IMG/VR virus record: IMGVR_UViG_3300045911_000143
Span: 1 to 64,000 of that record
Strand: one strand, 5' to 3'
DNA length: 64,000 bases
Source of the DNA: a virus
The notes beneath the pieces were generated by a model. It saw only the letters and a list, made by a program, of their open reading frames with translations, did no database searches and was not told the origin of the DNA. Below, piece by piece: positions 1 to 64,000 of the stretch. Position 1 is the stretch's first letter. Each line of letters starts with the position of its first letter. Position numbers and translations under genes: made by a program.

Positions 1-1066
1 ATGGGGTTACACTAGGTGTAATACTCGGAGTTATACTTGGTGTTATACTTGGTGTAATTGATGGAGTTACACTGATAGTTGGTGTACGTGTAGGTGTAAT
101 ACTTGGTGTAATTGATGGAGTTACACTGATAGTTGGTGTACGTGTAGGTGTAATACTTGGTGTAATACTTGGAGTTACACTTATTGTTGGTGTTATTGAT
201 GGAGTAATACTTGGGGTTACACTTACGCTAGGTGTTATTGATGGAGTAATGCTTGGTGTTACACTAATTGTAGGTGTTATAGATGGAGTAATACTTGGTG
301 TTATGCTTGGTGTAACACTTATTGTTGGTGTAATAGATGGTGTAATACTTGGTGTGACGCTTACACTAGGTGTAATACTTGGTGTTATGCTTGGTGTTAT
401 ACTGATTGTTGGTGTTATACTTGGTGTAATGCTTGGTGTAACACTTACGCTAGGTGTAATAGATGGTGTAATACTTGGTGTGACGCTTACACTAGGTGTA
501 ATACTTGGTGTTATGCTTGGTGTTATACTGATTGTTGGTGTTATACTTGGTGTAATTGATGGTGTAATACTTGGGGTTACACTTATTGTTGGTGTAATAC
601 TTGGTGTGACGCTTACACTAGGTGTAATAGATGGTGTAATACTTGGTGTAATACTTGGGGTTACACTTATTGTTGGTGTAATAGATGGTGTAATACTTGG
701 GGTTACACTTATTGTTGGTGTAATAGATGGTGTAATACTTGGTGTAATACTTGGTGTAATACTTGGTGTTATACTTACACTAGGTGTTATGCTTGGTGTT
801 ATGCTTGGTGTTATGCTTGGTGTTATGCTTGGTGTAATGCTTGGTGTAATGCTTGGTGTAATGCTTACACTAGGTGTAACACTTGGTGAAATGCTAACTG
901 ATGGAGTTAAAGTTATAGTTGGAGTTGGAGTACGTGTTACTGATGGTGTTAATGATGGTGATGGTGTTTTTGATGGGGTTCGAGATGGTGTAATTGTTAT
1001 TGTTGGTGTAATACTTGGTGTAGTAGATGGTGTTATCGATATTGTCGGTGTTACTGAAGGCATAGG
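1..1066. repeat. 12-bp minisatellite encoding (I/V)TPS tetrapeptides
   Basis: A degenerate tandem array of about 88 units of 12 bp (plus-strand form ggtgtaatactt and variants) occupies the first 1.07 kb and continues past the window edge. Read on the minus strand each unit gives Ile/Val-Thr-Pro-Ser/Thr. Longer blocks of several units are repeated almost identically (for example around 330-420 and 440-530), which points to recent expansion by slippage or unequal recombination. The array encodes the stalk of the fibre gene. Confidence 0.9.
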
Positions 1067-2008
1067 GGTGGGGGTTAATATGTTTACATATATCGGTTCT
1101 TTCGGTTTAAACAATATGCTAGTTTTATTTAAAATTATACCCACCTGCTGAATGAAACCCACCAATGGGGGGATTGTTGAAAAACTACCAGTCGTACTCA
1201 AATAAATTGGTGTACCAAAAGAGTCTGTAAAATTCCAATTAGAATTGGTAACTATACCATCAGTTTCATATTTTATAACTTGGCCGGTTGTAGCAGTATT
1301 CAGAGCTATACCAAAAACAGGTTTGTCTGTAGTTCTATCTGCAAGACCTATACCATCAGCGTAAAAACTTAAAAGATTACCATATGTAATATTTTCTCTA
1401 GCGACAGATAACTTAGACAAATCTGATATTTTTATTTGATTTTTGAATTCAATGTTAGATTCAGTCTCAGTGACAAAATAAATTACATCATCTATTCCTC
1501 TGACTAATCTTGGATTATTAAGACTATCCATTTTGATTTTATCAACAAATACTTTTTCGTTCTCTGAAACTTGTGTATTTGTGTGGATAATGTTTAACTT
1601 ATTATTGCTAATTTTAGCTAGGACGCAACCAATCTTTTCTATCCATGCATAACCGTTCCATTGTGTTAATATTTTTTTCTTATTGTCAAAGAAGAACTGT
1701 CCTATCTGTGGGTTACTTGGATATATTACGCCATTGATAAGTGGATTTAACGAAGTTAATACAAATTCTTTTTGTGCAGTTACGCGATCTAAAATAACTA
1801 AAAGCCAGTATTCTGAATCATCGGGAACAATGGCGACGTTTTTAATATCGTCGTTTATTTCCACGAGATAATTTTTAGAATAAAAACATAGATTTAGTAT
1901 TATAGGCGCAGTGGAACCTTTTATACTAATCTTACCATCTTTAATTACAATTGACGGTAAAGGCTCTTCTCCAATTTGTACCACTCCCTGTCTAAAATTC
2001 AATATCAT
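1..2008 (-). CDS. Virion fibre/structural protein with long Thr-Pro-Ser stalk (partial)
   Basis: The minus-strand frame opens at ATG 2008, overlaps the stop of the upstream structural gene (ATGA), and stays open to the window edge, so the C-terminus is missing. Residues 1 to about 310 form a mixed, probably globular region typical of phage baseplate or fibre proteins. From about residue 312 the chain becomes an uninterrupted series of tetrapeptides of the type I/V-T-P-S/T for more than 350 residues. No catalytic motif is seen. The overlap with the upstream gene implies co-translation. The stalk is mucin-like and a plausible target for the glycosyltransferases at 18.6-21.7 kb (inference). The assignment as virion protein is inferred from composition and neighbours. 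Confidence 0.75.
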   Translation of the reverse strand, partial: MILNFRQGVVQIGEEPLPSIVIKDGKISIKGSTAPIILNLCFYSKNYLVEINDDIKNVAIVPDDSEYWLLVILDRVTAQKEFVLTSLNPLINGVIYPSNPQIGQFFFDNKKKILTQWNGYAWIEKIGCVLAKISNNKLNIIHTNTQVSENEKVFVDKIKMDSLNNPRLVRGIDDVIYFVTETESNIEFKNQIKISDLSKLSVARENITYGNLLSFYADGIGLADRTTDKPVFGIALNTATTGQVIKYETDGIVTNSNWNFTDSFGTPIYLSTTGSFSTIPPLVGFIQQVGIILNKTSILFKPKEPIYVNILTPTPMPSVTPTISITPSTTPSITPTITITPSRTPSKTPSPSLTPSVTRTPTPTITLTPSVSISPSVTPSVSITPSITPSITPSITPSITPSITPSITPSVSITPSITPSITPSITPSITPTISVTPSITPSITPTISVTPSITPSITPSITPSVSVTPSITPTISVTPSITPSITPSITPTISITPSITPSITPSVSVTPSITPSITPSVSVTPSITPSITPTISITPSITPSITPSVSVTPSITPSITPTISVTPSITPSITPSITPTISVTPSITPSITPSVSVTPSITPSITPTISVTPSITPSITPTRTPTISVTPSITPSITPTRTPTISVTPSITPSITPSITPSITPSVTP

Positions 2009-3174
2009 GATTTAACAATTTCTGGATATACGTTTTCTATAATAGATTCACTAGAATATATGTCTGAATTTTTATATACTAGAAAATCAACATCATTTAA
2101 AACAATTTCGCCTAGATCAATTATTTTATCTTTTATTTTATCAATAAAAGAATATGGCGATTTAGATAATAACAATATTAAACCCTTTTGTTGTAAAGGT
2201 TCTAATACACCAGTTCCATAATCTATTCTAGTAAATTTTATTGTAGTTCCTTCTGGTATATCATCAAATTTTAATTCGGCGTTATCAAAAGTATCGAAGT
2301 CCAAAATGCTTTTTGTTCTAATATAGTAACTTTTTCTTTTATTAAGTAGTATCTCGTCCCAATCTGACCAAGGCGATCCTTGGTTTTTTGGAAACAATGT
2401 TTCCAAACATATAATCGGTTGATCATTTGGTTTCTGTATAATAACTTCTAAACGTATTTCAGCATTCTTTAAGTCGTATGGTAAAGATGGCATTTCAAAC
2501 CAAAATTCCGTACTCGGTGGTGAATTATTTAAATCGCTGGTATGTTGTTTTTGACAACTATATCTTTTACCTTGATAGGTAATAACTTTACTTAATGTAT
2601 AAGATACCCCGGTTTGCCATTCTTGTATTGTATAATCAACAAAGTTGAGTTTCGTCAAAAACTTAGGTATTGCAAAAGTAAATATTCCATTATTTGTGAT
2701 TTTAAACAAGTTTTCTTGAGCCTGTACTCTATCAACAAACTTTTCAGTAGAGCTTCTAGATAAGCAATGTATTTTTCCTCTTCTAGCAGTTAAAAATATA
2801 ATTTTTAAAGTATTGTTATCTATTATCTGTACATTATAATTTGAAGTTTTAAGTTGAGTATATACCCCTTCTTGATTTAAATCATAAATGGTTATAGATG
2901 GAAAACAGTTCAGATTGTGTTCAACTGTCCATTCAGAAGACGGAGATTTAATTTCTGTTTGAAAAAAGTTCAATCTTTGAGAGTAGTCTTCTAGACTACT
3001 AACAAATGGTGGTACTGTTTCTCTTAGATTGTCTGGATTTCTGGATATTTTATATAACTTTCCACGACATCCATCTGTTATAATACATTTAGAAAATACG
3101 GTCAACCCTCGTAAATTCTCAACCTTTTCAATTTCTCGCAGACAGGTGTCACATTTATATTTTATAGTAGCCAT
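2005..3174 (-). CDS. Virion structural protein with zinc-ribbon-like N-terminus and CBM5/12-like module
   Basis: 389 aa. The N-terminus has paired cysteines (CDTC at 8-11, further Cys at about 30 and 36) that look like a zinc ribbon. At about 180-235 the pattern W-x-G-x-x-Y, then V-x-Y-x-G-K-x-Y-x-C, then a terminal F-W resembles chitin-binding modules of the CBM5/12 type, which occur in phage adsorption proteins. It precedes the Thr-Pro fibre gene and its stop overlaps that start, so the two are probably one late operon. Role inferred: baseplate or tail-fibre component contacting a surface polysaccharide. Confidence 0.6.
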   Translation of the reverse strand: MATIKYKCDTCLREIEKVENLRGLTVFSKCIITDGCRGKLYKISRNPDNLRETVPPFVSSLEDYSQRLNFFQTEIKSPSSEWTVEHNLNCFPSITIYDLNQEGVYTQLKTSNYNVQIIDNNTLKIIFLTARRGKIHCLSRSSTEKFVDRVQAQENLFKITNNGIFTFAIPKFLTKLNFVDYTIQEWQTGVSYTLSKVITYQGKRYSCQKQHTSDLNNSPPSTEFWFEMPSLPYDLKNAEIRLEVIIQKPNDQPIICLETLFPKNQGSPWSDWDEILLNKRKSYYIRTKSILDFDTFDNAELKFDDIPEGTTIKFTRIDYGTGVLEPLQQKGLILLLSKSPYSFIDKIKDKIIDLGEIVLNDVDFLVYKNSDIYSSESIIENVYPEIVKS

Positions 3175-3330
3175 AATACTTTTTTTAAGTATTTATTGCC
3201 AGTGTTTCTGGATTAAATTATCATTATAGTTTTTAGGTTTAAGTTGGCCGTGAAAACATAATATACACAATTATTCATTATTCTTTTATAATCTCTAATG
3301 TATTATAGTTTAATACTAATAAATCGTATT

Positions 3331-3969
3331 TTATATGAAATCTTCTATGTTCTTAAATTGGAAACATTTCAAACTACTTTCTTTATTAAGATTGTATACA
3401 TTTATTCCAATTCTTGACAGCCCATCAGCCATAGATTTTATTGAAGGTATGAACTTTTCTTTATAAATTTCATTTGTACCGTGGCATATATGCTTATCAT
3501 GATAATTAGCTTTACCGGTTGGTGAAACATGCATATCAAAACCTAATAGAAGAATTTCTCTAGCTTTACAACTATATGCTAAATGTATTGCGTTTGCACC
3601 CGAATTATTTCCTCTTATTTTATATTCTTGCGGGTCAAGGCCGAAGTCACCTGTTTTATGCAAAATTTGACAATTTCCATACCCTAGCTTTTTACCTCTA
3701 TCGTAAAGACTGTTACAAAATGGTTTTGGATGAAATCTTAATCTTATTTGACTTTCTTCAAGCAACCTGTGATTATTAGCAGCCCACGGTTCGTCGGCCC
3801 AAATCCATGCTGTTGCTTCTGGTAACAACTCTGCTGCGTTGTTTGTAACAATTACTTGCTTTCCATTTAAAAAGCTTAAATCCATGTTTTTTAAACTTGG
3901 ACCGCCACCAATAATAAATACTTTTCTACCGGCTATTTTAGATTTTAATTCTTGAAAAAAGTCTGGCAT
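3331..3969 (-). CDS. DUF115 / MptE-like Rossmann-fold protein
   Basis: 212 aa. A nucleotide-binding loop GGGPSLKN sits near residue 22, followed by an N-S-G-A-N-A motif and LLLGFDM in the second half. This order is characteristic of the DUF115 family, which includes the Maf motility accessory factors that glycosylate flagellin and 6-hydroxymethylpterin pyrophosphokinase-like proteins. Phage members are common but their reaction is unproven. A TATAAATA late promoter lies 32 bp upstream. Lying next to the Thr-Pro fibre gene, it may act in fibre modification (inference). Confidence 0.6.
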   Translation of the reverse strand: MPDFFQELKSKIAGRKVFIIGGGPSLKNMDLSFLNGKQVIVTNNAAELLPEATAWIWADEPWAANNHRLLEESQIRLRFHPKPFCNSLYDRGKKLGYGNCQILHKTGDFGLDPQEYKIRGNNSGANAIHLAYSCKAREILLLGFDMHVSPTGKANYHDKHICHGTNEIYKEKFIPSIKSMADGLSRIGINVYNLNKESSLKCFQFKNIEDFI

Positions 3970-4000
3970 CTATGTTAAAATTCATGAAATGAGTATCAAA

Positions 4001-4008
4001 TATTTATA
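4001..4008 (-). promoter_or_regulatory. T4-like late promoter
   Basis: Minus-strand TATAAATA, the gp55-type late -10 element, 32 bp before the start codon of the DUF115-like gene. The same octamer precedes several other genes in the window. Confidence 0.55.
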
Positions 4009-4016
4009 CGTATATT

Positions 4017-4556
4017 ATGTTAAAAACTTTATCTGAAGAGTGTGATCAATATATTAAAACTATGGATGGGTTGAGTTTAGTGAAACTTCTACCCAAAAAT
4101 GGAGAAGGATTTAGAAAAGTTAAAGTCAGACACAAAAAAGATGATTCTCTACTCGCTAAATCTTTTAATCTTAGCATTCATGATTACTCAAAATTTATTA
4201 ACAGATGTGTTAACTGTTACAATTTCCCACAGAATAACACCGATCCTAATTTAGAAGAGTTTTACGTATTTCCTATCAACGATTATAAAATCATATTTAA
4301 TAAAGAAATAAAAAACAGTAAGACTGAACTAGGAAATACTCTAAAGATTTTGGAAAGCCAAATATCACAAGATGTTTGTGTCAAAACTTTAGCTGAAATG
4401 ATCAAACTTACATATTCTACACCTAGTATTCAAGATTTTACAGACTCTCAATGTGAATTTTTGATTTATAATATTGATTATTTTTACGCAATACGTAAGT
4501 CATTGATCAAAAATTATGAAGATATGTTCAAGAAAAATTATGCTATTGATATTTAA
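4017..4556 (+). CDS. Hypothetical protein
   Basis: 179 aa, divergent from the DUF115-like gene and just upstream of nrdA. Composition is soluble, Lys/Asn-rich, with no signal peptide or membrane segment. There is one C-x-x-C pair (CVNC, about residues 63-66). No family recognised. The start is ATG with only a weak ribosome-binding site. Confidence 0.6.
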   Translation: MLKTLSEECDQYIKTMDGLSLVKLLPKNGEGFRKVKVRHKKDDSLLAKSFNLSIHDYSKFINRCVNCYNFPQNNTDPNLEEFYVFPINDYKIIFNKEIKNSKTELGNTLKILESQISQDVCVKTLAEMIKLTYSTPSIQDFTDSQCEFLIYNIDYFYAIRKSLIKNYEDMFKKNYAIDI

Positions 4557-4618
4557 ATGAAAATTTTTTGGATAGTATAGTAAAAATAAATAAAAAACTA
4601 AAATTACGGGAGATTTAA

Positions 4619-6922
4619 ATGGACAAGTGTTTAAATATAAACAACATCTCTATAAAAAAGAGAAATGGTCAAAGTGAAACATTCAATATTGACAAAATAC
4701 ACAGGATGGTTGCTAGAGCATGTGAAGATTTGACTGGTGTTTCAGTGTCAGATGTTGTGATGGAAGCCAAATTGAACTTTTTTGATGGTATGTCTTCTGT
4801 GGATATTCACAGATCACTAACAAGAGCAGCAACCCAACTCATTACAGAACACACACCTAATTATCAATATGTTGCAGGAAGACTATTAAACTACGACATA
4901 CGTAAAACAGCTTGGGGCGGTATGGAACCACCGCGTTTATATGACCATATTGTAAAAATGGTTAATAATGGTTTCTATACTAAAGATTTATTGGATTTCT
5001 ACTCCGAAGAGCAATGGGATAAGATAGAAACATTCATAGACCATGATAGAGATTTAAAAATTCCGCATATTGGTGTCTCTGAATATATGACAAAGTATGC
5101 AATCAGAGATAGAAGTTTAGACGAAATCGTTCCATTAGAAACGCCACAAATAACATATATTTTGATTGCTGCTTTAGTGTGTTCGGATACTAAATCTTTA
5201 AAAGATATTAAATCTTATTATAATCATATTTCTCAATATAATATAAGTTTACCAACACCCATCATGGCTGGCCTCAGATCACCAGAAAAACAATTTAGTA
5301 GTTGTACATTAATCGAGACGGAAGATAATCTTGATAGTATATACGCAACCTCACATGCTATAGGAAAATATATTTCAAAGAGAGCAGGAATAGGCATTTG
5401 TGCCTCTGCTATAAGAGCAGAAGGTTCTAAAATCAGAAATGGTGAAATCAAACATACGGGGGTCATTCCATTTTTTAGATTATTTGAAAGTTCCGTCAAA
5501 TCTTGTTCACAGGGAGGTGTCAGAGGCGGGGCAGCTACATTGTATACAATGCTTTGGCATTTAGATATAGAAGATATATTGGTTTTGAAGAATAACAAAG
5601 GAACTCCAGAAACCAGAGTCCGCAAAATAGACTATGCTATACAGATAAACAATTACTTATACAGAAGGCTCATTCAGGGTCAGGATATTACATTATTCTC
5701 ACCTCATGATGTTAGAGACTTGTATGATGCTTTCTTTTCCGACCAAGAAAAGTTTGCAGAACTTTATGAAAAGTATGAAAAAGATGATTCAATAAGAAAA
5801 AAGAAAGTTCCAGCTTCTGAATTATTCACTAAGTTGATGATAGAAAGAAAAGACACTGGTAGAATTTATATTATGAATGTTGATAATGCTAATAACAGTT
5901 CACCATTCTCTGTACCCATAAAGATGAGTAATTTGTGCCTTGAAATATTACTTCCTACGGCACCATTTACTAATATATTAGATGAAAATGGAAGAATTGC
6001 ATTATGTACATTGTCTGCTATAAATATCGCTAATTTGAAGAGTATTGATGATTTAGAAGATTTAATGTATTGGGCTGTTAGAGGTTTAGACAATATCCTA
6101 TCCTATCAAGATTACCCAGTTATCGCAGCCCAAAAAGCCACAGAAGACTTTAGACCATTAGGTATAGGTACGATCAACCTAGCGTACTACTTGGCTAAAA
6201 ACGGCTTTAAATACGGCGATTCTCAAGCATTAAATGCCCTTCATGAAATATATGAGGCTATGGAATTTTATGGATTAAAAGCTTCAGTGAAATTAGCTAA
6301 AGAGCGTGGTCCATGTAGGATGTATGAACAAACTAAGTATGCTAAAGGTCTTCTTCCGATTGATTGGTATAATAAGAATGTTGATGAGTTAGTCAAACCA
6401 AACTATAAACTTCCTTGGGAGTGGCTAAGAGAAGAGATTAAGAAGTATGGTGTTAGAAACGCTACAATAACAGCCCATATGCCAGCAGAATCAAGCTGCA
6501 AACCTGCTAATGCTACTAACGGTGTTGAACCTGTAAGAGCATTAATTACTACCAAAGGTAATAAGTCTAATATCAGCAAGCAAGTTGTTCCAGAAATCAA
6601 TAGATTAAAAAACAAATATGATCTTCTTTGGGATATGAAATCTATGGAAGGTGTTATTAAGACTATGGCTGTTATACAAAAATTCTGTTCGCAGTCCATA
6701 TCTACTAATCTTTCATACAATCCGGCGCATTATGAAAATGGTGAAATTCCAATGAGCACTCTAGTTAGAGATTTATTACTCTGCAATAAATTGGGCATTA
6801 AAACTTTGTATTACCACAATACAAACGATCAGAGAGATGTTGAGATGTTAGAAAAAAATGTTAAGATAGAAGAACAAGAAGTAAAGGCTGAAAATGAAGT
6901 TTGTGATTCTTGCGTAATTTAA
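4619..6922 (+). CDS. nrdA: Ribonucleoside-diphosphate reductase, large (alpha) subunit, class Ia
   Basis: 767 aa, close to E. coli NrdA length. It reduces NDPs to dNDPs together with NrdB, supplying DNA precursors. An N-terminal ATP-cone (residues about 10-100) suggests dATP/ATP activity control. Active-site elements are intact: C229 (in SSCTLIE) and C463 (in ALCTLSAIN) as the redox pair, N438-L-C440-L-E442 with the thiyl cysteine and partners, the radical-transfer tyrosines in YYHN near the C-terminus, and a terminal C-x-x-C (CDSCVI) for re-reduction. A good GGGAGA site precedes the ATG. It is followed by a 91-aa gene and nrdB. Confidence 0.97.
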   Translation: MDKCLNINNISIKKRNGQSETFNIDKIHRMVARACEDLTGVSVSDVVMEAKLNFFDGMSSVDIHRSLTRAATQLITEHTPNYQYVAGRLLNYDIRKTAWGGMEPPRLYDHIVKMVNNGFYTKDLLDFYSEEQWDKIETFIDHDRDLKIPHIGVSEYMTKYAIRDRSLDEIVPLETPQITYILIAALVCSDTKSLKDIKSYYNHISQYNISLPTPIMAGLRSPEKQFSSCTLIETEDNLDSIYATSHAIGKYISKRAGIGICASAIRAEGSKIRNGEIKHTGVIPFFRLFESSVKSCSQGGVRGGAATLYTMLWHLDIEDILVLKNNKGTPETRVRKIDYAIQINNYLYRRLIQGQDITLFSPHDVRDLYDAFFSDQEKFAELYEKYEKDDSIRKKKVPASELFTKLMIERKDTGRIYIMNVDNANNSSPFSVPIKMSNLCLEILLPTAPFTNILDENGRIALCTLSAINIANLKSIDDLEDLMYWAVRGLDNILSYQDYPVIAAQKATEDFRPLGIGTINLAYYLAKNGFKYGDSQALNALHEIYEAMEFYGLKASVKLAKERGPCRMYEQTKYAKGLLPIDWYNKNVDELVKPNYKLPWEWLREEIKKYGVRNATITAHMPAESSCKPANATNGVEPVRALITTKGNKSNISKQVVPEINRLKNKYDLLWDMKSMEGVIKTMAVIQKFCSQSISTNLSYNPAHYENGEIPMSTLVRDLLLCNKLGIKTLYYHNTNDQRDVEMLEKNVKIEEQEVKAENEVCDSCVI

Positions 6923-6931
6923 GGAGAAAAC

Positions 6932-7207
6932 ATGAAAGAAAAATTATCTACACTTTTAGATGTATTGGTTTATGAAAAGTCAAAAGAAATTGCTGAAAAT
7001 TTTTTAAATAAACCCTTTAATTTTGAAAATTTAGAAAATGCTAAGTCTTATTTTAAGAATAATGGAATTGAATTTTATAATTCTTCTGTCATATATTCTC
7101 TAGACAGAAAGATTACTGAAGGTTTTGCTTTCTTTTATAAAGAAGAACAGTATAGACGTATGTTAACAATAGACAGTAAAAAAGGAGTGGTTTTAAGTTT
7201 ATGGTAA
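6932..7207 (+). CDS. Hypothetical protein between nrdA and nrdB
   Basis: 91 aa, starting after AAGGAGAAAAC, an excellent ribosome-binding site. It ends inside the nrdB start region with a 7-bp overlap, so it is translated with the reductase genes. No recognisable domain. The sequence is charged and aromatic-rich. A reductase-associated accessory role is possible from position only. Confidence 0.75.
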   Translation: MKEKLSTLLDVLVYEKSKEIAENFLNKPFNFENLENAKSYFKNNGIEFYNSSVIYSLDRKITEGFAFFYKEEQYRRMLTIDSKKGVVLSLW

Positions 7208-8325
7208 AATCATTTAATAAGAATAATGTAGACTTTACAAAAGAATACATGTTTTTTGGAGAACAACCGAACGTTAGTAGATTTGACGTTCAGAGATTTC
7301 CAATCTTTAAAGAATTGTATATCAAGCAATTAGGATTCTTCTGGAAACCTGATGAGATAGATTTAAGTAAAGATTCTAGAGATTTCAAGATGTTATCTGA
7401 ATCTGAACAACATATATTTGTTAAGAATCTTTTGTTTCAAACATTTCTTGATTCTGTACAATCAAGAAGTCCCCAATTGGCTTTCTTGCCACATGTTTCT
7501 AATCCAGAACTTGAAAGTATGATTGAATTATGGGCCATGTTTGAATCACTTCACAGTTTCAGTTATTCATGGATTATCCAAAATGTATTTTCTGATCCAA
7601 CAAAAGTTTTAAATGAACTTATGATAGATGAACATATATTGAATCGTGCTGACCCAGTGACAAAATATTATGATGATTTCATGAAATATTCGAAATATTT
7701 CCAAGTTTTAGGTGGAGGTAAGCATGAAATTGACGGTGAAGAATATAATTTGTCTTTAAGAGAATTAAAGAGAAAATTATTGCGATGTGTAGCATCTGTA
7801 AATGTGTTAGAGGGGATTAGATTCTATGCATCCTTTGCTTGTTCATTCTCTTTCGCAGAAAGAGGATTAATGGAAGGAAACGCAAAAATAATTTCTTTAA
7901 TTGCTAGAGATGAAAATTTACATTTAGCTGTTACACAAAATATACTTAAGAAGTGGGCTAATGGAGATGATGACCCAGAAATGGCTGAACTCTTCAAAGA
8001 GGAAGAGCAAACAATTCGTCAGATGTATATCGATTGTGTAGAACAAGAAAAAGAATGGTCGGCTTACTTATTCAAACACGGTGCCATGTTGGGTCTAACA
8101 GAGGAAATATTAAACGAATATGTAGCATACATTGCAGGTAAAAGAATGCGCGCTATAGGTTTAAAAAATGAATTTTCTTCTAGAAACCCGTTATCTTGGA
8201 CTGACAAATATTTAATAGGGTCTTCGCAACAAGTTGCACCCCAAGAAGTGGAAATTTCTTCTTATATTATAGGTGGTGTTAAACATGATATTGAGAAAGA
8301 TACTTTTAAAGATTTTAGCTTTTGA
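7201..8325 (+). CDS. nrdB: Ribonucleoside-diphosphate reductase, small (beta) subunit, class Ia
   Basis: 374 aa. It supplies the diferric-tyrosyl radical to NrdA. Ligands fall at the same numbers as in E. coli NrdB: D84 (LDSVQ), E115 and H118 (FESLHSFSY) with radical tyrosine Y122, then a Glu in NVLEGIRF and the E and H of ARDENLHL. All are present, so the enzyme should be active and of class Ia. The start codon overlaps the preceding 91-aa gene. Confidence 0.97.
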   Translation: MVKSFNKNNVDFTKEYMFFGEQPNVSRFDVQRFPIFKELYIKQLGFFWKPDEIDLSKDSRDFKMLSESEQHIFVKNLLFQTFLDSVQSRSPQLAFLPHVSNPELESMIELWAMFESLHSFSYSWIIQNVFSDPTKVLNELMIDEHILNRADPVTKYYDDFMKYSKYFQVLGGGKHEIDGEEYNLSLRELKRKLLRCVASVNVLEGIRFYASFACSFSFAERGLMEGNAKIISLIARDENLHLAVTQNILKKWANGDDDPEMAELFKEEEQTIRQMYIDCVEQEKEWSAYLFKHGAMLGLTEEILNEYVAYIAGKRMRAIGLKNEFSSRNPLSWTDKYLIGSSQQVAPQEVEISSYIIGGVKHDIEKDTFKDFSF

Positions 8326-8342
8326 AATTTAATTTATAGAAA

Positions 8343-8375
8343 ACACACTATATTTCTTCCAAAAATATAGTGTGT
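8343..8375 (+). terminator. Stable hairpin after nrdB
   Basis: Perfect 13-bp stem (ACACACTATATTT paired with its complement at 8363-8375) and a 7-nt loop, 18 bp after the nrdB stop. There is no U-run, so it may protect the 3' end or act as a processing site rather than a classical terminator. Confidence 0.5.
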
Positions 8376-8538
8376 CTCTAAAAGAATTGCTACAGTAAAA
8401 AATTATTTCATATAAAAAGTTAAATACACTTAATGTAAATAAAAAATTATGATTAATTACTTAAATGTATTAATTTATAATATTAAAAAATATATTTCTG
8501 GATATAATAAATATTTAAACCCATATAAGGAATACAAT

Positions 8539-8730
8539 ATGAAACGAATAGAAGTCGATGGTATTGAATATAAAATTGGTGATAAAGTTAAAATCTTATC
8601 AGGTATAGACGCTAGAAGAGTTGGTAAGATATTCAAATTCTATAAAGCTGGCGATGAAGTATCTGTTGCCGTACAATTTTCTGATACGGACTATGGTATG
8701 TATCAAGTACAAATTATTGAAAAGGTATAA
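8539..8730 (+). CDS. Small KOW/SH3-like protein
   Basis: 63 aa from ATG 8539, chosen because AAGGA lies at the right distance; the open frame extends further upstream without a ribosome-binding site. The pattern I-G-D-K-V-K-I, G..a-r-V-G-K-I, V-x-V-x-F resembles a KOW or SH3-like beta barrel. A second protein with similar layout lies at 63644-63856. Function unknown. A terminator follows immediately. Confidence 0.7.
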   Translation: MKRIEVDGIEYKIGDKVKILSGIDARRVGKIFKFYKAGDEVSVAVQFSDTDYGMYQVQIIEKV

Positions 8731-8733
8731 AAA

Positions 8734-8753
8734 TCCCCCTCACGGGGGTTTTC
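8734..8753 (+). terminator. Intrinsic terminator
   Basis: CCCCC-TCA-CGGGGG stem followed by TTTTCT directly after the small KOW-like gene. Confidence 0.85.
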
Positions 8754-8806
8754 TCATAATAACAATATCATCTACATAAATATAATTATAAATTTAGGAT
8801 TATAAG

Positions 8807-9124
8807 ATGATTCAAGATAAGATTTCATTTAAAGATTTTTACCTTTTAGAAAGTGCAGTTTATCAAGGTAAAAAAGTAAAATTAAATAAACCTTTTAGAA
8901 CTCCATCTGGACCTAAGAAATTTGGTGTTTATGTAAGAAATGATAAAGGTAATATAATATTGGTCAGATTTGGTGACCCTGAACTTTCAATAAAAAGAGA
9001 TGACCCTGAACGTAGAAAGAACTTTAGAGCAAGACACGGGTGTGATGACGCTGGTCCAAAATGGAAGGCAAAATACTGGTCTTGCAAATTTTGGTCTTCA
9101 AAAAATGTAAGTGATATGGTTTAA
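8807..9124 (+). CDS. Conserved phage protein, DUF5872-like
   Basis: 105 aa. The C-terminal half has the pattern R-F-G-D-P, D-P-E-R-R-K-x-F-R-A-R-H, then K-Y-W-S-C-x-F-W, which I recall from a small family widespread in T4-like and cyanophage genomes (probably DUF5872). The N-terminus (MIQDKISFKDFYLLES) ends in L-L-E before Ser, matching a T4-type prohead-protease site. Its role is unknown; a head-associated role is possible. Confidence 0.6.
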   Translation: MIQDKISFKDFYLLESAVYQGKKVKLNKPFRTPSGPKKFGVYVRNDKGNIILVRFGDPELSIKRDDPERRKNFRARHGCDDAGPKWKAKYWSCKFWSSKNVSDMV

Positions 9125-9133
9125 GGATTAATA

Positions 9134-10111
9134 ATGGCAATTATTACACATCTTTATGATGTTGACCAACAAATATGGTTCATAAATTCTTTGAATCAGA
9201 TATTCGCTGGAAAAATAAAGCAATTTAAAGGTAAAATTTTCTCTGATATAAATCAAAATATTATAGAAGAGAAAACATATGTTGTTGAATATAAAGATTA
9301 CAATCAAAAATTACATTCTATTTTTGTTTTAGAGGAAGATATATTTGCGTCATTAGAAGATGCAGTGTATTTCTTACAATCACGATTAATAACTGGAACT
9401 CCATTACCGTCAATAACTGCCACTCCTGTTCTAACTGTAACTCCTACTATGTCGATTACACCATCGACTACAATAACACCAACTGTAACACCTTCTGTCA
9501 CACCTACTATTACACCTACAGTATCGGAAACTTCTGGAGTGACACCTACGCCTTCTGTTACTCCTACTATTACGCCTACTGTGTCAATCACACCATCACC
9601 TACACCGACCGTGACTCCATCTGCAACGCTTAATGGGCTTTCAATATTTGGGGATGATAGTGCTGGCACATCCAGCAACCCCGGTGGTAGTGATAAGGGT
9701 ATTGTATCACAGTTTATTATGCCAGTAAATGGTAATATACAATCTTATTATGCACACTTCGCAGCCAGTAGTTTAAGCGGCGCATCTGCAAAAATTATTA
9801 TATATTCTTCAGTTGCAAATATGCCTGATACTTTAGTTCTAGTCAGTGACGCAAATACAATACCGGACGGAGGAGGTTGGGTACAATTTAGTGGAAATGG
9901 TTCTCTACCCGCTGGAACCTATTTTATGGGTGTTGTTTATAATAGTTTCGAAGCTAACATATCATGCGATAATGACGGTGGAACCTATATAACTAAAATG
10001 ACTAACGGGAATTTAAGTTATACGTCGCCACCAACAACATTTCCTACAGATTCAATAGTAGACTACACTGATATACAAGTCAATGTGTATGCTGAATACT
10101 TACCGAGTTAA
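9134..10111 (+). CDS. Thr/Pro-rich structural protein with C-terminal beta-rich domain
   Basis: 325 aa. Residues 1 to about 85 are homologous to the whole of the next gene (10115-10381). Residues about 90-170 are Thr/Pro repeats (TPSVTPT, ITPT) like the fibre stalk at 1-1066. Residues about 175-325 are Gly/Ser/Thr-rich and probably beta-structured. The three-part layout resembles a fibre or head decoration: anchor, stalk, knob. AAGGATTAATA precedes the start. Confidence 0.65.
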   Translation: MAIITHLYDVDQQIWFINSLNQIFAGKIKQFKGKIFSDINQNIIEEKTYVVEYKDYNQKLHSIFVLEEDIFASLEDAVYFLQSRLITGTPLPSITATPVLTVTPTMSITPSTTITPTVTPSVTPTITPTVSETSGVTPTPSVTPTITPTVSITPSPTPTVTPSATLNGLSIFGDDSAGTSSNPGGSDKGIVSQFIMPVNGNIQSYYAHFAASSLSGASAKIIIYSSVANMPDTLVLVSDANTIPDGGGWVQFSGNGSLPAGTYFMGVVYNSFEANISCDNDGGTYITKMTNGNLSYTSPPTTFPTDSIVDYTDIQVNVYAEYLPS

Positions 10112-10114
10112 ATC

Positions 10115-10381
10115 ATGACAGACATAAATTATAACTTTTCACCTAATCAACAGGTTTGGGTTGTCAATGAAAATCGACAAATAAAATTTGGCTCTATAAC
10201 ATCTGTACATTTCGATGTTTACAAAAATATTAATTCAAATTTGATACAGAATTTATATTATAAAGTTTCTATTGATGATACAGATAATAAACAACTAAAG
10301 TTTACTGAAGATAAAATTTTTGAAACAATACAAGATGCTTTAGATTACTTATATAACATTTTAATACCTTACACTGAATAA
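10115..10381 (+). CDS. Paralogue of the anchor domain of the preceding gene
   Basis: 88 aa, beginning 3 bp after the preceding stop. It aligns over its full length to residues 8-85 of the 325-aa protein (shared features: Q-Q-x-W, N-x-x-Q-I, aromatic Y-x-V, E-D-x-I/D-x-F..L/I-x-D-A). It looks like a tandem duplication that kept only the anchor domain. Function unknown. Confidence 0.65.
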   Translation: MTDINYNFSPNQQVWVVNENRQIKFGSITSVHFDVYKNINSNLIQNLYYKVSIDDTDNKQLKFTEDKIFETIQDALDYLYNILIPYTE

Positions 10382-10526
10382 CACACCGTCTGCAATGAGA
10401 TTTCAGACAGCAGTAAATACTAGAGATGCTGGCGTGAGTTATTAAAACACACAATCTGTGTCTATAATTACATCTTGACATTTTCAAATAATTTGATATT
10501 CTGTTTCTAATACTAGAGAATATTAG
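10382..10526. other. Intergenic stretch with small inverted repeat
   Basis: No coding potential recognised. It holds a GTCTG/CAGAC inverted repeat just after the preceding stop and two copies of a TAATACTAGAGA-like sequence. Confidence 0.3.
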
Positions 10527-10649
10527 ATGAAAATTCAAAAAATATTATATAATGGTGCTGAATTTAAAATTGTTTTTGCACCAATACATTACCACACTAA
10601 TAATGTAGTATCGCTTTCTGAATGGAAAAATAAAAATGTTAAAAAGTAA
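10527..10649 (+). CDS. Small hypothetical protein
   Basis: 40 aa (starts MKIQKILYNGAEF), ATG preceded by AGAGAATATTAG. It overlaps the next start by 14 bp in another frame, suggesting translational coupling. Its opening residues resemble the leaders of the genes at 14783 and 15456. No domain. Confidence 0.45.
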   Translation: MKIQKILYNGAEFKIVFAPIHYHTNNVVSLSEWKNKNVKK

Positions 10650-11007
10650 GTTTTCTATTTTTACGGATTCGGTTTTAAATTTTCTCGTTTACACGTTAAT
10701 AAAAACCATAATTTTATGGGGTTGCTATGCTCTTTTGGTCCCCTCCCCATTTACATTTTTACCAACAGTTTCTTTCTTCGAAATGATTATTGTCGTATTA
10801 TTTTTTGAATCCTTTTTTACCACATCTACACAAGCAAAAATGTTGTATTATATAGAAAATATTAATTTTGTCGCCAATATGCTTTATTATAAAGAAAAGG
10901 CCATACAAAATATGGTTAATGCTTTGATGAAAAACAAAGAAAATGTGTCTATAACTGAAATTAAGTCAAAGAACGAGAAAGACGATATTGACAAACCGGA
11001 AGATTGA
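10636..11007 (+). CDS. Putative inner-membrane protein
   Basis: 123 aa with two hydrophobic segments (about residues 15-38 and 45-65) followed by a charged, Lys/Glu-rich cytoplasmic-type tail. There is no signal peptidase site. It precedes a hairpin region and tRNA-Arg. Confidence 0.6.
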   Translation: MLKSKFSIFTDSVLNFLVYTLIKTIILWGCYALLVPSPFTFLPTVSFFEMIIVVLFFESFFTTSTQAKMLYYIENINFVANMLYYKEKAIQNMVNALMKNKENVSITEIKSKNEKDDIDKPED

Positions 11008-11032
11008 TATATACTAAGGCACATAGACGCTC

Positions 11033-11120
11033 CTTCTACTACTTTCGTGGTGGTTAGTAGTAGGAAGAACAGATATAAAACGTTGTTAGGTGTTAGATGG
11101 TGTTGTGGGGCAACGTTTTA
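11033..11120 (+). other. Two hairpins between membrane gene and tRNA-Arg
   Basis: Hairpin 1 pairs 11033-11043 (CTTCTACTACT) with 11056-11067, one bulge. Hairpin 2 is a perfect 10-bp stem, TAAAACGTTG (11076-11085) with CAACGTTTTA (11111-11120), and a 25-nt G/T-rich loop. They could form a small RNA, a processing signal for the tRNA, or a transcription attenuator. No open frame here. Confidence 0.45.
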
Positions 11121-11149
11121 GGACTGCTAACGTCATTTTATTTTTAATC

Positions 11150-11227
11150 GCCCTTGTAGCTCATTTGGAACAGAGCGGTTGGCTACGGACCAGCAGGTGG
11201 TGGGTTCGAATCCTACCAAGGGCACCA
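11150..11227 (+). tRNA. tRNA-Arg (ACG)
   Basis: Complete cloverleaf: acceptor GCCCTTG/CAAGGGC, D-stem GCTC/GAGC, anticodon stem GTTGG/CCAGC with loop CTACGGA (anticodon ACG), T-arm GTGGG-TTCGAAT-CCTAC, discriminator A and encoded CCA. An A34 anticodon requires host TadA deamination to read CGN fully. Confidence 0.95.
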
Positions 11228-11244
11228 TTTCATAGGTGAGAAAA

Positions 11245-11628
11245 ATGTACTCATGGGCTAGAAAACACATAAATGGCTATGAAGTATCATCTAGAGGTGA
11301 TATAAACTATTCAGCATTTAATGCTACCATGCAAGACGGTAGAACAATAGAAATTCATTATCAATGTGATGTGAAAGGTTACGATCCCGGTGGGACTAAC
11401 TGGAGATTAGGCAAGGGTAAACCGCCATTAAATAATCTTTCTAAGCAGGCCTTATGGGCGGCATACCTAGGTTTATGGTCAATATGGTTCAGTGACAATC
11501 CAAATAGATTATTGATCTTAAAAGATAAATTGGAAAAAGCAAATACATTTGTCTTGACTGATATGTTTGCAACAACAGAGATAAATCAAGCTAATGCTAT
11601 TAGCACAATATTAAATTTAACCTTATGA
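11245..11628 (+). CDS. Conserved phage hypothetical protein
   Basis: 127 aa from ATG 11245 (AGGTGAG upstream); an in-frame GTG at 11236 is less likely. The stretch Y-D-P-G-G-T-N-W-R-L-G-K-G-K-P-P-L is a motif I recall from phage and plasmid proteins of unknown function. Its last codons overlap the next gene by 4 bp. Confidence 0.7.
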   Translation: MYSWARKHINGYEVSSRGDINYSAFNATMQDGRTIEIHYQCDVKGYDPGGTNWRLGKGKPPLNNLSKQALWAAYLGLWSIWFSDNPNRLLILKDKLEKANTFVLTDMFATTEINQANAISTILNLTL

Positions 11629-11957
11629 AAAAAGTATGGCTTTTACCTAAAAAACTAGATAGAAAATATTCTTTCTTTGAAAAATTTCGTCACTATTTTT
11701 TGAATATTAAAAACGTTTATGACGAAGATTTACAAGACTACATACCAACTGAATTTACTCTTTATAAAAGATTTAATAAGGAAGGATATACTTATCAAAA
11801 TCCATATCAATCCATTGGGTACTTTGGTGGTAGGACGATCCACTTTGATCTAGAATCTAGATACTCTGGCGGCGGCATTTCAACAAAAGTTTCTAACACA
11901 GCAGTAAAGTTATTATATGATTATTGCATACATAAAATTAAAATTAAAAACATATGA
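11625..11957 (+). CDS. Hypothetical protein
   Basis: 110 aa, ATGA overlaps at both ends, so it is part of an operon with its neighbours. Basic and aromatic-rich, no membrane segment, no domain recognised. Confidence 0.65.
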   Translation: MKKVWLLPKKLDRKYSFFEKFRHYFLNIKNVYDEDLQDYIPTEFTLYKRFNKEGYTYQNPYQSIGYFGGRTIHFDLESRYSGGGISTKVSNTAVKLLYDYCIHKIKIKNI

Positions 11958-12247
11958 TATTAAATAAAGATGAAAATGGTTGTTTATTGGGGTATAGAGA
12001 AACTGATACTTGGATCATGTTGGTTAACGAATGTGAAGATTTGATCGGACACATATTCGTTGATGAAACAACAGGTGAAGAATATCGATTTTTTGGATTA
12101 GTACATTCTGATGATGATTTTTACTACGGGATGCATGGAAAATCCGGGTTAAGGCTGTTATCATGTGTTGGCAATCTTGAAGTTCACAAATATAGGAAGT
12201 TAACAAATGATAAACCAAATAAACGAAGATTTGATAGCAAATTATAA
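11954..12247 (+). CDS. Hypothetical protein
   Basis: 97 aa, acidic in the first two thirds and basic at the C-terminus. It overlaps the methyltransferase gene by 41 bp in another frame, indicating coupling. Unknown function. Confidence 0.6.
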   Translation: MILNKDENGCLLGYRETDTWIMLVNECEDLIGHIFVDETTGEEYRFFGLVHSDDDFYYGMHGKSGLRLLSCVGNLEVHKYRKLTNDKPNKRRFDSKL

Positions 12248-12785
12248 TGTATTAGATGGATATAAGTTTCTTTCACTAGAAGAAGTTAAAGAGATACAGC
12301 AAAAAGATAGTTTACCGTTTGCCGTTTGTGGATTTAACATTGCTGGTTCTCTTAATATTGGTATGATGATTAGAACTGCACTTCTGATGGGTGCTGAAAA
12401 ATTTATTGTCTTTGGTCGCAGAGCATATGATAGAAGAAGCTGCGTTGGTGCCCAAAATTATTTACCAATAGAAAGAATCGAAGGTTATGATGAGGATGGT
12501 AATTTCTCTAAGACTAAGTTTGACCAAGCGATGGATACTCTTGGATATATGCCAGTTTTCATCGAAACTGGCGGCATCGATATTAGAAATTTAGATTATA
12601 TAAAGACATTTAATAAAAAGCCCTGTTTAGTTTTTGGTACAGAATCTGAAGGAATTCCAGAGAACATAATTGGTGATGGTATTAAAATGTCTATACCCCA
12701 GTTAGGAGTTCTTCGCTCTCTGAACGTCGCTAGTGCAGCCTCTATTGCTATGTGGGAATTTAGTAAATTCTATCGTAACATATAA
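12207..12785 (+). CDS. SPOUT (TrmH/SpoU-type) RNA 2'-O-methyltransferase
   Basis: 192 aa. It shows the three SpoU motifs in order: N-I-G-M-M-I-R-T-A (about 48-58), V-F-G-T-E-S-E-G-I-P (about 140-150), and I-P-Q-L-G-V-L-R-S-L-N-V-A-S-A-A (about 160-176). These build the trefoil-knot SAM site and contain the catalytic Arg and Asn. The substrate should be tRNA or rRNA. It follows tRNA-Arg in the same direction. AGGAAG precedes the ATG. Confidence 0.85.
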   Translation: MINQINEDLIANYNVLDGYKFLSLEEVKEIQQKDSLPFAVCGFNIAGSLNIGMMIRTALLMGAEKFIVFGRRAYDRRSCVGAQNYLPIERIEGYDEDGNFSKTKFDQAMDTLGYMPVFIETGGIDIRNLDYIKTFNKKPCLVFGTESEGIPENIIGDGIKMSIPQLGVLRSLNVASAASIAMWEFSKFYRNI

Positions 12786-12849
12786 AGTACTATTTGCTGA
12801 TTTTCTTAAATTGAAAAAAATGATTGAACTTTAATTACTTAATATAGTT

Positions 12850-13545
12850 ATGGACCATATTACTTTTTTGAATTCAAAAAATAGATGTCACAGGGATGGT
12901 GATGAGCCTGCCGTGATTTTGGCAAGTGGTACTCAGTATTGGTACAAGGATGGCAAACTTCACAGAGATGGCGATGGGCCTGCTGTGGTTTGGGCAGATG
13001 GTAAAAGGGAATGGTGGAAGGATGATAAACTTCACAGAGATGGCGATGGGCCTGCTGTGGTTTGGGCAGATGGTAAAAGGGAATGGTGGAAGGATGGCAA
13101 AATTCACAGAGATGGAGACAAGCCTGCTATGATTTATGCAGATGGTACTCAATATTGGTATAAGGATGACAAAATTCATAGGGGCGGAGATAAACCTGCT
13201 ATCATTTCGGCAGATAGTTCTAGGGTATGGGTTAAAGATGGCAAACGTCACAGGGATGGGGACAAGCCTGCTGCGATTTATGCAAATGGTAGTCAGTATT
13301 GGTACAAGGATGGCAAACGTCACAGAGATGGAGATAAGCCTGCTGTGATTTATGCAGATAATAGTAAGTATTGGTACAAGGATGGCCAAATTCATAGAGA
13401 TGGAGACAAGCCTTCTATCATTCGTGCAGATGGTACTCAGGAATGGTGGAAGGATGACAAACGTCACAGAGATGGAGACAAGCCTGCTGTGATTCATCCA
13501 GATGGTAGAAAGGAATTTTGGGTTAATGGAAGACGAATCAAATGA
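12850..13545 (+). CDS. Nine-unit HRDGD tandem-repeat protein
   Basis: 231 aa built almost wholly of nine 23-residue repeats of the form H-R-D-G-D-x-P-A-V-I-x-A-D-G-x-x-x-W-x-K-D-G-x. Units 2 and 3 are nearly identical at DNA level, indicating recent duplication. The layout recalls MORN-like beta-hairpin repeats. Related proteins occur at 42977-43357, 63208-63660 and, as fragments, at 13542-13766 and 53527-53646. The open frame on the opposite strand is a by-product of the repeats. Function unknown. Confidence 0.8.
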   Translation: MDHITFLNSKNRCHRDGDEPAVILASGTQYWYKDGKLHRDGDGPAVVWADGKREWWKDDKLHRDGDGPAVVWADGKREWWKDGKIHRDGDKPAMIYADGTQYWYKDDKIHRGGDKPAIISADSSRVWVKDGKRHRDGDKPAAIYANGSQYWYKDGKRHRDGDKPAVIYADNSKYWYKDGQIHRDGDKPSIIRADGTQEWWKDDKRHRDGDKPAVIHPDGRKEFWVNGRRIK

Positions 13546-13766
13546 ACTTATACAAATTACATACAAATCCTGAAAAACTAAAATATTATGACAAGTTATC
13601 GTCTAAGTTAGATAGTACTGGTTCTTTCTTTTTTAGAAATGCTAAAGGTAAACTCCACAGAAATGGAGACAAACCTACAATTATTTGAGTAGATGGTTAA
13701 AAAGAATTTTGGATTGATGGAATGCTTATAAGAATAAAATATAATACAAATAGAGATATATTATGA
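13542..13766 (+). pseudogene. Decayed HRDGD-repeat gene
   Basis: The frame starts ATG 13542 (overlapping the previous stop), gives 48 residues ending in L-H-R-N-G-D-K-P-T-I-I, hits TGA at 13686-13688 where the repeat expects a coding residue, continues V-D-G, hits TAA at 13698-13700 where Lys is expected, then reads K-E-F-W-I-D-G up to a TGA at 13764 that overlaps the next start. Two point changes would restore a two-repeat protein. A truncated 48-aa product is still possible. Confidence 0.7.
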
Positions 13767-13999
13767 ACAAAATTGAAATCTTTGTAAAGAAAAAACCGAA
13801 AATAAAATGTTGGTTATATAAATCTGATTTCAAATTTGATGAAATGCATAATAAAATATTTTTATTTTACGTTCAAGATTTAGAAGAACAAAATTCGGGG
13901 GTCAAATTCACACACTTAGGTAACATTAGTGAACAAATAATTAAAATTATTAAGATTTCTGTAAACAATAAAATAATTGAAAGTATATTAAAATTATGA
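13763..13999 (+). CDS. Hypothetical protein
   Basis: 78 aa, start overlapping the end of the pseudogene frame. Lys/Ile-rich. Unknown function. Confidence 0.5.
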   Translation: MNKIEIFVKKKPKIKCWLYKSDFKFDEMHNKIFLFYVQDLEEQNSGVKFTHLGNISEQIIKIIKISVNNKIIESILKL

Positions 14000-14186
14000 T
14001 GATATGTTTATATAACTGTAAAACATAAATTTACTTCATAGAACTAGTAAGTTTATGGTTGAAGGCTATATTATAACATATTGTTTGTATTATAAATTTT
14101 GAAAAATAATTTTTCTTATAATCTTATTATAAGAAATGTGGCAATATGGATAATGAGTTTTTAAAAGTTTTAGTAAATTTTAACAT
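14000..14186 (+). other. Non-coding stretch with two hairpins
   Basis: Hairpin CATAAATTTACT (14024-14035) with 14046-14057, and a perfect 11-bp hairpin TTTCTTATAAT (14112-14122) with 14126-14136. A 14-codon frame starting at ATG 14145 overlaps the next gene (ATGA) and could be a leader peptide. Nothing else seen. Confidence 0.4.
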
Positions 14187-14414
14187 ATGAATGGCGAAAA
14201 AATTAAAACTATTTTTATTAATCAGGAAGGGAGAACAAGGTTCATTACTTTGACTAATTCCTTCTATATTCATAGCTATAATAGTTATGTTTGCTTTAGC
14301 GATTTAATTATAGATATGAAACATATAGAGATTGAAAAATACTCAGAAACATGGTATTTTGAAAATGCAGTTAAATATATGAAATTTATTTATGACTCTA
14401 TAGGTGCCGTTTAG
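14187..14414 (+). CDS. Hypothetical protein
   Basis: 75 aa, mixed alpha/beta composition, no motif. Overlapping ATGA with a 14-codon leader frame upstream. Confidence 0.5.
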   Translation: MNGEKIKTIFINQEGRTRFITLTNSFYIHSYNSYVCFSDLIIDMKHIEIEKYSETWYFENAVKYMKFIYDSIGAV

Positions 14415-14418
14415 AAAT

Positions 14419-14586
14419 ATGCGAAAATATTATTTTTCCTTTTATTATGACCCAGATTATGACATTCAGGATAGAATTTATGCATATCTGGGATTTGTTT
14501 CACCGCCATTATCGAAACGTACAATGAAGGATACCATTAATTTTGTCATTAGTAATCAGATTTTTAAAACAGTGGAGAAGATATGA
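14419..14586 (+). CDS. Small hypothetical protein
   Basis: 55 aa from ATG 14419; an in-frame GTG at 14404 would overlap the previous gene. Aromatic N-terminus (MRKYYFSFYYDPD). It ends in an ATGA overlap with the next gene. Confidence 0.5.
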   Translation: MRKYYFSFYYDPDYDIQDRIYAYLGFVSPPLSKRTMKDTINFVISNQIFKTVEKI

Positions 14587-14774
14587 AACAAGTTGCAGAT
14601 ATAAAATTTATAAAATTCTCTAAAGGAAAATACAAATCCTATAGATTGAGATTTATGAACAAGTATGGTGTATCGAGAGGATTCACTCAATCTTTAATGA
14701 AATCTACTAGAATCAATAAACCATTACTAATTAAAAAGCTCTTAGAATATAGTTTAAAAATATCTAGCATATAA
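14583..14774 (+). CDS. Small basic hypothetical protein
   Basis: 63 aa, strongly basic (many Lys), which may indicate nucleic-acid contact. GGAGAAG precedes the start. Confidence 0.5.
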   Translation: MKQVADIKFIKFSKGKYKSYRLRFMNKYGVSRGFTQSLMKSTRINKPLLIKKLLEYSLKISSI

Positions 14775-14777
14775 ATA
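14770..14777 (+). promoter_or_regulatory. T4-like late promoter
   Basis: TATAAATA ending 5 bp before the start codon of the first kinase-fold-like gene. If transcription starts at the usual distance, the mRNA would have almost no leader. Confidence 0.4.
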
Positions 14778-14782
14778 TATGC

Positions 14783-15454
14783 ATGAAGATACAAACTATA
14801 CTAGAAGACTTAATTAGTACAAAAGTGAAAGACATTGATCTTTCTAATAAAAATGTTAATTTGCCATTAAAATCTAAAGATTCTACACGCAGGGTTACGG
14901 GTTCTTCTGGATATTACTCACATGGAATAGAAGATAAAGATCAACATTTATACAAAAAAATTGCAAGAAGTCATAGTAGGCAAGCAGATGACCCTTATTG
15001 GGGATATGTTGAACTCTGTATTAAATATCAGGATTCTAATCCATTTTTCCCTAGGATATATGAATTTAAAAAATACAGAGATAAAAATGGCAACGTGATT
15101 CCAAAGGTAAAACTAGAAAGATTAAACTCATTTCCTCCATTTGAAGGGAATGAAAAACTGTTTGTTGCCGCGATTAATAATGTTAAAGGTACTTATGAAT
15201 ATACAGAAGAAGATGTTTGGGGTAGTCCACATTTATCATCCATTGTACAAAATATTATAGAAGGACGTGAGTATTCTGAAAATGAACATATTATAGAATT
15301 TTCTAAGATATTAAAAAAATTCATGACAGAACAAACATCTTATCCCAAAGTTCAATTAGATTTACATCTCGCTAATATCATGTATAGAACTTCCAATCAT
15401 GGAATACAGGTTGTAATTACAGACCCATTTGCTGGAGTAATTAATAAAACTTAA
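14783..15454 (+). CDS. Putative kinase-fold protein 1 with capsid-targeting-like leader
   Basis: 223 aa. The order of features fits the protein-kinase/aminoglycoside-phosphotransferase fold: a small-residue loop V-T-G-S-S-G-Y-Y-S (about 39-47), a Lys pair in L-Y-K-K-I, a Glu in W-G-Y-V-E-L, a catalytic-loop-like L-D-L-H-L-A-N-I-M-Y-R near 193-203, and a D-P metal-binding-like motif at about 216. It is a tandem paralogue of the next gene. Its N-terminus MKIQTILE-DL carries an I-L-E cleavage-like site. Function inferred from motifs only; the ATP loop is poorly conserved, so it may be inactive. Confidence 0.5.
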   Translation: MKIQTILEDLISTKVKDIDLSNKNVNLPLKSKDSTRRVTGSSGYYSHGIEDKDQHLYKKIARSHSRQADDPYWGYVELCIKYQDSNPFFPRIYEFKKYRDKNGNVIPKVKLERLNSFPPFEGNEKLFVAAINNVKGTYEYTEEDVWGSPHLSSIVQNIIEGREYSENEHIIEFSKILKKFMTEQTSYPKVQLDLHLANIMYRTSNHGIQVVITDPFAGVINKT

Positions 15455-15455
15455 T

Positions 15456-16106
15456 ATGAGAATACAAAAAATTTTAGAAAATCTCATTAGTGTAAACTAT
15501 GGAAAAAGAGAAGTTAAAGACTTTCCAAAAGGATATGAATCTAAAAAAAGTTTTTCCGGTGGATCGTTTTCCTCAGTCAGAAACGATAAAGACCCACATT
15601 TAGTAATAAAATACCCCTATGGGGAAGGCACAGACGGGTTTTGGAAATTCATCGAACATGTAGTTATACCCAATCAAGATTCTAATATATTCTTACCAAA
15701 AGTATACAATTATAATATTTTACAAAAAAGAATTAGTGAAGAAGGTTACAGCTTTAAGCCTTATTTAAAAATGGAGAAATTACACACTGTTCATGATGTT
15801 GACCATGAGAATGGTATACATAAAAAGATCAGCAATGAATCTTTGATAGAATTATATAAAAGATTATTTATCACCACTGAAAAGGACATTAAAGAAATGT
15901 CTTGGATGACAGCTAGTGAAATCCACGAAAAAATAGCAGAAAGTTTAAGACATAAAGTAAAAGATGAAGATTTAAAAGCAACCCTGAACATGATATATAA
16001 TTTTTGTGAAAAATATAAGTATAACGTAGACTTACATCCCGGCAATATCATGTATAGGTTAACCCCCCAAGGACCTCAATTAGTCTTGGTTGACCCTGTA
16101 TATTAA
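15456..16106 (+). CDS. Putative kinase-fold protein 2 with capsid-targeting-like leader
   Basis: 216 aa, starting 1 bp after its paralogue. Motifs are clearer here: S-F-S-G-G-S-F-S-S-V as P-loop (about 32-41), H-L-V-I-K-Y with the candidate catalytic Lys (about 51), E in F-I-E-H, hinge M-E-K-L-H, catalytic loop V-D-L-H-P-G-N-I-M-Y-R (about 193-203) and L-V-D-P at the end. Leader MRIQKILE-NL. A phage kinase acting on host proteins or small molecules is the hypothesis. Confidence 0.5.
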   Translation: MRIQKILENLISVNYGKREVKDFPKGYESKKSFSGGSFSSVRNDKDPHLVIKYPYGEGTDGFWKFIEHVVIPNQDSNIFLPKVYNYNILQKRISEEGYSFKPYLKMEKLHTVHDVDHENGIHKKISNESLIELYKRLFITTEKDIKEMSWMTASEIHEKIAESLRHKVKDEDLKATLNMIYNFCEKYKYNVDLHPGNIMYRLTPQGPQLVLVDPVY

Positions 16107-16123
16107 CTTTTTTATAATTTTTA

Positions 16124-16402
16124 ATGGTTATACAATTTGAAATTCCAAAGTCTTTTTATTTTGGTATAATAATACCAAGATACTGTTTTGATATTATACT
16201 GAACTTAGAACAAAAGTCTGATCTCTTATTGTTTACCTGTTGCAAATGGTTATATGAAAATTTAGCACGGATCAATGGTAAAAAATATAAGATATCTGAA
16301 AGTATATTCTTTCCACAACAAGAATATGTGGATCAAATTATGCTAAAATATACTCAAAAATTTTATTATGATTTCATAGTGCATCAGGTGTTAAATGTCT
16401 AA
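16124..16402 (+). CDS. Hypothetical protein
   Basis: 92 aa, aromatic-rich, two adjacent Cys (TCCKW). It overlaps the next gene by 8 bp. No family recognised. Confidence 0.5.
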   Translation: MVIQFEIPKSFYFGIIIPRYCFDIILNLEQKSDLLLFTCCKWLYENLARINGKKYKISESIFFPQQEYVDQIMLKYTQKFYYDFIVHQVLNV

Positions 16403-16622
16403 ACCATTGATAAAGTCTATTTCTTTACAAAAGTTTGAAGAAAAATATATTATTAAGTATAAGTATGAATGTACAGATTATACTAAAATTATAGGTGGGT
16501 TGACATTCGACAATGTTATCTCAAAAGGAATATCCAAAGAAGCTCTCGTATTAAAAATTAACATAGAGGCAGATGCCCCGATCATCTTAAATCTTGCTAA
16601 CACTATATTAAGTTTACTATAA
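16395..16622 (+). CDS. Hypothetical protein
   Basis: 75 aa, translationally overlapped with the preceding gene, mixed alpha/beta. Unknown. Confidence 0.5.
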   Translation: MSKPLIKSISLQKFEEKYIIKYKYECTDYTKIIGGLTFDNVISKGISKEALVLKINIEADAPIILNLANTILSLL

Positions 16623-16625
16623 ATA
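16618..16625 (+). promoter_or_regulatory. T4-like late promoter
   Basis: TATAAATA 17 bp before the ATG of the 185-aa gene, with an AAAAGGA ribosome-binding site between them. Confidence 0.55.
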
Positions 16626-16642
16626 TTTAAAAGGATTAAATC

Positions 16643-17200
16643 ATGACAACGAAAAAATTACTAATTGAATTAACTCAAGCTTTACATAAAAAAGATACTG
16701 CACTTGCTGAACAGTTAATGTCTAAAATTTTGACTTCAAAAAGTGCTAAAATTGTAAATGAAATTTATAACAGAGAATCTGACTATCATACAAAAGTTGA
16801 AAATGATTATTTCTCAAAAGAAATTACAATTGATGGAAAACCATACAGTATTGATGTTATAGTCAGTATTGAAAAAGTCTATAGGTATGATAATGGTGGC
16901 ATGGATTCTCCGAGTGGATATGATTTGGCAGGATATGGTAAAGTTGTAGATATTAGAGAGGTAAAAATTGTTGATTTAAAGAATAACCTTAAAGCAACTT
17001 TAGTTGTAGATGGTACTACAGATGTTAGTGTTCGCGGAATCTTAAATGCTCTTATTGCAGATGTTAAAGAAATATTACCGGATCATTATCCTGAATTTTA
17101 TCAAGCAAATAAATCAAATCTACACAATGGTGCGTTCTTACAAAAGCTTGCACAAGAAATTTATAGTGTTGTTTCTGATTTGGAAGATTCCGAAGCTTAA
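16643..17200 (+). CDS. Hypothetical phage protein
   Basis: 185 aa. N-terminal helical part, then a beta-rich middle (I-D-G-K-P-Y-S-I-D-V-I-V) and an acidic C-terminus. Similar proteins seem common in T4-like phages but no function is known to me. Own late promoter upstream. Confidence 0.6.
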   Translation: MTTKKLLIELTQALHKKDTALAEQLMSKILTSKSAKIVNEIYNRESDYHTKVENDYFSKEITIDGKPYSIDVIVSIEKVYRYDNGGMDSPSGYDLAGYGKVVDIREVKIVDLKNNLKATLVVDGTTDVSVRGILNALIADVKEILPDHYPEFYQANKSNLHNGAFLQKLAQEIYSVVSDLEDSEA

Positions 17201-17202
17201 TA

Positions 17203-17994
17203 TTATTGGAGTATTTGCATAGGGTGTTTTACTTGATATGTACCAATTAAATCACCTATATCTCCCCAATAAACTCCACTGTTAAGATTAAGTATACCTA
17301 CAATTTTAGTAGCCCCAGAAAATCCTATCTGTTTATCTATTCTAACAGACTTAGAAGGATTTTCACCATAATTTAAGGTTCTTAGTCGTCTTGTCAATTT
17401 ATCTTGTTCTCGTTTTATATCTGCGGGCTGTTGTTCTATTGCGGAATCGACAATAACAGTAATGTATTCTTTCAAATCTTTTTCAAGATATGGTTTTAAC
17501 TTTTCATAATGTTTCTTATTACTTGATGTAACCATTTTCTCTTCGATTATTTTAAGACACATTTTTACTTGTTCTTTTACAAAATCATAGAAAACATCAT
17601 CTGAAATTTCATAATCATGCTCATTTAATAATTTCTTCAAATTTACGTCAATGGTATGGTGAATACTTGCTGAAACATAATCTTCATCTATGATTGTCTC
17701 TCTTTCTTGAGCCTTAATCACAACTATTATTTCAGGACTTTTGGTTTTAAAACTAATTTCTTTGGCCGCCGTGATTGCAGCTTGTTTGTCTTTAGACATA
17801 TAAACGCCATAAAGTGGAGTTTGTGGTATGTGAAAATAAGCTTCTATTTCATCACTTCCGTAGCCATCTTCACTTTTATTTGGAATAAGGCCATGTTTTA
17901 GTATAGAACGGAGATATGCTCCTCCTGTTCCATGATAAAAATATTTCTTTTCCTTAGAAAATTTTGCTTCTTTTAAAATATCAAAAATAAACAT
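17203..17994 (-). CDS. ADP-ribosyltransferase/PARP-fold-like protein with capsid-targeting-like leader
   Basis: 263 aa. After the leader MFIFDILKE-A (L-K-E cleavage-like site) comes Y-F-Y-H-G-T-G-G-A-Y-L-R-S-I-L-K-H-G-L (about 18-36), the usual NAD-binding His strand and following helix of ART/PARP/KptA folds, then G-V-Y-M-S-K-D (about 63-69), the second signature. The third catalytic position is not obvious. Long helical insert about 110-210. T4 packages the ADP-ribosyltransferase Alt behind a comparable leader, which is why this is notable. An RNA 2'-phosphotransferase-like role is an alternative. Confidence 0.5.
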   Translation of the reverse strand: MFIFDILKEAKFSKEKKYFYHGTGGAYLRSILKHGLIPNKSEDGYGSDEIEAYFHIPQTPLYGVYMSKDKQAAITAAKEISFKTKSPEIIVVIKAQERETIIDEDYVSASIHHTIDVNLKKLLNEHDYEISDDVFYDFVKEQVKMCLKIIEEKMVTSSNKKHYEKLKPYLEKDLKEYITVIVDSAIEQQPADIKREQDKLTRRLRTLNYGENPSKSVRIDKQIGFSGATKIVGILNLNSGVYWGDIGDLIGTYQVKHPMQILQ

Positions 17995-18047
17995 TTCTCA
18001 ATCAACTGTTTTTAGTATTTATTAAATAGTAATGGGAGATATAAAAT

Positions 18048-18581
18048 ATGATAGATATACCAGTTATTCGAAATCCTTTAACATATGAATCTAGATCATT
18101 TACATTATTATTGATGGATATAATTTTTAGCGAATGTGAAATATACTCAGATATTAGATATCCCGGTTCGTACTATATAGATGCTGTAGAAAAATTAAGA
18201 GAAGGTTTTTTTAAAGTCAATTCTTCCGATGAAGAATGGTCAAAATTTGAAAGATACGAAAATGCTTTATCAAACGAAAAAATTCAAATAACCAGAGAAA
18301 TGGATTATAATCTTTGTAAGAGATTCTATGAGCTATACAATCCATTCGGCAGCATCACGGATAGAGTCAAAAGTTTATTTACAAGTATAAAGATTCTACA
18401 TGATGAATTTCCATTTGTAAGAGAAATGATGATTTATGGTTTGATAAAATGTATTCAAAACTTTGACTACATAAGAACACAGAGAATTTATAGACACTAT
18501 AAAGATATATTTGGTAAATCATATAGTGAAATTACAGTTGATGATTATAGTAATTTAAAAAATATAAAAATAAATATTTAA
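18048..18581 (+). CDS. Hypothetical protein
   Basis: 177 aa, GGGAGAT before the ATG. Mostly helical and rich in Tyr and Arg. First gene of the run that leads into the glycan cluster. No family recognised. Confidence 0.6.
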   Translation: MIDIPVIRNPLTYESRSFTLLLMDIIFSECEIYSDIRYPGSYYIDAVEKLREGFFKVNSSDEEWSKFERYENALSNEKIQITREMDYNLCKRFYELYNPFGSITDRVKSLFTSIKILHDEFPFVREMMIYGLIKCIQNFDYIRTQRIYRHYKDIFGKSYSEITVDDYSNLKNIKINI

Positions 18582-18594
18582 AATATGGAAATAT

Positions 18595-19239
18595 ATGAAA
18601 GTTGACTTTGGTAATAGAAAATGGAACGGTAATGGTAGCATATGGTATAAAGACCAAGTGATGATGCAAAGCGAACTGATATATCCAGTTTTTGAAGAAT
18701 TTTTTAAGATTAATAAGTTTGATAAAATGATAGAGATAGGCACGGCATATGCAGGATTTTCTTTATTCTTGGAAGATTTAACAAAAAAAGATGGAACAAA
18801 AATAATAAGTTATGATATTATGCCTATAGAAAATATGCCGTTTCATGAAGCGTCACCAAACAAAAGAATTGAAAAATCAAAATATGTATTAGAGTCATCC
18901 ATTGACTTTAGGATAAAAAATACATACACTCAAGAAGTTCAGCAAGAAATCAAAGATATTATCCATTCATCTGGTCGATGTGCAGTATTCTGTGATGGCG
19001 GAAATAAGCCTAAAGAGTTAAATATTTTTGCTAATATTATAAAGTCAGGAGACTTTATTTTTGCACATGATTATGCACAATCGCCTGAATACTATTCAGA
19101 AAATATTTTAAATAAATATTGGCGTTGGTCTGATTGTTTTTATAGTGATATAAAAGACTCTGTTGAAAGCAATAATATAAAATTATATTATCCAGAATAT
19201 TTTGAAAAAGTTGCATGGTTTTGTGGAATTAAAGAATGA
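18595..19239 (+). CDS. Class I SAM-dependent methyltransferase-like protein
   Basis: 214 aa. Motif I reads M-I-E-I-G-T-A-Y-A-G-F (about 45-55), a post-I acidic S-Y-D follows (about 74), and C-D-G-G-N-K-P-K-E-L (about 135-144) resembles the Methyltransf_24/cephalosporin-hydroxylase-like group, which often acts on sugars. The stop overlaps the GT10-like start. Its place at the head of three glycosyltransferases suggests sugar O-methylation (inference). Confidence 0.65.
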   Translation: MKVDFGNRKWNGNGSIWYKDQVMMQSELIYPVFEEFFKINKFDKMIEIGTAYAGFSLFLEDLTKKDGTKIISYDIMPIENMPFHEASPNKRIEKSKYVLESSIDFRIKNTYTQEVQQEIKDIIHSSGRCAVFCDGGNKPKELNIFANIIKSGDFIFAHDYAQSPEYYSENILNKYWRWSDCFYSDIKDSVESNNIKLYYPEYFEKVAWFCGIKE

Positions 19240-20231
19240 AAACAATAAGAATAACAAGAGCAAATTTTCCAGAAAATGGAATGTTTTCATGGATGAATTA
19301 TTTTAAATGGATATTAGAAAAGAAATATAATGTAATAATTGATTCAAAAACCCCTGATATTGTTTTTTGGACTAACTTCCATAATGAGGGGAAGAATATA
19401 GATCATTATACAAAAGACTTAAATCACACTATAGATAAGTTCCCAAATGCAAAAAAAATCTTTATAACTGGTGAATATTTTAATCATAGTGCATACTCAA
19501 ATGTTTTAGCTTCAGGCGAAGATCATTATGCGCTTGGATTCTGTGATGCAATGGAACATGAGTCTAGATATTTGAGATTTCCAACTTATGTACTTGATAC
19601 TTGGGTGCTTTATGATGAGTCTAGAATATTTGATGAACCTTTCTCTTGGTTGACTAAACCAAAAGACCCCGAGAAAATGTTCAATAAATTTAAGCGTTTC
19701 TGCTCTATTGTTCAAGCCAGTGATAATCCAGTGCGTGGTAAGCTGTTTGATTTACTTATAAAATACAAACCTATTAAAAGTTCTGGCCCTTGGCGACCAA
19801 CTGTAGAACCAAACGAGTTGCCAGAAAAATATTTGTACTTACAACCGGAATACATTGGTCGTGTAGATGGATTAACATATAGAAGTAAAATTGAATTCTT
19901 CAAAGATTGTAAATTTAATATAGCGTTTCAATTCACTGATACTCCATGTTTAACACAAGAGAAGATTGTACATGCATTTGCAGCAGGAACTATTCCTATA
20001 TTTCATGGTAATAATAGAATATCTGAAGACTTTAATCCTGAAAGTTTTATCAATGCTCACAGTTTTAATTCTTTTGAAGAGTTGACGGAGTATGTTATAA
20101 AAGTAGATCAGGATGATAATTTATGTAAGAAAATATTGGCAGCCCCATATTGTCATAATAATACTTTACCTGAATACTATTCTTCTGAAAGATTGCTATC
20201 ATTTTTCGAAAAGGTGATAAATGCAATATAA
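19236..20231 (+). CDS. GT10 family alpha-1,3-fucosyltransferase-like glycosyltransferase
   Basis: 331 aa. The GT10 signature runs from about 225 to 285: C-K-F-N-I-A-F-Q-F, T-Q-E-K-I-V-H-A-F-A-A-G-T-I-P-I, H-G-N, D-F-N-P-E-S-F-I-N-A-H-S-F. These bind the GDP-sugar in bacterial and animal fucosyltransferases. No membrane anchor, as in bacterial and viral members. Overlaps both neighbours (ATGA and 11 bp), so it is one operon. Confidence 0.85.
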   Translation: MKTIRITRANFPENGMFSWMNYFKWILEKKYNVIIDSKTPDIVFWTNFHNEGKNIDHYTKDLNHTIDKFPNAKKIFITGEYFNHSAYSNVLASGEDHYALGFCDAMEHESRYLRFPTYVLDTWVLYDESRIFDEPFSWLTKPKDPEKMFNKFKRFCSIVQASDNPVRGKLFDLLIKYKPIKSSGPWRPTVEPNELPEKYLYLQPEYIGRVDGLTYRSKIEFFKDCKFNIAFQFTDTPCLTQEKIVHAFAAGTIPIFHGNNRISEDFNPESFINAHSFNSFEELTEYVIKVDQDDNLCKKILAAPYCHNNTLPEYYSSERLLSFFEKVINAI

Positions 20232-20958
20232 TATATTATTCTGTACTTTAGCAGTTGGTAAAGAATATAATGGCTATGCACAAAGATTATATCACACATT
20301 ACAAAAAGTCCTCGGTTGTCCATTATTAATAGTAACTGATAACATAGAATATTTTAAAAATACACCTAAGAATAATTTAATTCTTCGAGAATTAACAAAA
20401 AATTATAAAACAGAAATAAATTGGGCTAATAATTATGCCCCCTTTAACTATAATTTAAAATTTCTTCCTATAAAATTCGCTAGAAAAGATTCAAAAGAAA
20501 ATAAAAAATTTGATTTCATTTTCTTTGTGGATTGTGATTGGTTTTTAAGACAATCTCATTCTAAGCATAAATTTAATTTAGAGTTGCAAGGGCTTGGCGA
20601 ATACGATGCTTTAGCTGGAAGAGATTTGAGATTATTTCATGAGAAGCAAAATAGACAACTAATCCCTATACAAAAGTTAGAACTTTACAACTTATATAAT
20701 ACAACTAAGTATGATCAAGCTCAAATCGTCAATGAACAATATCTTTTATTTCGAAATAGTGATAAATTAGATGTGTTTATTGAATCATGGGAAAAATTAG
20801 AAAAGATATGCTCCGATAATAATGGAATTGCATATGCTGAAGGTTTAGAGATAGGAATGTCTGCAATAGATGCTAATATTAAATTTAAGATATCTAATAT
20901 TGTAGGAGATTTATTTTGGTTTTATAGTAATAAACAATTAACATATTTCGGAGCATAA
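20221..20958 (+). CDS. GT-A-type glycosyltransferase-like protein
   Basis: 245 aa. F-F-V-D-C-D-W-F (about 100-107) provides a D-x-D metal/nucleotide-sugar motif and I-V-N-E-Q-Y-L-L-F-R marks a conserved downstream strand. Family not assigned. It lies between the GT10 and PLOD-like genes with tight spacing. Confidence 0.6.
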   Translation: MQYNILFCTLAVGKEYNGYAQRLYHTLQKVLGCPLLIVTDNIEYFKNTPKNNLILRELTKNYKTEINWANNYAPFNYNLKFLPIKFARKDSKENKKFDFIFFVDCDWFLRQSHSKHKFNLELQGLGEYDALAGRDLRLFHEKQNRQLIPIQKLELYNLYNTTKYDQAQIVNEQYLLFRNSDKLDVFIESWEKLEKICSDNNGIAYAEGLEIGMSAIDANIKFKISNIVGDLFWFYSNKQLTYFGA

Positions 20959-20959
20959 A

Positions 20960-21694
20960 ATGAAAGATTTAATAGTGGTAACTGTATTATATAACTATCC
21001 AACTTTTGCTTTACCTATTTTTTACAATAGAGCTTTACAATATTTTGAACCAACAGACATACATACATTTAGATTTGAAAGTTTTAATGATGAAGAGTAT
21101 ATAAAATTCTCTAACGGAGAAAATGATTACTACTCAAAACTGTTCTTTTATAAAACAGTAAAGTTGGTGCGAGAACTACGGAATATTCAGAACGAATCTG
21201 AGCATATCTTGTTTTTGGACGCGCTAGACACTGCAATTATAAAAGATAAAAACACAATACTTGAAAGGTTTAAATCATTTGATTGCGACATTGTTTTAGG
21301 TGCTGAAAAGGGATTGTGGCCTGTTACGGAGTTTACCGACCAGTATAATAAAATTCCTTCTTCACATGAAACTAAATACTTGAACTCTGGTACTTATATT
21401 GGTAAAACATATAAGGTTATAGAGGCTTTAAATAAAATTGTTACTTTTGGTAGAGAAAAAGTTTTAGAAGACCAAGGTGCTTGGACTCGCCTTTTTTTAT
21501 CAAATGAAATGAATATAAAAATAGACTATGATAGAAAATTATTTTTTTCTACACATGAGTCAAAGGAAAAACTCATTATAGAGAATGGTGAATTTAAAGG
21601 ATTTCTAGATACTGATCCTTGTGTTATTCATGATAACGGTCCATACAATGATCAATTGACTTTTAAACTAGCTGAATACTATAAAATAGGTTAA
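20960..21694 (+). CDS. PLOD/collagen-type glycosyltransferase-like protein
   Basis: 244 aa. The pattern I-L-F-L-D-A-L-D-T-A-I (about 83-93), D-I-V-L-G-A-E, Y-L-N-S-G-T-Y-I-G, E-D-Q-G-A-W-T and C-V-I-H-D-N-G-P follows the glycosyltransferase domain of lysyl hydroxylase/PLOD and procollagen galactosyltransferases. Such domains transfer Gal or Glc to hydroxylated repeat proteins. Together with the Thr-Pro stalk genes this supports a protein-glycosylation role (inference). Confidence 0.7.
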   Translation: MKDLIVVTVLYNYPTFALPIFYNRALQYFEPTDIHTFRFESFNDEEYIKFSNGENDYYSKLFFYKTVKLVRELRNIQNESEHILFLDALDTAIIKDKNTILERFKSFDCDIVLGAEKGLWPVTEFTDQYNKIPSSHETKYLNSGTYIGKTYKVIEALNKIVTFGREKVLEDQGAWTRLFLSNEMNIKIDYDRKLFFSTHESKEKLIIENGEFKGFLDTDPCVIHDNGPYNDQLTFKLAEYYKIG

Positions 21695-21697
21695 TTT

Positions 21698-21820
21698 ATG
21701 AAAATATCACAAAAAATAGGTGACATATTGATTAGGTTTTCGATTGCCTGTATAATTGGCTTAATATTTGGCTTATTATTTATTTTAGGATTTTCTTTAG
21801 CATTTTTTCTGTTGAGTTAA
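21698..21820 (+). CDS. Small single-pass membrane protein
   Basis: 40 aa, ATG 21698, 3 bp after the PLOD-like stop. A basic N-terminus is followed by about 25 hydrophobic residues (IACIIGLIFGLLFILGF). Function unknown. Confidence 0.55.
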   Translation: MKISQKIGDILIRFSIACIIGLIFGLLFILGFSLAFFLLS

Positions 21821-21823
21821 TAT

Positions 21824-22198
21824 ATGAACATTATCAAAGATTTAAACAAGACAGAAAATAAATTATTTCACATCGGGGAACAATTTATACTAAAAGTTGA
21901 AAAAGTTGAAAAACATGCAGATTGTTTTATCATAAAAACTGATCTTTATGAAAAAGATTTTTCAGATAGTCCAATATGCAATATTAATTTTAACATTCCA
22001 ATTTTAACAGTAGAATACGATAATTCAGTATATGAAAATGAGAACAATATACAAAAACAAAAAATTATTGCTTTTAATAAAGTATTAATAGAAAATAATT
22101 CATCCTTTTTATCAAAAAAGATGTTGTTTCAAATTAATGAACAATCTTTGAATATTATTCAAACTAATTTTAAGGAAATAGTTAATTATGAATGCTGA
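21824..22198 (+). CDS. Hypothetical protein
   Basis: 124 aa, 3 bp after the small membrane protein. Predicted beta-rich. Overlaps the next gene by 11 bp. Unknown. Confidence 0.55.
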   Translation: MNIIKDLNKTENKLFHIGEQFILKVEKVEKHADCFIIKTDLYEKDFSDSPICNINFNIPILTVEYDNSVYENENNIQKQKIIAFNKVLIENNSSFLSKKMLFQINEQSLNIIQTNFKEIVNYEC

Positions 22199-22664
22199 TT
22201 CGGTTGTCGAAGTTAACTTAGAAGAAGAAATATTGTTTAACGTTCTAGGGTTATTTTCTAGAATTGATTGTAATGAAATTATATTTCAGTCTAAGAAGGT
22301 TAACTTTAATGAAGGCATTCTTTATCTTTGTTATGAAATGAATGGAGAACGTCAAATAAGCATAGATATTTATTCTTCCAAAAATAATATCTTTATTTTA
22401 ATAAATGAATTGGATTTTAGATTCAACAAAAATGATCCATATTTTTCATCTTATGCAATTATAGGTTCTTATAGTAAGAAAAATGAAGCATTAATCTTAA
22501 ATGCTGCTCTTCAAAGTGTAGACGTAACTAAAATATTTGAATTTATGCACCAAAATAAAAATAAAGAAACATCTCAATTCTTTGAAGATGCGGTCAGCGC
22601 ACATATTGATGACATAAATTCTATTCATATTCTTAAAAAATATAATTTAAAAATTCAAAAATGA
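22188..22664 (+). CDS. Hypothetical protein
   Basis: 158 aa, acidic, coupled to both neighbours by overlaps. No recognised motif. Confidence 0.55.
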   Translation: MNADSVVEVNLEEEILFNVLGLFSRIDCNEIIFQSKKVNFNEGILYLCYEMNGERQISIDIYSSKNNIFILINELDFRFNKNDPYFSSYAIIGSYSKKNEALILNAALQSVDVTKIFEFMHQNKNKETSQFFEDAVSAHIDDINSIHILKKYNLKIQK

Positions 22665-23137
22665 TATTAGAATCTAATTTTGAAAAGGAATTTTCAAAAC
22701 ACCTTTCTTACTGCAGGGATGAATTTTATGAAAATGTAAGGAATGATGTTAATGTAGCATTGAAGAGTGGTATAAAAATCAATAACTTAAATATCCAAAA
22801 AGCTATTATAGCTGAAGCACTGTTTAAAGATACATACGAAAAGTTTGCAATTAATGTCAAAAGATTAATTATTGAAAAGTTTAAAACACACAAAATAGAA
22901 CAGCGTTTAAATAGTATAAACTCTTTTTTCTCAGAAATGTGGAAGATAGGGTTTTCTTGGAAAAATGACATAGAAGAAATAATTATATTCTTTACATTTG
23001 ATCAAAATGATAATATTTTATATCAATGTAATAAATTAGATTATTCCTATTTTATAAAGGAAAAATATTCAACACCACTAAGCAAAATTGAGAAACCATT
23101 TCCAGATTGGTTTGTAAATTCACTTAAATTAAACTGA
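22661..23137 (+). CDS. Hypothetical protein
   Basis: 158 aa, ATGA overlap with the previous gene, mostly helical in the first two thirds. Last gene of the operon that starts with the methyltransferase. Unknown. Confidence 0.55.
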   Translation: MILESNFEKEFSKHLSYCRDEFYENVRNDVNVALKSGIKINNLNIQKAIIAEALFKDTYEKFAINVKRLIIEKFKTHKIEQRLNSINSFFSEMWKIGFSWKNDIEEIIIFFTFDQNDNILYQCNKLDYSYFIKEKYSTPLSKIEKPFPDWFVNSLKLN

Positions 23138-23165
23138 TATATAGAAACAAATATGAGGACAAAAC

Positions 23166-23417
23166 ATGATAAAAATGACTGATGTTGTATTTAATAAAGA
23201 AAGAAAATTCGGCTCTGCTGATTCATATATTCATACACACGTACAATTAGATGACGGAAAAGTTACACCCGCTCTTTTCACACCTAATGAAATTAGTAAA
23301 GGTATAAAGCGAGCTTCTGAAAACCCAGAAGACGTAAAAGACTTTACTGAACCAAGTCTTTGGAATTTTTTCATTTATAAATTGAAAAAGTGGTATAAAT
23401 TTATGTTCAGCTATTAA
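23166..23417 (+). CDS. Hypothetical protein
   Basis: 83 aa with GAGGAC upstream. The C-terminus S-L-W-N-F-F-I-Y-K-L-K-K-W-Y-K-F is amphipathic and aromatic, possibly membrane-active. It runs convergently into the lysozyme gene with a 4-bp overlap of ends. Confidence 0.6.
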   Translation: MIKMTDVVFNKERKFGSADSYIHTHVQLDDGKVTPALFTPNEISKGIKRASENPEDVKDFTEPSLWNFFIYKLKKWYKFMFSY

Positions 23418-23842
23418 CCTTTTAATAATTCTGCTGTACGTTTTGCTCTATTTGGCAACTGATTTGCCCATTTACTTTTAAGTACTTGGGCAGAAGCTTC
23501 TTGTAATTTACCAGCATTTAAAAATGTTAAAGTTTGTTTAAATTTAGAAAATCTAACATAACCTAAATTGAATGCCATATCCACTATACCCAATTTAGTC
23601 TTATATGGAAGAGAATCAAAATTTTTTACTAATAGTCTTGCAATCTTAACTGCTTCATTGAAATCTTCTTTCAGTTGCTGAATAGCCTTTTGTTTTGTCC
23701 ATCTTATATTTTTGAATTTTTCATCTTTTCCTAGCATATGACCAACACCGATGGTCCAGTAACCGAATATATCAGGATAACTTTTTAATCTTAGTCCTTC
23801 TTCAAAAATGAAGTGATTTTCAATCTGTTTTGAATATTCCAT
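23414..23842 (-). CDS. T4-type lysozyme (GH24 endolysin)
   Basis: 142 aa. The catalytic region E15-G-L-R-L-K, D24, G-Y-W-T30-I-G-V-G-H matches T4 lysozyme E11-D20-T26, and the C-terminal W-x-x-Q-x-P-N-R-A-K-R matches as well. It cleaves the MurNAc-GlcNAc bond of peptidoglycan. No signal sequence, so release would depend on a holin. It is shorter than T4 lysozyme (164 aa), mainly from a missing loop. Confidence 0.95.
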   Translation of the reverse strand: MEYSKQIENHFIFEEGLRLKSYPDIFGYWTIGVGHMLGKDEKFKNIRWTKQKAIQQLKEDFNEAVKIARLLVKNFDSLPYKTKLGIVDMAFNLGYVRFSKFKQTLTFLNAGKLQEASAQVLKSKWANQLPNRAKRTAELLKG

Positions 23843-23866
23843 AATAATCCCTTATAGTGCATCTAT

Positions 23867-24559
23867 TTAAATTTCATGTATGATAAATTCAATTTCTTCA
23901 TCATTACGAATATGTGGGAGCGCAACAGCGCATAACCGTTGTCTAAATCCACACCCTATATCTATGTTTATAACATTATTGTACTTATAAGGTTTTAAAT
24001 CTTTTGGGGGCGTATGACCGTGTACAACCATTTTAGTGTGTGTATCATAATATTGTGGTTCCATTCTACCCCATATTACAAAGTCTTCCTTTTGTTTGTT
24101 AACAGGTAATTGCTTATTAAATGCGCCATGCACAAAGGTGTAATCAACATCATTATATAACAACACAGTTTTGGTTTGTATAAATTTTTTTATATAATTA
24201 TATTCTTTTGTAGTAAATACATGTTGGGGATTATTAAAATTAATTCTAATTTCTTTAAGAAATGTTTCACCGCCATTTTCTAACCACATTTGCATAACTT
24301 TTTTATCAGTTTCTGCTTCAATAAACATTTTCTCGTGGTTGCCATATAAAAATATATGTTGAATATCATTTCTATCTTTGAGTTTATTTAAAAAATCTAT
24401 GACTTTAAAATTTTCTTTTCCTCTATCAATATAATCACCCAAAAAAATTATTTTTGCACCGAATGGGTCATTTTTAGTTTCAATATGTTTTAAGATTTTG
24501 TCATAGATTCTACATAAAAGTGTGAAATTCCCATGAATGTCACCGACTGCATATATCAT
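23867..24559 (-). CDS. PPP-family serine/threonine protein phosphatase-like metallophosphatase
   Basis: 230 aa. Metal-site motifs in order: G-D7-I-H9-G, G-D42-Y-I-D45-R-G, G-N74-H75-E, then V-H-G-A and V-H-G-H-T-P. This is the arrangement of lambda phosphatase and bacterial PrpA/B enzymes. It probably dephosphorylates proteins or is an ApaH-like hydrolase. AAGGATTAAAT precedes the start. Confidence 0.85.
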   Translation of the reverse strand: MIYAVGDIHGNFTLLCRIYDKILKHIETKNDPFGAKIIFLGDYIDRGKENFKVIDFLNKLKDRNDIQHIFLYGNHEKMFIEAETDKKVMQMWLENGGETFLKEIRINFNNPQHVFTTKEYNYIKKFIQTKTVLLYNDVDYTFVHGAFNKQLPVNKQKEDFVIWGRMEPQYYDTHTKMVVHGHTPPKDLKPYKYNNVINIDIGCGFRQRLCAVALPHIRNDEEIEFIIHEI

Positions 24560-24602
24560 ATTTAATCCTTTTTATATTATAACAAATAATTTTTTCAAAC
24601 AT

Positions 24603-24610
24603 TATAAATA
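24603..24610 (+). promoter_or_regulatory. T4-like late promoter
   Basis: TATAAATA 31 bp upstream of the secreted-protein gene, followed by AAGGAGAAATAAA as ribosome-binding site. Confidence 0.6.
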
Positions 24611-24641
24611 GAGTAGGGGATTATATTCAAGGAGAAATAAA

Positions 24642-25136
24642 ATGTTTAAGTATATATTAGGTCTAATCATGATCTTAGTTGCTGGAAGTGTAAATGCTGG
24701 TCTACCGGTGTGTACGTCTGGTGCTTTTTTTGAACCTGAAAGAGCAGGTGAAGGAGTTTTATTGACTGTTTCTAATGAACTCATCACTGGAGGTCTTTTT
24801 ACATATGACTACGTAAATGGATTTGTTACAAACACAGTACCAGTAAAAACTTGGTATAGTTTGGGTCCAGTGGTCAATGATGGTACCGTAAATACAGTGG
24901 TTTTACCAGTTTATGAAACCAAAGCTTTAGGACCAGCAAGCGGACCATTAGTTGTAGAGACTCGTGAAGTTGGTTTTGCTGAATTTACTTTTGTTGATAC
25001 ACAAACATTAAGATTTAGCTATAATATTGGTCAATTCTTATATCCAACTTGTGATTTCGGTCCACTGCCATTCTGGTGCCAGAGACGAGATGTTATTCTT
25101 AAGAGAGCTTCTGCAGTTCTTCCACAGTGCTTGTGA
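24642..25136 (+). CDS. Secreted or periplasmic protein with Sec signal peptide
   Basis: 164 aa. MFKYILGLIMILVAGSVNA is a textbook signal peptide with A-x-A-type cleavage near residue 19. The mature part has several Cys pairs suited to disulphides (C24 and later C-x-x-x-x-x-x-x-x-x-C near the end) and F-F-E-P-E-R-A-G-E-G, which resembles a repeat in bacterial exported proteins. A phage gene exporting a product from the infected cell is unusual. Monocistronic: own late promoter and terminator. Confidence 0.7.
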   Translation: MFKYILGLIMILVAGSVNAGLPVCTSGAFFEPERAGEGVLLTVSNELITGGLFTYDYVNGFVTNTVPVKTWYSLGPVVNDGTVNTVVLPVYETKALGPASGPLVVETREVGFAEFTFVDTQTLRFSYNIGQFLYPTCDFGPLPFWCQRRDVILKRASAVLPQCL

Positions 25137-25163
25137 TTGACATATCTGTTATTTTTGTGATAT

Positions 25164-25191
25164 AAAAACCCCTCAACCCGAGGGGTTTTTT
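25164..25191 (+). terminator. Intrinsic terminator
   Basis: AAAAACCCCTC-AACC-CGAGGGGTTTTTT: perfect GC stem with U-run, after the secreted-protein gene. Confidence 0.9.
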
Positions 25192-25195
25192 ATTC

Positions 25196-25549
25196 ATGGC
25201 AGGAATTATAAAACTATTTGAATCTTCTAACTTTATACAAAAATATGTCGTAGAAAATACGATAAGAATTAACAACTATATCGGAACTCCATCATATGAA
25301 GTAAGCATCGATATAAATGATATTGAAGAAAAATGCATTTACAATATCATCCTAGATCATACTAGAATAAATGGTAAAATATATCTTACTTGTTACTTGC
25401 ATATTGCTAATACTGTCATACTTCTTTATAATGACAATCCAAAGCATTGGGTTGATCCTATCTTGAATGAAAAATTTAAAAATTTAGAATTTGTTATTCA
25501 ACAATTCAACCGCTTTAACATCACTAAGAAAGGATTAAGCAATGTTTAA
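25196..25549 (+). CDS. Hypothetical protein with capsid-targeting-like leader
   Basis: 117 aa. N-terminus MAGIIKLFE-SSNF ends in L-F-E before Ser. The rest is beta-rich with N-P-K-H-W. It overlaps the Pth2-like gene by 8 bp. Unknown function. Confidence 0.5.
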   Translation: MAGIIKLFESSNFIQKYVVENTIRINNYIGTPSYEVSIDINDIEEKCIYNIILDHTRINGKIYLTCYLHIANTVILLYNDNPKHWVDPILNEKFKNLEFVIQQFNRFNITKKGLSNV

Positions 25550-25994
25550 CAACTATAGGATGTATTTTTTAGGAAATATGTATATCTCCCAAATACAACA
25601 TGGTATACAGGCCGCACATGTAATTGCGGAAATGTTTACAAAATACAAAAATACATCTTCTATAGAATCGGAAATACTTGATGATTGGGCTAGAAAATAT
25701 AAAACTATAATTGTATTAAATGGTGGTTATCAATCGGAATTGGAATCTGCCTTAATTAAAATACAAAATTCTTCAGTACTCCGTAAGCTTCCTTATGCTT
25801 ATTTTAGAGAGGAACAAACTGCCCTGAACGGAGCATTAACCTGTGTAGGTATTGTATTACCAGAGATATTCTATCAAGTTGATTCTGAAAAGATTAATGA
25901 GTTTCAATTTAATATGCACAAGATGTTTGGAACAGAAGAATCAGAAAAAATTACAAATTTTGTAAAATTTATACAATCTAAGAGGTTAGCATGA
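25542..25994 (+). CDS. Peptidyl-tRNA hydrolase 2-like protein
   Basis: 150 aa. [12 protein letters not shown] (about 18-29), [26 protein letters not shown] and the closing V-G-I-V-L-P follow the Pth2 fold order (K-x-A-A-Q-x-x-H-A; D-A-G-x-T; A-I-G-P). The usual first Lys is replaced, so activity is uncertain. If active it would release tRNA from stalled peptidyl-tRNA, fitting the tRNA theme of this phage. Confidence 0.6.
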
Positions 25995-27037
25995 GAATAG
26001 AAGAAGATGTAAAGTTAGATTTTAGTGATGTTTTAATTAGGCCAAAGAGAAGTTCACTTTCTTCAAGAAAAGATGTTTCATTGAATAGAACTTTTAAGAT
26101 GAAACATAGACCTGATAAGTCTATTACCGGAGTTCCTATCATAGCCGCTAACATGGATGGTGTTGGTACATTCGAGATGGCTGATGCTTTTATGAAGCAC
26201 GAAGCATTTGTCGCAGTTACTAAACATTACTCATTATCAGATTTGACATCATTTTATAATCGTGATCTTGTTACCGTGGATAGGGTCTTCTATTCTGTCG
26301 GCTTGAATGATCTTGACTTACAGAAACTCGATCTATTCTTGAATGATAATAATTTACAGCCATATGTAAGAGATAATATAATGCTTTGTTTAGATGTTGC
26401 TAATGGTTATTCTCAAAAATTTATTGATTTTATTTTGAGAATACGTGAAAAATATAATCCTCGTGCGATCATGGCTGGAAATGTTGTTACTGCTGAAATG
26501 ACAGAAGAATTGATTCTTTCCGGTGCCGATATTGTAAAAATTGGTATTGGTCCCGGTTCAGCATGTACCACCAGAAGAGTTGCAGGTGTTGGTTACCCGC
26601 AATTATCGGCGATTATAGAATGCGCTGATGCGGCACATGGTTTGGGTGGGCTTGTATGTTCAGACGGTGGTTGTACGGTCCCCGGTGACTTCTCGAAGGC
26701 TTTTGGGGCTGGTGCAGACTTCATCATGGCTGGAGGAATATTTGCTGGTCACGATCAAGGTGGCGGTGAAGTTATAGATGGTAAAGTTCAATTCTATGGT
26801 ATGAGTTCTGACACTGCCATGAAAAAACATCATGGTGGAGTTGCTGAATATCGTGCTTCGGAAGGAAGAACTGTTTTTGTCCCCTATAAGGGTGATGTTA
26901 ATAACACTCTTAGTGAAATTCTAGGAGGTGTTCGTAGTTGTATGACATACATCGGTGCTGCATCTTTAAAGGAGATTTCTAAGAGATGTACATTTGTAAG
27001 GGTTAATAGACAATTAAATACAATTTTTGATAAATGA
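25991..27037 (+). CDS. guaC: GMP reductase
   Basis: 348 aa, the length of E. coli GuaC (347). It converts GMP to IMP with NADPH. Signature G-I-G-P-G-S-A-C193-T-T-R with the catalytic cysteine, [13 protein letters not shown] and Y-G-M-S-S are all present. No CBS domains, which separates it from IMP dehydrogenase. ATGA overlap with the Pth2-like gene. It would shift guanine nucleotides back toward adenine, in keeping with an AT-rich genome (inference). Confidence 0.9.
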
Positions 27038-27044
27038 GGATTAT

Positions 27045-27392
27045 ATGAATACAGAAAATATTTTTTGTTATAGATTATTGAATGGGCAAGATATTATTGG
27101 TAAATTTAATAGAGAGCAAGATGGTAAGATATACCTAGACAATGCGTTAGCGTATGTTATTAGTGAAGGGAAGACCGATAATGGACAACCAGCTTTGTCC
27201 TTTGCTTTTGTCCCACTATCATTTGCATCTACTAGAAATCCAGAAGAAGTTAGATATGGAATTTCTATTGAGTTAGAAAAGACTGCCATATGTTTTAAGT
27301 ATGATTTAGCAAAAGATTATATTGAAGCTTATCTTCAACAAATTTCTATAGTTCAAAAAATCTCTAAACCCGGACTTATAATTCCCGGATAA
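27045..27392 (+). CDS. Sm/LSm-like small protein
   Basis: 115 aa from ATG 27045 (TGAGGATTAT upstream). Y-R-L-L-N-G-Q-D-I-I-G-K-F, D-G-K-I-Y-L-D-N-A-L and a C-terminal helical tail ending in a Pro motif fit the Sm-like (Hfq-type) proteins reported from cyanophages. RNA binding is possible but unproven. Confidence 0.5.
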   Translation: MNTENIFCYRLLNGQDIIGKFNREQDGKIYLDNALAYVISEGKTDNGQPALSFAFVPLSFASTRNPEEVRYGISIELEKTAICFKYDLAKDYIEAYLQQISIVQKISKPGLIIPG

Positions 27393-27443
27393 TTTGACAA
27401 CATGCAAAAATCAGGTAAGATAACTAGAACAACAGGAGAAAAT

Positions 27444-27722
27444 ATGTATTATTCAGTTTATTTCAAAGATGAAGAATCCGCATGGATGGGCCAAATAAAT
27501 GATAATGGTGAAATCGATACCTTTATCCCTTTAGATATCAATAATGAATCTGTGGTTCCCTATACTTTATATTATAGTATCGTTGAAGAGAATGGTGACG
27601 ATTTTACGATCACAAATATAGATTTTAAGCCAATTGATCCAGAGTTTATAGGAAATGATGCTGAGATTTTTGAATTGGCTAATTCGATGCTAAATTATTT
27701 TAAATCTAAAAAATTGCACTGA
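27444..27722 (+). CDS. Hypothetical protein
   Basis: 92 aa from ATG 27444, preceded by ACAGGAGAAAAT; the frame opens earlier at 27402 without a good site. Acidic. Ends convergently with the next minus gene, overlapping 17 bp. Confidence 0.55.
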   Translation: MYYSVYFKDEESAWMGQINDNGEIDTFIPLDINNESVVPYTLYYSIVEENGDDFTITNIDFKPIDPEFIGNDAEIFELANSMLNYFKSKKLH

Positions 27723-27987
27723 ATTCAAGTTTGTGTCTTTGCTGTTTAAAATCTGATATTAATAATTCAAGATCACCCCAGTTTTTTGGGTGTCTTGTGT
27801 AACATAAAAATGGCTGGTTTGTGTTTTCGTCATAATGAATCCAAAAGCCTACAGTACCAAAATATGACATGTTATTATAATCTGATTTACGCTTGTTTAT
27901 TTTTGCTTTCAATATTAAAAAATCATATATCTCATCAAGCAATGGTTGAAGATTTTCACTTCTATTCTGAATTTTAATTTGACCCAT
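27706..27987 (-). CDS. Hypothetical protein
   Basis: 93 aa, overlaps the upstream minus gene by 14 bp. Contains H-P-K-N-W-G-D, similar to N-P-K-H-W in the 117-aa protein at 25196. Unknown. Confidence 0.5.
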   Translation of the reverse strand: MGQIKIQNRSENLQPLLDEIYDFLILKAKINKRKSDYNNMSYFGTVGFWIHYDENTNQPFLCYTRHPKNWGDLELLISDFKQQRHKLEFSAIF

Positions 27988-28246
27988 ACATCACCTTCAT
28001 TTTATGAGCATTTTTATTTAGCCATGCACTTAGGAGCATGAAATTATAATCTAACATATACCGAATTACAAAATCTTTGATTTGCTCATAATAACAAAAG
28101 TTTTTATGCCTTTTAAACTTAAAAGTTAAAGGTATTCTCTTATCTGTATAATCAATAAAAATATAATCGAAAATCTCCCCATCTTCTTCATTATTGAAAC
28201 AATACCAGTAATTGATCTTAGATGTCTCTATATTTTTTTCGATCAT
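27974..28246 (-). CDS. Hypothetical protein
   Basis: 90 aa, aromatic-rich. First gene of a two-gene minus operon. Unknown. Confidence 0.5.
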   Translation of the reverse strand: MIEKNIETSKINYWYCFNNEEDGEIFDYIFIDYTDKRIPLTFKFKRHKNFCYYEQIKDFVIRYMLDYNFMLLSAWLNKNAHKMKVMYGSN

Positions 28247-28286
28247 TTTAACTATACATAAATAGTAATAATATTTATAATAAAAT

Positions 28287-28895
28287 ATGGAACTTTTTAA
28301 GAGAATTTTAATTGAGGAAGGCGAAAGGGCAGCAGACGCTCAAGTTAAACATGCCATTTCTGTTATTAACAAAATATATAATGAATGGAAAAAAACAAAG
28401 AGAAGAATTAACGCTGTTGATATTATAACAACATCGATCAATAAAATTTCTAATATATCTCCAGCACTATTACCTTTCATTCACGATGCTGCAAAATTGA
28501 AATTAGTAATAATTATAACTAGATGTATGGATTCACCACCTTGGGAAGATATATCAAGACTAGAAAAAAGATATAAAAAACTATTCCCATTAATAAAATT
28601 ACTACAGAACATAACTTCTACATCTGAAAGTGGCGGTAGTTTGAGAGAAGTTATAATGACAAGACTTAGTGCCAATATTTGTTATAATGACAAGACTTGT
28701 AAAACTTTTGTTGGATATGAACCGATAATATCAAAAAATTATTTGAAGTATCTGTTAGGAACAAAACAGGTAGAGAAAGCATATAGAATGCAATCTCTAC
28801 CATTACCCGATGATTTTGAAAGATTGATTGAAACTTTAAAAATAAATCACGAAAAGGCAAAATCAAAGTTCGAAAAACAAACTTCCGTTGAATAG
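28287..28895 (+). CDS. Hypothetical helical protein with capsid-targeting-like leader
   Basis: 202 aa, mostly helical and basic. Leader MELFKRILIE-EGE contains an L-I-E site. Preceded by CATAAATA, a late-promoter variant, at about 28257. Overlaps convergently with the metallophosphoesterase gene by 33 bp. Function unknown. Confidence 0.5.
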   Translation: MELFKRILIEEGERAADAQVKHAISVINKIYNEWKKTKRRINAVDIITTSINKISNISPALLPFIHDAAKLKLVIIITRCMDSPPWEDISRLEKRYKKLFPLIKLLQNITSTSESGGSLREVIMTRLSANICYNDKTCKTFVGYEPIISKNYLKYLLGTKQVEKAYRMQSLPLPDDFERLIETLKINHEKAKSKFEKQTSVE

Positions 28896-29651
28896 TGGAT
28901 TTTCACTACCATTGGAAGAATTTGAATAACCTCTTGGATTACAAATAATTCTCGTTTCACCAATAGTGTAGTCAAAACTGTCATGGGTGTGACCATGCAA
29001 CCAGTAGTCAGGCCCATTCTCTTCAATCAGATAATCATATTCATTGCAGAATCCATATGAAACATCGTCCGTTTTATAAATGTCTGCAATCGATTGCCAA
29101 GAAGGGCCATGATGCGTGACCACCACAGTTTTCAGTCCCTGTTTTTTATACTCCCTAAATGTTTTAAAAATATAATCCTTTGATTTTTTGTTTAATCCAA
29201 CGGTATGAATAGCTCTGAGTTTATACTTATAAGGTTCAGAGTCTGTACCAATTCTTATGTTCCTATAATCATTCAAAGAATTTTCTACCTTCCAAGAAAC
29301 TAAGGGGCAGTTATTTTTCAAATCAGTCCATAGTGTAGCTCCTATAAAGGCCACTCCATTCTTTACGAATGACGAGTCATTCAAGTAATGGAAGTTTTTA
29401 AAGCCAAGGCTATTAAAAGTATTATGCACCTTATGGATGCAAGAGCCATAGAACTCGTGGTTTCCTGCAACTAGAATAACATCTTCAAATCTAGAACAAG
29501 TTTCTTCCAAGAAAGGAATATAACTAGATGGTTTTTCGATCACACAGATATCACCCGCCAACACAAGCGTGGAAGAGGAATCTTCTAAAGTTTGCGGGAT
29601 ATTAAAAATGCAAAACTCATTATGTAGATCACTAAGAAGTCTTATTTTCAT
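28863..29651 (-). CDS. Calcineurin-like metallophosphoesterase
   Basis: 262 aa from ATG 29651 (MKIRLLSDLHNEF); an in-frame ATG lies 33 bp upstream. Motifs: S-D-L-H, L-A-G-D-I, V-A-G-N-H-E-F, T-H-H-G-P-S, H-G-H-T-H. This is the bacterial metallophosphoesterase type rather than the PPP type. Substrate unknown. Confidence 0.85.
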   Translation of the reverse strand: MKIRLLSDLHNEFCIFNIPQTLEDSSSTLVLAGDICVIEKPSSYIPFLEETCSRFEDVILVAGNHEFYGSCIHKVHNTFNSLGFKNFHYLNDSSFVKNGVAFIGATLWTDLKNNCPLVSWKVENSLNDYRNIRIGTDSEPYKYKLRAIHTVGLNKKSKDYIFKTFREYKKQGLKTVVVTHHGPSWQSIADIYKTDDVSYGFCNEYDYLIEENGPDYWLHGHTHDSFDYTIGETRIICNPRGYSNSSNGSENPLFNGSLFFEL

Positions 29652-29697
29652 AAACTTAAATAAATATTTACATACTGTTATCATACGAGGTATTTAA

Positions 29698-30417
29698 ATG
29701 GAAGTCAATAGAAAGTTTGGTAGAATAGAAGTTTTAGACAGCAGGGATTCACTATATCCAGTTTCTACCATGTTACCACAGCAAAATTTTATCGAAGAAA
29801 AATATTGGTGGGCTGATGGATGGTGGGGTGACCAAAGAGATACATCGGAATGTGTTGCTTATTCTTGGATACATTGGTTAGAAGATGGCCCTGTTGTACA
29901 AGATGGAATTGAAAACCGTGCAAAACCTATCTTCAATCCAACTTCCTTTTATAAGGAAGCACAATTGAGAGATGGATTTCCCGGAAATAATTACAATGGT
30001 TCTTCTGTAAGAGCAGGTGCCAAAATTCTTAAAGAATTAGGTATTATAAAAGAATATAGATGGGCTTTTAGTTTATCCGATGTGGTTGGATGTTTACTAA
30101 ATTTAGGCCCCGTAGTGGTAGGCACGAAATGGTATGGCGACATGTATAAGCCAAATAGCCGTGGGTTTGTTAAACTATCTGGGGCTGATATGGGCGGCCA
30201 TGCATATTTACTGAATGGTGTGAACACCAAAGAGCAAGTGATTAGATTTAAAAACTCTTGGGGTAGAAAATGGGGGGATGATGGCCACGGTTATATCAGT
30301 TTTAAAGATTTTGCTGAATTACTGACTAGAAATGGTGATGCATGTATTGCATTTGAAGTCAAATTAGATAAACTACCATTACTAGAGAATTTAAGCCCAG
30401 CAGTTGATCAAATGTAA
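29698..30417 (+). CDS. Papain-like (C1A) cysteine peptidase
   Basis: 239 aa. Active-site pattern: Q-R-D-T-S-E-C52-V-A-Y-S-W, G-G-H168-A-Y-L-L-N-G-V, F-K-N186-S-W-G-R-K-W-G-D-D-G-H-G-Y-I. No signal peptide and no clear pro-domain, so it would act inside the cell or in the virion. Targets unknown; processing of host or phage proteins is possible. Rare in T4-like phages. Confidence 0.85.
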   Translation: MEVNRKFGRIEVLDSRDSLYPVSTMLPQQNFIEEKYWWADGWWGDQRDTSECVAYSWIHWLEDGPVVQDGIENRAKPIFNPTSFYKEAQLRDGFPGNNYNGSSVRAGAKILKELGIIKEYRWAFSLSDVVGCLLNLGPVVVGTKWYGDMYKPNSRGFVKLSGADMGGHAYLLNGVNTKEQVIRFKNSWGRKWGDDGHGYISFKDFAELLTRNGDACIAFEVKLDKLPLLENLSPAVDQM

Positions 30418-30487
30418 CAAAGATCAAAAGTTCTTTCGTATATTCTTCTAGTAATTCATCCCAATATTAATTTTGAAATTTACATTT

Positions 30488-30931
30488 TTAAATTTTGCTT
30501 TTGAAGAGTCTAACATAATTTTCTATTGTTGTTGAATCTCCATTAAAGGTTTTCATTGCTAACTTAATTAATTTAGACTCTTTTTCTAATTTATTTTGCT
30601 CTACAAATTCTTTTATTTGCTCTTTCAATGTTTTTACAGTTGGTGCAAAATCTTTCTTAATTTCTTTTTCTTTCAATAACTTACGATAATTTTCTGGGTT
30701 TTTCTTATATCGATCCCAATTCGTCGGCTTTTCTTCGGTTTTATACAGATCATTCTTGTCCACAATAAAACCAAAGAAACCTTCAGGACAATCTATCTCT
30801 ATGGTGTTGGTGAAATCGTTTTTTGATAAAACTTCACCAATGTATTCTATTTTGCCCTTTTTGTCTTTATCGACAAACTTAACAAAGTCACCAATATTGA
30901 CTTCTTCTAATTTATTAAACTTAGATTCCAT
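30488..30931 (-). CDS. Hypothetical charged protein
   Basis: 147 aa from ATG 30931, with a CATAAATA late-promoter variant just upstream. N-terminal part (I-G-D-F-V-K-F, G-x-V-L) looks like a small beta barrel; the C-terminal half is Lys/Glu-rich and helical. Unknown function. Confidence 0.6.
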   Translation of the reverse strand: MESKFNKLEEVNIGDFVKFVDKDKKGKIEYIGEVLSKNDFTNTIEIDCPEGFFGFIVDKNDLYKTEEKPTNWDRYKKNPENYRKLLKEKEIKKDFAPTVKTLKEQIKEFVEQNKLEKESKLIKLAMKTFNGDSTTIENYVRLFKSKI

Positions 30932-30950
30932 GCGCCTATTTATGTGAAAA

Positions 30951-30970
30951 AAGCCGGATTGCACCGGCTT
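30951..30970 (-). terminator. Terminator of the tRNA transcript
   Basis: AAGCCGG-TGCAAT-CCGGCTT stem with a U-run on the minus strand, 11 bp after the tRNA CCA. Confidence 0.8.
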
Positions 30971-30980
30971 CCTATGGATT

Positions 30981-31067
30981 TGGTGCTGGCGGTGAGATTC
31001 GAACTCACGAAGGCTTTACGCCGCCTACTTACAAGGCAGGTCCAATTGGCCGCTATGGGACACCAGC
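30981..31067 (-). tRNA. Class II tRNA with UGU anticodon (nominal tRNA-Thr)
   Basis: 87 nt, CCA encoded. Acceptor GCTGGTG/CGCCAGC (one T-G pair), anticodon stem CCTGC/GTAGG with loop CTTGTAA (anticodon UGU, reads ACA), T-arm GTGAG-TTCGAAT-CTCAC, discriminator A. The variable region is 15 nt with its own GGC/GCC stem, a feature of Leu, Ser and Tyr tRNAs, and the D-arm sequence AGCGGCCAA also resembles tRNA-Tyr. The anticodon and body therefore disagree about identity. Confidence 0.85.
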
Positions 31068-31142
31068 ATTTTACATATTTAGTCTACTCAAAATTAATCT
31101 GAGTGTCAACCTCATCAATAAATAATAAAAAAAATAAAATTT

Positions 31143-32000
31143 ATGAAAATTGATGACATTTTATATGAATCTGTAAGTTTCTTCGTTGACAGTAATACAG
31201 ATGATAAAAGCGAGAACTACAAAGACTTATTATCGCTGGCAAACTTCATGTCGAATCAGTTGTTTTATAACCATATAAAACCTGACACATTTTTTTATAA
31301 ATTCTTACAAAGCAAAAAAGATGAAGATGGGCGTGTACGCTGGTGGCGAATGGAACCAGACGGTGACGATCATTTTGAAAAAACCGGCACAATAAACCTG
31401 TATCTGCCAAATGGTTTCATAAACGATAAATGGTGGCCCACATTCAAGAAACATCTATACGACATGATCCAAAGTTTAGATGAGCGAGTCACTGTTGGTA
31501 AAATAAAAATAGAAGGACACTGGAACAATCGTTCCAATTGGTCAGAAAAAAACTCTTGGGAAAATAGAAAAAGATTGCCTTATAACGAGGGAGAACCTGT
31601 TGCCAACATTGGAGTGATTAGAATTCCAATCTTAAAGAATGAAGTCACAGTAGAAGATAAACCAGAGATGACAATTGCAAATACAAATGTTGCTTCGCTA
31701 TTGAGAATTTTGGGATTGGATTCTAACACTCTAATGGGTACTATTAGAAATAAAGACATTCCAAAGTTATTGCTTCGAATTAAAAACATTTCAGAAGACA
31801 GGCTGAAGCAAGAGCAAAGGCCAACGACAAGCTCTCAGGAGGCTAGGATAGGCGATGTAGATGGTAGGCGAGGGATCATAAGAGGTCCAATGGTGATCGA
31901 CATGGGACTCGATGTAGATCGAATCAGGGGGTATTTAAACCGTTTGCAAGAGATATTGATTTACGCTCATAAAAATGGAAAAGATGTCAGCTACAATTAA
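31143..32000 (+). CDS. Hypothetical protein with capsid-targeting-like leader
   Basis: 285 aa. Leader MKIDDILYE-SVSF carries an L-Y-E site. Middle part Trp-rich and beta-like, C-terminus helical and basic. No clear ribosome-binding site. No family recognised. Confidence 0.6.
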   Translation: MKIDDILYESVSFFVDSNTDDKSENYKDLLSLANFMSNQLFYNHIKPDTFFYKFLQSKKDEDGRVRWWRMEPDGDDHFEKTGTINLYLPNGFINDKWWPTFKKHLYDMIQSLDERVTVGKIKIEGHWNNRSNWSEKNSWENRKRLPYNEGEPVANIGVIRIPILKNEVTVEDKPEMTIANTNVASLLRILGLDSNTLMGTIRNKDIPKLLLRIKNISEDRLKQEQRPTTSSQEARIGDVDGRRGIIRGPMVIDMGLDVDRIRGYLNRLQEILIYAHKNGKDVSYN

Positions 32001-32066
32001 ATGCTATATCTATTGATTCAACTTTCATTCATTGATAAAATATAAACTACCAATAGGAAATAAATC

Positions 32067-32474
32067 ATGAAGTCCTTCAGAAACATGCGCCACAATGATT
32101 TTGTAATTTCAATCGCGGTTTTAATCGTATCAGCCATAATGCTCATTGGAACCCTATTTGTGAATGCAAAAATAAATGAATCATCACAACAAGTCTCACA
32201 TCAAACCAACCCTGAACATGTCGCCAAATGTTCCCTGCTCTACATAATGACAGGAGATGAAGCAGCGTCCCTGACAATATTATCCTTGCATGATGGCAAA
32301 GAAGAAGCTATTAGACATCTAGAATTTGAAGTAGGATTAATAACGCAAATAGAAACAAGACCCGATTTACTAAAAAGGGTAGTCAATTCTTATATCAAGT
32401 CTTGCAATATTATAGGTGAAAAATTACCCACGGTATTCATCGATCAAAAAAGACATAGTTATAAAAATCTTTAA
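32067..32474 (+). CDS. Membrane-anchored protein
   Basis: 135 aa: basic N-terminus, one membrane segment at about residues 13-33, then a soluble, probably periplasmic domain with two Cys (about 51 and 111). AGGAAATAAATC precedes the start. It ends directly against the alternative oxidase gene on the other strand. Confidence 0.6.
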   Translation: MKSFRNMRHNDFVISIAVLIVSAIMLIGTLFVNAKINESSQQVSHQTNPEHVAKCSLLYIMTGDEAASLTILSLHDGKEEAIRHLEFEVGLITQIETRPDLLKRVVNSYIKSCNIIGEKLPTVFIDQKRHSYKNL

Positions 32475-33075
32475 TCACCGCAAATCGTACCCATTAGCAA
32501 ATTCGTGATTCACATCTCGATGCTTCATCTCATCATTCCTAACTGCAATCACCACATCTCTCAAGGTTGCAGATGCATCAAGATTCCAATACTTAATGGC
32601 AATCAAAGGTGCAGGAGTATTAGGAATAGAACCAGAATCAATCTCTTTTAAAAACTCCGTATAGCTATAAACTGCCTCTTCCTCAAAGTACCCAACAATT
32701 CTATGTGCAGTCTTAGGAGCAATAATGTATATAATAAGGTAAACATGCCAGAATATACCTTGAGCCAATAGTACCAATAACCTCTCAAACCACGTAGGCT
32801 TTGCAATCTCTATGAAAGTCATCAAGTGCATTCTTTCATTCTCAGCCTCATCCAACAGAGTATGGATTATAGGACCATAGCCTGTTTTCATCTGTCTAAG
32901 ACTCTTAAGATGAATCCACATACCAGCAACCATCCCCGGAACCGCTGCTACAGTTTCCAAAACAACTGCTCTATGACCATATCTCTTTTTAAAGAATGTA
33001 TCAGCAAGGAAACGTAAAGATTTGGTAAAGAGTTTTGCAAACTTATCAGAAAGAGTAATAGGGGGTGTGTGTCAT
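32475..33075 (-). CDS. aox: Alternative oxidase, needing a one-base frameshift
   Basis: The di-iron ubiquinol oxidase signature is complete: [37 protein letters not shown], the six ligands of AOX. It transfers electrons from quinol to oxygen without proton pumping, as a monotopic membrane protein. The good frame is open only from about 33059 and has no ATG; it begins inside a run of five C (33061-33065, minus strand). Starting at ATG 33075 and dropping one C gives [12 protein letters not shown] joined to the oxidase, 199 aa in all. So this is a homopolymer error, a frameshifted gene or a very recent pseudogene. A TTG at 32960 would remove the N-terminal helix. Confidence 0.85.
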
Positions 33076-33096
33076 ATGAATAAGAATTTTCAAGTC

Positions 33097-33104
33097 TATT
33101 TATG
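33097..33104 (-). promoter_or_regulatory. Late-promoter variant before the oxidase
   Basis: Minus-strand CATAAATA 21 bp before the candidate start codon at 33075, like the variants before the genes at 28287 and 30931. Confidence 0.4.
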
Positions 33105-33540
33105 GGGTGTTACCAAAAATTTCCTAGGCCGAAAAAATTTTCTGGGAAAAATTTTTTGAGGTTTGAAATTTCAAAAATATTCGAAAAATGGCTGTGGAAA
33201 TATCGGCAAACTTGTTTTTAAGATTCAGGAATGTGGTAATACCGTGATATAATATTGTAAGAGGTTTAACAAAATTTGTAAGGAATATTGTAAGGAATAT
33301 TGTAAGGAATATTGTAAGGAATATTGTAAGGAATATTGTAAGGAATATTGTAAGGAATATTGTAAAAAGGTTTTAACAAAATTTGTAATTTATATTGTTT
33401 TCGGTCGAGCAACCCCCATACCCTCTATTTTATCACGAAAAAAAAGTAAGTCAATATTTTCCCAAACTTGTTTTTTGCTTTTACGATTGTACTACATAGT
33501 ATCCCCTACAGTATAACATAGCGTTATACTGTAGATCAAG
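33105..33540. other. AT-rich non-coding junction
   Basis: About 430 bp without a gene. It contains oligo-A/T tracts (33115-33185), the iteron array, and at 33506-33534 a perfect 12-bp hairpin CTACAGTATAAC with 5-nt loop that would follow the gene at 33543 on the minus strand. Base composition changes here from strongly AT-rich to mixed. Confidence 0.6.
33262..33392. repeat. 12-bp iteron array flanked by direct repeats
   Basis: Seven exact head-to-tail copies of GGAATATTGTAA (33282-33365) with an eighth partial copy (AATATTGTAAG) at about 33251. The array is bracketed by a near-identical 20-bp sequence (GGTTTAACAAAATTTGTAA on the left, GGTTTTAACAAAATTTGTAA on the right). The layout resembles iterons of replication origins or partition sites. 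Confidence 0.85.
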
Positions 33541-33542
33541 CC

Positions 33543-33719
33543 TTACTCATAGTCCAACTGAATGGTATTATCGGAGTCGCAATAATTAACTGAGGTTATC
33601 GCCGTCCATCCACCCAACGGGGGATAAGGATTTTCATCAGGATCATACACTTGAAAAACTTGAACTTCGGCGTCACTCGGCAACTTTTGCAATTTGGCAA
33701 TTAATTCTGCCACCTTCAT
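33543..33719 (-). CDS. Small hypothetical protein
   Basis: 58 aa from ATG 33719 (AGGGAGAATAAA upstream). M-K-V-A-E-L-I-A-K-L-Q-K-L-P-S-D-A-E-V is a helix-turn opening common in small phage proteins. It directly follows the 42-aa membrane protein. Confidence 0.75.
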   Translation of the reverse strand: MKVAELIAKLQKLPSDAEVQVFQVYDPDENPYPPLGGWTAITSVNYCDSDNTIQLDYE

Positions 33720-33720
33720 T

Positions 33721-33849
33721 TTATTCTCCCTTGATGATTGCTGGAACAAATTGAACCAGCAATTTGATACTACACCAAACGAGGCCAATGATGCAAGCAG
33801 CCTGCGCAAACGGGAGAATGATTACGGAATACCAGAATGATTCAGTCAT
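33721..33849 (-). CDS. Small membrane protein
   Basis: 42 aa from ATG 33849, largely hydrophobic (residues 8-38). Its stop is 1 bp from the next start. Transcribed from the palindromic promoter at 33893-33929. Confidence 0.6.
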   Translation of the reverse strand: MTESFWYSVIILPFAQAACIIGLVWCSIKLLVQFVPAIIKGE

Positions 33850-33892
33850 GCTACTATCTCGTAATCATTCTCATCTTCATGATGGGAAACCC

Positions 33893-33929
33893 TTGACAAT
33901 AGTATTGCATATTGGCATACCGTTGTCAA
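33893..33929 (-). promoter_or_regulatory. Sigma-70 promoter inside a palindrome (copy 1)
   Basis: TTGACA (33929-33924), 17 bp, AATACT (33906-33901). The -35 and the sequence beyond the -10 are arms of an imperfect inverted repeat (TTGACAATAGTAT and its complement with two mismatches). It is the weakest copy of the set of three. Confidence 0.65.
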
Positions 33930-33942
33930 GGGTTATATTACA

Positions 33943-34143
33943 TTAACCGGTGGTCACTGCACTTCCACGGATAAGGCCACCGAAGCCAGCCTTTTCCATC
34001 GCTTCGTTCCACTGGTGCCCGGAGAGTCGCACCACGTGATCCATCTTACCATTGAGGCGAGGCGTGGTGACATTCGGAAGATTGACAAATATGGACTTGC
34101 GGCGACCTTCGACCATGAAGGAAATCAGCGTCAGTTTGTTCAT
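33943..34143 (-). CDS. Small hypothetical protein
   Basis: 66 aa from ATG 34143; a longer open frame upstream is not genic. Basic. GGAGAAAGACA upstream. Own promoter at 34172-34206. Confidence 0.7.
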   Translation of the reverse strand: MNKLTLISFMVEGRRKSIFVNLPNVTTPRLNGKMDHVVRLSGHQWNEAMEKAGFGGLIRGSAVTTG

Positions 34144-34171
34144 TGTCTTTCTCCGGTGAGTGGTGGCGAGT

Positions 34172-34206
34172 GACAACAGTATCGCATATTGGGATACTGT
34201 TGTCAA
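34172..34206 (-). promoter_or_regulatory. Sigma-70 promoter inside a palindrome (copy 2)
   Basis: TTGACA-17-GATACT on the minus strand. GACAACAGTATC (34172-34183) and its exact complement (34193-34204) flank a 9-bp spacer, covering -35 to past the -10. This is the expected shape of a repressor operator. Confidence 0.75.
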
Positions 34207-34211
34207 GGTTC

Positions 34212-34409
34212 TTAGTAATAGTCCTCGGAGTAATAGTCCTCGCGGTAAGGCTTCCTGATGAAGAATCCCATACTGCGGGCACGGTAGATAATCATGCTGG
34301 CCACAACAATCGCCACGGTTGCCGACAGCCACAGCGGGGCAAAGTATGCCACAACCCAAACAGTCAGCACGTCGAGGGACAGCAGAATGGCGGCGGTAAG
34401 GTTGCTCAT
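34212..34409 (-). CDS. Small membrane protein
   Basis: 65 aa from ATG 34409 (GGGAGAAAAAC). Two hydrophobic segments (about 4-22 and 26-40), then a basic/acidic tail ending in a repeated D/E-D-Y-Y. Promoter at 34435-34469. Confidence 0.7.
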   Translation of the reverse strand: MSNLTAAILLSLDVLTVWVVAYFAPLWLSATVAIVVASMIIYRARSMGFFIRKPYREDYYSEDYY

Positions 34410-34434
34410 GTTTTTCTCCCGTCGGTTGACCAGT

Positions 34435-34469
34435 GACAACAGTATCGCATGATGCGTTACTGTTGTCAA
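34435..34469 (-). promoter_or_regulatory. Sigma-70 promoter inside a palindrome (copy 3)
   Basis: TTGACA-17-GATACT. Arms GACAACAGTATC (34435-34446) and GTTACTGTTGTC (34456-34467), one mismatch, 9-bp spacer GCATGATGC that is itself palindromic. Confidence 0.75.
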
Positions 34470-34474
34470 GGGTT

Positions 34475-34684
34475 TTAGTAAGTATCTCGGTTATATACCG
34501 CTTCGTCGAATCTCGCAGATTCAAAGAAACGCCATTCCTGTTCGGCCTTTTCTCCCGTGAAGATTTTCTTGGTGCGAGGATAGTAAAGGATCATGGTGCC
34601 AGCGTTGAAGGGGTTGCCGTAAAAGTCCCGACCAGCATACTTGGCCTTGATCCAGCGGGGGTCATCACGGTAGGAAGTCGCCAT
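34475..34684 (-). CDS. Small hypothetical protein
   Basis: 69 aa, start preceded by GGAGATATGACCA. Own promoter TTGACT-17-TATAAT about 30-60 bp upstream. Charged and aromatic, unknown. Confidence 0.7.
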   Translation of the reverse strand: MATSYRDDPRWIKAKYAGRDFYGNPFNAGTMILYYPRTKKIFTGEKAEQEWRFFESARFDEAVYNRDTY

Positions 34685-34752
34685 TGGTCATATCTCCACT
34701 TGGTGAAAGCATTATACTACAGCGGATGGTACGAGTCAAGAAAAATATTCTA

Positions 34753-34781
34753 TTGCATTGTATTCCATTCTATGATAAAAT
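34753..34781 (+). promoter_or_regulatory. Promoter with G-rich start (copy 1)
   Basis: TTGCAT-17-TAAAAT, then GGGATGGTAGGACGGGGATG at the expected start. It points away from the gene on its left and fires into a non-coding region. Confidence 0.65.
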
Positions 34782-34787
34782 GGGATG

Positions 34788-34945
34788 GTAGGACGGGGAT
34801 GGTGACAATATCCCCCTGTACCACACTTCCACTCCAATCTCCAAGATTGGAGAATCGCAGTCTGCAACACTGGAGGACAATGTTGCAGACTGTAGATTCT
34901 GAATCAGGCACTCGGGGCTGTCAACCCCTGTTCCCTTTCCTTCAT
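34788..34945 (+). ncRNA. Candidate structured small RNA
   Basis: Downstream of the copy-1 promoter, four hairpins in a row: GGGGAT/ATCCCC, CCAATCT/AGATTGG (34834-34850), an 18-bp stem with one bulge built on CAGTCTGCAACA (34858-34869 with 34881-34892), and GGGG/CCCC. The minus-strand 62-aa open frame across it looks incidental. The RNA would run antisense into the end of the next minus gene. Confidence 0.5.
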
Positions 34946-34950
34946 TTCGA

Positions 34951-35226
34951 TTAGACAACGGTGGGGGAGAATCTAGTCTTGCGTCGGATGCTGGAATATC
35001 TGTTGCAGTTGCTTTCCTTGATATGGGGCCTTGCCTTTTCGTAGGTTCCCCATTTCGTTAAGATGAAAGTGTCGGCGTCCACATCCTCCTCCAGATAAGC
35101 ATACTTCCCATCCTTTGACATATAGGAATAGAAAGTAATCTTATCCATGATGCCAAGGTCACGGAGTTCCTGCATCTTGACACGGAGCCAGCCATGACCG
35201 GGATCGCTGTAGAAAATGTATTGCAT
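34951..35226 (-). CDS. Hypothetical protein
   Basis: 91 aa, strong AGGAGGAAG site. Promoter TTGACT-16-TATAAT about 20-50 bp upstream. Basic C-terminus. Unknown. Confidence 0.75.
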   Translation of the reverse strand: MQYIFYSDPGHGWLRVKMQELRDLGIMDKITFYSYMSKDGKYAYLEEDVDADTFILTKWGTYEKARPHIKESNCNRYSSIRRKTRFSPTVV

Positions 35227-35280
35227 GTGACTTCCTCCTAACGAGGATGTATTATATCACGAATGTATTACAAGTCAAGC

Positions 35281-35481
35281 CTACCAGCGGCTTTGATTCC
35301 TAGGGATCAAGCCAAAGACAACAAGTAGGGTTACAAAGGCACCGATCAGGATGATTAGGATTGTGCTTACAATCCACGGAAGCCAGAGCGGCGACAGAAT
35401 CCAAACCCACGACCAAGTGACAACGCCGGCCAGTTTCAGGACGATGAAGATTGTGGTTAGTATGATGTAAAATCGTACCAT
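35281..35481 (-). CDS. Two-pass membrane protein
   Basis: 66 aa: two hydrophobic helices (about 4-24 and 30-58) with short polar ends. Start follows the previous stop almost directly (TAGGAATGTAGC). Confidence 0.7.
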   Translation of the reverse strand: MVRFYIILTTIFIVLKLAGVVTWSWVWILSPLWLPWIVSTILIILIGAFVTLLVVFGLIPRNQSRW

Positions 35482-35482
35482 G

Positions 35483-35854
35483 CTACATTCCTAGTTGTCT
35501 TGACAGAATCGTCACGGCGTCATCAACATCCTGCTTTGTATAAGGCTTGAGTTCGCCTCGCATCACTTGCTCGTCAATCCATTCACCATCGACTTCCCAG
35601 ACTTCACTATTGTCCAGACTGTCCCCGAAATGATCGAGATGACCAGTTGCATCAATCCATTCGCCGCTAGGCTTACGGACAGCCAGATGATTCACGTGGA
35701 AGTCATCATCACTTTCTGCGTCATCATTGAAGAAAACGTCCGCCACGATGGTTCCGCCATAGAGTTTCTGGAGGGCAATTGAAGCAACATGGCACCAGCC
35801 ATTGGTGTAGGCTTTGACGGCGAGACGATTCAGGGCTGCTTCGACATTGTTCAT
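35483..35854 (-). CDS. Cys-His-Asp triad-like protein, leaderless
   Basis: 123 aa from ATG 35854. N-G-W-C-H-V-A-S-I-A-L, later V-N-H-L-A-V and G-E-W-I-D-A-T-G give the order C...H...D seen in papain/transglutaminase-type folds. The same order appears in the protein at 47988-48497. The -10 TATAAT (35862-35867) is 7 bp from the ATG and no ribosome-binding site exists, so the mRNA should be leaderless. Confidence 0.65.
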   Translation of the reverse strand: MNNVEAALNRLAVKAYTNGWCHVASIALQKLYGGTIVADVFFNDDAESDDDFHVNHLAVRKPSGEWIDATGHLDHFGDSLDNSEVWEVDGEWIDEQVMRGELKPYTKQDVDDAVTILSRQLGM

Positions 35855-35861
35855 GAAATAG

Positions 35862-35890
35862 ATTATACCACGGTTTTTAGAGTTTGTAAA
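35862..35890 (-). promoter_or_regulatory. Sigma-70 promoter giving a leaderless mRNA
   Basis: TTTACA-17-TATAAT; 7 bp between the -10 and the start codon. Confidence 0.75.
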
Positions 35891-35903
35891 TGAGTGAGAG
35901 AGT

Positions 35904-36323
35904 TTAGGGTTGAACGCTTGGAGGACTGCCATAATTAGGGCAACCTCGTTCTGCATCAACATCCGTGGCGTGGCAGGCGCAGGTTATGCTCTCGAAAGAA
36001 TCACTGAGAAGATCAGTGTCGATGGTATAGATTACTGTCGTGCCGTTGACAGCACCACGAGAATCAAACTTGAAAGAAAGTACCAGTTCCGCCTCCCTAT
36101 CCTTGGTATGGACCCCATTCTGGCGGGACAGGAAATACACTACACCGGGTCCGGGGTTCTGGGTGCCTGTGTTGATATGCAGCGGCACCGTAGGATCGCC
36201 AGAATATGCACATTCATAAACAACATTTACGGGCATATTCGGGTTTTGCAGCAAGCAAAGTTGCTGTCCATCAGGATCAATGATGCAGAAGTTTGTCACG
36301 ATCATCAAGATGGCGTAGAGCAT
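35904..36323 (-). CDS. Exported Cys-rich protein
   Basis: 139 aa from ATG 36323 (AGAGGAAAAAATT upstream). Hydrophobic N-terminus MLYAILMIVTNFC looks like a short signal peptide or anchor. Several cysteines in the mature part, C-A-C near the end. Promoter TTTACT-17-TATAAT at 36346-36374. Confidence 0.65.
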   Translation of the reverse strand: MLYAILMIVTNFCIIDPDGQQLCLLQNPNMPVNVVYECAYSGDPTVPLHINTGTQNPGPGVVYFLSRQNGVHTKDREAELVLSFKFDSRGAVNGTTVIYTIDTDLLSDSFESITCACHATDVDAERGCPNYGSPPSVQP

Positions 36324-36417
36324 AATTTTTTCCTCTTGGACGAATATTATACCACATGATATGGCAGTAGTAAAGTCAAATATTTTGTGCAGTGGAGTAC
36401 CTCCGTCCGACCATCCC

Positions 36418-36446
36418 ATTTTATCATATAATGGAATAGAATGCAA
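36418..36446 (-). promoter_or_regulatory. Promoter with G-rich start (copy 2)
   Basis: TTGCAT-17-TAAAAT then GGGATGGTCGGACGGAGG, located between a tRNA terminator and the next gene's promoter, same direction as that gene. Confidence 0.65.
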
Positions 36447-36448
36447 GA

Positions 36449-36471
36449 AAAAGGCGGTAGAAACCGCCCTT
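36449..36471 (-). terminator. Intrinsic terminator after tRNA
   Basis: GGCGGT-TTCT-ACCGCC followed by TTTTT on the minus strand. Confidence 0.85.
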
Positions 36472-36487
36472 AAATGAATCCGCGATT

Positions 36488-36562
36488 TGGTGCCGCCTGA
36501 GCGACTTGCGCGCTCCTGATCTGCTTACAAGGCAGTTGCCTCGCTATCTAGGCTTAGGCGGC
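36488..36562 (-). tRNA. Atypical tRNA-Thr (UGU)
   Basis: 75 nt, CCA encoded. Acceptor GCCGCCT/AGGCGGC is perfect, D-stem GCCT/AGGC, anticodon loop CTTGTAA (UGU). The D-loop has no adjacent GG and the T-loop is CGCAAGT in place of TTCRANY, so the usual D-loop/T-loop contacts are missing. First anticodon-stem pair is A-A. Either a decaying tRNA or a tRNA-like element. Its own terminator follows. Confidence 0.65.
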
Positions 36563-36563
36563 T

Positions 36564-36650
36564 TTAATCGTAATGATCCAGCAAAATCCAGCATCCTGCA
36601 ACGAGGATTGCTGCCACAGTGATCCAGAACATTCGGGAGATTCGATGCAT
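36564..36650 (-). CDS. Possible 28-aa membrane peptide
   Basis: ATG 36650, hydrophobic centre (F-W-I-T-V-A-A-I-L-V-A-G). No good ribosome-binding site. Lies between the small RNA and the tRNA on the same strand. Confidence 0.35.
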   Translation of the reverse strand: MHRISRMFWITVAAILVAGCWILLDHYD

Positions 36651-36674
36651 TGGATTCAATCTTGAGTTAAGGGA

Positions 36675-36808
36675 ATGGTGGCGGAAACGTATTAGCGCCT
36701 TATTGATTCTCTTAGCCGGTCATCGACCAAAGGTTTCCGGCGCTAATCGGAAATCCTTTGCTGACCCATCCTAGCCATCCGCCTCAAGTGCGTTAGCAGG
36801 ACCACCAT
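36675..36808 (-). ncRNA. Two-copy structured small RNA, copy A
   Basis: The first 41 nt (36808-36768) are identical to copy B at 41467-41427. The 5' end ATGGTGG pairs with CCACCAT at the 3' end; inside, ATTAGCGCC pairs with GGCGCTAAT (9 bp) around a GGTC/GACC hairpin. The promoter places the start at the first base of the conserved block. The block also reads as a start codon and a short peptide (MVVLLTHLRRMAR...), so it may be a leaderless leader peptide, an RNA, or both. Confidence 0.65.
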
Positions 36809-36815
36809 ATGAAGC

Positions 36816-36844
36816 ATTATACTACCATTGGATCAGGATTGCAA
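36816..36844 (-). promoter_or_regulatory. Sigma-70 promoter of small RNA copy A
   Basis: TTGCAA-17-TATAAT, with 7 bp to the first base of the conserved RNA block. Confidence 0.75.
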
Positions 36845-36861
36845 GGACTTTACTATCTGGA

Positions 36862-37086
36862 TTAGTAATCGTCCCCGAAGTATCCATAATCTTCATCGGT
36901 TCCCATCCCAGCAGATGCCAGCGCCCAGCCGTCATCGGAATCATCGCAGTCGATTTCAGGCTCCTCATCAGGGTCTTCATAGGCCAGCATGGGATCGAAA
37001 ACTTCCCGGCAATCCATGCAAGTCCAATTGTCATCGTGCGTTTCCTGAGTGTTGAGGGAACCGCAGGCGGGGCAATGATAGTTCAT
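36862..37086 (-). CDS. Small zinc-ribbon, acidic protein
   Basis: 74 aa from ATG 37086 (GGAGAACCCCAA). C-P-A-C (about 5-8) and C-M-D-C (about 24-27) form a zinc ribbon; the rest is strongly Asp/Glu-rich. Could mimic DNA or bind RNA polymerase (inference). Promoter TTGCAC-17-TATAAT. Confidence 0.75.
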   Translation of the reverse strand: MNYHCPACGSLNTQETHDDNWTCMDCREVFDPMLAYEDPDEEPEIDCDDSDDGWALASAGMGTDEDYGYFGDDY

Positions 37087-37188
37087 TTGGGGTTCTCCGG
37101 TTGAGGAAAACATTATACTATGTTTGGTTGCAGGGTGCAAGCGATTACCTTGCTTTCCACCCTGCGCCTTCCACGAAAAGCGATTATC

Positions 37189-37392
37189 TTACTGATGCGA
37201 GATTTTTGCAATTCGCATCAAGTAGTTAGCCGCGTTGATGATGTATTCTTCATTCGTGATTGCGCGCTGCCAATACCATTGCTGGCGGGCCACGTATTCC
37301 CCCTTTCTTTCGTAAGGCATACGCTTTTCCCTTGCCTTCTCCCGATAGTGAAGAATACGCTTGGCGAAAACTTCGAGGATTTCAGGATTCAT
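37189..37392 (-). CDS. Small basic hypothetical protein
   Basis: 67 aa, helical, Arg/Glu-rich. Starts 4 bp after the preceding gene's stop, so it is coupled to it. Confidence 0.7.
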   Translation of the reverse strand: MNPEILEVFAKRILHYREKAREKRMPYERKGEYVARQQWYWQRAITNEEYIINAANYLMRIAKISHQ

Positions 37393-37396
37393 AGTA

Positions 37397-37624
37397 TCAT
37401 GCCTTATACTTTTTCACCAGTCCAGCCAAATTTTCTTCTGCCCCTTCAAGGCTTGTACGTTGCGAGCATGGCCGCCATTTGGTCTTAAAAGTGGGGCAAA
37501 TGGCGGTATCAAAATTGTTGTAACAGAATGTTTCCAGCACAATATGCGAATCATCCTCAAGCCGGACGATTGCATATTTCTTTTCTGCGCTGACCGTTAC
37601 AACCCTGATCGCTTGCACTAACAT
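37397..37624 (-). CDS. Hypothetical protein
   Basis: 75 aa; AGGAG sits too close to ATG 37624, and GTG 37618 has better spacing. Predicted beta barrel then helical tail. Unknown. Confidence 0.65.
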   Translation of the reverse strand: MLVQAIRVVTVSAEKKYAIVRLEDDSHIVLETFCYNNFDTAICPTFKTKWRPCSQRTSLEGAEENLAGLVKKYKA

Positions 37625-37652
37625 TCTCCTGATCGATTATGCTGCTATTGTA

Positions 37653-37865
37653 TCAGCCTTCCGCCCCAAGTTCAGCATAGGCAAGACTGATCGCAGCCGA
37701 ATCTGATTCGGTGTAAAAAAGTTCCGGCCACGACTTGTCGGGGTTGCCGTGGCGGTTCCAAATGAATTGGCCCAACCGCAGATGGGTGCCCTTGCGCGCA
37801 CCAACCTTGAAATACTCGTTAATCGTGGCGCTGAGGGTTTCGATGTTGCAGTTCAGGCGATCCAT
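37653..37865 (-). CDS. Small hypothetical protein
   Basis: 70 aa, AGGGAGAACACT site. Promoter TTGACT-16-TATAAT directly upstream. Unknown. Confidence 0.7.
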   Translation of the reverse strand: MDRLNCNIETLSATINEYFKVGARKGTHLRLGQFIWNRHGNPDKSWPELFYTESDSAAISLAYAELGAEG

Positions 37866-37931
37866 AGTGTTCTCCCTTGATATGGATTGTATTATATCAC
37901 AAAATGGATACCAGTCAACCCCCTTGATAGA

Positions 37932-37966
37932 AAAAGGGCCGCCAGTTTTTTGGCGGCCCTTTTTTG
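37932..37966 (-). terminator. Bidirectional intrinsic terminator
   Basis: AAAAAGGGCCGCCA and its near-complement with A and T runs on both sides, directly after the AT-hook gene stop. Confidence 0.9.
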
Positions 37967-38206
37967 TCAGATCAGCCCTTCCCTTTTGGCCTTACTCACA
38001 TATACCGCCGCGCTGGATTTCTTAATCCCAGACGCCACGACAGCATCCACGCGAGCCTTGTTCTCCGCATCGGCGGGGAGGGCCTTCAGAATCGCAACTG
38101 CGCGGTCATATGCGGTTTCGGCCAACTTGGGCCGTCCACGGCCACGCTTGGCTTGGATCACAGGGGCAGTGTTCTCGGGGTTTGTGACTTCGGTGTTATC
38201 ATTCAT
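37967..38206 (-). CDS. AT-hook DNA-binding protein (short paralogue)
   Basis: 79 aa. K-R-G-R-G-R-P-K (about 20-27) is an AT-hook that grips the minor groove. It is followed by L-A-E-T-A-Y-D-R-A-V and I-K-K-S-S-A-A-V-Y. The region is almost identical, also at DNA level, to the C-terminus of the protein at 46333-46950. Promoter TTGAAA-17-TATAAT. Probable nucleoid or transcription modulator. Confidence 0.8.
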   Translation of the reverse strand: MNDNTEVTNPENTAPVIQAKRGRGRPKLAETAYDRAVAILKALPADAENKARVDAVVASGIKKSSAAVYVSKAKREGLI

Positions 38207-38364
38207 GTTTCAGTTCCTATTTTGGTGGTGGAGGCTGTATTATACAACGATTAGATTAGACTTTCAAGCACCCCGTTGACGCATTCCAGTGACCGGGGTG
38301 GTGCAGGACCATTTGTTTTCAAGTGAGACTTACTATAGCACGCATCTTCTATCAAATACAAGTA

Positions 38365-38393
38365 TTGTAATGTAAGATATTTCGTGCTAAAAT
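38365..38393 (+). promoter_or_regulatory. Promoter with G-rich start (copy 3)
   Basis: TTGTAA-17-TAAAAT with TG extension, then GGGATGGTGGACGGGGATGG; about 35 nt later comes a strong hairpin. Confidence 0.65.
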
Positions 38394-38426
38394 GGGATGG
38401 TGGACGGGGATGGTATAAAAGAGAAA

Positions 38427-38454
38427 AAGGCGGGTGCCCTAGGACACCCGCCTT
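38427..38454 (-). terminator. Terminator of the ArdC-like gene
   Basis: AAGGCGGGTG/CACCCGCCTT perfect 10-bp stem, TTTTTCTCTTTT on the minus side. It may also stop the plus-strand RNA from copy 3. Confidence 0.85.
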
Positions 38455-38535
38455 GTCTTGTCACCAGCCACCACGGCTGGTTTCTCGCTTCGCCCTCTCA
38501 AGGTGTAACTATTATCTCACAAATGGGGGAGGGTG

Positions 38536-39402
38536 TCAACCCTCCCCTTCCCCCGCGTCAGGCTTGCGGTTCAGGATGTAGTCTGCCGCCTTTTGCGCCC
38601 TTGCCGCTGCGGTGGCGAACAAATGCGGATCGCTTCGCAGCGCGCGGGACCATCCGTCAAGGTACGCCGCAGTATTCTCAATCACCTTGGGGGCAATCCC
38701 GGCTTCGGCACTCAGGAAACATGCTGCCAGTTCCGCCACAAGTTCCTCGCGGCTGTATTCGTGGGAACCGAAATAGGAAGGCTGATCGATTTCTTTTCGG
38801 TTCAAGCGAGACTTGTGGCCGGTGCTATGGGCAAGTTCATGGAACAGAGTAGCATAGAAACTTTCCGCAGAATCGAAAGTCTCACGATGCGGTATATTGA
38901 TTTTGTCAATCGTTGGGATGTAACATGCACGCTCCCCGCCGTAGCGGATTTCGGGGCGGTTCGGCATACCATTGACAATGGCCTCACATGCGTCCAGAAC
39001 CGGGACAGCCTCGCGGGCCTCATGGGGCGGAAGTTCGATCCCGTCAACTTGCGCAATGTTGTAAACGAGGAAAAATCTGAAAATGGGGAAGGTTGATTCC
39101 TCGCCACTTTCATCGGTACGCTTCACCCAGTTCCAAAAATAGACCGGAGTATGCGCCTTTTCCTCGCCAGCCTTGATTGTTCCCCCGGCAGCCTTGATCT
39201 GATTGTAGGTCAGCCAGACCGATTCGGGATAACCCTTCATGACTTGTACCATGTTAAGCATGAAGGTGTTGATTCCCCGGTAGGTCCGTCCGCTGATGTT
39301 ACGCGGGGGGTCCGATGCCTTCCACGGCTTCAACCACGGGGCCGTACCATTTTCGATCATCTTAAGAATCTGATCGGTCAGAATCTGATAGACTTTCGAC
39401 AT
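38536..39402 (-). CDS. ArdC-like antirestriction protein with zincin domain
   Basis: 288 aa from ATG 39402 (CGGAGACGACGCT). N-terminal ssDNA-binding ArdC domain (I-E-x-G-T-A-P-W-L-K-P-W, Y-R-G-I-N-x-F) followed by a zinc metallopeptidase motif H-E-L-A-H-S-T-G-H and a conserved E-L-V-A-E-L. ArdC proteins of plasmids protect entering DNA from restriction enzymes. Promoter TTGACA-17-GATAAT just upstream. Fits an early defence-evasion role. Confidence 0.9.
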   Translation of the reverse strand: MSKVYQILTDQILKMIENGTAPWLKPWKASDPPRNISGRTYRGINTFMLNMVQVMKGYPESVWLTYNQIKAAGGTIKAGEEKAHTPVYFWNWVKRTDESGEESTFPIFRFFLVYNIAQVDGIELPPHEAREAVPVLDACEAIVNGMPNRPEIRYGGERACYIPTIDKINIPHRETFDSAESFYATLFHELAHSTGHKSRLNRKEIDQPSYFGSHEYSREELVAELAACFLSAEAGIAPKVIENTAAYLDGWSRALRSDPHLFATAAARAQKAADYILNRKPDAGEGEG

Positions 39403-39492
39403 AGCGTCGTCTCCGTTGATGGTGAAATCATTATCCGATATTAGCCTTTGGTTGTCAAGTGTCAATCGGCTATTTTTTGATCGTTTAAAGGC

Positions 39493-39520
39493 TTGACTAT
39501 CAGATTGGATGATGTATAAT
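39493..39520 (+). promoter_or_regulatory. Plus-strand sigma-70 promoter
   Basis: TTGACT-16-TATAAT, 7 bp before ATG 39528; divergent from the ArdC-like gene. Confidence 0.75.
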
Positions 39521-39527
39521 GCTTTAC

Positions 39528-39632
39528 ATGGTTAGGGCGGTAACGACAGCCCCGATCACAGCCCCGAAACGGGAACTTTGGCAACCTAGATTAATTGAGG
39601 GTAGGATGGTTTACCCCCGCGACGGCCCGTAA
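39528..39632 (+). CDS. Leaderless 34-aa protein or small RNA
   Basis: ATG 39528 to TAA 39632 encodes a Pro/Arg-rich 34-aa peptide (starts MVRAVTTAPITAP). The ATG is 7 bp from the -10. The transcript ends at the terminator at 39663-39698, about 170 nt in all, so it could be a noncoding RNA instead. One of very few plus-strand units in this region. Confidence 0.5.
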   Translation: MVRAVTTAPITAPKRELWQPRLIEGRMVYPRDGP

Positions 39633-39662
39633 GAAAAATTGATGGTTGTAAACCAAACGAGC

Positions 39663-39698
39663 AAAAAATCCAGACCAAAGTTATGGTCTGGATTTTTT
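39663..39698. terminator. Bidirectional intrinsic terminator
   Basis: AAAAAATCCAGACC / GGTCTGGATTTTTT, 14-bp stem. It serves the plus-strand unit at 39528 and the short minus RNA from copy 4. Confidence 0.9.
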
Positions 39699-39726
39699 AA
39701 TTTACAGCATCCCGTCCGACCATCCC

Positions 39727-39755
39727 ATTTTATCATATAATGGAATAGAATGCAA
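39727..39755 (-). promoter_or_regulatory. Promoter with G-rich start (copy 4)
   Basis: TTGCAT-17-TAAAAT then GGGATGGTCGGACGGGATG. With the terminator at 39663-39698 it would give an RNA of only about 60 nt and no coding content. Confidence 0.7.
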
Positions 39756-39756
39756 C

Positions 39757-39784
39757 AAAAAAGGGAGGCTTTTGCCTCCCTTTT
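39757..39784 (-). terminator. Intrinsic terminator
   Basis: AAGGGAGGC-AAAA-GCCTCCCTT with TTTT, after the 39-aa gene. Confidence 0.9.
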
Positions 39785-39791
39785 GAGTTTG

Positions 39792-39911
39792 TTAGAATCC
39801 TTCCCCGTAAACGAACGCATCCTGATCCGCTGCACGCTCGGCGGCCAACCGATCCAGCCATTCGTGGTAGGCAATGTCGGATTCTAACATTTCAAGTTCT
39901 TCGTCGTTCAT
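39792..39911 (-). CDS. Small acidic protein
   Basis: 39 aa (starts MNDEELEMLESD), acidic, ATG 39911. Promoter TTGACT with TATAAT about 20-50 bp upstream, own terminator. Too short for standard calling but well framed by signals. Confidence 0.65.
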   Translation of the reverse strand: MNDEELEMLESDIAYHEWLDRLAAERAADQDAFVYGEGF

Positions 39912-39959
39912 GGCTTCCTCCAGTTGGTGAAATCATTATATTACATCAACGCAGTTGAG

Positions 39960-40346
39960 TCAAGCGAAAACTTCGGAAATTTTCTGACGCCATTTTAGTT
40001 TTGCAGATTCTTTCACGAAAGCAATTTGCGTGCCGGACACCCCCATTTTCCAACACTCAACACCATCGTTATTTGCAGGGCCGAGATTGTAACAGGAAAC
40101 CAAGAAACCGGCTTCATGAAGGTGAAGGTCTAAGTATAGGGGGAACCACTGGCGCAGTTTTCTGACTGAAGGTGCGCCATAATACACTGTTCCGGGGTGT
40201 TGTCCCTTTAGTTTGTGGATGCCATCATTATATGGTGATGGATAACTTTCCCCAATGATTTCTCGGATAAGATCAGCCTGTCCGTCCCATTCATCGCAAC
40301 GGAATGGTCCCAAACCTTTCTCGTTTTCAACTCTATAGGCCAGCAT
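39960..40346 (-). CDS. Hypothetical protein, leaderless
   Basis: 128 aa. Promoter TTGAGA-17-TATGAT (40353-40381) ends 6 bp from the ATG and there is no ribosome-binding site. Contains several Trp and Tyr, unknown fold. Confidence 0.7.
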   Translation of the reverse strand: MLAYRVENEKGLGPFRCDEWDGQADLIREIIGESYPSPYNDGIHKLKGQHPGTVYYGAPSVRKLRQWFPLYLDLHLHEAGFLVSCYNLGPANNDGVECWKMGVSGTQIAFVKESAKLKWRQKISEVFA

Positions 40347-40384
40347 TGTAGTATCATACCATATATTATTTTATTTCTCAAGTG

Positions 40385-40413
40385 TTGTATTCTATTCCAT
40401 TCTATGATAAAAT
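40385..40413 (+). promoter_or_regulatory. Promoter with G-rich start (copy 5)
   Basis: TTGTAT-17-TAAAAT then GGGATGGTCGGACGGGG. The RNA would run antisense into the 3' end of the next minus gene. Confidence 0.65.
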
Positions 40414-40465
40414 GGGATGGTCGGACGGGGTTGGTAATAAGTGATTAAAACCTCCCTATATCTTT

Positions 40466-40738
40466 TCACGTTGGGTATTCCAAACGATGCTTTTTCAGTG
40501 CATCGGCACGATCCCATGCACGATAATAACACTCGACCTCACCATCCGCATCATAGACGCAATAGAGGGGGATATAAGAACCCCAATAGGTACCGCTCGG
40601 ATCATATCCGCCACGATCCAATCGAACCTTGCGGCAGTAGAGTTTGGCCGAACGATTGGCGTTGTAGTTGCGCCGACCCAAGGGAGCGCCACGAGAGCAG
40701 TTGACGGGGTTGGCTTTCAGACGTGCGTTAATGTCCAT
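40466..40738 (-). CDS. Conserved hypothetical protein, leaderless
   Basis: 90 aa from ATG 40738. G-A-P-L-G-R-R, C-R-K-V-R-L-D-R-G-G-Y-D-x-x-G-x-Y-W-G and L-Y-C-V-Y-D form a motif set I recall from phage and plasmid proteins of unknown role. TAGAAT is 7 bp from the ATG (-35 TTGATT); no ribosome-binding site. Confidence 0.75.
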   Translation of the reverse strand: MDINARLKANPVNCSRGAPLGRRNYNANRSAKLYCRKVRLDRGGYDPSGTYWGSYIPLYCVYDADGEVECYYRAWDRADALKKHRLEYPT

Positions 40739-40776
40739 GACCATCATTCTACACTGATTGGAATAGAAATCAAGTC

Positions 40777-40805
40777 TTGTAATGTAATTGATTTCGTGCT
40801 AAAAT
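40777..40805 (+). promoter_or_regulatory. Promoter with G-rich start (copy 6) and hairpin
   Basis: TTGTAA-17-TAAAAT then GGGATGGTGGTCGGTG; a perfect 8-bp hairpin GAAGTGAG/CTCACTTC follows at 40833-40852, just beyond the convergent gene's stop. Confidence 0.65.
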
Positions 40806-40861
40806 GGGATGGTGGTCGGTGATAGTGGTGAAGAAGTGAGTTGCCTCACTTCGGTCATACT

Positions 40862-41242
40862 CTAGTCGAGGAAAGAATACAAGGCTTCAACATTCAGCGA
40901 GCGATCATTATAGGCTGCCTCCCTCATCGCATAGAATCGCTCGCTCAATTCTTCGGTACATTTCTCAACATACTTCCACAGGGAAACATTGTAAAGCAAC
41001 AGGGTTAGGGCAACCCCGAAGGTGCGGTGATTCATCGTACCTTCATAGTAGTTGTTATCATTTACCACATTGTAAAGGCCCTCCGGGGCGATGACAAAAT
41101 CAAAGCCGCCGATGTTCTCGACAGTCCATTGACCGCCAGTGTAATCCTCAGAATGGTTCCGCGCAAGATTATACAGGCCATTCTCAGCCACGTGCGGGGG
41201 AAGTAGCGGAAAGATGCGAGCAAGATCATTCCAATTCATTGC
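40862..41242 (-). CDS. Hypothetical protein
   Basis: 126 aa from ATG 41242 (GAAAGAAAGAAA region). Promoter TTGACA-17-TATAAT between 41250 and 41300. Unknown function. Confidence 0.7.
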   Translation of the reverse strand, partial: AMNWNDLARIFPLLPPHVAENGLYNLARNHSEDYTGGQWTVENIGGFDFVIAPEGLYNVVNDNNYYEGTMNHRTFGVALTLLLYNVSLWKYVEKCTEELSERFYAMREAAYNDRSLNVEALYSFLD

Positions 41243-41355
41243 CATCAGATTTCTTTCTTTCAGTGTTGGGGTATTATATTCCATTATAGGATGGTTGTCA
41301 AGCGTTTTGGTTAGTCAACCCGCAAACATCCCTTGTCCAGTTCACTTAGGTTGGT

Positions 41356-41467
41356 TGGTGGCGTGGTCTAATCGACATTAACCCTCTTGTTGACACTACG
41401 CAGTCGATATTCGCGTTATACGTCTTATCCTAGCCATCCGCCTCAAGTGCGTTAGCAGGACCACCAT
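41356..41467 (-). ncRNA. Two-copy structured small RNA, copy B
   Basis: 41-nt identity with copy A from the first base. Terminal helix TGGTGG/CCACCA and GTGGTC/GACCAC alternatives, internal helix ATCGAC/GTCGAT in the place of copy A's 9-bp stem. Sequence between the helices differs while pairing is kept, which supports RNA structure. The short frame reads MVVLLTHLRRMAR then diverges. Confidence 0.65.
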
Positions 41468-41474
41468 GCAAAAC

Positions 41475-41502
41475 ATTATACAGTGTTTTCTTCCGTTGTC
41501 AA
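41475..41502 (-). promoter_or_regulatory. Sigma-70 promoter of small RNA copy B
   Basis: TTGACA-16-TATAAT, 7 bp before the conserved block. Confidence 0.8.
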
Positions 41503-41560
41503 TAGTGGAGTTATCAGATTGGTGACTTTAAAGATGCATTCCCCCCGTCCTCCTGTCACC

Positions 41561-41589
41561 ATTTTAGCATGGAATGTAATACAATGCAA
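41561..41589 (-). promoter_or_regulatory. Promoter with G-rich start (copy 7)
   Basis: TTGCAT-17-TAAAAT then GGTGACAGGAGGACGGGGGG; GGTGAC pairs with GTCACC about 30 nt on. Confidence 0.6.
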
Positions 41590-41708
41590 GTCTTGACAAA
41601 CGATTTTTTTTATGGGAGACTAATCGCAAGGCATCCTCTTGTCACAAAAGATTCATAAGATATTTTTCAAAAAACGCTTGACAGTAACATTTCATTATGT
41701 TACACTAA

Positions 41709-42134
41709 TCAGTTGGCCAGTTTCAGTGCCAGCACTTCAATATTACCAAACGATTCAAAGTAATTGCTCCAAGGGTTATCCAATTTAACCTGTTTACCAT
41801 CGGATGATGTGTATACAAGGTATTGATTTTTCTGACAATTATTCAATTCAGATTCAGCCCTTCTAGCATCACATTCTGTTTCATATACGTCAAAAAATTT
41901 TATATTTGCATCCATGTTCCATCCGAGTGAGTCGTCAGTATCATAGATTGCAACAAGGGCGTAATAGAGTTGGCCCACCTTTGGTGTGAAGCCAACATCA
42001 ACAAATTCGTTGCCGTATGTCAACGATAGTTGACCAAACTTCCATTCAGTAATGGTGTTGGGATGTGAATGATCTTGCGATCCAAAACCGTCTTCATAAG
42101 ACAATTTTGAATATTGCAAATAGATTCTAGGCAT
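41709..42134 (-). CDS. Hypothetical protein
   Basis: 141 aa, beta-rich. Preceded by the promoter/hairpin element at 42154-42183, so probably regulated with the genes at 55758 and downstream of 49163. Unknown function. Confidence 0.7.
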   Translation of the reverse strand: MPRIYLQYSKLSYEDGFGSQDHSHPNTITEWKFGQLSLTYGNEFVDVGFTPKVGQLYYALVAIYDTDDSLGWNMDANIKFFDVYETECDARRAESELNNCQKNQYLVYTSSDGKQVKLDNPWSNYFESFGNIEVLALKLAN

Positions 42135-42153
42135 CTGGATGACCTATTAAGTC

Positions 42154-42183
42154 CTAACGCATACGTTAGTAGGGTCCAGTATA
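42154..42183 (-). promoter_or_regulatory. Promoter plus 5' hairpin element (copy 1)
   Basis: -10 TATACT (42183-42178), conserved upstream CCACAACTA, then an RNA beginning near GGACC and folding CTAACG-TATG-CGTTAG (42169-42154) with AGGAC directly after the stem. Confidence 0.65.
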
Positions 42184-42256
42184 CACTAGTTGTGGGAAAA
42201 TTAAAAGCTTACAGTTTAACAAAGTGATAGTCAGTTTTTCGACCTTCTTTGTCCTG

Positions 42257-42445
42257 TTATTCTGAGACGTAGGAAACCTTGACTTCAACACCATTAATGG
42301 TGAAAACCTTGTCCTTCTTTTGGGGAAGGTCAGCAAAGAATAGATCAACGCTCTCTGTGGTGAATCGTCTGGAAAGTACCTCTGCCAATTCTTTGCTGGT
42401 CATGATAAGATCATTTTTTCCGATGGCGCTAACTTTGACAATCAT
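42257..42445 (-). CDS. Small hypothetical protein
   Basis: 62 aa from ATG 42445 with GGAGAAAGTC upstream (the TTG four codons earlier is part of that site). Small alpha/beta layout. Unknown. Confidence 0.7.
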   Translation of the reverse strand: MIVKVSAIGKNDLIMTSKELAEVLSRRFTTESVDLFFADLPQKKDKVFTINGVEVKVSYVSE

Positions 42446-42474
42446 GACTTTCTCCAACCTACGAGGATATCATA

Positions 42475-42717
42475 TCAGTCCTTTTTGTAGAATTCAAACT
42501 TTGCGCCATTTTTACAAGTGGCAATAATCAAACCTTTTCTATTGTAGGACAATTCCTTGAGTCCGCTATTATTATCACACTTTTTGGCAGCCAACTCGTA
42601 GGTTTCGGGAGCAAGGGGTGAGGACATAATCAAGGGATCGAAAACAAGTGCCTCCAGCATCAGAGTGATGGCCACGCCAAGAAGAGCAGAAATCAGATTC
42701 GTGAAAAAATCAGTCAT
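42475..42717 (-). CDS. Membrane-anchored small protein
   Basis: 80 aa, hydrophobic segment about 4-27, then a soluble part with two Cys suited to a disulphide. AGAGGAAAGGGTAAC upstream. Confidence 0.7.
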   Translation of the reverse strand: MTDFFTNLISALLGVAITLMLEALVFDPLIMSSPLAPETYELAAKKCDNNSGLKELSYNRKGLIIATCKNGAKFEFYKKD

Positions 42718-42718
42718 G

Positions 42719-42901
42719 TTACCCTTTCCTCTTGTGAATGTCTTTACAATACTTTACCACAATGTCGGGTGGGAGTCCATCATGGTTAATCAAAGAAAGG
42801 CGAACAGTTTCGGCGTCAGGTGCATCCATGTAAACAGTGTCATGGGGGATCAAGTCGCCATTCCGATTCTTACGATATACTGTCCATGCTCGCAGCGTCA
42901 T
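42719..42901 (-). CDS. Small hypothetical protein
   Basis: 60 aa from ATG 42901 (AAGGAGATTCCA). Lies 1 bp upstream of the membrane-anchored gene, one operon. Unknown. Confidence 0.7.
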   Translation of the reverse strand: MTLRAWTVYRKNRNGDLIPHDTVYMDAPDAETVRLSLINHDGLPPDIVVKYCKDIHKRKG

Positions 42902-42976
42902 TGGAATCTCCTTCATTTGATGAAACCATTATACCGCAATGGAAAGGAAATTGCAAGAGTGGGGATTATCATCCAT

Positions 42977-43357
42977 TTAGGGGTTATACTGTTCTCCATT
43001 TACCCACCACTCTTGTGTTCCGTCAGAACGGATTACAGCGGGTTGGCCATTGTCGCGGTGACGTACTCCGTTAACCCACCACTCTTGTGTTCCGTCAGAA
43101 CGGATTACAGCGGGTTGGCCATTGTCGCGGTGACGTTCTCCATTAACCCACCACTCTTGTGACCCATCGGGGTGAATTACAGCAGGTTGGTCTCCAAGGC
43201 GGTGCTTTACTCCGTCCTTCCACCAGCCTTGATACCCATTAGTTAGAATTAAAGCCGGTAAATCATCTCCTCGATGCCGAACACCATACTGATTTTGGTA
43301 CTCAGTCCGTATTAGCCTGCCGTCATCATCAAAAGTTTCTAGCCTATTGATCGTCAT
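42977..43357 (-). CDS. HRDGD-type repeat protein
   Basis: 126 aa from ATG 43357 (TTGGAGATAATA). Unique N-terminus L-I-R-T-E-Y-Q-N-Q-Y-G-V-R-H, then four 23-aa repeats of H-R-x-x-x-x-P-A-V-I. The last two units are almost identical at DNA level. TATAAATA late promoter at 43379-43386. Same family as 12850-13545 and 63208-63660. Confidence 0.8.
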   Translation of the reverse strand: MTINRLETFDDDGRLIRTEYQNQYGVRHRGDDLPALILTNGYQGWWKDGVKHRLGDQPAVIHPDGSQEWWVNGERHRDNGQPAVIRSDGTQEWWVNGVRHRDNGQPAVIRSDGTQEWWVNGEQYNP

Positions 43358-43445
43358 TATTATCTCCAATTTTTGGGATATTTATAATAGTATTTCATGA
43401 TGGAAATCTAGGATTCCATCATCTCCCAAAAATGTTTTCACACTT

Positions 43446-43631
43446 TCAACGAGGATTGAGGGTGTCAACAATCCTCGTTGAAAACTCACCGTCAAACTGG
43501 GTTTTCTGCAAAACCACAATTTTACGATTTTGTTCCTTTGCCAAAGCCTGTGCCAGTGCAATAGCAAACTTGTAATGCTTTTCAGGGAAAACCAAACCTT
43601 CAACCAGATATTCACCGACATTCGCACTCAT
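43446..43631 (-). CDS. Small hypothetical protein
   Basis: 61 aa from ATG 43631 (AAGGGAAAAAATA), overlapping the upstream small basic gene by 20 bp. Alpha/beta with a helix-rich middle. Unknown. Confidence 0.7.
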   Translation of the reverse strand: MSANVGEYLVEGLVFPEKHYKFAIALAQALAKEQNRKIVVLQKTQFDGEFSTRIVDTLNPR

Positions 43632-43737
43632 TATTTTTTCCCTTATGTTTTGGGTTGCGTTGGTAGTCGTTCTTGCGGTCCTTATGCTTTGCCGCTTTGT
43701 TGAATTTTCGGAAATGTTTGGCAACAGGATTCTTCAC
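43612..43737 (-). CDS. Small Lys/Arg-rich protein, GTG start
   Basis: 41 aa from GTG 43737. K-N-P-V-A-K-H-F-R-K-F-N-K, K-H-K-D-R-K resembles a small very basic protein common in phages. AGAGAATAGGGAC upstream. Promoter with TATAAT near 43765. Possibly nucleic-acid binding. Confidence 0.65.
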   Translation of the reverse strand: MKNPVAKHFRKFNKAAKHKDRKNDYQRNPKHKGKNNECECR

Positions 43738-43770
43738 GTCCCTATTCTCTAAATTGATTGAAGCATTATA

Positions 43771-44250
43771 CTATGGATTGATTGTGCTGTCAATCATGAT
43801 TTGTTCATTTGTCGTTTGGGGTGAGGCCGGAGTGAATGAAAAAATACATGATGACTGACCGAATTGGTCAAGTTCCTCGAAACTATCAATCAATTCTGCA
43901 CTTAATTTAATTAATCCAGTGACAACGGCTACACCGTTTTCATTACGTACCACTTCTTTACGGTGGGCGTAACCAGAAATCTCATATGGTGGCAGACACC
44001 ATCCCAAAGGCCCTACGAATTCTTCTGGGCATTGATCCGTTAAAAGAACGTACCGGAAGGGATTTAAAAATTCTGTGAAGATTCCTCCGGGTGTTACCCC
44101 TTCTTTCTCTGAACAAAATCTTCTGCCTCTATAGACGTTTGTGTCATAGCACACAATGTCTGTGAAAACTTGAGGTTCAGATTCAATTACTGTGCAGATC
44201 GGATAACCCGCTGAAATAATTGATGATATTAGTAGAACATTTGTCAACAT
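43771..44250 (-). CDS. Exported Cys-rich protein
   Basis: 159 aa. Short hydrophobic N-terminus MLTNVLLISSIISAG resembles a signal peptide lacking a basic n-region. Mature part has at least seven Cys. Similar in style to the exported proteins at 24642 and 35904. Confidence 0.6.
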   Translation of the reverse strand: MLTNVLLISSIISAGYPICTVIESEPQVFTDIVCYDTNVYRGRRFCSEKEGVTPGGIFTEFLNPFRYVLLTDQCPEEFVGPLGWCLPPYEISGYAHRKEVVRNENGVAVVTGLIKLSAELIDSFEELDQFGQSSCIFSFTPASPQTTNEQIMIDSTINP

Positions 44251-44318
44251 TTTTCAATTCCAATAGGAAATCAATCCAAAAAGGATTGATTCCATGATAC
44301 TATGGAATTTGTAAAATG

Positions 44319-44603
44319 TCAATCAAGATTTGCTTCTACAAGAATCGTAATCTGTGATTCATGACCTTCATGGTCGATCAAGAACATTGACGATCCAGAC
44401 ACTTCAATTTCTTGGTTTTCCCCTTCCATGAACTTGGTACTGTATTCACAACCATCTGCACTATACCAAGTGACATACATGAATTCATTTTCATCCTTGC
44501 CGGTAAGAATGCCCAGCGATGGAAACGTCACTACACCATCCAAAACGATTCCGGCAGCGTTTTGGATAATCTTAAGAGCCTCGGGAAGTGTGATCTTTTT
44601 CAT
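44319..44603 (-). CDS. Hypothetical protein with long structured 5' leader
   Basis: 94 aa, N-terminal helix then beta-rich. The promoter lies about 155 bp upstream, leaving a long leader. No good ribosome-binding site at the ATG. Unknown function. Confidence 0.65.
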   Translation of the reverse strand: MKKITLPEALKIIQNAAGIVLDGVVTFPSLGILTGKDENEFMYVTWYSADGCEYSTKFMEGENQEIEVSGSSMFLIDHEGHESQITILVEANLD

Positions 44604-44765
44604 AGTATGACTTACCTGCTGTATGACTTACGTGCTGGAAAACTTGCGGGTGAACCACATCCCCGCTACCCGGTGGTATTGCCACAAATATTTCCTATCT
44701 ACATCATCGGTGGGTTGTGGCACCCGGTTTGTTTAATGATTTTTGCTATGCTTCCATTATAGCAT
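44604..44765 (-). promoter_or_regulatory. Structured 5' leader and promoter
   Basis: Promoter TTGACA-16-TATAAT (44757-44784) followed by roughly 150 nt with GGGT/ACCC, GCGGG/CCCGC and GTGG/CCAC hairpins, a 10-codon frame, and a direct repeat GTAAGTCATAC in the last 30 nt before the ATG. It has the size of a riboswitch or attenuator; no known class recognised. Confidence 0.5.
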
Positions 44766-44779
44766 GTTTTTCAAGATTG

Positions 44780-44968
44780 TCAAACTGGCTCGCCTTCATC
44801 ATCCACGGTCAGGCGTGTAATATGCCTCAAATCTTCCACACTTACATATTCATATGTATTCATGTCGAGCAATGCTTGCCAATCCCATCGAGATGGATCG
44901 TCATTCTCAGATGAAGTCTGAATCTTAAGTGTGATTACATATTGATCTACACTAAACTGACGACTCAT
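44780..44968 (-). CDS. Small acidic hypothetical protein
   Basis: 62 aa, acidic C-terminus. Lies between tRNA-Lys and the previous gene's promoter. Unknown. Confidence 0.65.
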   Translation of the reverse strand: MSRQFSVDQYVITLKIQTSSENDDPSRWDWQALLDMNTYEYVSVEDLRHITRLTVDDEGEPV

Positions 44969-44991
44969 ACTATTTTCTCAGTGAGGTTGGA

Positions 44992-45067
44992 TGGTGGAAC
45001 CGGTGGGACTCGAACCCACAACCAATAGATTAAAAGTCTACTGCGCTACCAATTGCGCCACGGTTCC
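44992..45067 (-). tRNA. tRNA-Lys (UUU)
   Basis: 76 nt cloverleaf: acceptor GGAACCG/CGGTTCC, anticodon loop CTTTTAA, T-arm GTGGG-TTCGAGT-CCCAC, CCA encoded. Confidence 0.96.
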
Positions 45068-45079
45068 AATATACTTACA

Positions 45080-45259
45080 TTATACTTTGTTTTTCGACTT
45101 TGTCAACCCATCTTGCTTCAACAAACCCGAAAGGATAATTCTGGCTCGGATGATAGCATTGAATTCAGCCGTTGACAACGGCTTTCCGCTACCTTTTACA
45201 ATGATGCGAGAAAGATCAGTGATTGCCTGCTGAACCTGTTCCTTGTTGATTACTTTCAC
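45080..45259 (-). CDS. Small hypothetical protein, GTG start
   Basis: 59 aa from GTG 45259 (TTGGAGAATCTGC). Helical and basic. Overlaps the preceding gene by 44 bp in another frame. Unknown. Confidence 0.6.
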   Translation of the reverse strand: MKVINKEQVQQAITDLSRIIVKGSGKPLSTAEFNAIIRARIILSGLLKQDGLTKSKNKV

Positions 45260-45440
45260 GCAGATTCTCCAAGTAGGTTAGTCTTTCTCTCGCAGCATCA
45301 GCCAATCGTTGGACATGCTCAATTTGAGCCCTGAAATACTCTAGGCGGCTATTATACCATCCCACCCCTTGTCGTGTCAAGGAAATTGCCCATTCGATTT
45401 CCTCATTGGTTTGAGGATTGTTGAGATTGAGCATGTTCAT
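45216..45440 (-). CDS. Small hypothetical protein
   Basis: 74 aa, mostly helical (R-A-Q-I-E-H-V-Q-R-L-A-D-A-A-R-E-R), likely a coiled coil. Unknown. Confidence 0.65.
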   Translation of the reverse strand: MNMLNLNNPQTNEEIEWAISLTRQGVGWYNSRLEYFRAQIEHVQRLADAARERLTYLENLRESNQQGTGSAGNH

Positions 45441-45444
45441 GGCT

Positions 45445-45609
45445 TCACTTATTCTTGAGAAATTCCATTAATATCAGCGGCCAAAAAAGACCGACTACAA
45501 TGTATTCAATTATACTCCATTCTTTGTGTTCGTCAACCAAGTTAGAATTCAGCATCAGGGTTAAGGCCATAGCAACGGCAGCAGTCAGATAGAAGTCCCA
45601 GAAATTCAT
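45445..45609 (-). CDS. Small two-pass membrane protein
   Basis: 54 aa from ATG 45609 with AGCCGGA upstream and ATGA overlap with the previous stop. Hydrophobic at about 5-20 and 33-50. Confidence 0.65.
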   Translation of the reverse strand: MNFWDFYLTAAVAMALTLMLNSNLVDEHKEWSIIEYIVVGLFWPLILMEFLKNK

Positions 45610-45797
45610 TCCGGCTCCACATCAATGACTACATCCTTCAACGATGCACCGGTGATGTTGGCAAACGCTTGACGCAGTACCGCAATGGAATACTCACGGT
45701 GCTCGTCATCAATAAACTCAAGATGCTGAATTTCGTAGCGTTCATTTGGGAGACCAACCGAAGGATCGTTACGGACCAGAATGTTAACGGTGTGCAT
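45606..45797 (-). CDS. Small hypothetical protein
   Basis: 63 aa from ATG 45797 (GGAGAACACC). Promoter TTGACA-17-TATAAT overlapped by the 12-bp inverted repeat at 45831-45863. Unknown. Confidence 0.7.
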   Translation of the reverse strand: MHTVNILVRNDPSVGLPNERYEIQHLEFIDDEHREYSIAVLRQAFANITGASLKDVVIDVEPE

Positions 45798-45830
45798 GGT
45801 GTTCTCCAACCGATGAAATCATTATATTTC

Positions 45831-45863
45831 AACATGGGAGGCTTGTCAATAGCCTCCCATGTT
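45831..45863 (-). promoter_or_regulatory. Promoter overlapped by inverted repeat
   Basis: AACATGGGAGGC and its exact complement, 9-bp spacer containing the TTGACA -35. Could be an operator or a terminator of the upstream gene. Confidence 0.55.
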
Positions 45864-45865
45864 TT

Positions 45866-46192
45866 TCAAGAACAAGACTTGATAACGTTGATAACATCCT
45901 GAACGCGGGTCGAAACTTTCGTCAAAATGTCACGCTCACGCTCACTACGCTGAATCCCACATTCATCAAAAATCTTCCGAATGCTGCGAGCAGCGTTACG
46001 GGCAGCATCGCGGGTTTTCATCCCGCCGATTCGCTTTCCACTGTTAGGGTCGGTTACGGCCCAACCAGTGAGATTTTTCACCGCACCGGACGGTACTACT
46101 TGCACGTTACGATGGATATAAAAACCAGCAACAGTTTCACCGTTGACCGGCTTGAACCCGTAATCATTGAAGTAAACCTTAACATTACGCAT
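45866..46192 (-). CDS. Hypothetical protein
   Basis: 108 aa, CGGAGAAATTAA upstream. Basic helical C-terminal half (T-R-D-A-A-R-N-A-A-R). Unknown; possible nucleic-acid binder. Confidence 0.7.
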   Translation of the reverse strand: MRNVKVYFNDYGFKPVNGETVAGFYIHRNVQVVPSGAVKNLTGWAVTDPNSGKRIGGMKTRDAARNAARSIRKIFDECGIQRSERERDILTKVSTRVQDVINVIKSCS

Positions 46193-46214
46193 TTAATTTC
46201 TCCGGTGCGTTAGA

Positions 46215-46240
46215 ATGGGAGCATTGTAATATGCTCCCAT
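46215..46240 (-). promoter_or_regulatory. Promoter with palindromic -10 region
   Basis: TTGACT-17-TACAAT; ATGGGAGCAT and its exact complement flank a 6-bp centre that contains the -10 start. Likely operator. Confidence 0.55.
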
Positions 46241-46332
46241 CCTTCAGTCAAGTGTTAGGTGGCTGTTAAACTTCCAGTATCGTAAGGACAGGGAAAATTA
46301 TAAACCCTGAACTCAGGCAATACCGGAAACCG

Positions 46333-46950
46333 TCAAACTCGCGGAATCACGCCCGCCTGCCGTGCGTTGCACAGATAAACGTGGGCACTCGACTTCTTAA
46401 TACCAGCGGCTTCCAGCGCAGAGATAACCGTCTTGGTATCATACTTGTCGAGGCTTCGCATGATCTTAACGGCGCGGTCATATGCGGTTTCGGCCAGTTT
46501 GGGACGACCACGGCCACGCTTGGCTTGGATCACTTCGGGGACGGCCACGATAGGTGCAGCATCTACAGCGGGCGTTGGGGCCTCCACCGTGGTTTCCGGG
46601 GCATCATCGACCGTCACCGTCACTTCCGGCTCAGGCGCGACTTCCACGACCACAGGGGCGGAATAGACAACCGGCACGAGGTCAGCCGGGACTTCCTTCA
46701 CGACGGCGGCAGAAAGAGCCTTAACCCGGCTCGAAACATATGCCTTAACCCTGTTTAGGTCATTCTCACCCTTGAGGACGGCATTGCAGATATACTTGGC
46801 GATCAGATTTGGGTTGTCGCCACCATGAATGTCAAACAGGGACGTAAACAGGGACGCATCTTCACTCGGCATGGCATCCACGAAAGCCGTGGCATCCACG
46901 ACCGAGGTCAGGGGGATATCAAACTTTTCCAGATACGATGTCAGGTTCAT
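46333..46950 (-). CDS. AT-hook DNA-binding protein (long paralogue)
   Basis: 205 aa from ATG 46950 (AAAGGAAAGCAA). An in-frame ATG at 46989 lies 7 bp from the -10 TATAAT and could give a 218-aa leaderless form. N-terminal unknown domain, a long Val/Pro/Ala-rich linker (about 95-150), then K-R-G-R-G-R-P-K AT-hook and the I-K-K-S-S-A-x-V-Y domain shared with 37967-38206. Probable DNA-architecture or transcription factor. Confidence 0.8.
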   Translation of the reverse strand: MNLTSYLEKFDIPLTSVVDATAFVDAMPSEDASLFTSLFDIHGGDNPNLIAKYICNAVLKGENDLNRVKAYVSSRVKALSAAVVKEVPADLVPVVYSAPVVVEVAPEPEVTVTVDDAPETTVEAPTPAVDAAPIVAVPEVIQAKRGRGRPKLAETAYDRAVKIMRSLDKYDTKTVISALEAAGIKKSSAHVYLCNARQAGVIPRV

Positions 46951-47036
46951 TTGCTTTCCTTTGTTAGTGCCGGGACCATCCCCGACCATGTGAAGCATTA
47001 TACACCGTTTCAGTTGAATTGCAATATCCCGATGTG

Positions 47037-47075
47037 TTGTATTTTTACCACAACTCTTGTTGTATTTTTACCACA
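47037..47075. repeat. Repeated 16-mer TTGTATTTTTACCACA
   Basis: Two copies (47037-47052 and 47060-47075) just upstream of the copy-8 promoter; a third at 48545-48560 upstream of the gene at 47988. The first and third share 21 bp. Candidate protein-binding site. Confidence 0.6.
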
Positions 47076-47079
47076 TCGC

Positions 47080-47108
47080 TTGACAATCTTTACATTACAT
47101 GTTAAAAT
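47080..47108 (+). promoter_or_regulatory. Promoter with G-rich start (copy 8)
   Basis: TTGACA-17-TAAAAT then AGGTTGGTGGTTG, the best -35 of the set. Confidence 0.7.
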
Positions 47109-47129
47109 AGGTTGGTGGTTGAGATGATA

Positions 47130-47165
47130 ACAAATAACCCCAAGCCCATTGTGGCGGGCTTGGGG
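47130..47165 (-). terminator. Intrinsic terminator
   Basis: CCCCAAGCCC/GGGCTTGGGG 10-bp stem with TTATTTGTT on the minus side, after the 254-aa gene. It would also be the first hairpin of the plus RNA from copy 8. Confidence 0.8.
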
Positions 47166-47174
47166 CGGAAGCCC

Positions 47175-47939
47175 TTAGAAATCAAGGGCTTCGAGCAGCA
47201 ACGTGGCTTGAGGAGAGGCAGCAATATCATCCGGGGTGATATTCTCCCGATTGATTGTAATACTTTCAAAGTTATCAGCCTTGAGGCTGAAAGTCTTGAT
47301 CCCCACACTACGCTTGTTTAAGCAGCGTTCAATACAATTCTTCATGCGGACACTCGCACCAGAATTGACCACCTTCCGCTCACCCTCTACAACTGTCGTC
47401 GATGAAAGTTCCAGATAAAAGAGCATGATGGTTTCCGCTACCGGCAAACCATTGAATAGAACAGGCTCCATGATGCCATTTTCCTTTCGGCAGTCAAGGT
47501 TGACCTTAACACCATCAGCCACCGTGACATAACAACGATCATGCCCTTTCCGGTATCCATCGCTACGGTCGCCGTCATTGGTCTTAATCAGGGACTCCAA
47601 TTCCTGAGCCTTACGACCAGCGAACAGGGTCTTGAGAGTAGTATGGTCCATCACGGACAAAACCGGATCATTCTTGACGTACTCTGCCACATCGTCGAAC
47701 GCGATGGCTTCCAGTGCCTTGATCTTGCGATCATACAAATTCCGAATGGAAAACCGGGTGATGAAATTGATATTCTTGGACGGGGGCTTAGTGTATCCAG
47801 TGGAAGGCTTGTAACCGTGAATGGTTCCAATGCCGCCCTTCTGAATGGTAATGAGACGATCCAGCGTTTCGGCCTGAGCCGGGGTGCAAAGGAAAGGGCG
47901 GCTACCCTTGGTATATGTGACCAGCGATTCAGTATTCAT
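47175..47939 (-). CDS. Hypothetical protein
   Basis: 254 aa, AGAGGATAACACTGCT upstream, promoter TTGACA with TATACT at about 47970. Largest unknown in the early region. Mixed alpha/beta, no motif recognised. Confidence 0.75.
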   Translation of the reverse strand: MNTESLVTYTKGSRPFLCTPAQAETLDRLITIQKGGIGTIHGYKPSTGYTKPPSKNINFITRFSIRNLYDRKIKALEAIAFDDVAEYVKNDPVLSVMDHTTLKTLFAGRKAQELESLIKTNDGDRSDGYRKGHDRCYVTVADGVKVNLDCRKENGIMEPVLFNGLPVAETIMLFYLELSSTTVVEGERKVVNSGASVRMKNCIERCLNKRSVGIKTFSLKADNFESITINRENITPDDIAASPQATLLLEALDF

Positions 47940-47987
47940 AGCAGTGTTATCCTCTCTGCGAGCGTGAGAACAGTATAGCAGGATTTT

Positions 47988-48497
47988 TCAATCTGTCAAT
48001 GTACGACGAAAAACATCTTCAATATATGCTCGCATAGTGGGGATTTGTGCTCGGTTGAATTCAGAATTCCAATTATCTTCTGTTTCCACAATAGCCTCAA
48101 GCGCCTCTAGCGAAAGTTCACCGTCAAGCAGATAGTAGGCATATTCATAATTATACCCATCTACACGATCAACGGGACCATCAACGGCGTCCCAAAAGAA
48201 TCCGTCAAACTCCAATCGAATATGATTGAAGTAAACATTATTAGCGTTCCATAGGTCAGCGTCATTTGGGACGCAACCCTCTTGTGCAATCAAGGTTTTT
48301 TCTACTTCTGAAACATCAACAGGGTCATCGTGGGACCACACACGAATTTTATAATTAAACACCCCATATCGTTCCAGAATCTTTGCTAATTCAAGAGCAA
48401 AGATGCCGCAACCACCTCGATTAATACGGTGAACGCAGTCGCAGATATGACCACAAATCTTATCCAAAGCGTTGCAGATGGATTCGTTAGTGTGCAT
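47988..48497 (-). CDS. Cys-His-Asp triad-like protein, leaderless
   Basis: 169 aa from ATG 48497. R-G-G-C-G-I-F-A-L-E-L, then F-N-H-I-R-L-E and F-W-D-A-V-D-G give C...H...D in the order found at 35483-35854. A C-G-H-I-C-D-C cluster lies at the N-terminus. Promoter TTGACA-16-TATACT (48505-48532) ends 7 bp from the ATG. Confidence 0.65.
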   Translation of the reverse strand: MHTNESICNALDKICGHICDCVHRINRGGCGIFALELAKILERYGVFNYKIRVWSHDDPVDVSEVEKTLIAQEGCVPNDADLWNANNVYFNHIRLEFDGFFWDAVDGPVDRVDGYNYEYAYYLLDGELSLEALEAIVETEDNWNSEFNRAQIPTMRAYIEDVFRRTLTD

Positions 48498-48581
48498 GAC
48501 AAGTAGTATAACACAATTAAATAACTTGTCAATCATTTCAAGTGTTGTATTTTTACCACAACAAATCTATGTATTACTATC

Positions 48582-48691
48582 CTCCCTCCACCATCCTATT
48601 TTAGCACAAGCATCCTGAACAGAAGCTGAATATTCAGGAAATTATTTGCTTGACACATACAAATTATTATTGTATACTAATCCTGCCGGGG
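48582..48691. repeat. Duplicated divergent promoter, copy 1
   Basis: About 110 bp nearly identical to 55639-55747. Minus side: TAAAAT with AGGATGGTGGAGGGAG (ninth G-rich copy). Plus side: TTGACA (48650)-17-TATACT (48673). Between them CCTGAA...TTCAGG inverted repeat. Confidence 0.8.
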
Positions 48692-48710
48692 CGTTCATGT
48701 TTGTAAAAGG

Positions 48711-48839
48711 ATGAGCACCTGTGGAACCGCCTTCGCATTTATAATAATAAATTACACAGATCGATTTTACATAGAAAGATTGGTAGACTCGCCATCTGTG
48801 GGTTATGATGGTGGACACATAAAAAACATTTACAGATAG
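48711..48839 (+). CDS. Possible 42-aa protein with mini-ORF
   Basis: Downstream of the plus promoter: a five-codon frame (MFVKG, ATG 48697) whose TGA overlaps ATG 48711 of a 42-aa frame. Spacing and overlap suggest coupled translation. Protein unknown; not supported by homology. Confidence 0.35.
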   Translation: MSTCGTAFAFIIINYTDRFYIERLVDSPSVGYDGGHIKNIYR

Positions 48840-49200
48840 ATAAAGATTGGCTTCTAGTTGTAAATTCACAAGAATATTATTTTGAAGAGTGTAGCCGATT
48901 TGTTATCTTATAATCCTACACCGTCTTTCACTCTTTCTAATAATCAATCTTAGTACCTATCAATTGTATGATTGTAATAATTCTAAATGACAGGTTTCAA
49001 CAATTCATTTAATGATGCAAAGACAGTGGTCTCTGATACGTAAATTAGATTGATTTCAGTGAAATTATTAGTTTTCTGATATAAGTATTATCTTTTAAAG
49101 ATAGAATTTGAAATATACCAGCCACATTTAAATAACATGTGGTGGGTAATACCCACTAAATCCTAACGCATACGTTAGTAGTGTCCAGTATACTTTAGCT
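48840..49200. other. Non-coding stretch
   Basis: No open frame of note. On the minus strand, after the promoter at 49187-49192, the hairpins GTGGGTA/TACCCAC and CCACAT/ATGTGG occur within 50 nt, so a structured RNA may be made. GTGTAG/CTACAC pairs lie near 48885-48925. Confidence 0.45.
49163..49192 (-). promoter_or_regulatory. Promoter plus 5' hairpin element (copy 2)
   Basis: Same block as 42154-42183: CCACAGCTA, TATACT, then CTAACG-TATG-CGTTAG. No gene follows within 250 bp. Confidence 0.65.
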
Positions 49201-49209
49201 GTGGGTTTA

Positions 49210-49431
49210 TCAACTACGAGCAAAGATATACCACATGATGTACGCAAAACTTGCACTAGCAATAATAATCAAATTTAAGACTTTGGAAAACTCGACATTT
49301 TCTGTTTTACCATTAATGATTAGAATAACCTTGCAAATGTCATAAATTTTTGCATTAATAAATGCAACTGTATTGACGAAAAACAGATAACTAGCAAAAA
49401 CGAACAGACCAACCAAGATTGGATCGAGCAT
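49210..49431 (-). CDS. Small two-pass membrane protein
   Basis: 73 aa, CTGGAGATAAAA upstream. Hydrophobic at about 5-25 and 48-70. Confidence 0.7.
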   Translation of the reverse strand: MLDPILVGLFVFASYLFFVNTVAFINAKIYDICKVILIINGKTENVEFSKVLNLIIIASASFAYIMWYIFARS

Positions 49432-49433
49432 TT

Positions 49434-49802
49434 TTATCTCCAGTGTCGTGATAAAATGTTGATGTTCTGACTATATTCCTGATTGGAATAGTATTGCCAG
49501 TGTTCTGCATTGTTGTTATGGATCGCTGCGAGGAAAAGAGCGACTGCCGGTTCAGACTTGGCGGCCACACTAAAGTGTCCAACCGGGTTAATATCATACT
49601 GATATACAGTCACAGGGCCTTCTTCAGTTTCCAGAACCCAGTGCTCTCCAACCTTACCATCTGCCGATGGTTTTGCGTTCGGCGGCCCTAGCATGTTCAG
49701 CAGGGTGTTATTATTGGTCATCAGCACTCCAAGACGGAATGAACCTTCCGTTTTTTGTGTAGGAGTGCTTGGGACGACACAATAATTAGAAAGGATTTTC
49801 AT
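49434..49802 (-). CDS. Hypothetical protein
   Basis: 122 aa; a Met at residue 28 is an alternative start. Beta-rich middle (G-E-H-W-V-L-E-T-E-E-G-P-V-T-V-Y). Unknown. Confidence 0.65.
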   Translation of the reverse strand: MKILSNYCVVPSTPTQKTEGSFRLGVLMTNNNTLLNMLGPPNAKPSADGKVGEHWVLETEEGPVTVYQYDINPVGHFSVAAKSEPAVALFLAAIHNNNAEHWQYYSNQEYSQNINILSRHWR

Positions 49803-49822
49803 GGCTATTCTAGATATAAGTG

Positions 49823-49924
49823 TTATTCAACATCTTCATACTTGGAATTCCAAATTGCAGCAATTGCTGATACAAGGATGATAAGTCCTACAGCAATCGC
49901 ACCGGTCACAAGCATCTGCATCAT
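49823..49924 (-). CDS. Small single-pass membrane protein
   Basis: 33 aa from ATG 49924 (or 49921), hydrophobic about 4-24 and short acidic tail. Precedes the 122-aa gene. Confidence 0.5.
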   Translation of the reverse strand: MMQMLVTGAIAVGLIILVSAIAAIWNSKYEDVE

Positions 49925-49988
49925 TTATGAATTCTCTTGGTAATTTGTCTACAATTTGTCAGCATTATATCATTAATGGGGAGGGGTG

Positions 49989-50180
49989 TCAAGACAATCT
50001 AGTGACTTTCAAAGTCACCGGGTCAACATCGAGAATGACAGGCTTATGGTGAGATTCCTTAATCTCGAATACCGTTGCAGTAGACGTAGGATCGCGCTGA
50101 ATCGAAAATGCTTCCAGAACAGCATCTTCCGGTGTTTCAGCATCAATGTTTATAGCCCAAGTGACAGTAAATTCTCTCAT
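49989..50180 (-). CDS. Small hypothetical protein
   Basis: 63 aa from ATG 50180 (AAGGTAGGAATAAA). The pattern W-x-I-x-I-x-A-E-T-P-E-D-A-V-x-x-A is common in small phage proteins. Unknown. Confidence 0.7.
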   Translation of the reverse strand: MREFTVTWAINIDAETPEDAVLEAFSIQRDPTSTATVFEIKESHHKPVILDVDPVTLKVTRLS

Positions 50181-50193
50181 TTTATTCCTACCT

Positions 50194-50523
50194 TTAAGGA
50201 AGTGTGATAGTTGCAATAAACTCACGACCCATTTGTTGATAAATTTCCCAAGCCCGAACGATTTCTTGCACGGTGGGGAAACGATTTTCTTTCTTCTCGT
50301 TGCACTTTCTACATGCTAGCACAATGTTTCCGGTCTTGCCATATCCTTTAGAACGCGGGAATAGATGGTCTACAGTGTAGCCTTTCTTACGAGAATCATT
50401 GTAAGTAATATACTCCATAAAACTATCGCAATAAAAACAGCGGCAGTTCTGATGGGAGTAAAGCAACGAGACAGGAACATGACGAGGCCGTAGAGCCTTA
50501 ATTTCCACGATTGCCGGTTGCAT
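50194..50523 (-). CDS. HNH endonuclease-like protein
   Basis: 109 aa. C-F-Y-C (about 30-33), V-D-H-L-F-P-R-S (about 50-57), N-I-V-L-A-C-R-K-C-N-E-K-K (about 66-78) form a zinc-supported HNH fold. May be a homing or host-DNA nuclease. Confidence 0.9.
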   Translation of the reverse strand: MQPAIVEIKALRPRHVPVSLLYSHQNCRCFYCDSFMEYITYNDSRKKGYTVDHLFPRSKGYGKTGNIVLACRKCNEKKENRFPTVQEIVRAWEIYQQMGREFIATITLP

Positions 50524-50537
50524 GACACGGAGATTGG

Positions 50538-50768
50538 TTATTTGTAAAGTTGATTGTGGATTAGCGAACTACACTCAGGACTACAGTATACTTGACTTCC
50601 ATCTTCTTTCCAATACCTTGAGATTGGATAATTTACACCATCATTGATGCCTAGCCCGGTCGGTGCAGACTCAACTAGAACAAGTGTACCACAAACATGA
50701 CACTTATAGTGAAATGTTCTCGGTACAGGCTTTACCAACCATTTATAGTTCAGGTTCACCATCTTCAT
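50538..50768 (-). CDS. Zinc-ribbon protein
   Basis: 76 aa; ATG 50768 or 50762. C-H-V-C and C-S-P-E-C supply four zinc ligands. Overlaps the preceding 37-aa gene. Role unknown. Confidence 0.65.
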   Translation of the reverse strand: MKMVNLNYKWLVKPVPRTFHYKCHVCGTLVLVESAPTGLGINDGVNYPISRYWKEDGSQVYCSPECSSLIHNQLYK

Positions 50769-50856
50769 CAAGATTAGGTGTAGTTTTAGACGGGATATAA
50801 ACCCACTTAATTATTAGTGGAATTTCGTACCCTAGTTCTTCGGCTCGTTCAAGCAT
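50743..50856 (-). CDS. Small acidic protein
   Basis: 37 aa from ATG 50856, GCGAGAAATAAA upstream. Located between two coupled genes. Unknown. Confidence 0.5.
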   Translation of the reverse strand: MLERAEELGYEIPLIIKWVYIPSKTTPNLDEDGEPEL

Positions 50857-50857
50857 T

Positions 50858-51103
50858 TTATTTCTCGCAATAAAAATCACCAATATTTAGATCATTCCAT
50901 ATTTCTTTTTCAACATGATAATATTTTTCACGTATTCTAACCTGATACGTACTATCACCGTCAAATTCACCGTGATACTTTTTTTGTATCATACCACACG
51001 GAAGATCAGATTGGAATGCTTCGTTTATTAAAGCCCCTAAAATAAGACAGATAGCCATAACTCCTATGGCTATCTGTCCACTCGTTTTGCTATTTTTATC
51101 CAT
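50858..51103 (-). CDS. Membrane-anchored small protein
   Basis: 81 aa, hydrophobic segment about 9-28, then a soluble domain. Starts inside the last codons of the RNA ligase gene. Confidence 0.65.
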   Translation of the reverse strand: MDKNSKTSGQIAIGVMAICLILGALINEAFQSDLPCGMIQKKYHGEFDGDSTYQVRIREKYYHVEKEIWNDLNIGDFYCEK

Positions 51104-52091
51104 TCAATGCAGCATCCTGAACCGCTTTGATGAAGTATGCACGGGCTTTGGTGGAAACGTAACTATTAACCTGCTTCCATTCATAACCATTGGCTGCAAT
51201 CTCTTCCGTACATTCTTTCAAAATGTCCTTATGAATCCATTTAATATACTCACCAGTGAATTTGGAATTCACTTCCATCCCATTTTCCTTCAGGTAAGAG
51301 ATGCCCTGCTCCAGCCTCCATTCAGGCAAGATGTTATCAACCAGATTATTGATACCCTCAACAATGGTTGGGTCAACGGTAATTTTCTTACCTTCCTTAT
51401 TCGGTTTCTTATGCTTCAGCCCCTTTGTCTTGAACCAAAGTGAGGTATCTTGGGCCAGTGTATTGATGACTGGCATCCAGACAATTCCCTCACCAGTGCC
51501 AACCACACCATGCAACTTACCCCAAGGACATTCCGTTTCGACCATATTGGTCAGTTTTTCAATGTCATTGAGAACATCGGTGTTGTCAGCATTTTCCGAA
51601 AAATCAAGCGTAATACCAAAAATTGGAGCCTCCGCCACCCAACGGAACGGCGAATTATCATACGCTCCCGGAAAGAAAAACTTTCCGTCAAAATGAATCA
51701 TAAAACAAACGAAATGCTTTTCCAATTCAGAAACAGCAACTCCCTTCTGGATTCCCTTACCAATCCATTCACCATAGAATCGCACGACACCGTTGTTAAA
51801 ATACTTCTTAGCAAATTCAAGAATGGCCTGACTATTGGCAGCAACCCAAAAGGCAAACCCGTAATTATCAGATTCGACGGTAAGCGGACGCTCACGAGAG
51901 AACGCTTCAACTTCACCCGTTTCAGTATTCACGGCAATAGAGCCGTTGGTACCATGCAACTTGACCGAGCCAATATAATCTACAGTCCTGATAAACTTCT
52001 CAGGCTGATTGTTACCAAGGCACCAGTTATTGTGCTTGTGAACATGCTTGAAAACGTGATGAATAGAATCAATCGAAGGGAACTTCAACAT
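51096..52091 (-). CDS. RNA ligase, Rnl2 family
   Basis: 331 aa, close to T4 Rnl2 (334). Nucleotidyl-lysine K44 in S-V-K-L-H-G-T-N, F-Y-G-E-W-I-G-K-G, G-E-G-I-V-W and closing W-F-K-T-K-G carry motifs I, III, IV and V. Seals nicks in double-stranded RNA with ATP. Promoter TTGACA-18-TATAAT. Confidence 0.93.
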   Translation of the reverse strand: MLKFPSIDSIHHVFKHVHKHNNWCLGNNQPEKFIRTVDYIGSVKLHGTNGSIAVNTETGEVEAFSRERPLTVESDNYGFAFWVAANSQAILEFAKKYFNNGVVRFYGEWIGKGIQKGVAVSELEKHFVCFMIHFDGKFFFPGAYDNSPFRWVAEAPIFGITLDFSENADNTDVLNDIEKLTNMVETECPWGKLHGVVGTGEGIVWMPVINTLAQDTSLWFKTKGLKHKKPNKEGKKITVDPTIVEGINNLVDNILPEWRLEQGISYLKENGMEVNSKFTGEYIKWIHKDILKECTEEIAANGYEWKQVNSYVSTKARAYFIKAVQDAALNG

Positions 52092-52118
52092 GTTAATTCT
52101 CCAACGCGAGAGGAAGAA

Positions 52119-52382
52119 TTATACAGCAATGGTTATTGGACTGTCAACTCGTTTGAGGACAATTCCAGTGTGTGGGCTTCCATTCTTCTTGACCCAGATG
52201 TTTCTGTCTATCTTCCAGACACCCCATTTGCTATGAATCATAGCATAATAAATTCCTTGACCACCGTAATCAGCAAATTCAATGCTACCCGAGTACCAAT
52301 AATCTCCGAATTGGTCTTTGAAAATTGTACCACTCTTTGGATACGTAACCTTCGTTAGAAAACGTCTAATCAAAGTTTCCAT
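52119..52382 (-). CDS. Hypothetical protein
   Basis: 87 aa from ATG 52382, inside the end of the preceding gene. Trp/Tyr-rich beta-type. Unknown. Confidence 0.6.
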   Translation of the reverse strand: METLIRRFLTKVTYPKSGTIFKDQFGDYWYSGSIEFADYGGQGIYYAMIHSKWGVWKIDRNIWVKKNGSPHTGIVLKRVDSPITIAV

Positions 52383-52593
52383 TAAAATCTTGAACTTTCT
52401 GCATTGCAATGAAGTTATCATACTTGCTAATCTTTTCCATTTCAATATCGACTAGCTTGCTAATATGATTAGCAGCTTCTGTTAGCCCACGTTCCTCAAA
52501 CTCAAAGGCTTTGTTCATCAGACTGTTTACTTTCCGAAACTTCCGAGAGGAAAGGCAGTGTAGCGTTTCCAGCATGTTGATAACATTGCTCAT
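52366..52593 (-). CDS. Hypothetical helical protein
   Basis: 75 aa from ATG 52593 (AGGGCTGAATCAA). Overlaps the preceding gene by 92 bp in another frame, which is long for this genome. Confidence 0.55.
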   Translation of the reverse strand: MSNVINMLETLHCLSSRKFRKVNSLMNKAFEFEERGLTEAANHISKLVDIEMEKISKYDNFIAMQKVQDFNGNFD

Positions 52594-52810
52594 TTGATTC
52601 AGCCCTCGAAAATGGTTTAAAATCAACAACTTGAATATCTTCTGCGTATGGTTTAAAGACCAATTTGTTGTTTTTTTGCAACAAAGTGCCTATGTCACCA
52701 TCTTTCCAGAATTTTAAAACTGATTCATCAGCTTTTGCTATAGTACCATCTTCAAGATAGATGTAGGTATACTTTCTGTGAAGGGGTGTAAATCGTAACG
52801 CAGCCTTCAT
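52502..52810 (-). CDS. Hypothetical protein
   Basis: 102 aa; residues 1-70 look genuine (beta-rich). The last 30 residues overlap the next gene and are low-complexity, so a frameshift near 52590 is possible. Confidence 0.55.
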   Translation of the reverse strand: MKAALRFTPLHRKYTYIYLEDGTIAKADESVLKFWKDGDIGTLLQKNNKLVFKPYAEDIQVVDFKPFSRAESNEQCYQHAGNATLPFLSEVSESKQSDEQSL

Positions 52811-52831
52811 GGAAGGTAATTAACTTCCGTA

Positions 52832-53044
52832 TTAATCACCATCATAGGTATAATCAAGGACAGCCTTAGCGGCTTCCATCCGAGCATCGACCTTGCCACG
52901 AGTGTATGCGGCTTCAAGTGCATTTTTAATAAGCGATACATGAAGTTCGTGGAAATCCAGAGAATCTGAATTCTGAGTCTTAAGGGTACGAATGCCTAGA
53001 ATTCGATTTGCGATGCCTTCGTAAATATCATTAATTTGGTTCAT
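52832..53044 (-). CDS. Small helical protein
   Basis: 70 aa from ATG 53044. Helical, acidic C-terminus. Unknown. Confidence 0.65.
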   Translation of the reverse strand: MNQINDIYEGIANRILGIRTLKTQNSDSLDFHELHVSLIKNALEAAYTRGKVDARMEAAKAVLDYTYDGD

Positions 53045-53098
53045 GTTCAATTTATCCTTTATTTTCAATATGTTACATCAAGTTTTTGACAAATTAGA

Positions 53099-53123
53099 TT
53101 ATTCCTCCAACAAGGAGGAATAA
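53099..53123 (-). terminator. Hairpin after tRNA genes
   Basis: Perfect 10-bp stem TTATTCCTCC with 5-nt loop between the tRNA pair and the next gene. No U-run on the minus strand, so terminator or processing signal. Confidence 0.5.
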
Positions 53124-53204
53124 AATAACAATTATGCCTCCCTCTGTCAATAGAGGTCAAATTTGTAAATGTCGAGACTTATTTATTTACTATATAAGGT
53201 TAAT

Positions 53205-53299
53205 GTTCACTGGTGGGACTCGAACCCACATCGGAAGACTTTGTTCTCCCATGACATAACCTAAACTAAGGTTATCGCTTACCTTTTGCTACAGTGAAC
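53205..53299 (-). tRNA. Non-canonical tRNA-like RNA with long variable arm
   Basis: Acceptor-like helix TTCACTG/CAGTGAA (extendable to 9 bp), T-arm GTGGG-TTCGAGT-CCCAC, long variable arm GGGAGA/TCTTCC, and an anticodon stem ATAACC/GGTTAT whose loop is 8 nt (TTAGTTTA). No CCA encoded. Isotype cannot be set. May be a tRNA with expanded loop, a decayed tRNA, or a tRNA-like regulator. Confidence 0.5.
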
Positions 53300-53311
53300 A
53301 CGTTTAAAATT

Positions 53312-53387
53312 TGGTAGGGCCACCCGGACTCGAACCGAGACTCAAGCGATTATGAGTCGCTGGCTTTAACCATTAAGCTATAGCCCT
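53312..53387 (-). tRNA. tRNA-Met/Ile2 (CAU)
   Basis: 76 nt: acceptor AGGGCTA/TGGCCCT, anticodon stem AGCGA/TCGCT with loop CTCATAA, T-arm CTCGG-TTCGAGT-CCGGG, CCA encoded. CAU could be elongator Met or lysidine-modified Ile; not initiator by its A1-T72 pair alone. Promoter TTTACA-16-TATAAT at 53445-53472. Confidence 0.92.
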
Positions 53388-53444
53388 AATATTCAGATTA
53401 CACGCAAAACCCTTATTTCATTCTTACAACATCAAGCGAAAGTC

Positions 53445-53472
53445 ATTATACCATGTTTCTTCCGCTTGTAAA
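53445..53472 (-). promoter_or_regulatory. Sigma-70 promoter for the tRNA pair
   Basis: TTTACA-16-TATAAT, about 60 bp upstream of tRNA-Met. Confidence 0.65.
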
Positions 53473-53526
53473 TTTTTATTTATATATCCTGTATTTCAGG
53501 TAGCAGTCTGTGTCGTTATCCGTACA

Positions 53527-53646
53527 TCATAGCATAGTTTGTGGAGCAGAAATGATGGCAGGATTATCATCATCCCGATGAAATACACCATTTTTATAGT
53601 ACTCAATAGAACTATCAAGGTGTTTGAATAAATAAATGTCATTCAT
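53527..53646 (-). CDS. Short HRDxD-repeat protein
   Basis: 39 aa from ATG 53646 (AAGGAATAAAT). Y-Y-K-N-G-V-F-H-R-D-D-D-N-P-A-I-I is one unit of the repeat family at 12850, 42977 and 63208. Probably a truncated relic that still has a good start. Confidence 0.6.
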   Translation of the reverse strand: MNDIYLFKHLDSSIEYYKNGVFHRDDDNPAIISAPQTML

Positions 53647-53697
53647 ATTTATTCCTTAATCTCAGCCAAGATTTTATCAATCAAATCCATTTTTTCC

Positions 53698-54351
53698 TCA
53701 GTCCATTTCAGCCTTTGTCTTTCCATAAATGATAACATACAGACGCTCAATTGCTTTGTCAATTTCAAGAGATGCGTCATAAATGTCTTTAGGCCAGTGG
53801 CTACGATATTCTTCTTTTTTCTTTTCGTTACTAACGCCATATTCCATATTCAAACTGACCAGCCAGTAACGCAAGAAATCATAAAGTAGGATGGCCCATT
53901 CTTTGTTAATATTGTCAGGAAAGTTAAGACCCCTAGCATATTTTGTGCTAATACCCTTAGTGACATAAGGGCCGGAAGGTGCAGAACAAACGGAGCCTGC
54001 ATTAAAATCATAAGTATACTTAGAATTAACAATTTCCTCAATATTCTCAATAACGAAATTCCATCTAATTTGTTCCCATTTAGATTGAAGTCTACGACTT
54101 GTATTGAAGGCTTCCATACTAGGATTTTCAGGGAATTCATTTTTGAATTCCATAGGTTCGTGAATTTCGCTTTCAAACTCACTGTGATGCTTCAGTTTAC
54201 CATCCTCTTCATCCCATTTCATCCCATTGCCACTAACGGCAAACCAATGAAACAAAACATAGTTCGGAGATGGGAAAATTTCGTGACAAGTTAGCAGAGC
54301 ATGACGCATCATGCTCTTAATGTCACCGTTGGTAAACGTAATGTTAGTCAC
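53698..54351 (-). CDS. Hypothetical protein
   Basis: 217 aa, helical, Trp-rich. It starts 2 bp after the Rnl1 stop. A 25-codon frame (53649-53726) overlaps its end in another frame. Function unknown; position suggests a partner of Rnl1. Confidence 0.7.
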   Translation of the reverse strand: MTNITFTNGDIKSMMRHALLTCHEIFPSPNYVLFHWFAVSGNGMKWDEEDGKLKHHSEFESEIHEPMEFKNEFPENPSMEAFNTSRRLQSKWEQIRWNFVIENIEEIVNSKYTYDFNAGSVCSAPSGPYVTKGISTKYARGLNFPDNINKEWAILLYDFLRYWLVSLNMEYGVSNEKKKEEYRSHWPKDIYDASLEIDKAIERLYVIIYGKTKAEMD

Positions 54352-54353
54352 TG

Positions 54354-55481
54354 TTATTCTCCAAATTCTACGGGATCATCCTTGATCCCGTAGTCTTTAT
54401 AATGCTTAATCATGAATTCCTTAAGGTTGACTTCCTTACCAACATAAAGATTCATTGCCAAACCAAAAATTCCATCCTTCGACAATTCCTGTTGACCAAG
54501 GATAGCATAAGACTTGCGATCAAGTCCACGATTAGCATCATAGAATTCATACAAAGTCTTATGGAGATGATTATAAATCTTTGCAACCTTCTCCTCCATT
54601 TCATTAATTTGCGAGATTGCAACAACATCACCATGCAACATGCCGCGAAGATCATCGGCACCTTCATTCACGCAAGCCTCAAACAAGCGACGTGGCGAGG
54701 AAATGCTATCCTTAGTTTTATGCAGCGAGCAATACTTATCAGTCTTGACCTTCACCCACTTACCGTCACGGAACTTAAAGATAAAACCTTCAATATTATC
54801 CTGTGATTCGTATACGGACTTTACGAAGGTTTCAACATCAGCCGGGATAGGCAGTGAATCAACCCAATACTTTTGCAAGATGGTAGTCTGCTCCAGCGGG
54901 ATGTATTCGCCAGTTGCATTGTCCCGCACGTTCAGAACAACAAGCGAAGGCTTTTCATACCCAATAACAATTCGATTGTCTGGTGAAACATATTCCATAT
55001 TGACAGTCCAATTGTTTTGGACACAATTGATAATTCCAAAAAGCAAGTCTTCAAATTCCTCAGTGTGCAAAAGCGACTCCGCAGCCTTAGCCTGCTCAGA
55101 ATGAAAAGAACCCTTGGTCTTAAGGCAAAAACTACCACCATCGCCTAGAATCACTGTAGAAACCAGCGAGCCATCCATCTTATTTTGAATTTCGACTACG
55201 TTGGAAAAATCCAACGACATGACATACGGATTTTCACCGTTGTTGAAAAACTTCTGCATAGGAAGCGATGCAAGTTCTACCGGCTCGCCGTCAACCATAC
55301 GGAAGGTGTGTCCACGGCACTCCATAGCGTTAGGGAGCATGAAGTCAGTATAGGATGCCAGTCGGTACAGGAAGATGCGGAACGAGGCTCCTAGAGCTTC
55401 CTGATCGACGTAATAAAACGCCTCCGAGGATGCACAGAGAGTCATCAAATCATTATAGAGGGTGCGCTGGAAGTCGTTCAT
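54354..55481 (-). CDS. rnlA: RNA ligase 1 (T4 RnlA-like)
   Basis: 375 aa, T4 Rnl1 is 374. Lysine K101 in N-K-M-D-G-S-L matches T4 K99; M-E-Y-V-S-P, E-G-F-I-F-K-F and K-W-V-K-V-K-T-D-K-Y supply motifs III to V. In T4 it re-joins tRNA cut by the host PrrC nuclease. With Rnl2 and the tRNA genes it forms an RNA-repair set; no polynucleotide kinase is in this window. Confidence 0.95.
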   Translation of the reverse strand: MNDFQRTLYNDLMTLCASSEAFYYVDQEALGASFRIFLYRLASYTDFMLPNAMECRGHTFRMVDGEPVELASLPMQKFFNNGENPYVMSLDFSNVVEIQNKMDGSLVSTVILGDGGSFCLKTKGSFHSEQAKAAESLLHTEEFEDLLFGIINCVQNNWTVNMEYVSPDNRIVIGYEKPSLVVLNVRDNATGEYIPLEQTTILQKYWVDSLPIPADVETFVKSVYESQDNIEGFIFKFRDGKWVKVKTDKYCSLHKTKDSISSPRRLFEACVNEGADDLRGMLHGDVVAISQINEMEEKVAKIYNHLHKTLYEFYDANRGLDRKSYAILGQQELSKDGIFGLAMNLYVGKEVNLKEFMIKHYKDYGIKDDPVEFGE

Positions 55482-55757
55482 GGGATTCTCTATGATGTTG
55501 GAACATCATAACAGTAGTTTCAGGAAGATGCAAGGCAATCCACATTTATACCCTCGGGGGGGGGCGTTTTAATCGCGTCTTTATAGTACTAAAGATGGTT
55601 TTCCTTGTAAAGCCCCCTCAAAAATGAAAGATGCCGTTCTCCCTCCACCATCCTATTTTAGCACAAGCAACCTGAATGGAAGCTGAATATTCAGGAAATT
55701 ATTTGCTTGACACGGGCTAATTATTAATGTATACTATTCCTGCGGGGTTATGTTTTG
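55482..55757. other. Regulatory intergenic region
   Basis: Promoter region of rnlA with a run of 7 G (about 55557-55563), then the duplicated divergent promoter. No gene. Confidence 0.6.
55639..55747. repeat. Duplicated divergent promoter, copy 2
   Basis: Minus: TAAAAT (55660-55655) with AGGATGGTGGAGGGAG, tenth G-rich copy, driving toward rnlA. Plus: TTGACA with TATACT, running into the convergent gene at 55758 with a possible 15-codon frame. Confidence 0.8.
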
Positions 55758-56207
55758 TCAAAAATCTGATCCTGCTGTGGCCATGCTGTTTTTGTAACTT
55801 TGCACGACACCGACGTTTTCAAAATGGTAAGAACGCTTGATTGAAAGGTGGATTTCCTGAGAGGAATTCAGTGCGGTAACATACAAGTCACGATATTCTT
55901 GTTTAGGTGTATTGAAAGCGTCCTCAAACGCGGTAGGATGATAAAAGATAGTCAAATCACCATAATCCAAATTCAATTGAATATTGGAAATTGATTCCAT
56001 GCTGATAGTAATGGGGGGAATAGCTTCATCGTTCTGATCCTTACCGAGTAAGATTAGACTGTTGGTTTTATCTACGGCAAAGTGGAAATCAGACCACAAA
56101 CCCTGAATATTATTCCAAGTCACACAGTATATGCCGTTGGTGTCTGAAATCTTTTTCAGGGTTTCAGCAATATGCTGCTTTTCAGTAATTTTAACAATAT
56201 CGGTCAT
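55758..56207 (-). CDS. Hypothetical protein
   Basis: 149 aa. Its start codon sits 8 nt after a CTAACG/CGTTAG hairpin whose 3' side contains the AGGA ribosome-binding site, so translation may be gated. Unknown fold. Confidence 0.7.
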   Translation of the reverse strand: MTDIVKITEKQHIAETLKKISDTNGIYCVTWNNIQGLWSDFHFAVDKTNSLILLGKDQNDEAIPPITISMESISNIQLNLDYGDLTIFYHPTAFEDAFNTPKQEYRDLYVTALNSSQEIHLSIKRSYHFENVGVVQSYKNSMATAGSDF

Positions 56208-56215
56208 ATTAAGTC

Positions 56216-56245
56216 CTAACGCATACGTTAGAAGGGTCTAGTATA
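56216..56245 (-). promoter_or_regulatory. Promoter plus 5' hairpin element (copy 3)
   Basis: CCACAACTA, TATACT (56245-56240), then CTAACG-TATG-CGTTAG overlapping AGGAC. Third copy of the element at 42154 and 49163. Confidence 0.7.
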
Positions 56246-56259
56246 CTCTAGTTGTGGAG

Positions 56260-57015
56260 TTAAGGGAAGAGAAGTTTGTCAGGAATCTGTGAGATGAATT
56301 CCATGTCATTCTTATCAATCTTCAATGTCCTATACATTTCTCTCAGAACATCTGTGGACTTGGGAACATTCCTAACCTTTTCAAGAAACCAAACAGGTGG
56401 CTTTTCTTCCATAGCCACTTGGATGGGAACACCCTTGGCAGTTTCATGCTTAAGAGTTTGACCGTCTTCCCTGTAATGAAAATACAGATTCATACGGCTG
56501 GCAATGTAATCGATATCATATCCAAAGGATAAACAATAGTTTTGCTTAGGCCAAGAATTGAAAAGATCAAACCAAGTAAAGAATCCCTTCCAAGTCGCAG
56601 CAGCAACGTCCATATCCTTATGGTTGCTACCAGTAGGATACGGATACATCAAATAATCAATGAAACCATGCTTGGTAGCATACTCATGAATCGTCTTATG
56701 ATGCAACTTCACGATTTCAATTTGACGAAGAAGACCATTAATGATCTTTTGATGGCCATTGAAAAGATCGGCCTCCCAGACTTCATTATGCAGTGCATCA
56801 TATTTGAAAGCAAGGTCATAATTCCTTTCGATCTCGCTAGAGGTTTCAGTTCTCATGAAATTTTTAATAGTTTCCATCAGGCTCATAGCCTTAACCTCAC
56901 TTACTTGATCGATGAGAGTCTCGAATCCCTGCTTACAATACATACCATTCAATTCCTTCCTTTCAGGTTGGAGACCTTGTGGAAGATCAACAATATGTTG
57001 ACGCAGAGGTTTCAT
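56260..57015 (-). CDS. Hypothetical protein
   Basis: 251 aa, largely helical, several His and Trp. Five bp after the preceding small gene. No motif recognised. Confidence 0.7.
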   Translation of the reverse strand: MKPLRQHIVDLPQGLQPERKELNGMYCKQGFETLIDQVSEVKAMSLMETIKNFMRTETSSEIERNYDLAFKYDALHNEVWEADLFNGHQKIINGLLRQIEIVKLHHKTIHEYATKHGFIDYLMYPYPTGSNHKDMDVAAATWKGFFTWFDLFNSWPKQNYCLSFGYDIDYIASRMNLYFHYREDGQTLKHETAKGVPIQVAMEEKPPVWFLEKVRNVPKSTDVLREMYRTLKIDKNDMEFISQIPDKLLFP

Positions 57016-57019
57016 ATTA

Positions 57020-57232
57020 TTATTCTGTAAAGTTGATTGTCAGACTCTTAGCATACTTCATTTCTGGTGTAATATCAATAGGGCGATTATGAATCGCAAT
57101 ACACTTTTTACCTTTCTCGTCCCGATAATTGATCACAAAAATTGTATGATCTCTGAGATCAACCATCTCAACATTGTTGTAAGTTTTAACTTCATCGGTG
57201 TTGAGAGTAACAACAACAGTTTTGTCATTCAT
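57020..57232 (-). CDS. Small hypothetical protein
   Basis: 70 aa, beta-rich; overlaps the end of the preceding gene by 8 bp. Unknown. Confidence 0.65.
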   Translation of the reverse strand: MNDKTVVVTLNTDEVKTYNNVEMVDLRDHTIFVINYRDEKGKKCIAIHNRPIDITPEMKYAKSLTINFTE

Positions 57233-57530
57233 TCAGATACACTCCGTCAGAAGGATTCAGCATACCATCTTCATATGCGATTTCAAGATGATGCTGGGGC
57301 TTGAAATTTTGATAGTAAACTTCGTCTACTCGAATGACGCCGCCACACTCATTGACATATTCTACAATGTCACGAACATTCTCAATTTTATCTACACCGC
57401 CACGATGTTCATTGTAATATGCATTAACTTCACAGTTTGTTTCGACATGTTTTGCCCCCAATGTATGCAAATGCTCTGCAACACTATTGTCACCATATTC
57501 TTTGGGAATAAATGCTTGAATTGTATACAT
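57225..57530 (-). CDS. Hypothetical protein
   Basis: 101 aa from ATG 57530 (AAGGAAAAAT). The longer upstream frame is not genic. Unknown. Confidence 0.7.
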   Translation of the reverse strand: MYTIQAFIPKEYGDNSVAEHLHTLGAKHVETNCEVNAYYNEHRGGVDKIENVRDIVEYVNECGGVIRVDEVYYQNFKPQHHLEIAYEDGMLNPSDGVYLNE

Positions 57531-57538
57531 ATTTTTCC

Positions 57539-57646
57539 TTAAATGAGAAAGTAAACTCGACCAAAGATCAATACTACAGAAACTAAAGCCCCGAGGCCGA
57601 GCAAAACGGGGAAAATTTCTTGTATAAGATTTTTCATATTTTTCAT
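57539..57646 (-). CDS. Small single-pass membrane protein
   Basis: 35 aa from ATG 57646 (GGAGAATAGCCACAA). Hydrophobic about 10-30. Confidence 0.55.
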   Translation of the reverse strand: MKNMKNLIQEIFPVLLGLGALVSVVLIFGRVYFLI

Positions 57647-57701
57647 TTGTGGCTATTCTCCATAAAGGCTTATTTAGCCACAATCCTCTAGAGTGATGTT
57701 A

Positions 57702-57878
57702 CTAGAATTTTTTCTTTCGTCTAAACAAATAGTCTATTAGAAGAAAAAACCAACCTAAACCGAAAATAAACAACGGAAGTACAGCAGGTAGAAGATTGGT
57801 CCACACATTAGCTATGGTGAAAACCAAGCCTCCAATAAAAATCATGGAGGCTATGGTTCGAAGCATATCACCTTTCAT
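57702..57878 (-). CDS. Small two-pass membrane protein
   Basis: 58 aa from ATG 57878, ATGA overlap with the preceding stop. Two hydrophobic helices and a basic C-terminus (R-R-K-K-K). Confidence 0.65.
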   Translation of the reverse strand: MKGDMLRTIASMIFIGGLVFTIANVWTNLLPAVLPLFIFGLGWFFLLIDYLFRRKKKF

Positions 57879-58063
57879 CCAAATACTCGAATGTTGGGAG
57901 TACCAGTCTCCACCTCACCTACAACAAGCTTGATATGATTATCAGACAGCATAATCTTACCAAAAGTCTTCTTAGTATCTGAGAGATAGACAGTACCTTT
58001 CGGAGTTACACTAATCATAGAGACATCAATATTAAATGCTTCAAGAATTGGATTTGAAATCAT
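57875..58063 (-). CDS. Small hypothetical protein
   Basis: 62 aa, beta-type, AGGAGTTAACT upstream. Unknown. Confidence 0.7.
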   Translation of the reverse strand: MISNPILEAFNIDVSMISVTPKGTVYLSDTKKTFGKIMLSDNHIKLVVGEVETGTPNIRVFG

Positions 58064-58092
58064 AGTTAACTCCTAGAGTAGACTATTATTTA

Positions 58093-58275
58093 TCAAACTT
58101 CAACCTCACGACCACGAGAATCTAGAATGAAGACTGTGGGGCTATTACGATGACGAACGAGTTCCTTGTGATATTCAAGACTAGTCACCGTAGGGCCTTC
58201 AGGGAGGTTAATCTCCTTCTTAGGGTTAAAGGAATAATAAGTGCCATCACTAGCAAAAGTATAGTTCTGATTCAT
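58093..58275 (-). CDS. Small hypothetical protein
   Basis: 60 aa, Tyr-rich N-terminus then charged. Unknown. Confidence 0.6.
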   Translation of the reverse strand: MNQNYTFASDGTYYSFNPKKEINLPEGPTVTSLEYHKELVRHRNSPTVFILDSRGREVEV

Positions 58276-58297
58276 AGATGTTTCACTCTTGTTAAGA

Positions 58298-58522
58298 TTA
58301 ATTAATGGTTTCTTGGAAGGTGCCTACCTTTTGTGTCATACGGCTGGTAGCGTGGTAGGTGAATGCAAAACAGGTAAAACCAGCATTTACCTTTTTGTCA
58401 ATAAAATCATCGAGTTGCGTTTCATCGACAAAAACTGTGTCACGATTAAGGAGCGGTTTACTGATCAAATCGCTCAAGGTCATTCCACTATCCTTAATGC
58501 TAAGAACTAGATACATCTTCAT
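58298..58522 (-). CDS. Small hypothetical protein
   Basis: 74 aa from ATG 58522 (MKMYLVLSIKDSG). The open frame upstream to 58777 is a shadow of the next gene. Unknown. Confidence 0.65.
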   Translation of the reverse strand: MKMYLVLSIKDSGMTLSDLISKPLLNRDTVFVDETQLDDFIDKKVNAGFTCFAFTYHATSRMTQKVGTFQETIN

Positions 58523-58577
58523 ATTTAAGCGAGAGTAGTTAAACAGGGTTTTAGTATAGGTGAGGATTGCGGAAGTG

Positions 58578-59738
58578 TCAAGCCTTCCCTTCCGCAATCT
58601 TAGACAATGCCATCTTACCAGCCCACGTACCGGGAGCCTGAATTTCTTCAATACTTTCAAAGACCATCGGACGACCACGGATGCGCGACATAAACTCACC
58701 AGTCTTACCCATCTTAGGCATACCAATATCAACCTTGGTACCGTATTCCGGCCACGATGCGCCTTCACGAGTACCAATCAGATAGGCAGGCTCACCCACC
58801 GGCTTGATAAGAACTGAATCTTGCCCATACATCTTACCAAGTTCGACAAGATCACGTTCTAGATTATTTTTAGTATCATTCGGCTTGCGAGCAACAAACA
58901 GCGAGCGTTCAGATACTTCTGCCATATCTTTAAACTGTGTTTCCTTATCAGTTACTTCAAGGGAAGGATTGGCCTTACGTTCCTTACGACGACGCAGAAC
59001 ATCCTCAATTTCAGAAGCATTATTCTTATCATATCCTTCAATGTAAGTTCCGGCAACTTCTGTAACATCGTAACCAAGTTTAATCAATTTGGCACGAAGT
59101 TGGCGATGGAGTCGCATGTTTTCATCAAAATTACGCTCGTTACGAAACGCAGAAATGATTCCAATATCATTACGAGCCATTTTGGCGTGAAGGCGTGCAA
59201 GACCCGATTCAACAAGATCGACTTCCATATTAGGAAGGGCAGCCATTTCAACAATACGTGCGATGCGGTTAGACATTGCATTCTCCGATTCATTCAAGTG
59301 ACCAGCGATGATATCATTGGCCTCGTAAGATTTCAAATCGTCAGTACTGACCACGTTTATCTTTATATCAGCATACTTATCCATTACACCACTCTTAACA
59401 AAGGAGCGAACACCAACTTGAATATTATTTTTTGTAAGATTATTTAATTGCCAGACTGTAAATGACCAATGGTTTCTATATGCACGGATTCTGATCCATC
59501 CACGCTTCAATGCATTCACAATAATTAATTCTCTAGCTTCACCTTCCTGACCAACCTTTTCACCATATTCCTTATGAATATCGTTAATGAACTGGCTTGT
59601 GGTTCCAAATTTTTCAGGATTAGAGATAATATCTTGAATATGGGTTGTGTTGACTCTTAAGATTTCACCAGTAGGAGCGATCCATGCTCCTGCTAGGAAT
59701 CCTCGTCCAAAGGTGTTCTTCAAATCTTGTAGCTTCAT
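58578..59738 (-). CDS. Conserved phage protein with DUF3293-like part
   Basis: 386 aa, AAGGATTATT upstream and TATAAATA late promoter at 59756-59763. The middle (I-I-S-A-F-R-N, E-N-M-R-L-H-R-Q-L-R, L-G-Y-D-V-T-E-V-A-G-T-Y) and the end (Y-G-Q-D-S-V-L-I-K-P) match a domain I recall from several phage proteins, close to DUF3293. The N-terminal third is separate. Function unknown. Confidence 0.65.
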   Translation of the reverse strand: MKLQDLKNTFGRGFLAGAWIAPTGEILRVNTTHIQDIISNPEKFGTTSQFINDIHKEYGEKVGQEGEARELIIVNALKRGWIRIRAYRNHWSFTVWQLNNLTKNNIQVGVRSFVKSGVMDKYADIKINVVSTDDLKSYEANDIIAGHLNESENAMSNRIARIVEMAALPNMEVDLVESGLARLHAKMARNDIGIISAFRNERNFDENMRLHRQLRAKLIKLGYDVTEVAGTYIEGYDKNNASEIEDVLRRRKERKANPSLEVTDKETQFKDMAEVSERSLFVARKPNDTKNNLERDLVELGKMYGQDSVLIKPVGEPAYLIGTREGASWPEYGTKVDIGMPKMGKTGEFMSRIRGRPMVFESIEEIQAPGTWAGKMALSKIAEGKA

Positions 59739-59782
59739 AATAATCCTTTTATTATTATTTATATGCCCCCTTTACGAAGCGA

Positions 59783-60436
59783 CTAGATTGTTTCCCTTTT
59801 GTCTTTGTAGAACACATGCCGCTGGATGGATGCCACTCTAACATACCGGCGAGCCTTGGACCAATTTGGACTCACATATGAAGCATGATAGTGAGTAACA
59901 TTTTTTCCGAGGAAGTTTTCGACATTGCCGCTCAAAACTTCTACTGCAATTGTGTGAGCAGTATTCCACGCAATCAATTCCTTTTTGTTTTTCAGAGATG
60001 GAATATCCGGCTTACCATCGCATGTCCAAGAAAACTGACACTGATTTTTAAGACGCTTTCCATCGCTCATGCGACCTTGGAAAACAACATCACAGATCGT
60101 ATCGGGATAAAATTTACTAGCAACACGATTCATTGTGACGAGGGCAACAGCCTGCATAGCCTCTACCGATTGATTCCGAGCCTCGAAAAAAATGTTCTGC
60201 TGCAAACAGAACAAATCATCTTCCGAATATTCTACAAAGTCAGTTTCTTCTGGAAGAATAGTTTCGATCCCTTCCGGTTGAAGAATAACCGGAGTTGGCA
60301 ACACATTTGCTTGATTGCTGTAAGCGATATAAAAACTGGAAGGGTTCACCCCCAAAAGAACAAGCGAAATCGCAGCCATCGTAATTACAGCAAAAACGCG
60401 GACTGCAAGGTGCATGAACCGATCAAGGGAATCCAT
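59783..60436 (-). CDS. SleB-type cell wall hydrolase with N-terminal anchor
   Basis: 217 aa. Hydrophobic segment about 10-35 (signal anchor), linker, then the Hydrolase_2 domain: F-E-A-R-N-Q-S-x-E-A-M-Q-A-V-A-L-V-x-x-N-R, C-D-V-V-F-Q, C-Q-F-S-W, T-H-Y-H-A. Cleaves peptidoglycan. The anchor suggests export to the periplasm, like SAR endolysins. It is a second lytic enzyme beside the T4-type lysozyme. Confidence 0.88.
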   Translation of the reverse strand: MDSLDRFMHLAVRVFAVITMAAISLVLLGVNPSSFYIAYSNQANVLPTPVILQPEGIETILPEETDFVEYSEDDLFCLQQNIFFEARNQSVEAMQAVALVTMNRVASKFYPDTICDVVFQGRMSDGKRLKNQCQFSWTCDGKPDIPSLKNKKELIAWNTAHTIAVEVLSGNVENFLGKNVTHYHASYVSPNWSKARRYVRVASIQRHVFYKDKRETI

Positions 60437-60492
60437 TTCAATCTACCGTGGTGGTTAAGGTGGGACTAGAATAGAACGGAACTGATCAGTTG

Positions 60493-60897
60493 TCAATAGA
60501 CCTTAAATTTGTTATGTTTCCAATATTTTATATTACCTTCTGTTATAGGATTTGAAAGGTGCATCTGTAAATTCAGGCGAAGTGCATTTTCGACACACTT
60601 CTTATTTAAGCCTTTGTTTCTAAAGGATTTTTGAGTGTATGAATGGATGTATCTATCTTTACCCATTTGCATGTCACCATCACCGTTGAAGAAATAACGG
60701 CTAAAGATGATAGTCCATGAACGAGCAACACCATCAATTTCAGCAATAGAAAGAATTAATTTAGACTCTGGATTGTTCTTATAATCCCTGAAACAGGGCC
60801 ACATCATACCATCTCTAAAATGAATCTTTTGTAATTGGGAGATGACACGCGGGGGGATGAACTGGCCGGGACGATAAACAACAAATTTGGTGTTCAT
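60493..60897 (-). CDS. GNAT-like protein
   Basis: 134 aa. I-H-S-Y-T-Q-K-S-F-R-N-K-G-L-N-K-K resembles the acetyl-CoA loop (R-x-x-G) of GNAT acetyltransferases. Fold prediction only. Starts just beyond the structured RNA region. Confidence 0.5.
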   Translation of the reverse strand: MNTKFVVYRPGQFIPPRVISQLQKIHFRDGMMWPCFRDYKNNPESKLILSIAEIDGVARSWTIIFSRYFFNGDGDMQMGKDRYIHSYTQKSFRNKGLNKKCVENALRLNLQMHLSNPITEGNIKYWKHNKFKVY

Positions 60898-61039
60898 GGA
60901 CAGTCCCCATTTTGATTGAGAGAAATGTAAGCCTGAGATTAAGACTTAACGCAGCAACCTTTCCGGTCATTATCCCACACTTGCAGGTGTAGGTTCTACC
61001 GTTATCCACGCACTCGTGTGCGTATTTGCCATACCTGCT
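60898..61039 (-). other. Region between GNAT-like gene and large RNA
   Basis: An open frame at 60815-61042 (C-K-C-G, start ATG 61042) covers it but lacks a ribosome-binding site and overlaps the GNAT-like gene. It may be a small zinc protein or part of the RNA's 3' region. Confidence 0.35.
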
Positions 61040-61783
61040 CATTTATTTAAAGCGCGCGAGCTTATTGCGCTTGTCACCAATGACACTACTCATGGTTCTG
61101 TCTACCGCTTGCCTTGCGGGCAATAAGAGGACGCTAATCCCCTACGTGCGACTTTCCCACAACAATCTATCACCTTGCGAGTTCTAGACTGGCTTGATTC
61201 AGTTGCCTGTCAAGCATTAAGGTACTTTTCATCATTGGCCGGTGACAACTTTGCTATGTACTTATATACCATTCAAAGTTTTAATACCGCCTGAACTTGC
61301 GTGCCACCGTTGCTTCATAACCTTTTGGGCTACAAAATACAACACAAGTTCGTATCCGTTCATTGGCATTACTAGGATTGTCATTTTCGATCAAGCTGTT
61401 AACTTGACCTATTGACTGGATTACGCACTTGCCTGCCAAGACTCGCACTAAAATCCTACACCTTAGATAGTAAACTATGAAAGTTGCATCTACTAGAGGT
61501 TTGCTGCCTCAACAATTTCAGTTTTACCCTCAATTGCTTTCGTAGCATTCAGTCGTTTACCCCCTCACCCAACTCGGTAAGTGGATACCCCCTCTTTTGG
61601 AGAGGAATACATCCGGTGCTTTCTTGAATAGACCATATTGCTATGGCGAACGGGTTGGCGACCCATCCTTTATGCATATCACTATGCACTATCCTTGCAC
61701 TTAAAGAGTTGCCCCTTTAAGTGTGTCAAGCCAGACCTTTCGGTTTCGTTCCTTTATGGTGGAACTCATCAGTGGCTACCGTT
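61040..61783 (-). ncRNA. Large structured noncoding RNA (GOLLD/ROOL-like candidate)
   Basis: About 740 nt without a credible gene on either strand, driven by a strong promoter. Many perfect helices: CACTTAAAG/CTTTAAGTG, TGCATA/TATGCA, CCATA-GCAA-TATGG, CCTCT/AGAGG, GAACTTG/CAAGTTC, TTGCC/GGCAA inside CTTATTG/CAATAAG (61071-61127). It ends in AGCGC/GCGCT followed by TTTAAATAAAT. Size, structure density, promoter and tRNA neighbours match the phage-borne ornate RNA classes GOLLD and ROOL, but I cannot align it to either. Function unknown. Confidence 0.65.
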
Positions 61784-61788
61784 TAAAC

Positions 61789-61816
61789 ATCTTAACACAA
61801 ATTTATCGCTTGTCAA
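61789..61816 (-). promoter_or_regulatory. Sigma-70 promoter of the large RNA
   Basis: TTGACA-16-TAAGAT on the minus strand. Confidence 0.75.
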
Positions 61817-62094
61817 CACTTATTAAAAAGAATTGGGATGGGCTACATCGTGATTATCAGCTTCATGGTTCGATGTTAGTTTCGCATTGTACCCCCATCC
61901 AGTACAAGCATAGCACATTCTCACTAGTGGACTACAGACAGGAACGTGCAACCATCTGTATATTTTTGAAACATGTAAAATTAACCTACATTTGATTCTA
62001 TTTATTCTAACATAAAGAGACAGTTTGTCAATTTTAATTAGAACAATTTTTCATAGAAAACAAAAAGAGACAATTCTGTGTTTTAAACGTAAAT
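61817..62094. other. AT-rich spacer
   Basis: Nothing recognised between the large-RNA promoter and tRNA-Gly; no gene on either strand with a start signal. Confidence 0.5.
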
Positions 62095-62168
62095 TGGAGC
62101 GTCCTGTCAGAATCGAACTGACACCTTAAGATTGGAAGTCTTTGATTCTACCATTAAACTAAGGACGC
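62095..62168 (-). tRNA. tRNA-Gly (UCC)
   Basis: 74 nt: acceptor GCGTCCT/AGGACGC, loop CTTCCAA, T-arm TCAG-TTCGATT-CTGA, discriminator T and CCA encoded. Similar to T4 tRNA-Gly in the anticodon arm. Confidence 0.94.
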
Positions 62169-62215
62169 ACAAAACTATATATCAATTCAACAAAATCAGT
62201 ATAAACTTTCCCCTA

Positions 62216-62434
62216 TCACTTGTCAATATCTGGCATCACGGGTGGATCAGGGTGCCACCAAGGCACATCGTGTATATCACAAAACCCGGACCTACCATGA
62301 AAAGTTTGGTACTCTGCATCATAAGTGCCAATATACCAAATTTTAAACGGCGCAAAATAATAAAGAACCCGCTGACCATCTTTCGGTGGATTCTCAAGTG
62401 TCTTTTGAGGATTCCAATCAAACAAAACAGTCAT
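62216..62434 (-). CDS. DUF551-like small protein
   Basis: 72 aa. P-P-K-D-G-Q-R-V-L-Y-Y and terminal V-P-W-W-H-P-D-P-P fit the DUF551 type found in many phages. Unknown role. Confidence 0.6.
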   Translation of the reverse strand: MTVLFDWNPQKTLENPPKDGQRVLYYFAPFKIWYIGTYDAEYQTFHGRSGFCDIHDVPWWHPDPPVMPDIDK

Positions 62435-62483
62435 TTGTATTCTCTTCTTGAACTAACCTTTAATAAAGGGCTTACGAAAGATG

Positions 62484-62822
62484 TTAAAGATTCTTATCAA
62501 TCCAGCCTGCAATATAAGAAAAAGATTTATGAGCAAAATCATTTAGAGAAATGAGCCTTTCCTCTATTGTGTCTCCACGATTATTAATTTTCCCCCACTT
62601 TATACAAGTCAATCCATTTGCTGCATACCATCTTGTAGATGGGGTGTCACCTGATTCAACTTTACCAGTCAAACACTTTTGCAAAACACCTAAGCAGCAA
62701 TAAGCATCGCTATCTTTATTGTATAAAGTACCAACGCGAGTCTGTTTATATTTACCGCTGCGCAATGCTTTGATCCACTTATTCTTAATCTTCTTGTCTA
62801 GTTTATTAGATGTATTTTTCAT
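62484..62822 (-). CDS. Conserved phage protein
   Basis: 112 aa. K-W-I-K-A-L-R-S-G-K-Y-K-Q, D-A-Y-C-C-L-G-V-L and L-I-S-L-N-D are a motif set common in small phage proteins of unknown function. AGGTTAACAC upstream. Confidence 0.75.
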   Translation of the reverse strand: MKNTSNKLDKKIKNKWIKALRSGKYKQTRVGTLYNKDSDAYCCLGVLQKCLTGKVESGDTPSTRWYAANGLTCIKWGKINNRGDTIEERLISLNDFAHKSFSYIAGWIDKNL

Positions 62823-62945
62823 GTGTTAACCTTAAGTTTGATTAAGTATAGACTATACTGAAATTATAGTCAAGTCAAGGTTGATGGAGTGTCACGGTAT
62901 CCAATATAGGGCTTGACCGTGCAATATTTTTATTGCAGTTTAATT

Positions 62946-63020
62946 TGGTCGGAGTGTGGTGAATCGAACACCAGAATTTCTCGCCCCAAACGAGACCCCG
63001 TACCACTCGGGAACACTCCG
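62946..63020 (-). tRNA. tRNA-Pro (UGG)
   Basis: 75 nt: C1-G72 acceptor CGGAGTG/CACTCCG, anticodon stem TCTCG/CGAGA, loop TTTGGGG, CCA encoded. TATAAATA sits 10 bp upstream (63030-63037). Confidence 0.94.
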
Positions 63021-63050
63021 ATTTATCTTTATTTATACTTACAGATATTT

Positions 63051-63127
63051 TGGTACAACCGACGAGATTCGAACTCGCAATCCCCAGATTGAAAGTCTGG
63101 TGGCTTAACCTGTTTGCCTACGGTTGT
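63051..63127 (-). tRNA. tRNA-Glu (UUC)
   Basis: 77 nt: acceptor ACAACCG/CGGTTGT, anticodon stem CCAGA/TCTGG, loop CTTTCAA, T-arm GCGAG-TTCGAAT-CTCGT, CCA encoded. A1 is unusual for tRNA-Glu. Confidence 0.93.
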
Positions 63128-63207
63128 ACTGTATGTGTACAGTATATATACATCTTTCATATTTGTCAAGGATGATGAAACTTTTCATTCTTGACGACTA
63201 ATTATCC

Positions 63208-63660
63208 TCAAATTTTTACAGTTTTATACTTTACTCCATTTTTATACCATGCTTTGCCACCATTAGGCCAAACTACGGCAGGTTCATCACCATCTCGGTG
63301 CAATACTCCGTATCTGTACCAACATTGTTTGCCATTAATGCATATAGACGCAACCTGATTATTCTCTCTATGCCGCAACCCAAATTTGTACCAGTGCATT
63401 TCTCCATTTGGAAATATAATGGAGGGTTCATCACTGTCACGATGGAGAACACCGTTATAGTAGTAGTACAGCCTGCCGTCAAAGTATTCTAATGCAGGTA
63501 AGTCATTGTTTCTATGGAACAATCCATCCTTAAACCAAGCCTTACTACCATTACTCCAGACTATTGCAGGTTCATCATCGTCACGATGAATTACGCCAAA
63601 TTCGTTACGGTATTCTACTCTTGAAAATTTACCGTCTTTGATTTCAACTTTCGTTAGCAT
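63208..63660 (-). CDS. HRDxD-type repeat protein
   Basis: 150 aa with five diverged 23-aa repeats (H-R-D-D-D-E-P-A-I, H-R-N-N-D-L-P-A-L, H-R-D-S-D-E-P-S-I, H-R-E-N-N-Q-V-A, H-R-D-G-D-E-P-A-V) and an N-terminus with the same Y-x-N-x-x-G-V layout as 42977-43357. It overlaps the gene upstream by 17 bp. Repeats here are old compared with those at 12850. Confidence 0.75.
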   Translation of the reverse strand: MLTKVEIKDGKFSRVEYRNEFGVIHRDDDEPAIVWSNGSKAWFKDGLFHRNNDLPALEYFDGRLYYYYNGVLHRDSDEPSIIFPNGEMHWYKFGLRHRENNQVASICINGKQCWYRYGVLHRDGDEPAVVWPNGGKAWYKNGVKYKTVKI

Positions 63661-63856
63661 CTTCGTCTATAACTCTGATCTGCCAGTCATTATGAACCAC
63701 TTTGTCACCAGCATCAAGAGTTACATAGATTTCATTATAATCGTATTGCCCCCTGAATCCCTTCTTGGCTTCAACGGCAGTCACGATACCCTGACGTTTA
63801 GAGCCATCTAGTATCTGAACTCTCTGTCCTTTTTTAATAGTCCAAGACTGTTTCAA
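63644..63856 (-). CDS. KOW/SH3-like small protein, TTG start
   Basis: 70 aa from TTG 63856 (AGGAGCCGGAA), overlapping the previous stop. K-G-Q-R-V-Q-I-L-D-G, G-I-V-T-A-V and I-Y-V-T-L-D resemble the 63-aa protein at 8539. Confidence 0.65.
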   Translation of the reverse strand: MKQSWTIKKGQRVQILDGSKRQGIVTAVEAKKGFRGQYDYNEIYVTLDAGDKVVHNDWQIRVIDEDANES

Positions 63857-64000
63857 TTCCGGCTCCTAATCATAGAGGCACAGTTTTTCGCTACAGAAAT
63901 TGCAATCTGTGCGTTTTTACCTCTACTCGCACAAGATGCGGATACAGCCACGGCTTCACAAATCGAAGCACAGATTTCTCTCTCAGACTTTGATCCTGCA
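63853..64000 (-). CDS. Hypothetical protein, C-terminal end only
   Basis: The frame enters from the right edge and stops at 63853. The visible 48 residues are Ala/Ser/Cys-rich (I-C-A-S-I-C-E-A-V-A-V-S). Start outside the window. Confidence 0.5.
   Translation of the reverse strand, partial: AGSKSEREICASICEAVAVSASCASRGKNAQIAISVAKNCASMIRSRN

What the first reader, a model, noticed from the sequence alone, without database searches (positions are those of the whole stretch)
61040..61783. Large ornate noncoding RNA next to tRNA genes
About 740 nt of dense perfect helices with GNRA-type loops, strong own promoter and a terminator-like end, near tRNA-Gly, Pro and Glu. GOLLD and ROOL RNAs are phage-borne, of this size, and near tRNAs; recent work shows they form multimeric cages. 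If it does not match their models it is a new class.
Basis: partly seen in the sequence, partly recalled or inferred. Interest (0 to 1): 0.8.

Follow-up and report, generated by a model that had tools for sequence, protein, structure and literature searches.

The report
Self-trimming GOLLD RNA-cage gene in phages
The region encodes a GOLLD RNA, a known phage RNA that assembles into hollow cages, and in this phage and four other phage lineages it appears to carry a small self-cutting RNA (a hammerhead ribozyme) that would trim the molecule to its correct start, a link I found nowhere in the literature I could search.

Summary
The region holds a GOLLD RNA (Rfam RF02032, 189.5 bits, cut-off 150, full model), on the minus strand, downstream of tRNA-Gly, -Pro and -Glu. 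It is not a new class. The coordinates should be about 61,733 down to 60,930 (804 nt). The promoter is present; the claimed terminator was not found. Predicted cleavage GUC^UGG falls at the start of the GOLLD 5' domain. The same element occurs in XacN1, CM1/RAS14 and an IMG/VR phage (L213), and was then found as predicted in Xanthomonas phage X1. The cut lies 381-384 nt before the GOLLD 3' domain in all five. Across the five, all 90 cells of the ribozyme stems and the first GOLLD helix (P1) pair, with compensatory changes at 10 of 18 positions. Two nucleotides covary with two alternative partners, one in ribozyme stem I and one in P1, which indicates an ordered switch: ribozyme folds, cuts, then P1 forms. 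Other GOLLD lineages lack the ribozyme, and the carriers form one clade. Cleavage itself is untested.

The parts
61789..61816 (-). sigma70-like promoter of the GOLLD transcript (TTGACA 61816-61811, TAAGAT 61794-61789); predicted start of transcription about 61782
   Evidence: promoter conserved in XacN1 and CM1 at the aligned place
61734..61777 (-). hammerhead ribozyme (stem I open-ended): stem I 5' strand 61777-61773, CUGAUGA 61772-61766, stem II 61765-61748, GAA 61747-61745, stem III 61744-61735, C17 61734
   Evidence: Rfam HH9 26.6 bits, E 4.8e-4 (below its cut-off of 52); structural finder; five homologues
61733..61734 (-). predicted self-cleavage site GUC^UGG between 61734 and 61733
   Evidence: position from hammerhead numbering; same site in five phages, 381-384 nt before the GOLLD 3' domain
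61353..61733 (-). GOLLD 5' (cap) domain, 381 nt; helix P1 = 61730-61726 with 61627-61623, overlapping the 3' strand of ribozyme stem I (61733-61729)
60930..61352 (-). GOLLD 3' domain
   Evidence: RF02032, 189.5 bits, model 1-416
62095..62168 (-). tRNA-Gly (UCC) upstream on the same strand
62946..63020 (-). tRNA-Pro (UGG) upstream on the same strand
63051..63127 (-). tRNA-Glu (UUC) upstream on the same strand

Best explanation
This is a GOLLD RNA of an XacN1-like jumbo phage whose mature 5' end is made by a built-in hammerhead ribozyme. Transcription starts about 5 nt before the ribozyme. The nascent RNA folds the hammerhead and cuts at GUC^UGG, releasing a leader of about 49 nt and leaving an RNA of about 804 nt with a 5'-hydroxyl. 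The freed strand UGGCUUGA then pairs with a segment about 110 nt downstream to form helix P1, which closes the first multi-branch junction of the 5' cap domain. P1 and ribozyme stem I share nucleotides, so they cannot coexist. Cutting therefore comes before, and probably permits, folding of the cap and assembly of the cage. Shown by sequence: GOLLD identity, the hammerhead fold and consensus core, its constant position, covariation of both alternative helices, and restriction to one GOLLD clade. Inferred: cleavage in the cell, the order of events, stabilisation by the 5'-hydroxyl end, and assembly of this RNA into a cage (known for another GOLLD, PMC12286853).
For: GOLLD 189.5 bits. The hammerhead has every core nucleotide (CUGANGA, GAA, A15.1-U16.1, GUC). 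All five lineages pair fully in stems I, II, III and P1 (90 of 90 cells; shuffles mean 75, max 83) with compensatory changes at 10 of 18 positions. Two product nucleotides, nt 4 (C in the window, U elsewhere) and nt 5 (C in X1, U elsewhere), each change together with partners in both stem I and P1. The cut is 381, 382, 384, 384 and 383 nt before the GOLLD 3' domain. Chance is low: at most 1 of 3000 shuffles of each region; in 2.2 Mb of control sequence the finder gave 2 hits, one of them L213 itself, and with stem II judged by folding only L213. The hammerhead in X1 was looked for after X1 was found by its 3' domain alone. The isolated ribozyme is the predicted minimum-energy fold in four of five; adding 130 nt downstream drops stem I probability to 0.00-0.31. 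Carriers are one clade, support 100/92.
Against: No cleavage data. Rfam hammerhead scores are below their cut-offs (26.6 vs 52 in the window; 24.1 vs 34 in L213), and cmscan gave no hammerhead hit in XacN1, CM1 or X1. CM1 and XacN1 have 1 and 2 extra nucleotides between A9 and stem II, and X1 has a bulge in stem II, all of which could weaken activity. In L213 the isolated RNA has a competing fold that is 3.9 kcal/mol better. Of 110 distinct GOLLD loci with at least 600 nt upstream only four carry it (X1, found later, makes five), so it is not needed by GOLLD in general. Stems and P1 were chosen from the same sequences on which the covariation is counted.
Confidence: 0.8

Rival explanations
1. 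The hammerhead serves the tRNA array: it frees the 3' ends of upstream tRNAs (as proposed for theta ribozymes in gut phages), and its place before GOLLD is incidental.
For: All carriers lie in tRNA arrays; in L213 the ribozyme starts 12 nt after tRNA-Trp. Theta ribozymes are proposed to process tRNA 3' trailers (PMC10879173).
Against: In the window, XacN1 and CM1 a promoter lies between any upstream tRNA and the ribozyme, so transcripts from that promoter hold no tRNA before it. The distance to GOLLD is fixed within 3 nt and stem I covaries with GOLLD P1.
Confidence: 0.1
2. An ordinary GOLLD RNA with a decaying, inactive hammerhead relic at its 5' end.
For: Sub-threshold Rfam scores; extra core nucleotides in CM1 and XacN1; bulged stem II in X1.
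Against: Compensatory changes and strict core conservation over five divergent lineages; relics lose pairing. The window and L213 copies have a fully consensus core.
Confidence: 0.08
3. The hammerhead acts as a regulated switch: a ligand, protein or phage stage chooses between stem I (cut) and P1 (uncut), so that cage formation is timed.
For: Two nucleotides covary with both alternative partners, as expected of mutually exclusive helices.
Against: No ligand-binding domain is apparent; simple folding order explains the overlap.
Confidence: 0.12

Closest known systems
GOLLD RNA (RF02032; cryo-EM 14-mer nanocage of env-38, PMC12286853)
   Same: 3' domain matches over the full model; two-domain plan with 5' domain 381 nt and 3' domain 423 nt against 420 and 413 in env-38; tRNA neighbourhood; phage-borne
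   Different: 5' end apparently made by a hammerhead ribozyme; no ribozyme processing of GOLLD is mentioned in PMC12286853 and none was found upstream of other GOLLD lineages here
Hammerhead ribozymes of phages and bacteria (PMC3088659)
   Same: consensus catalytic core, GUC cleavage triplet, stem I open-ended
   Different: in the passages read, no fusion to a large structured RNA is described there; here it sits at a fixed position before GOLLD, and its stem I strand is reused as helix P1
Theta ribozymes of gut phages (PMC10879173)
   Same: small self-cleaving RNA next to phage tRNAs, with a proposed RNA-processing role
   Different: HDV-like fold, proposed to trim tRNA 3' trailers; this one is a hammerhead trimming a GOLLD 5' end

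Membership tests
GOLLD RNA | match to the RF02032 covariance model above the gathering score | tested here: met
   189.5 bits against 150, model 1-416
GOLLD RNA | upstream 5' domain giving a total of about 800 nt or more | tested here: met
   381 nt from the predicted cut to the 3' domain, 804 nt in all; P1 and a GNRA hairpin covary
GOLLD RNA | phage context near tRNA genes | tested here: met
   virus record G000; three tRNAs upstream
GOLLD RNA | assembly into a 14-mer cage | not testable with these tools
   needs cryo-EM or mass photometry
ROOL RNA | match to an Rfam ROOL model | tested here: not met
   no ROOL match at gathering (window) or at E up to 1 (60700-62100)
Hammerhead ribozyme | core CUGANGA, GAA, A15.1-U16.1, H17 between three stems | tested here: met
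   window, L213 and X1 exactly; CM1 and XacN1 with 1-2 extra nt after A9
Hammerhead ribozyme | match above an Rfam gathering score | tested here: not met
   26.6 bits vs 52 (HH9, window); 24.1 vs 34 (Hammerhead_1, L213); 17.4 vs 34 (Hammerhead_1, window). A score cut-off is a filing rule, not a structural feature; the claim here rests on core and covariation
Hammerhead ribozyme | self-cleavage in Mg2+ | not testable with these tools
   needs an in vitro assay

The most novel reading that the evidence does not exclude
A natural RNA nanocage subunit matures by its own ribozyme, and the ribozyme's stem I and the cage helix P1 form a built-in strand-exchange switch, so that the cap can fold only after self-cutting, giving a maturation checkpoint for cage assembly.
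Probability: 0.45. Interest if true: 0.85.

Novelty: new variant of a known kind. Interest (0 to 1): 0.7.

Why it matters
GOLLD is one of the largest natural RNA-only assemblies known and its function is unknown. A conserved self-cutting element at its 5' end says that an exact, leader-free end matters, points to the 5' cap domain as sensitive to extra sequence, and gives a clean genetic handle: a one-base change in the ribozyme should block maturation without touching the cage RNA. It also suggests a job for a phage hammerhead ribozyme.

Tried and rejected
New RNA class: rejected, Rfam GOLLD match. ROOL: no match. Protein-coding reading: no ORF annotated across the homologous stretch in RAS14 or XacN1. 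Terminator-like end: not found on the minus strand. Hammerhead as a general GOLLD feature: rejected, only the one clade among 110 loci, none in the tandem GOLLDs of CP136011 or in DSS3_MAL1. Other ribozymes at GOLLD 5' ends: one pistol 1.2 kb upstream in L155 only, none in 20 further loci. Hammerheads as a general marker of GOLLD phages: rejected, none of the further viral records fetched by hammerhead patterns and searched with RF02032 (48, 48) held a GOLLD. Over-specific scans for the 5' and 3' motifs of this clade found nothing. GOLLD in XbC2, Kaldavass, GAP32, CBB and S-CREM2: absent. Circular RNA from two ribozymes: only one hammerhead match in the 78-kb record.

Full report
Identity. cmscan of the whole window against Rfam 15 gives one large-RNA match: GOLLD (RF02032), 60930-61352, minus strand, 189.5 bits against a cut-off of 150, the full 416-position model, E 8e-52 (alignment). 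The minus strand folds 4.1 sd below shuffles and the plus strand 1.9 sd. tRNA-Gly, -Pro and -Glu lie upstream on the same strand. The record is a 78,354-nt virus contig. Its ribonucleotide reductase is closest to those of the jumbo phages XacN1 and CM1/RAS14, which also carry the closest GOLLD genes by blastn. So the window most likely comes from a fragment of an XacN1-like jumbo phage (inference).

The 5' end. A permissive Rfam search of the locus gave a sub-threshold hammerhead hit, HH9, 26.6 bits, E 4.8e-4, at 61780-61720 minus. Read by hand it is complete: stem I AGCCA/UGGCU, CUGAUGA, stem II GUUCC/GGAAC, GAA, stem III ACC/GGU, cleavage triplet GUC. It lies just after a sigma70-like promoter and just before the GOLLD 5' domain.

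Relatives. XacN1 and CM1/RAS14 have the same arrangement: promoter, hammerhead, GUC^UGGUUUGACAACUUG, 5' domain, 3' domain. They carry two and one extra nucleotides between A9 and stem II. An extra nucleotide at that place is known to me from a viroid hammerhead (from memory, not looked up). A GOLLD-motif scan of IMG/VR, blind to ribozymes, brought in L213 (153-kb phage contig), which has a consensus hammerhead in the same place, 12 nt after tRNA-Trp, and a tRNA inside the GOLLD linker. Its contig holds no reductase like the window's, although it may be incomplete. Xanthomonas phage X1 was then found by similarity to the GOLLD 3' domain alone. Looking where the hypothesis predicts, it has CUGAAGA, a stem II with one bulge, GAAA, and GACGUC^UGGUC, and the hammerhead is the predicted minimum-energy fold of that segment. 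The automatic finder misses X1 because of the bulge, so X1 was read by eye.

Position and chance. The cut lies 381, 382, 384, 384 and 383 nt before the Rfam GOLLD start in the window, XacN1, CM1, L213 and X1. In dinucleotide shuffles of each 1300-nt region at most 1 of 3000 held a hammerhead-like structure. Over 2.2 Mb of control sequence the finder gave two hits, one of them L213 itself; judging stem II by folding left only L213. Among 110 distinct GOLLD loci with 600 nt or more upstream, only the window, XacN1, CM1 and L213 have it. On a tree of 114 GOLLD 3' domains, built before X1 was found, these four are one side of one branch, support 100/92; the nearest relative without the ribozyme is a tandem GOLLD on a Pseudomonas plasmid record. 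In that relative a promoter lies so that transcription of the first copy would start at about -396, close to where the ribozyme would cut in the others (inference). This suggests one gain of the ribozyme, replacing a start set by the promoter.

Covariation and the switch. Counting stems I (5), II (5), III (3) and P1 (5) over five sequences, all 90 cells form standard pairs, against a mean of 75 and maximum of 83 in 2000 shuffles; 10 of 18 positions show changes on both sides. P1 plus a GNRA hairpin of the 5' domain, counted by the independent tool on four sequences: 98.1% paired, 7 of 13 pairs with changes on both sides, 0 of 500 shuffles as good, and sliding the partners by 1-3 columns drops pairing to 27-44%. 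P1 and stem I overlap. Nucleotide 4 of the cut product is C in the window and U elsewhere; its stem I partner is G in the window and A elsewhere, and so is its P1 partner. Nucleotide 5 is C in X1 and U elsewhere; again both partners change from A to G. One nucleotide that follows two partners is what two successive, mutually exclusive helices predict. Folding agrees: the ribozyme alone is the minimum-energy fold in four of five, and adding 130 nt of downstream sequence lowers stem I probability to 0.00-0.31 in the four tested. So the ribozyme should act while the RNA is being made, before P1 takes its strand. The counts have a bias: the helices were chosen on these same sequences, except that X1 was a prediction.

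Function. In the solved GOLLD the 5' domains form the cap of the cage and the 3' domains the ring; the RNA is a 14-mer of unknown function (PMC12286853). A cut that leaves an RNA of about 804 nt with 5' and 3' domains of 381 and 423 nt fits that plan (420 and 413 in env-38). I propose that the ribozyme gives uniform 5' ends, removes a leader that would disturb the cap, frees the strand for P1, and leaves a 5'-hydroxyl that is a poor substrate for 5'-end-dependent decay by RNase E (general knowledge). In L213, and possibly where transcription reads through from upstream tRNA genes, it would also cut GOLLD free of tRNA transcripts.

Literature. In the 5.4 million papers held, the only paper naming both GOLLD and hammerhead is a drawing-software paper. 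The GOLLD structure paper has no mention of hammerhead or self-cleavage. The XacN1 genome paper mentions neither GOLLD, nor ribozymes, nor tmRNA. The 2009 discovery paper and the mycobacterial GOLLD paper are not held, and a 2014 Yale thesis on GOLLD could not be read, so prior mention cannot be excluded.

Verdict. GOLLD membership is secure. The 5' hammerhead is strongly supported by comparison and untested by chemistry. It is a new variant of a known RNA.

Noticed in passing
L483, L485, L487, L492, L502, L507, L546, L573 (GOLLD loci): 8 of 20 GOLLD loci scanned have a tmRNA gene close downstream on the opposite strand. DSS3_MAL1 has a tmRNA just after GOLLD. The sample is not phylogenetically independent. 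GOLLD and phage tmRNA may be functionally linked.
   Followed up: no
L004:3601-4045 (Xanthomonas phage XacN1): An unannotated tmRNA (beta_tmRNA 107.8 bits; tmRNA_permuted 123.2 bits; ARAGORN tmRNA*, tag ANANTFDYALAA) about 1 kb upstream of the GOLLD 3' domain.
   Followed up: no
L539 (CP136011.1 122456-123778) and L169-L171: Tandem GOLLD genes: two strong copies on a 909-kb Pseudomonas plasmid record, one with tRNA-Lys in its linker, and a second weaker copy about 1 kb upstream in three phages.
   Followed up: partly
L155:220-289: Pistol ribozyme (52 bits, above cut-off) about 1.2 kb upstream of a GOLLD 3' domain; not seen in the other loci scanned.
   Followed up: no
window 53204-53299: tRNA-like gene with a two-letter anticodon call (ta) next to tRNA-Met on the minus strand; possibly an odd or degenerate tRNA.
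   Followed up: no
L213 (IMGVR_UViG_3300048930_000242): 27 tRNA genes in 9.2 kb, with GOLLD embedded in the array and a further tRNA-like sequence inside the GOLLD linker.
   Followed up: partly
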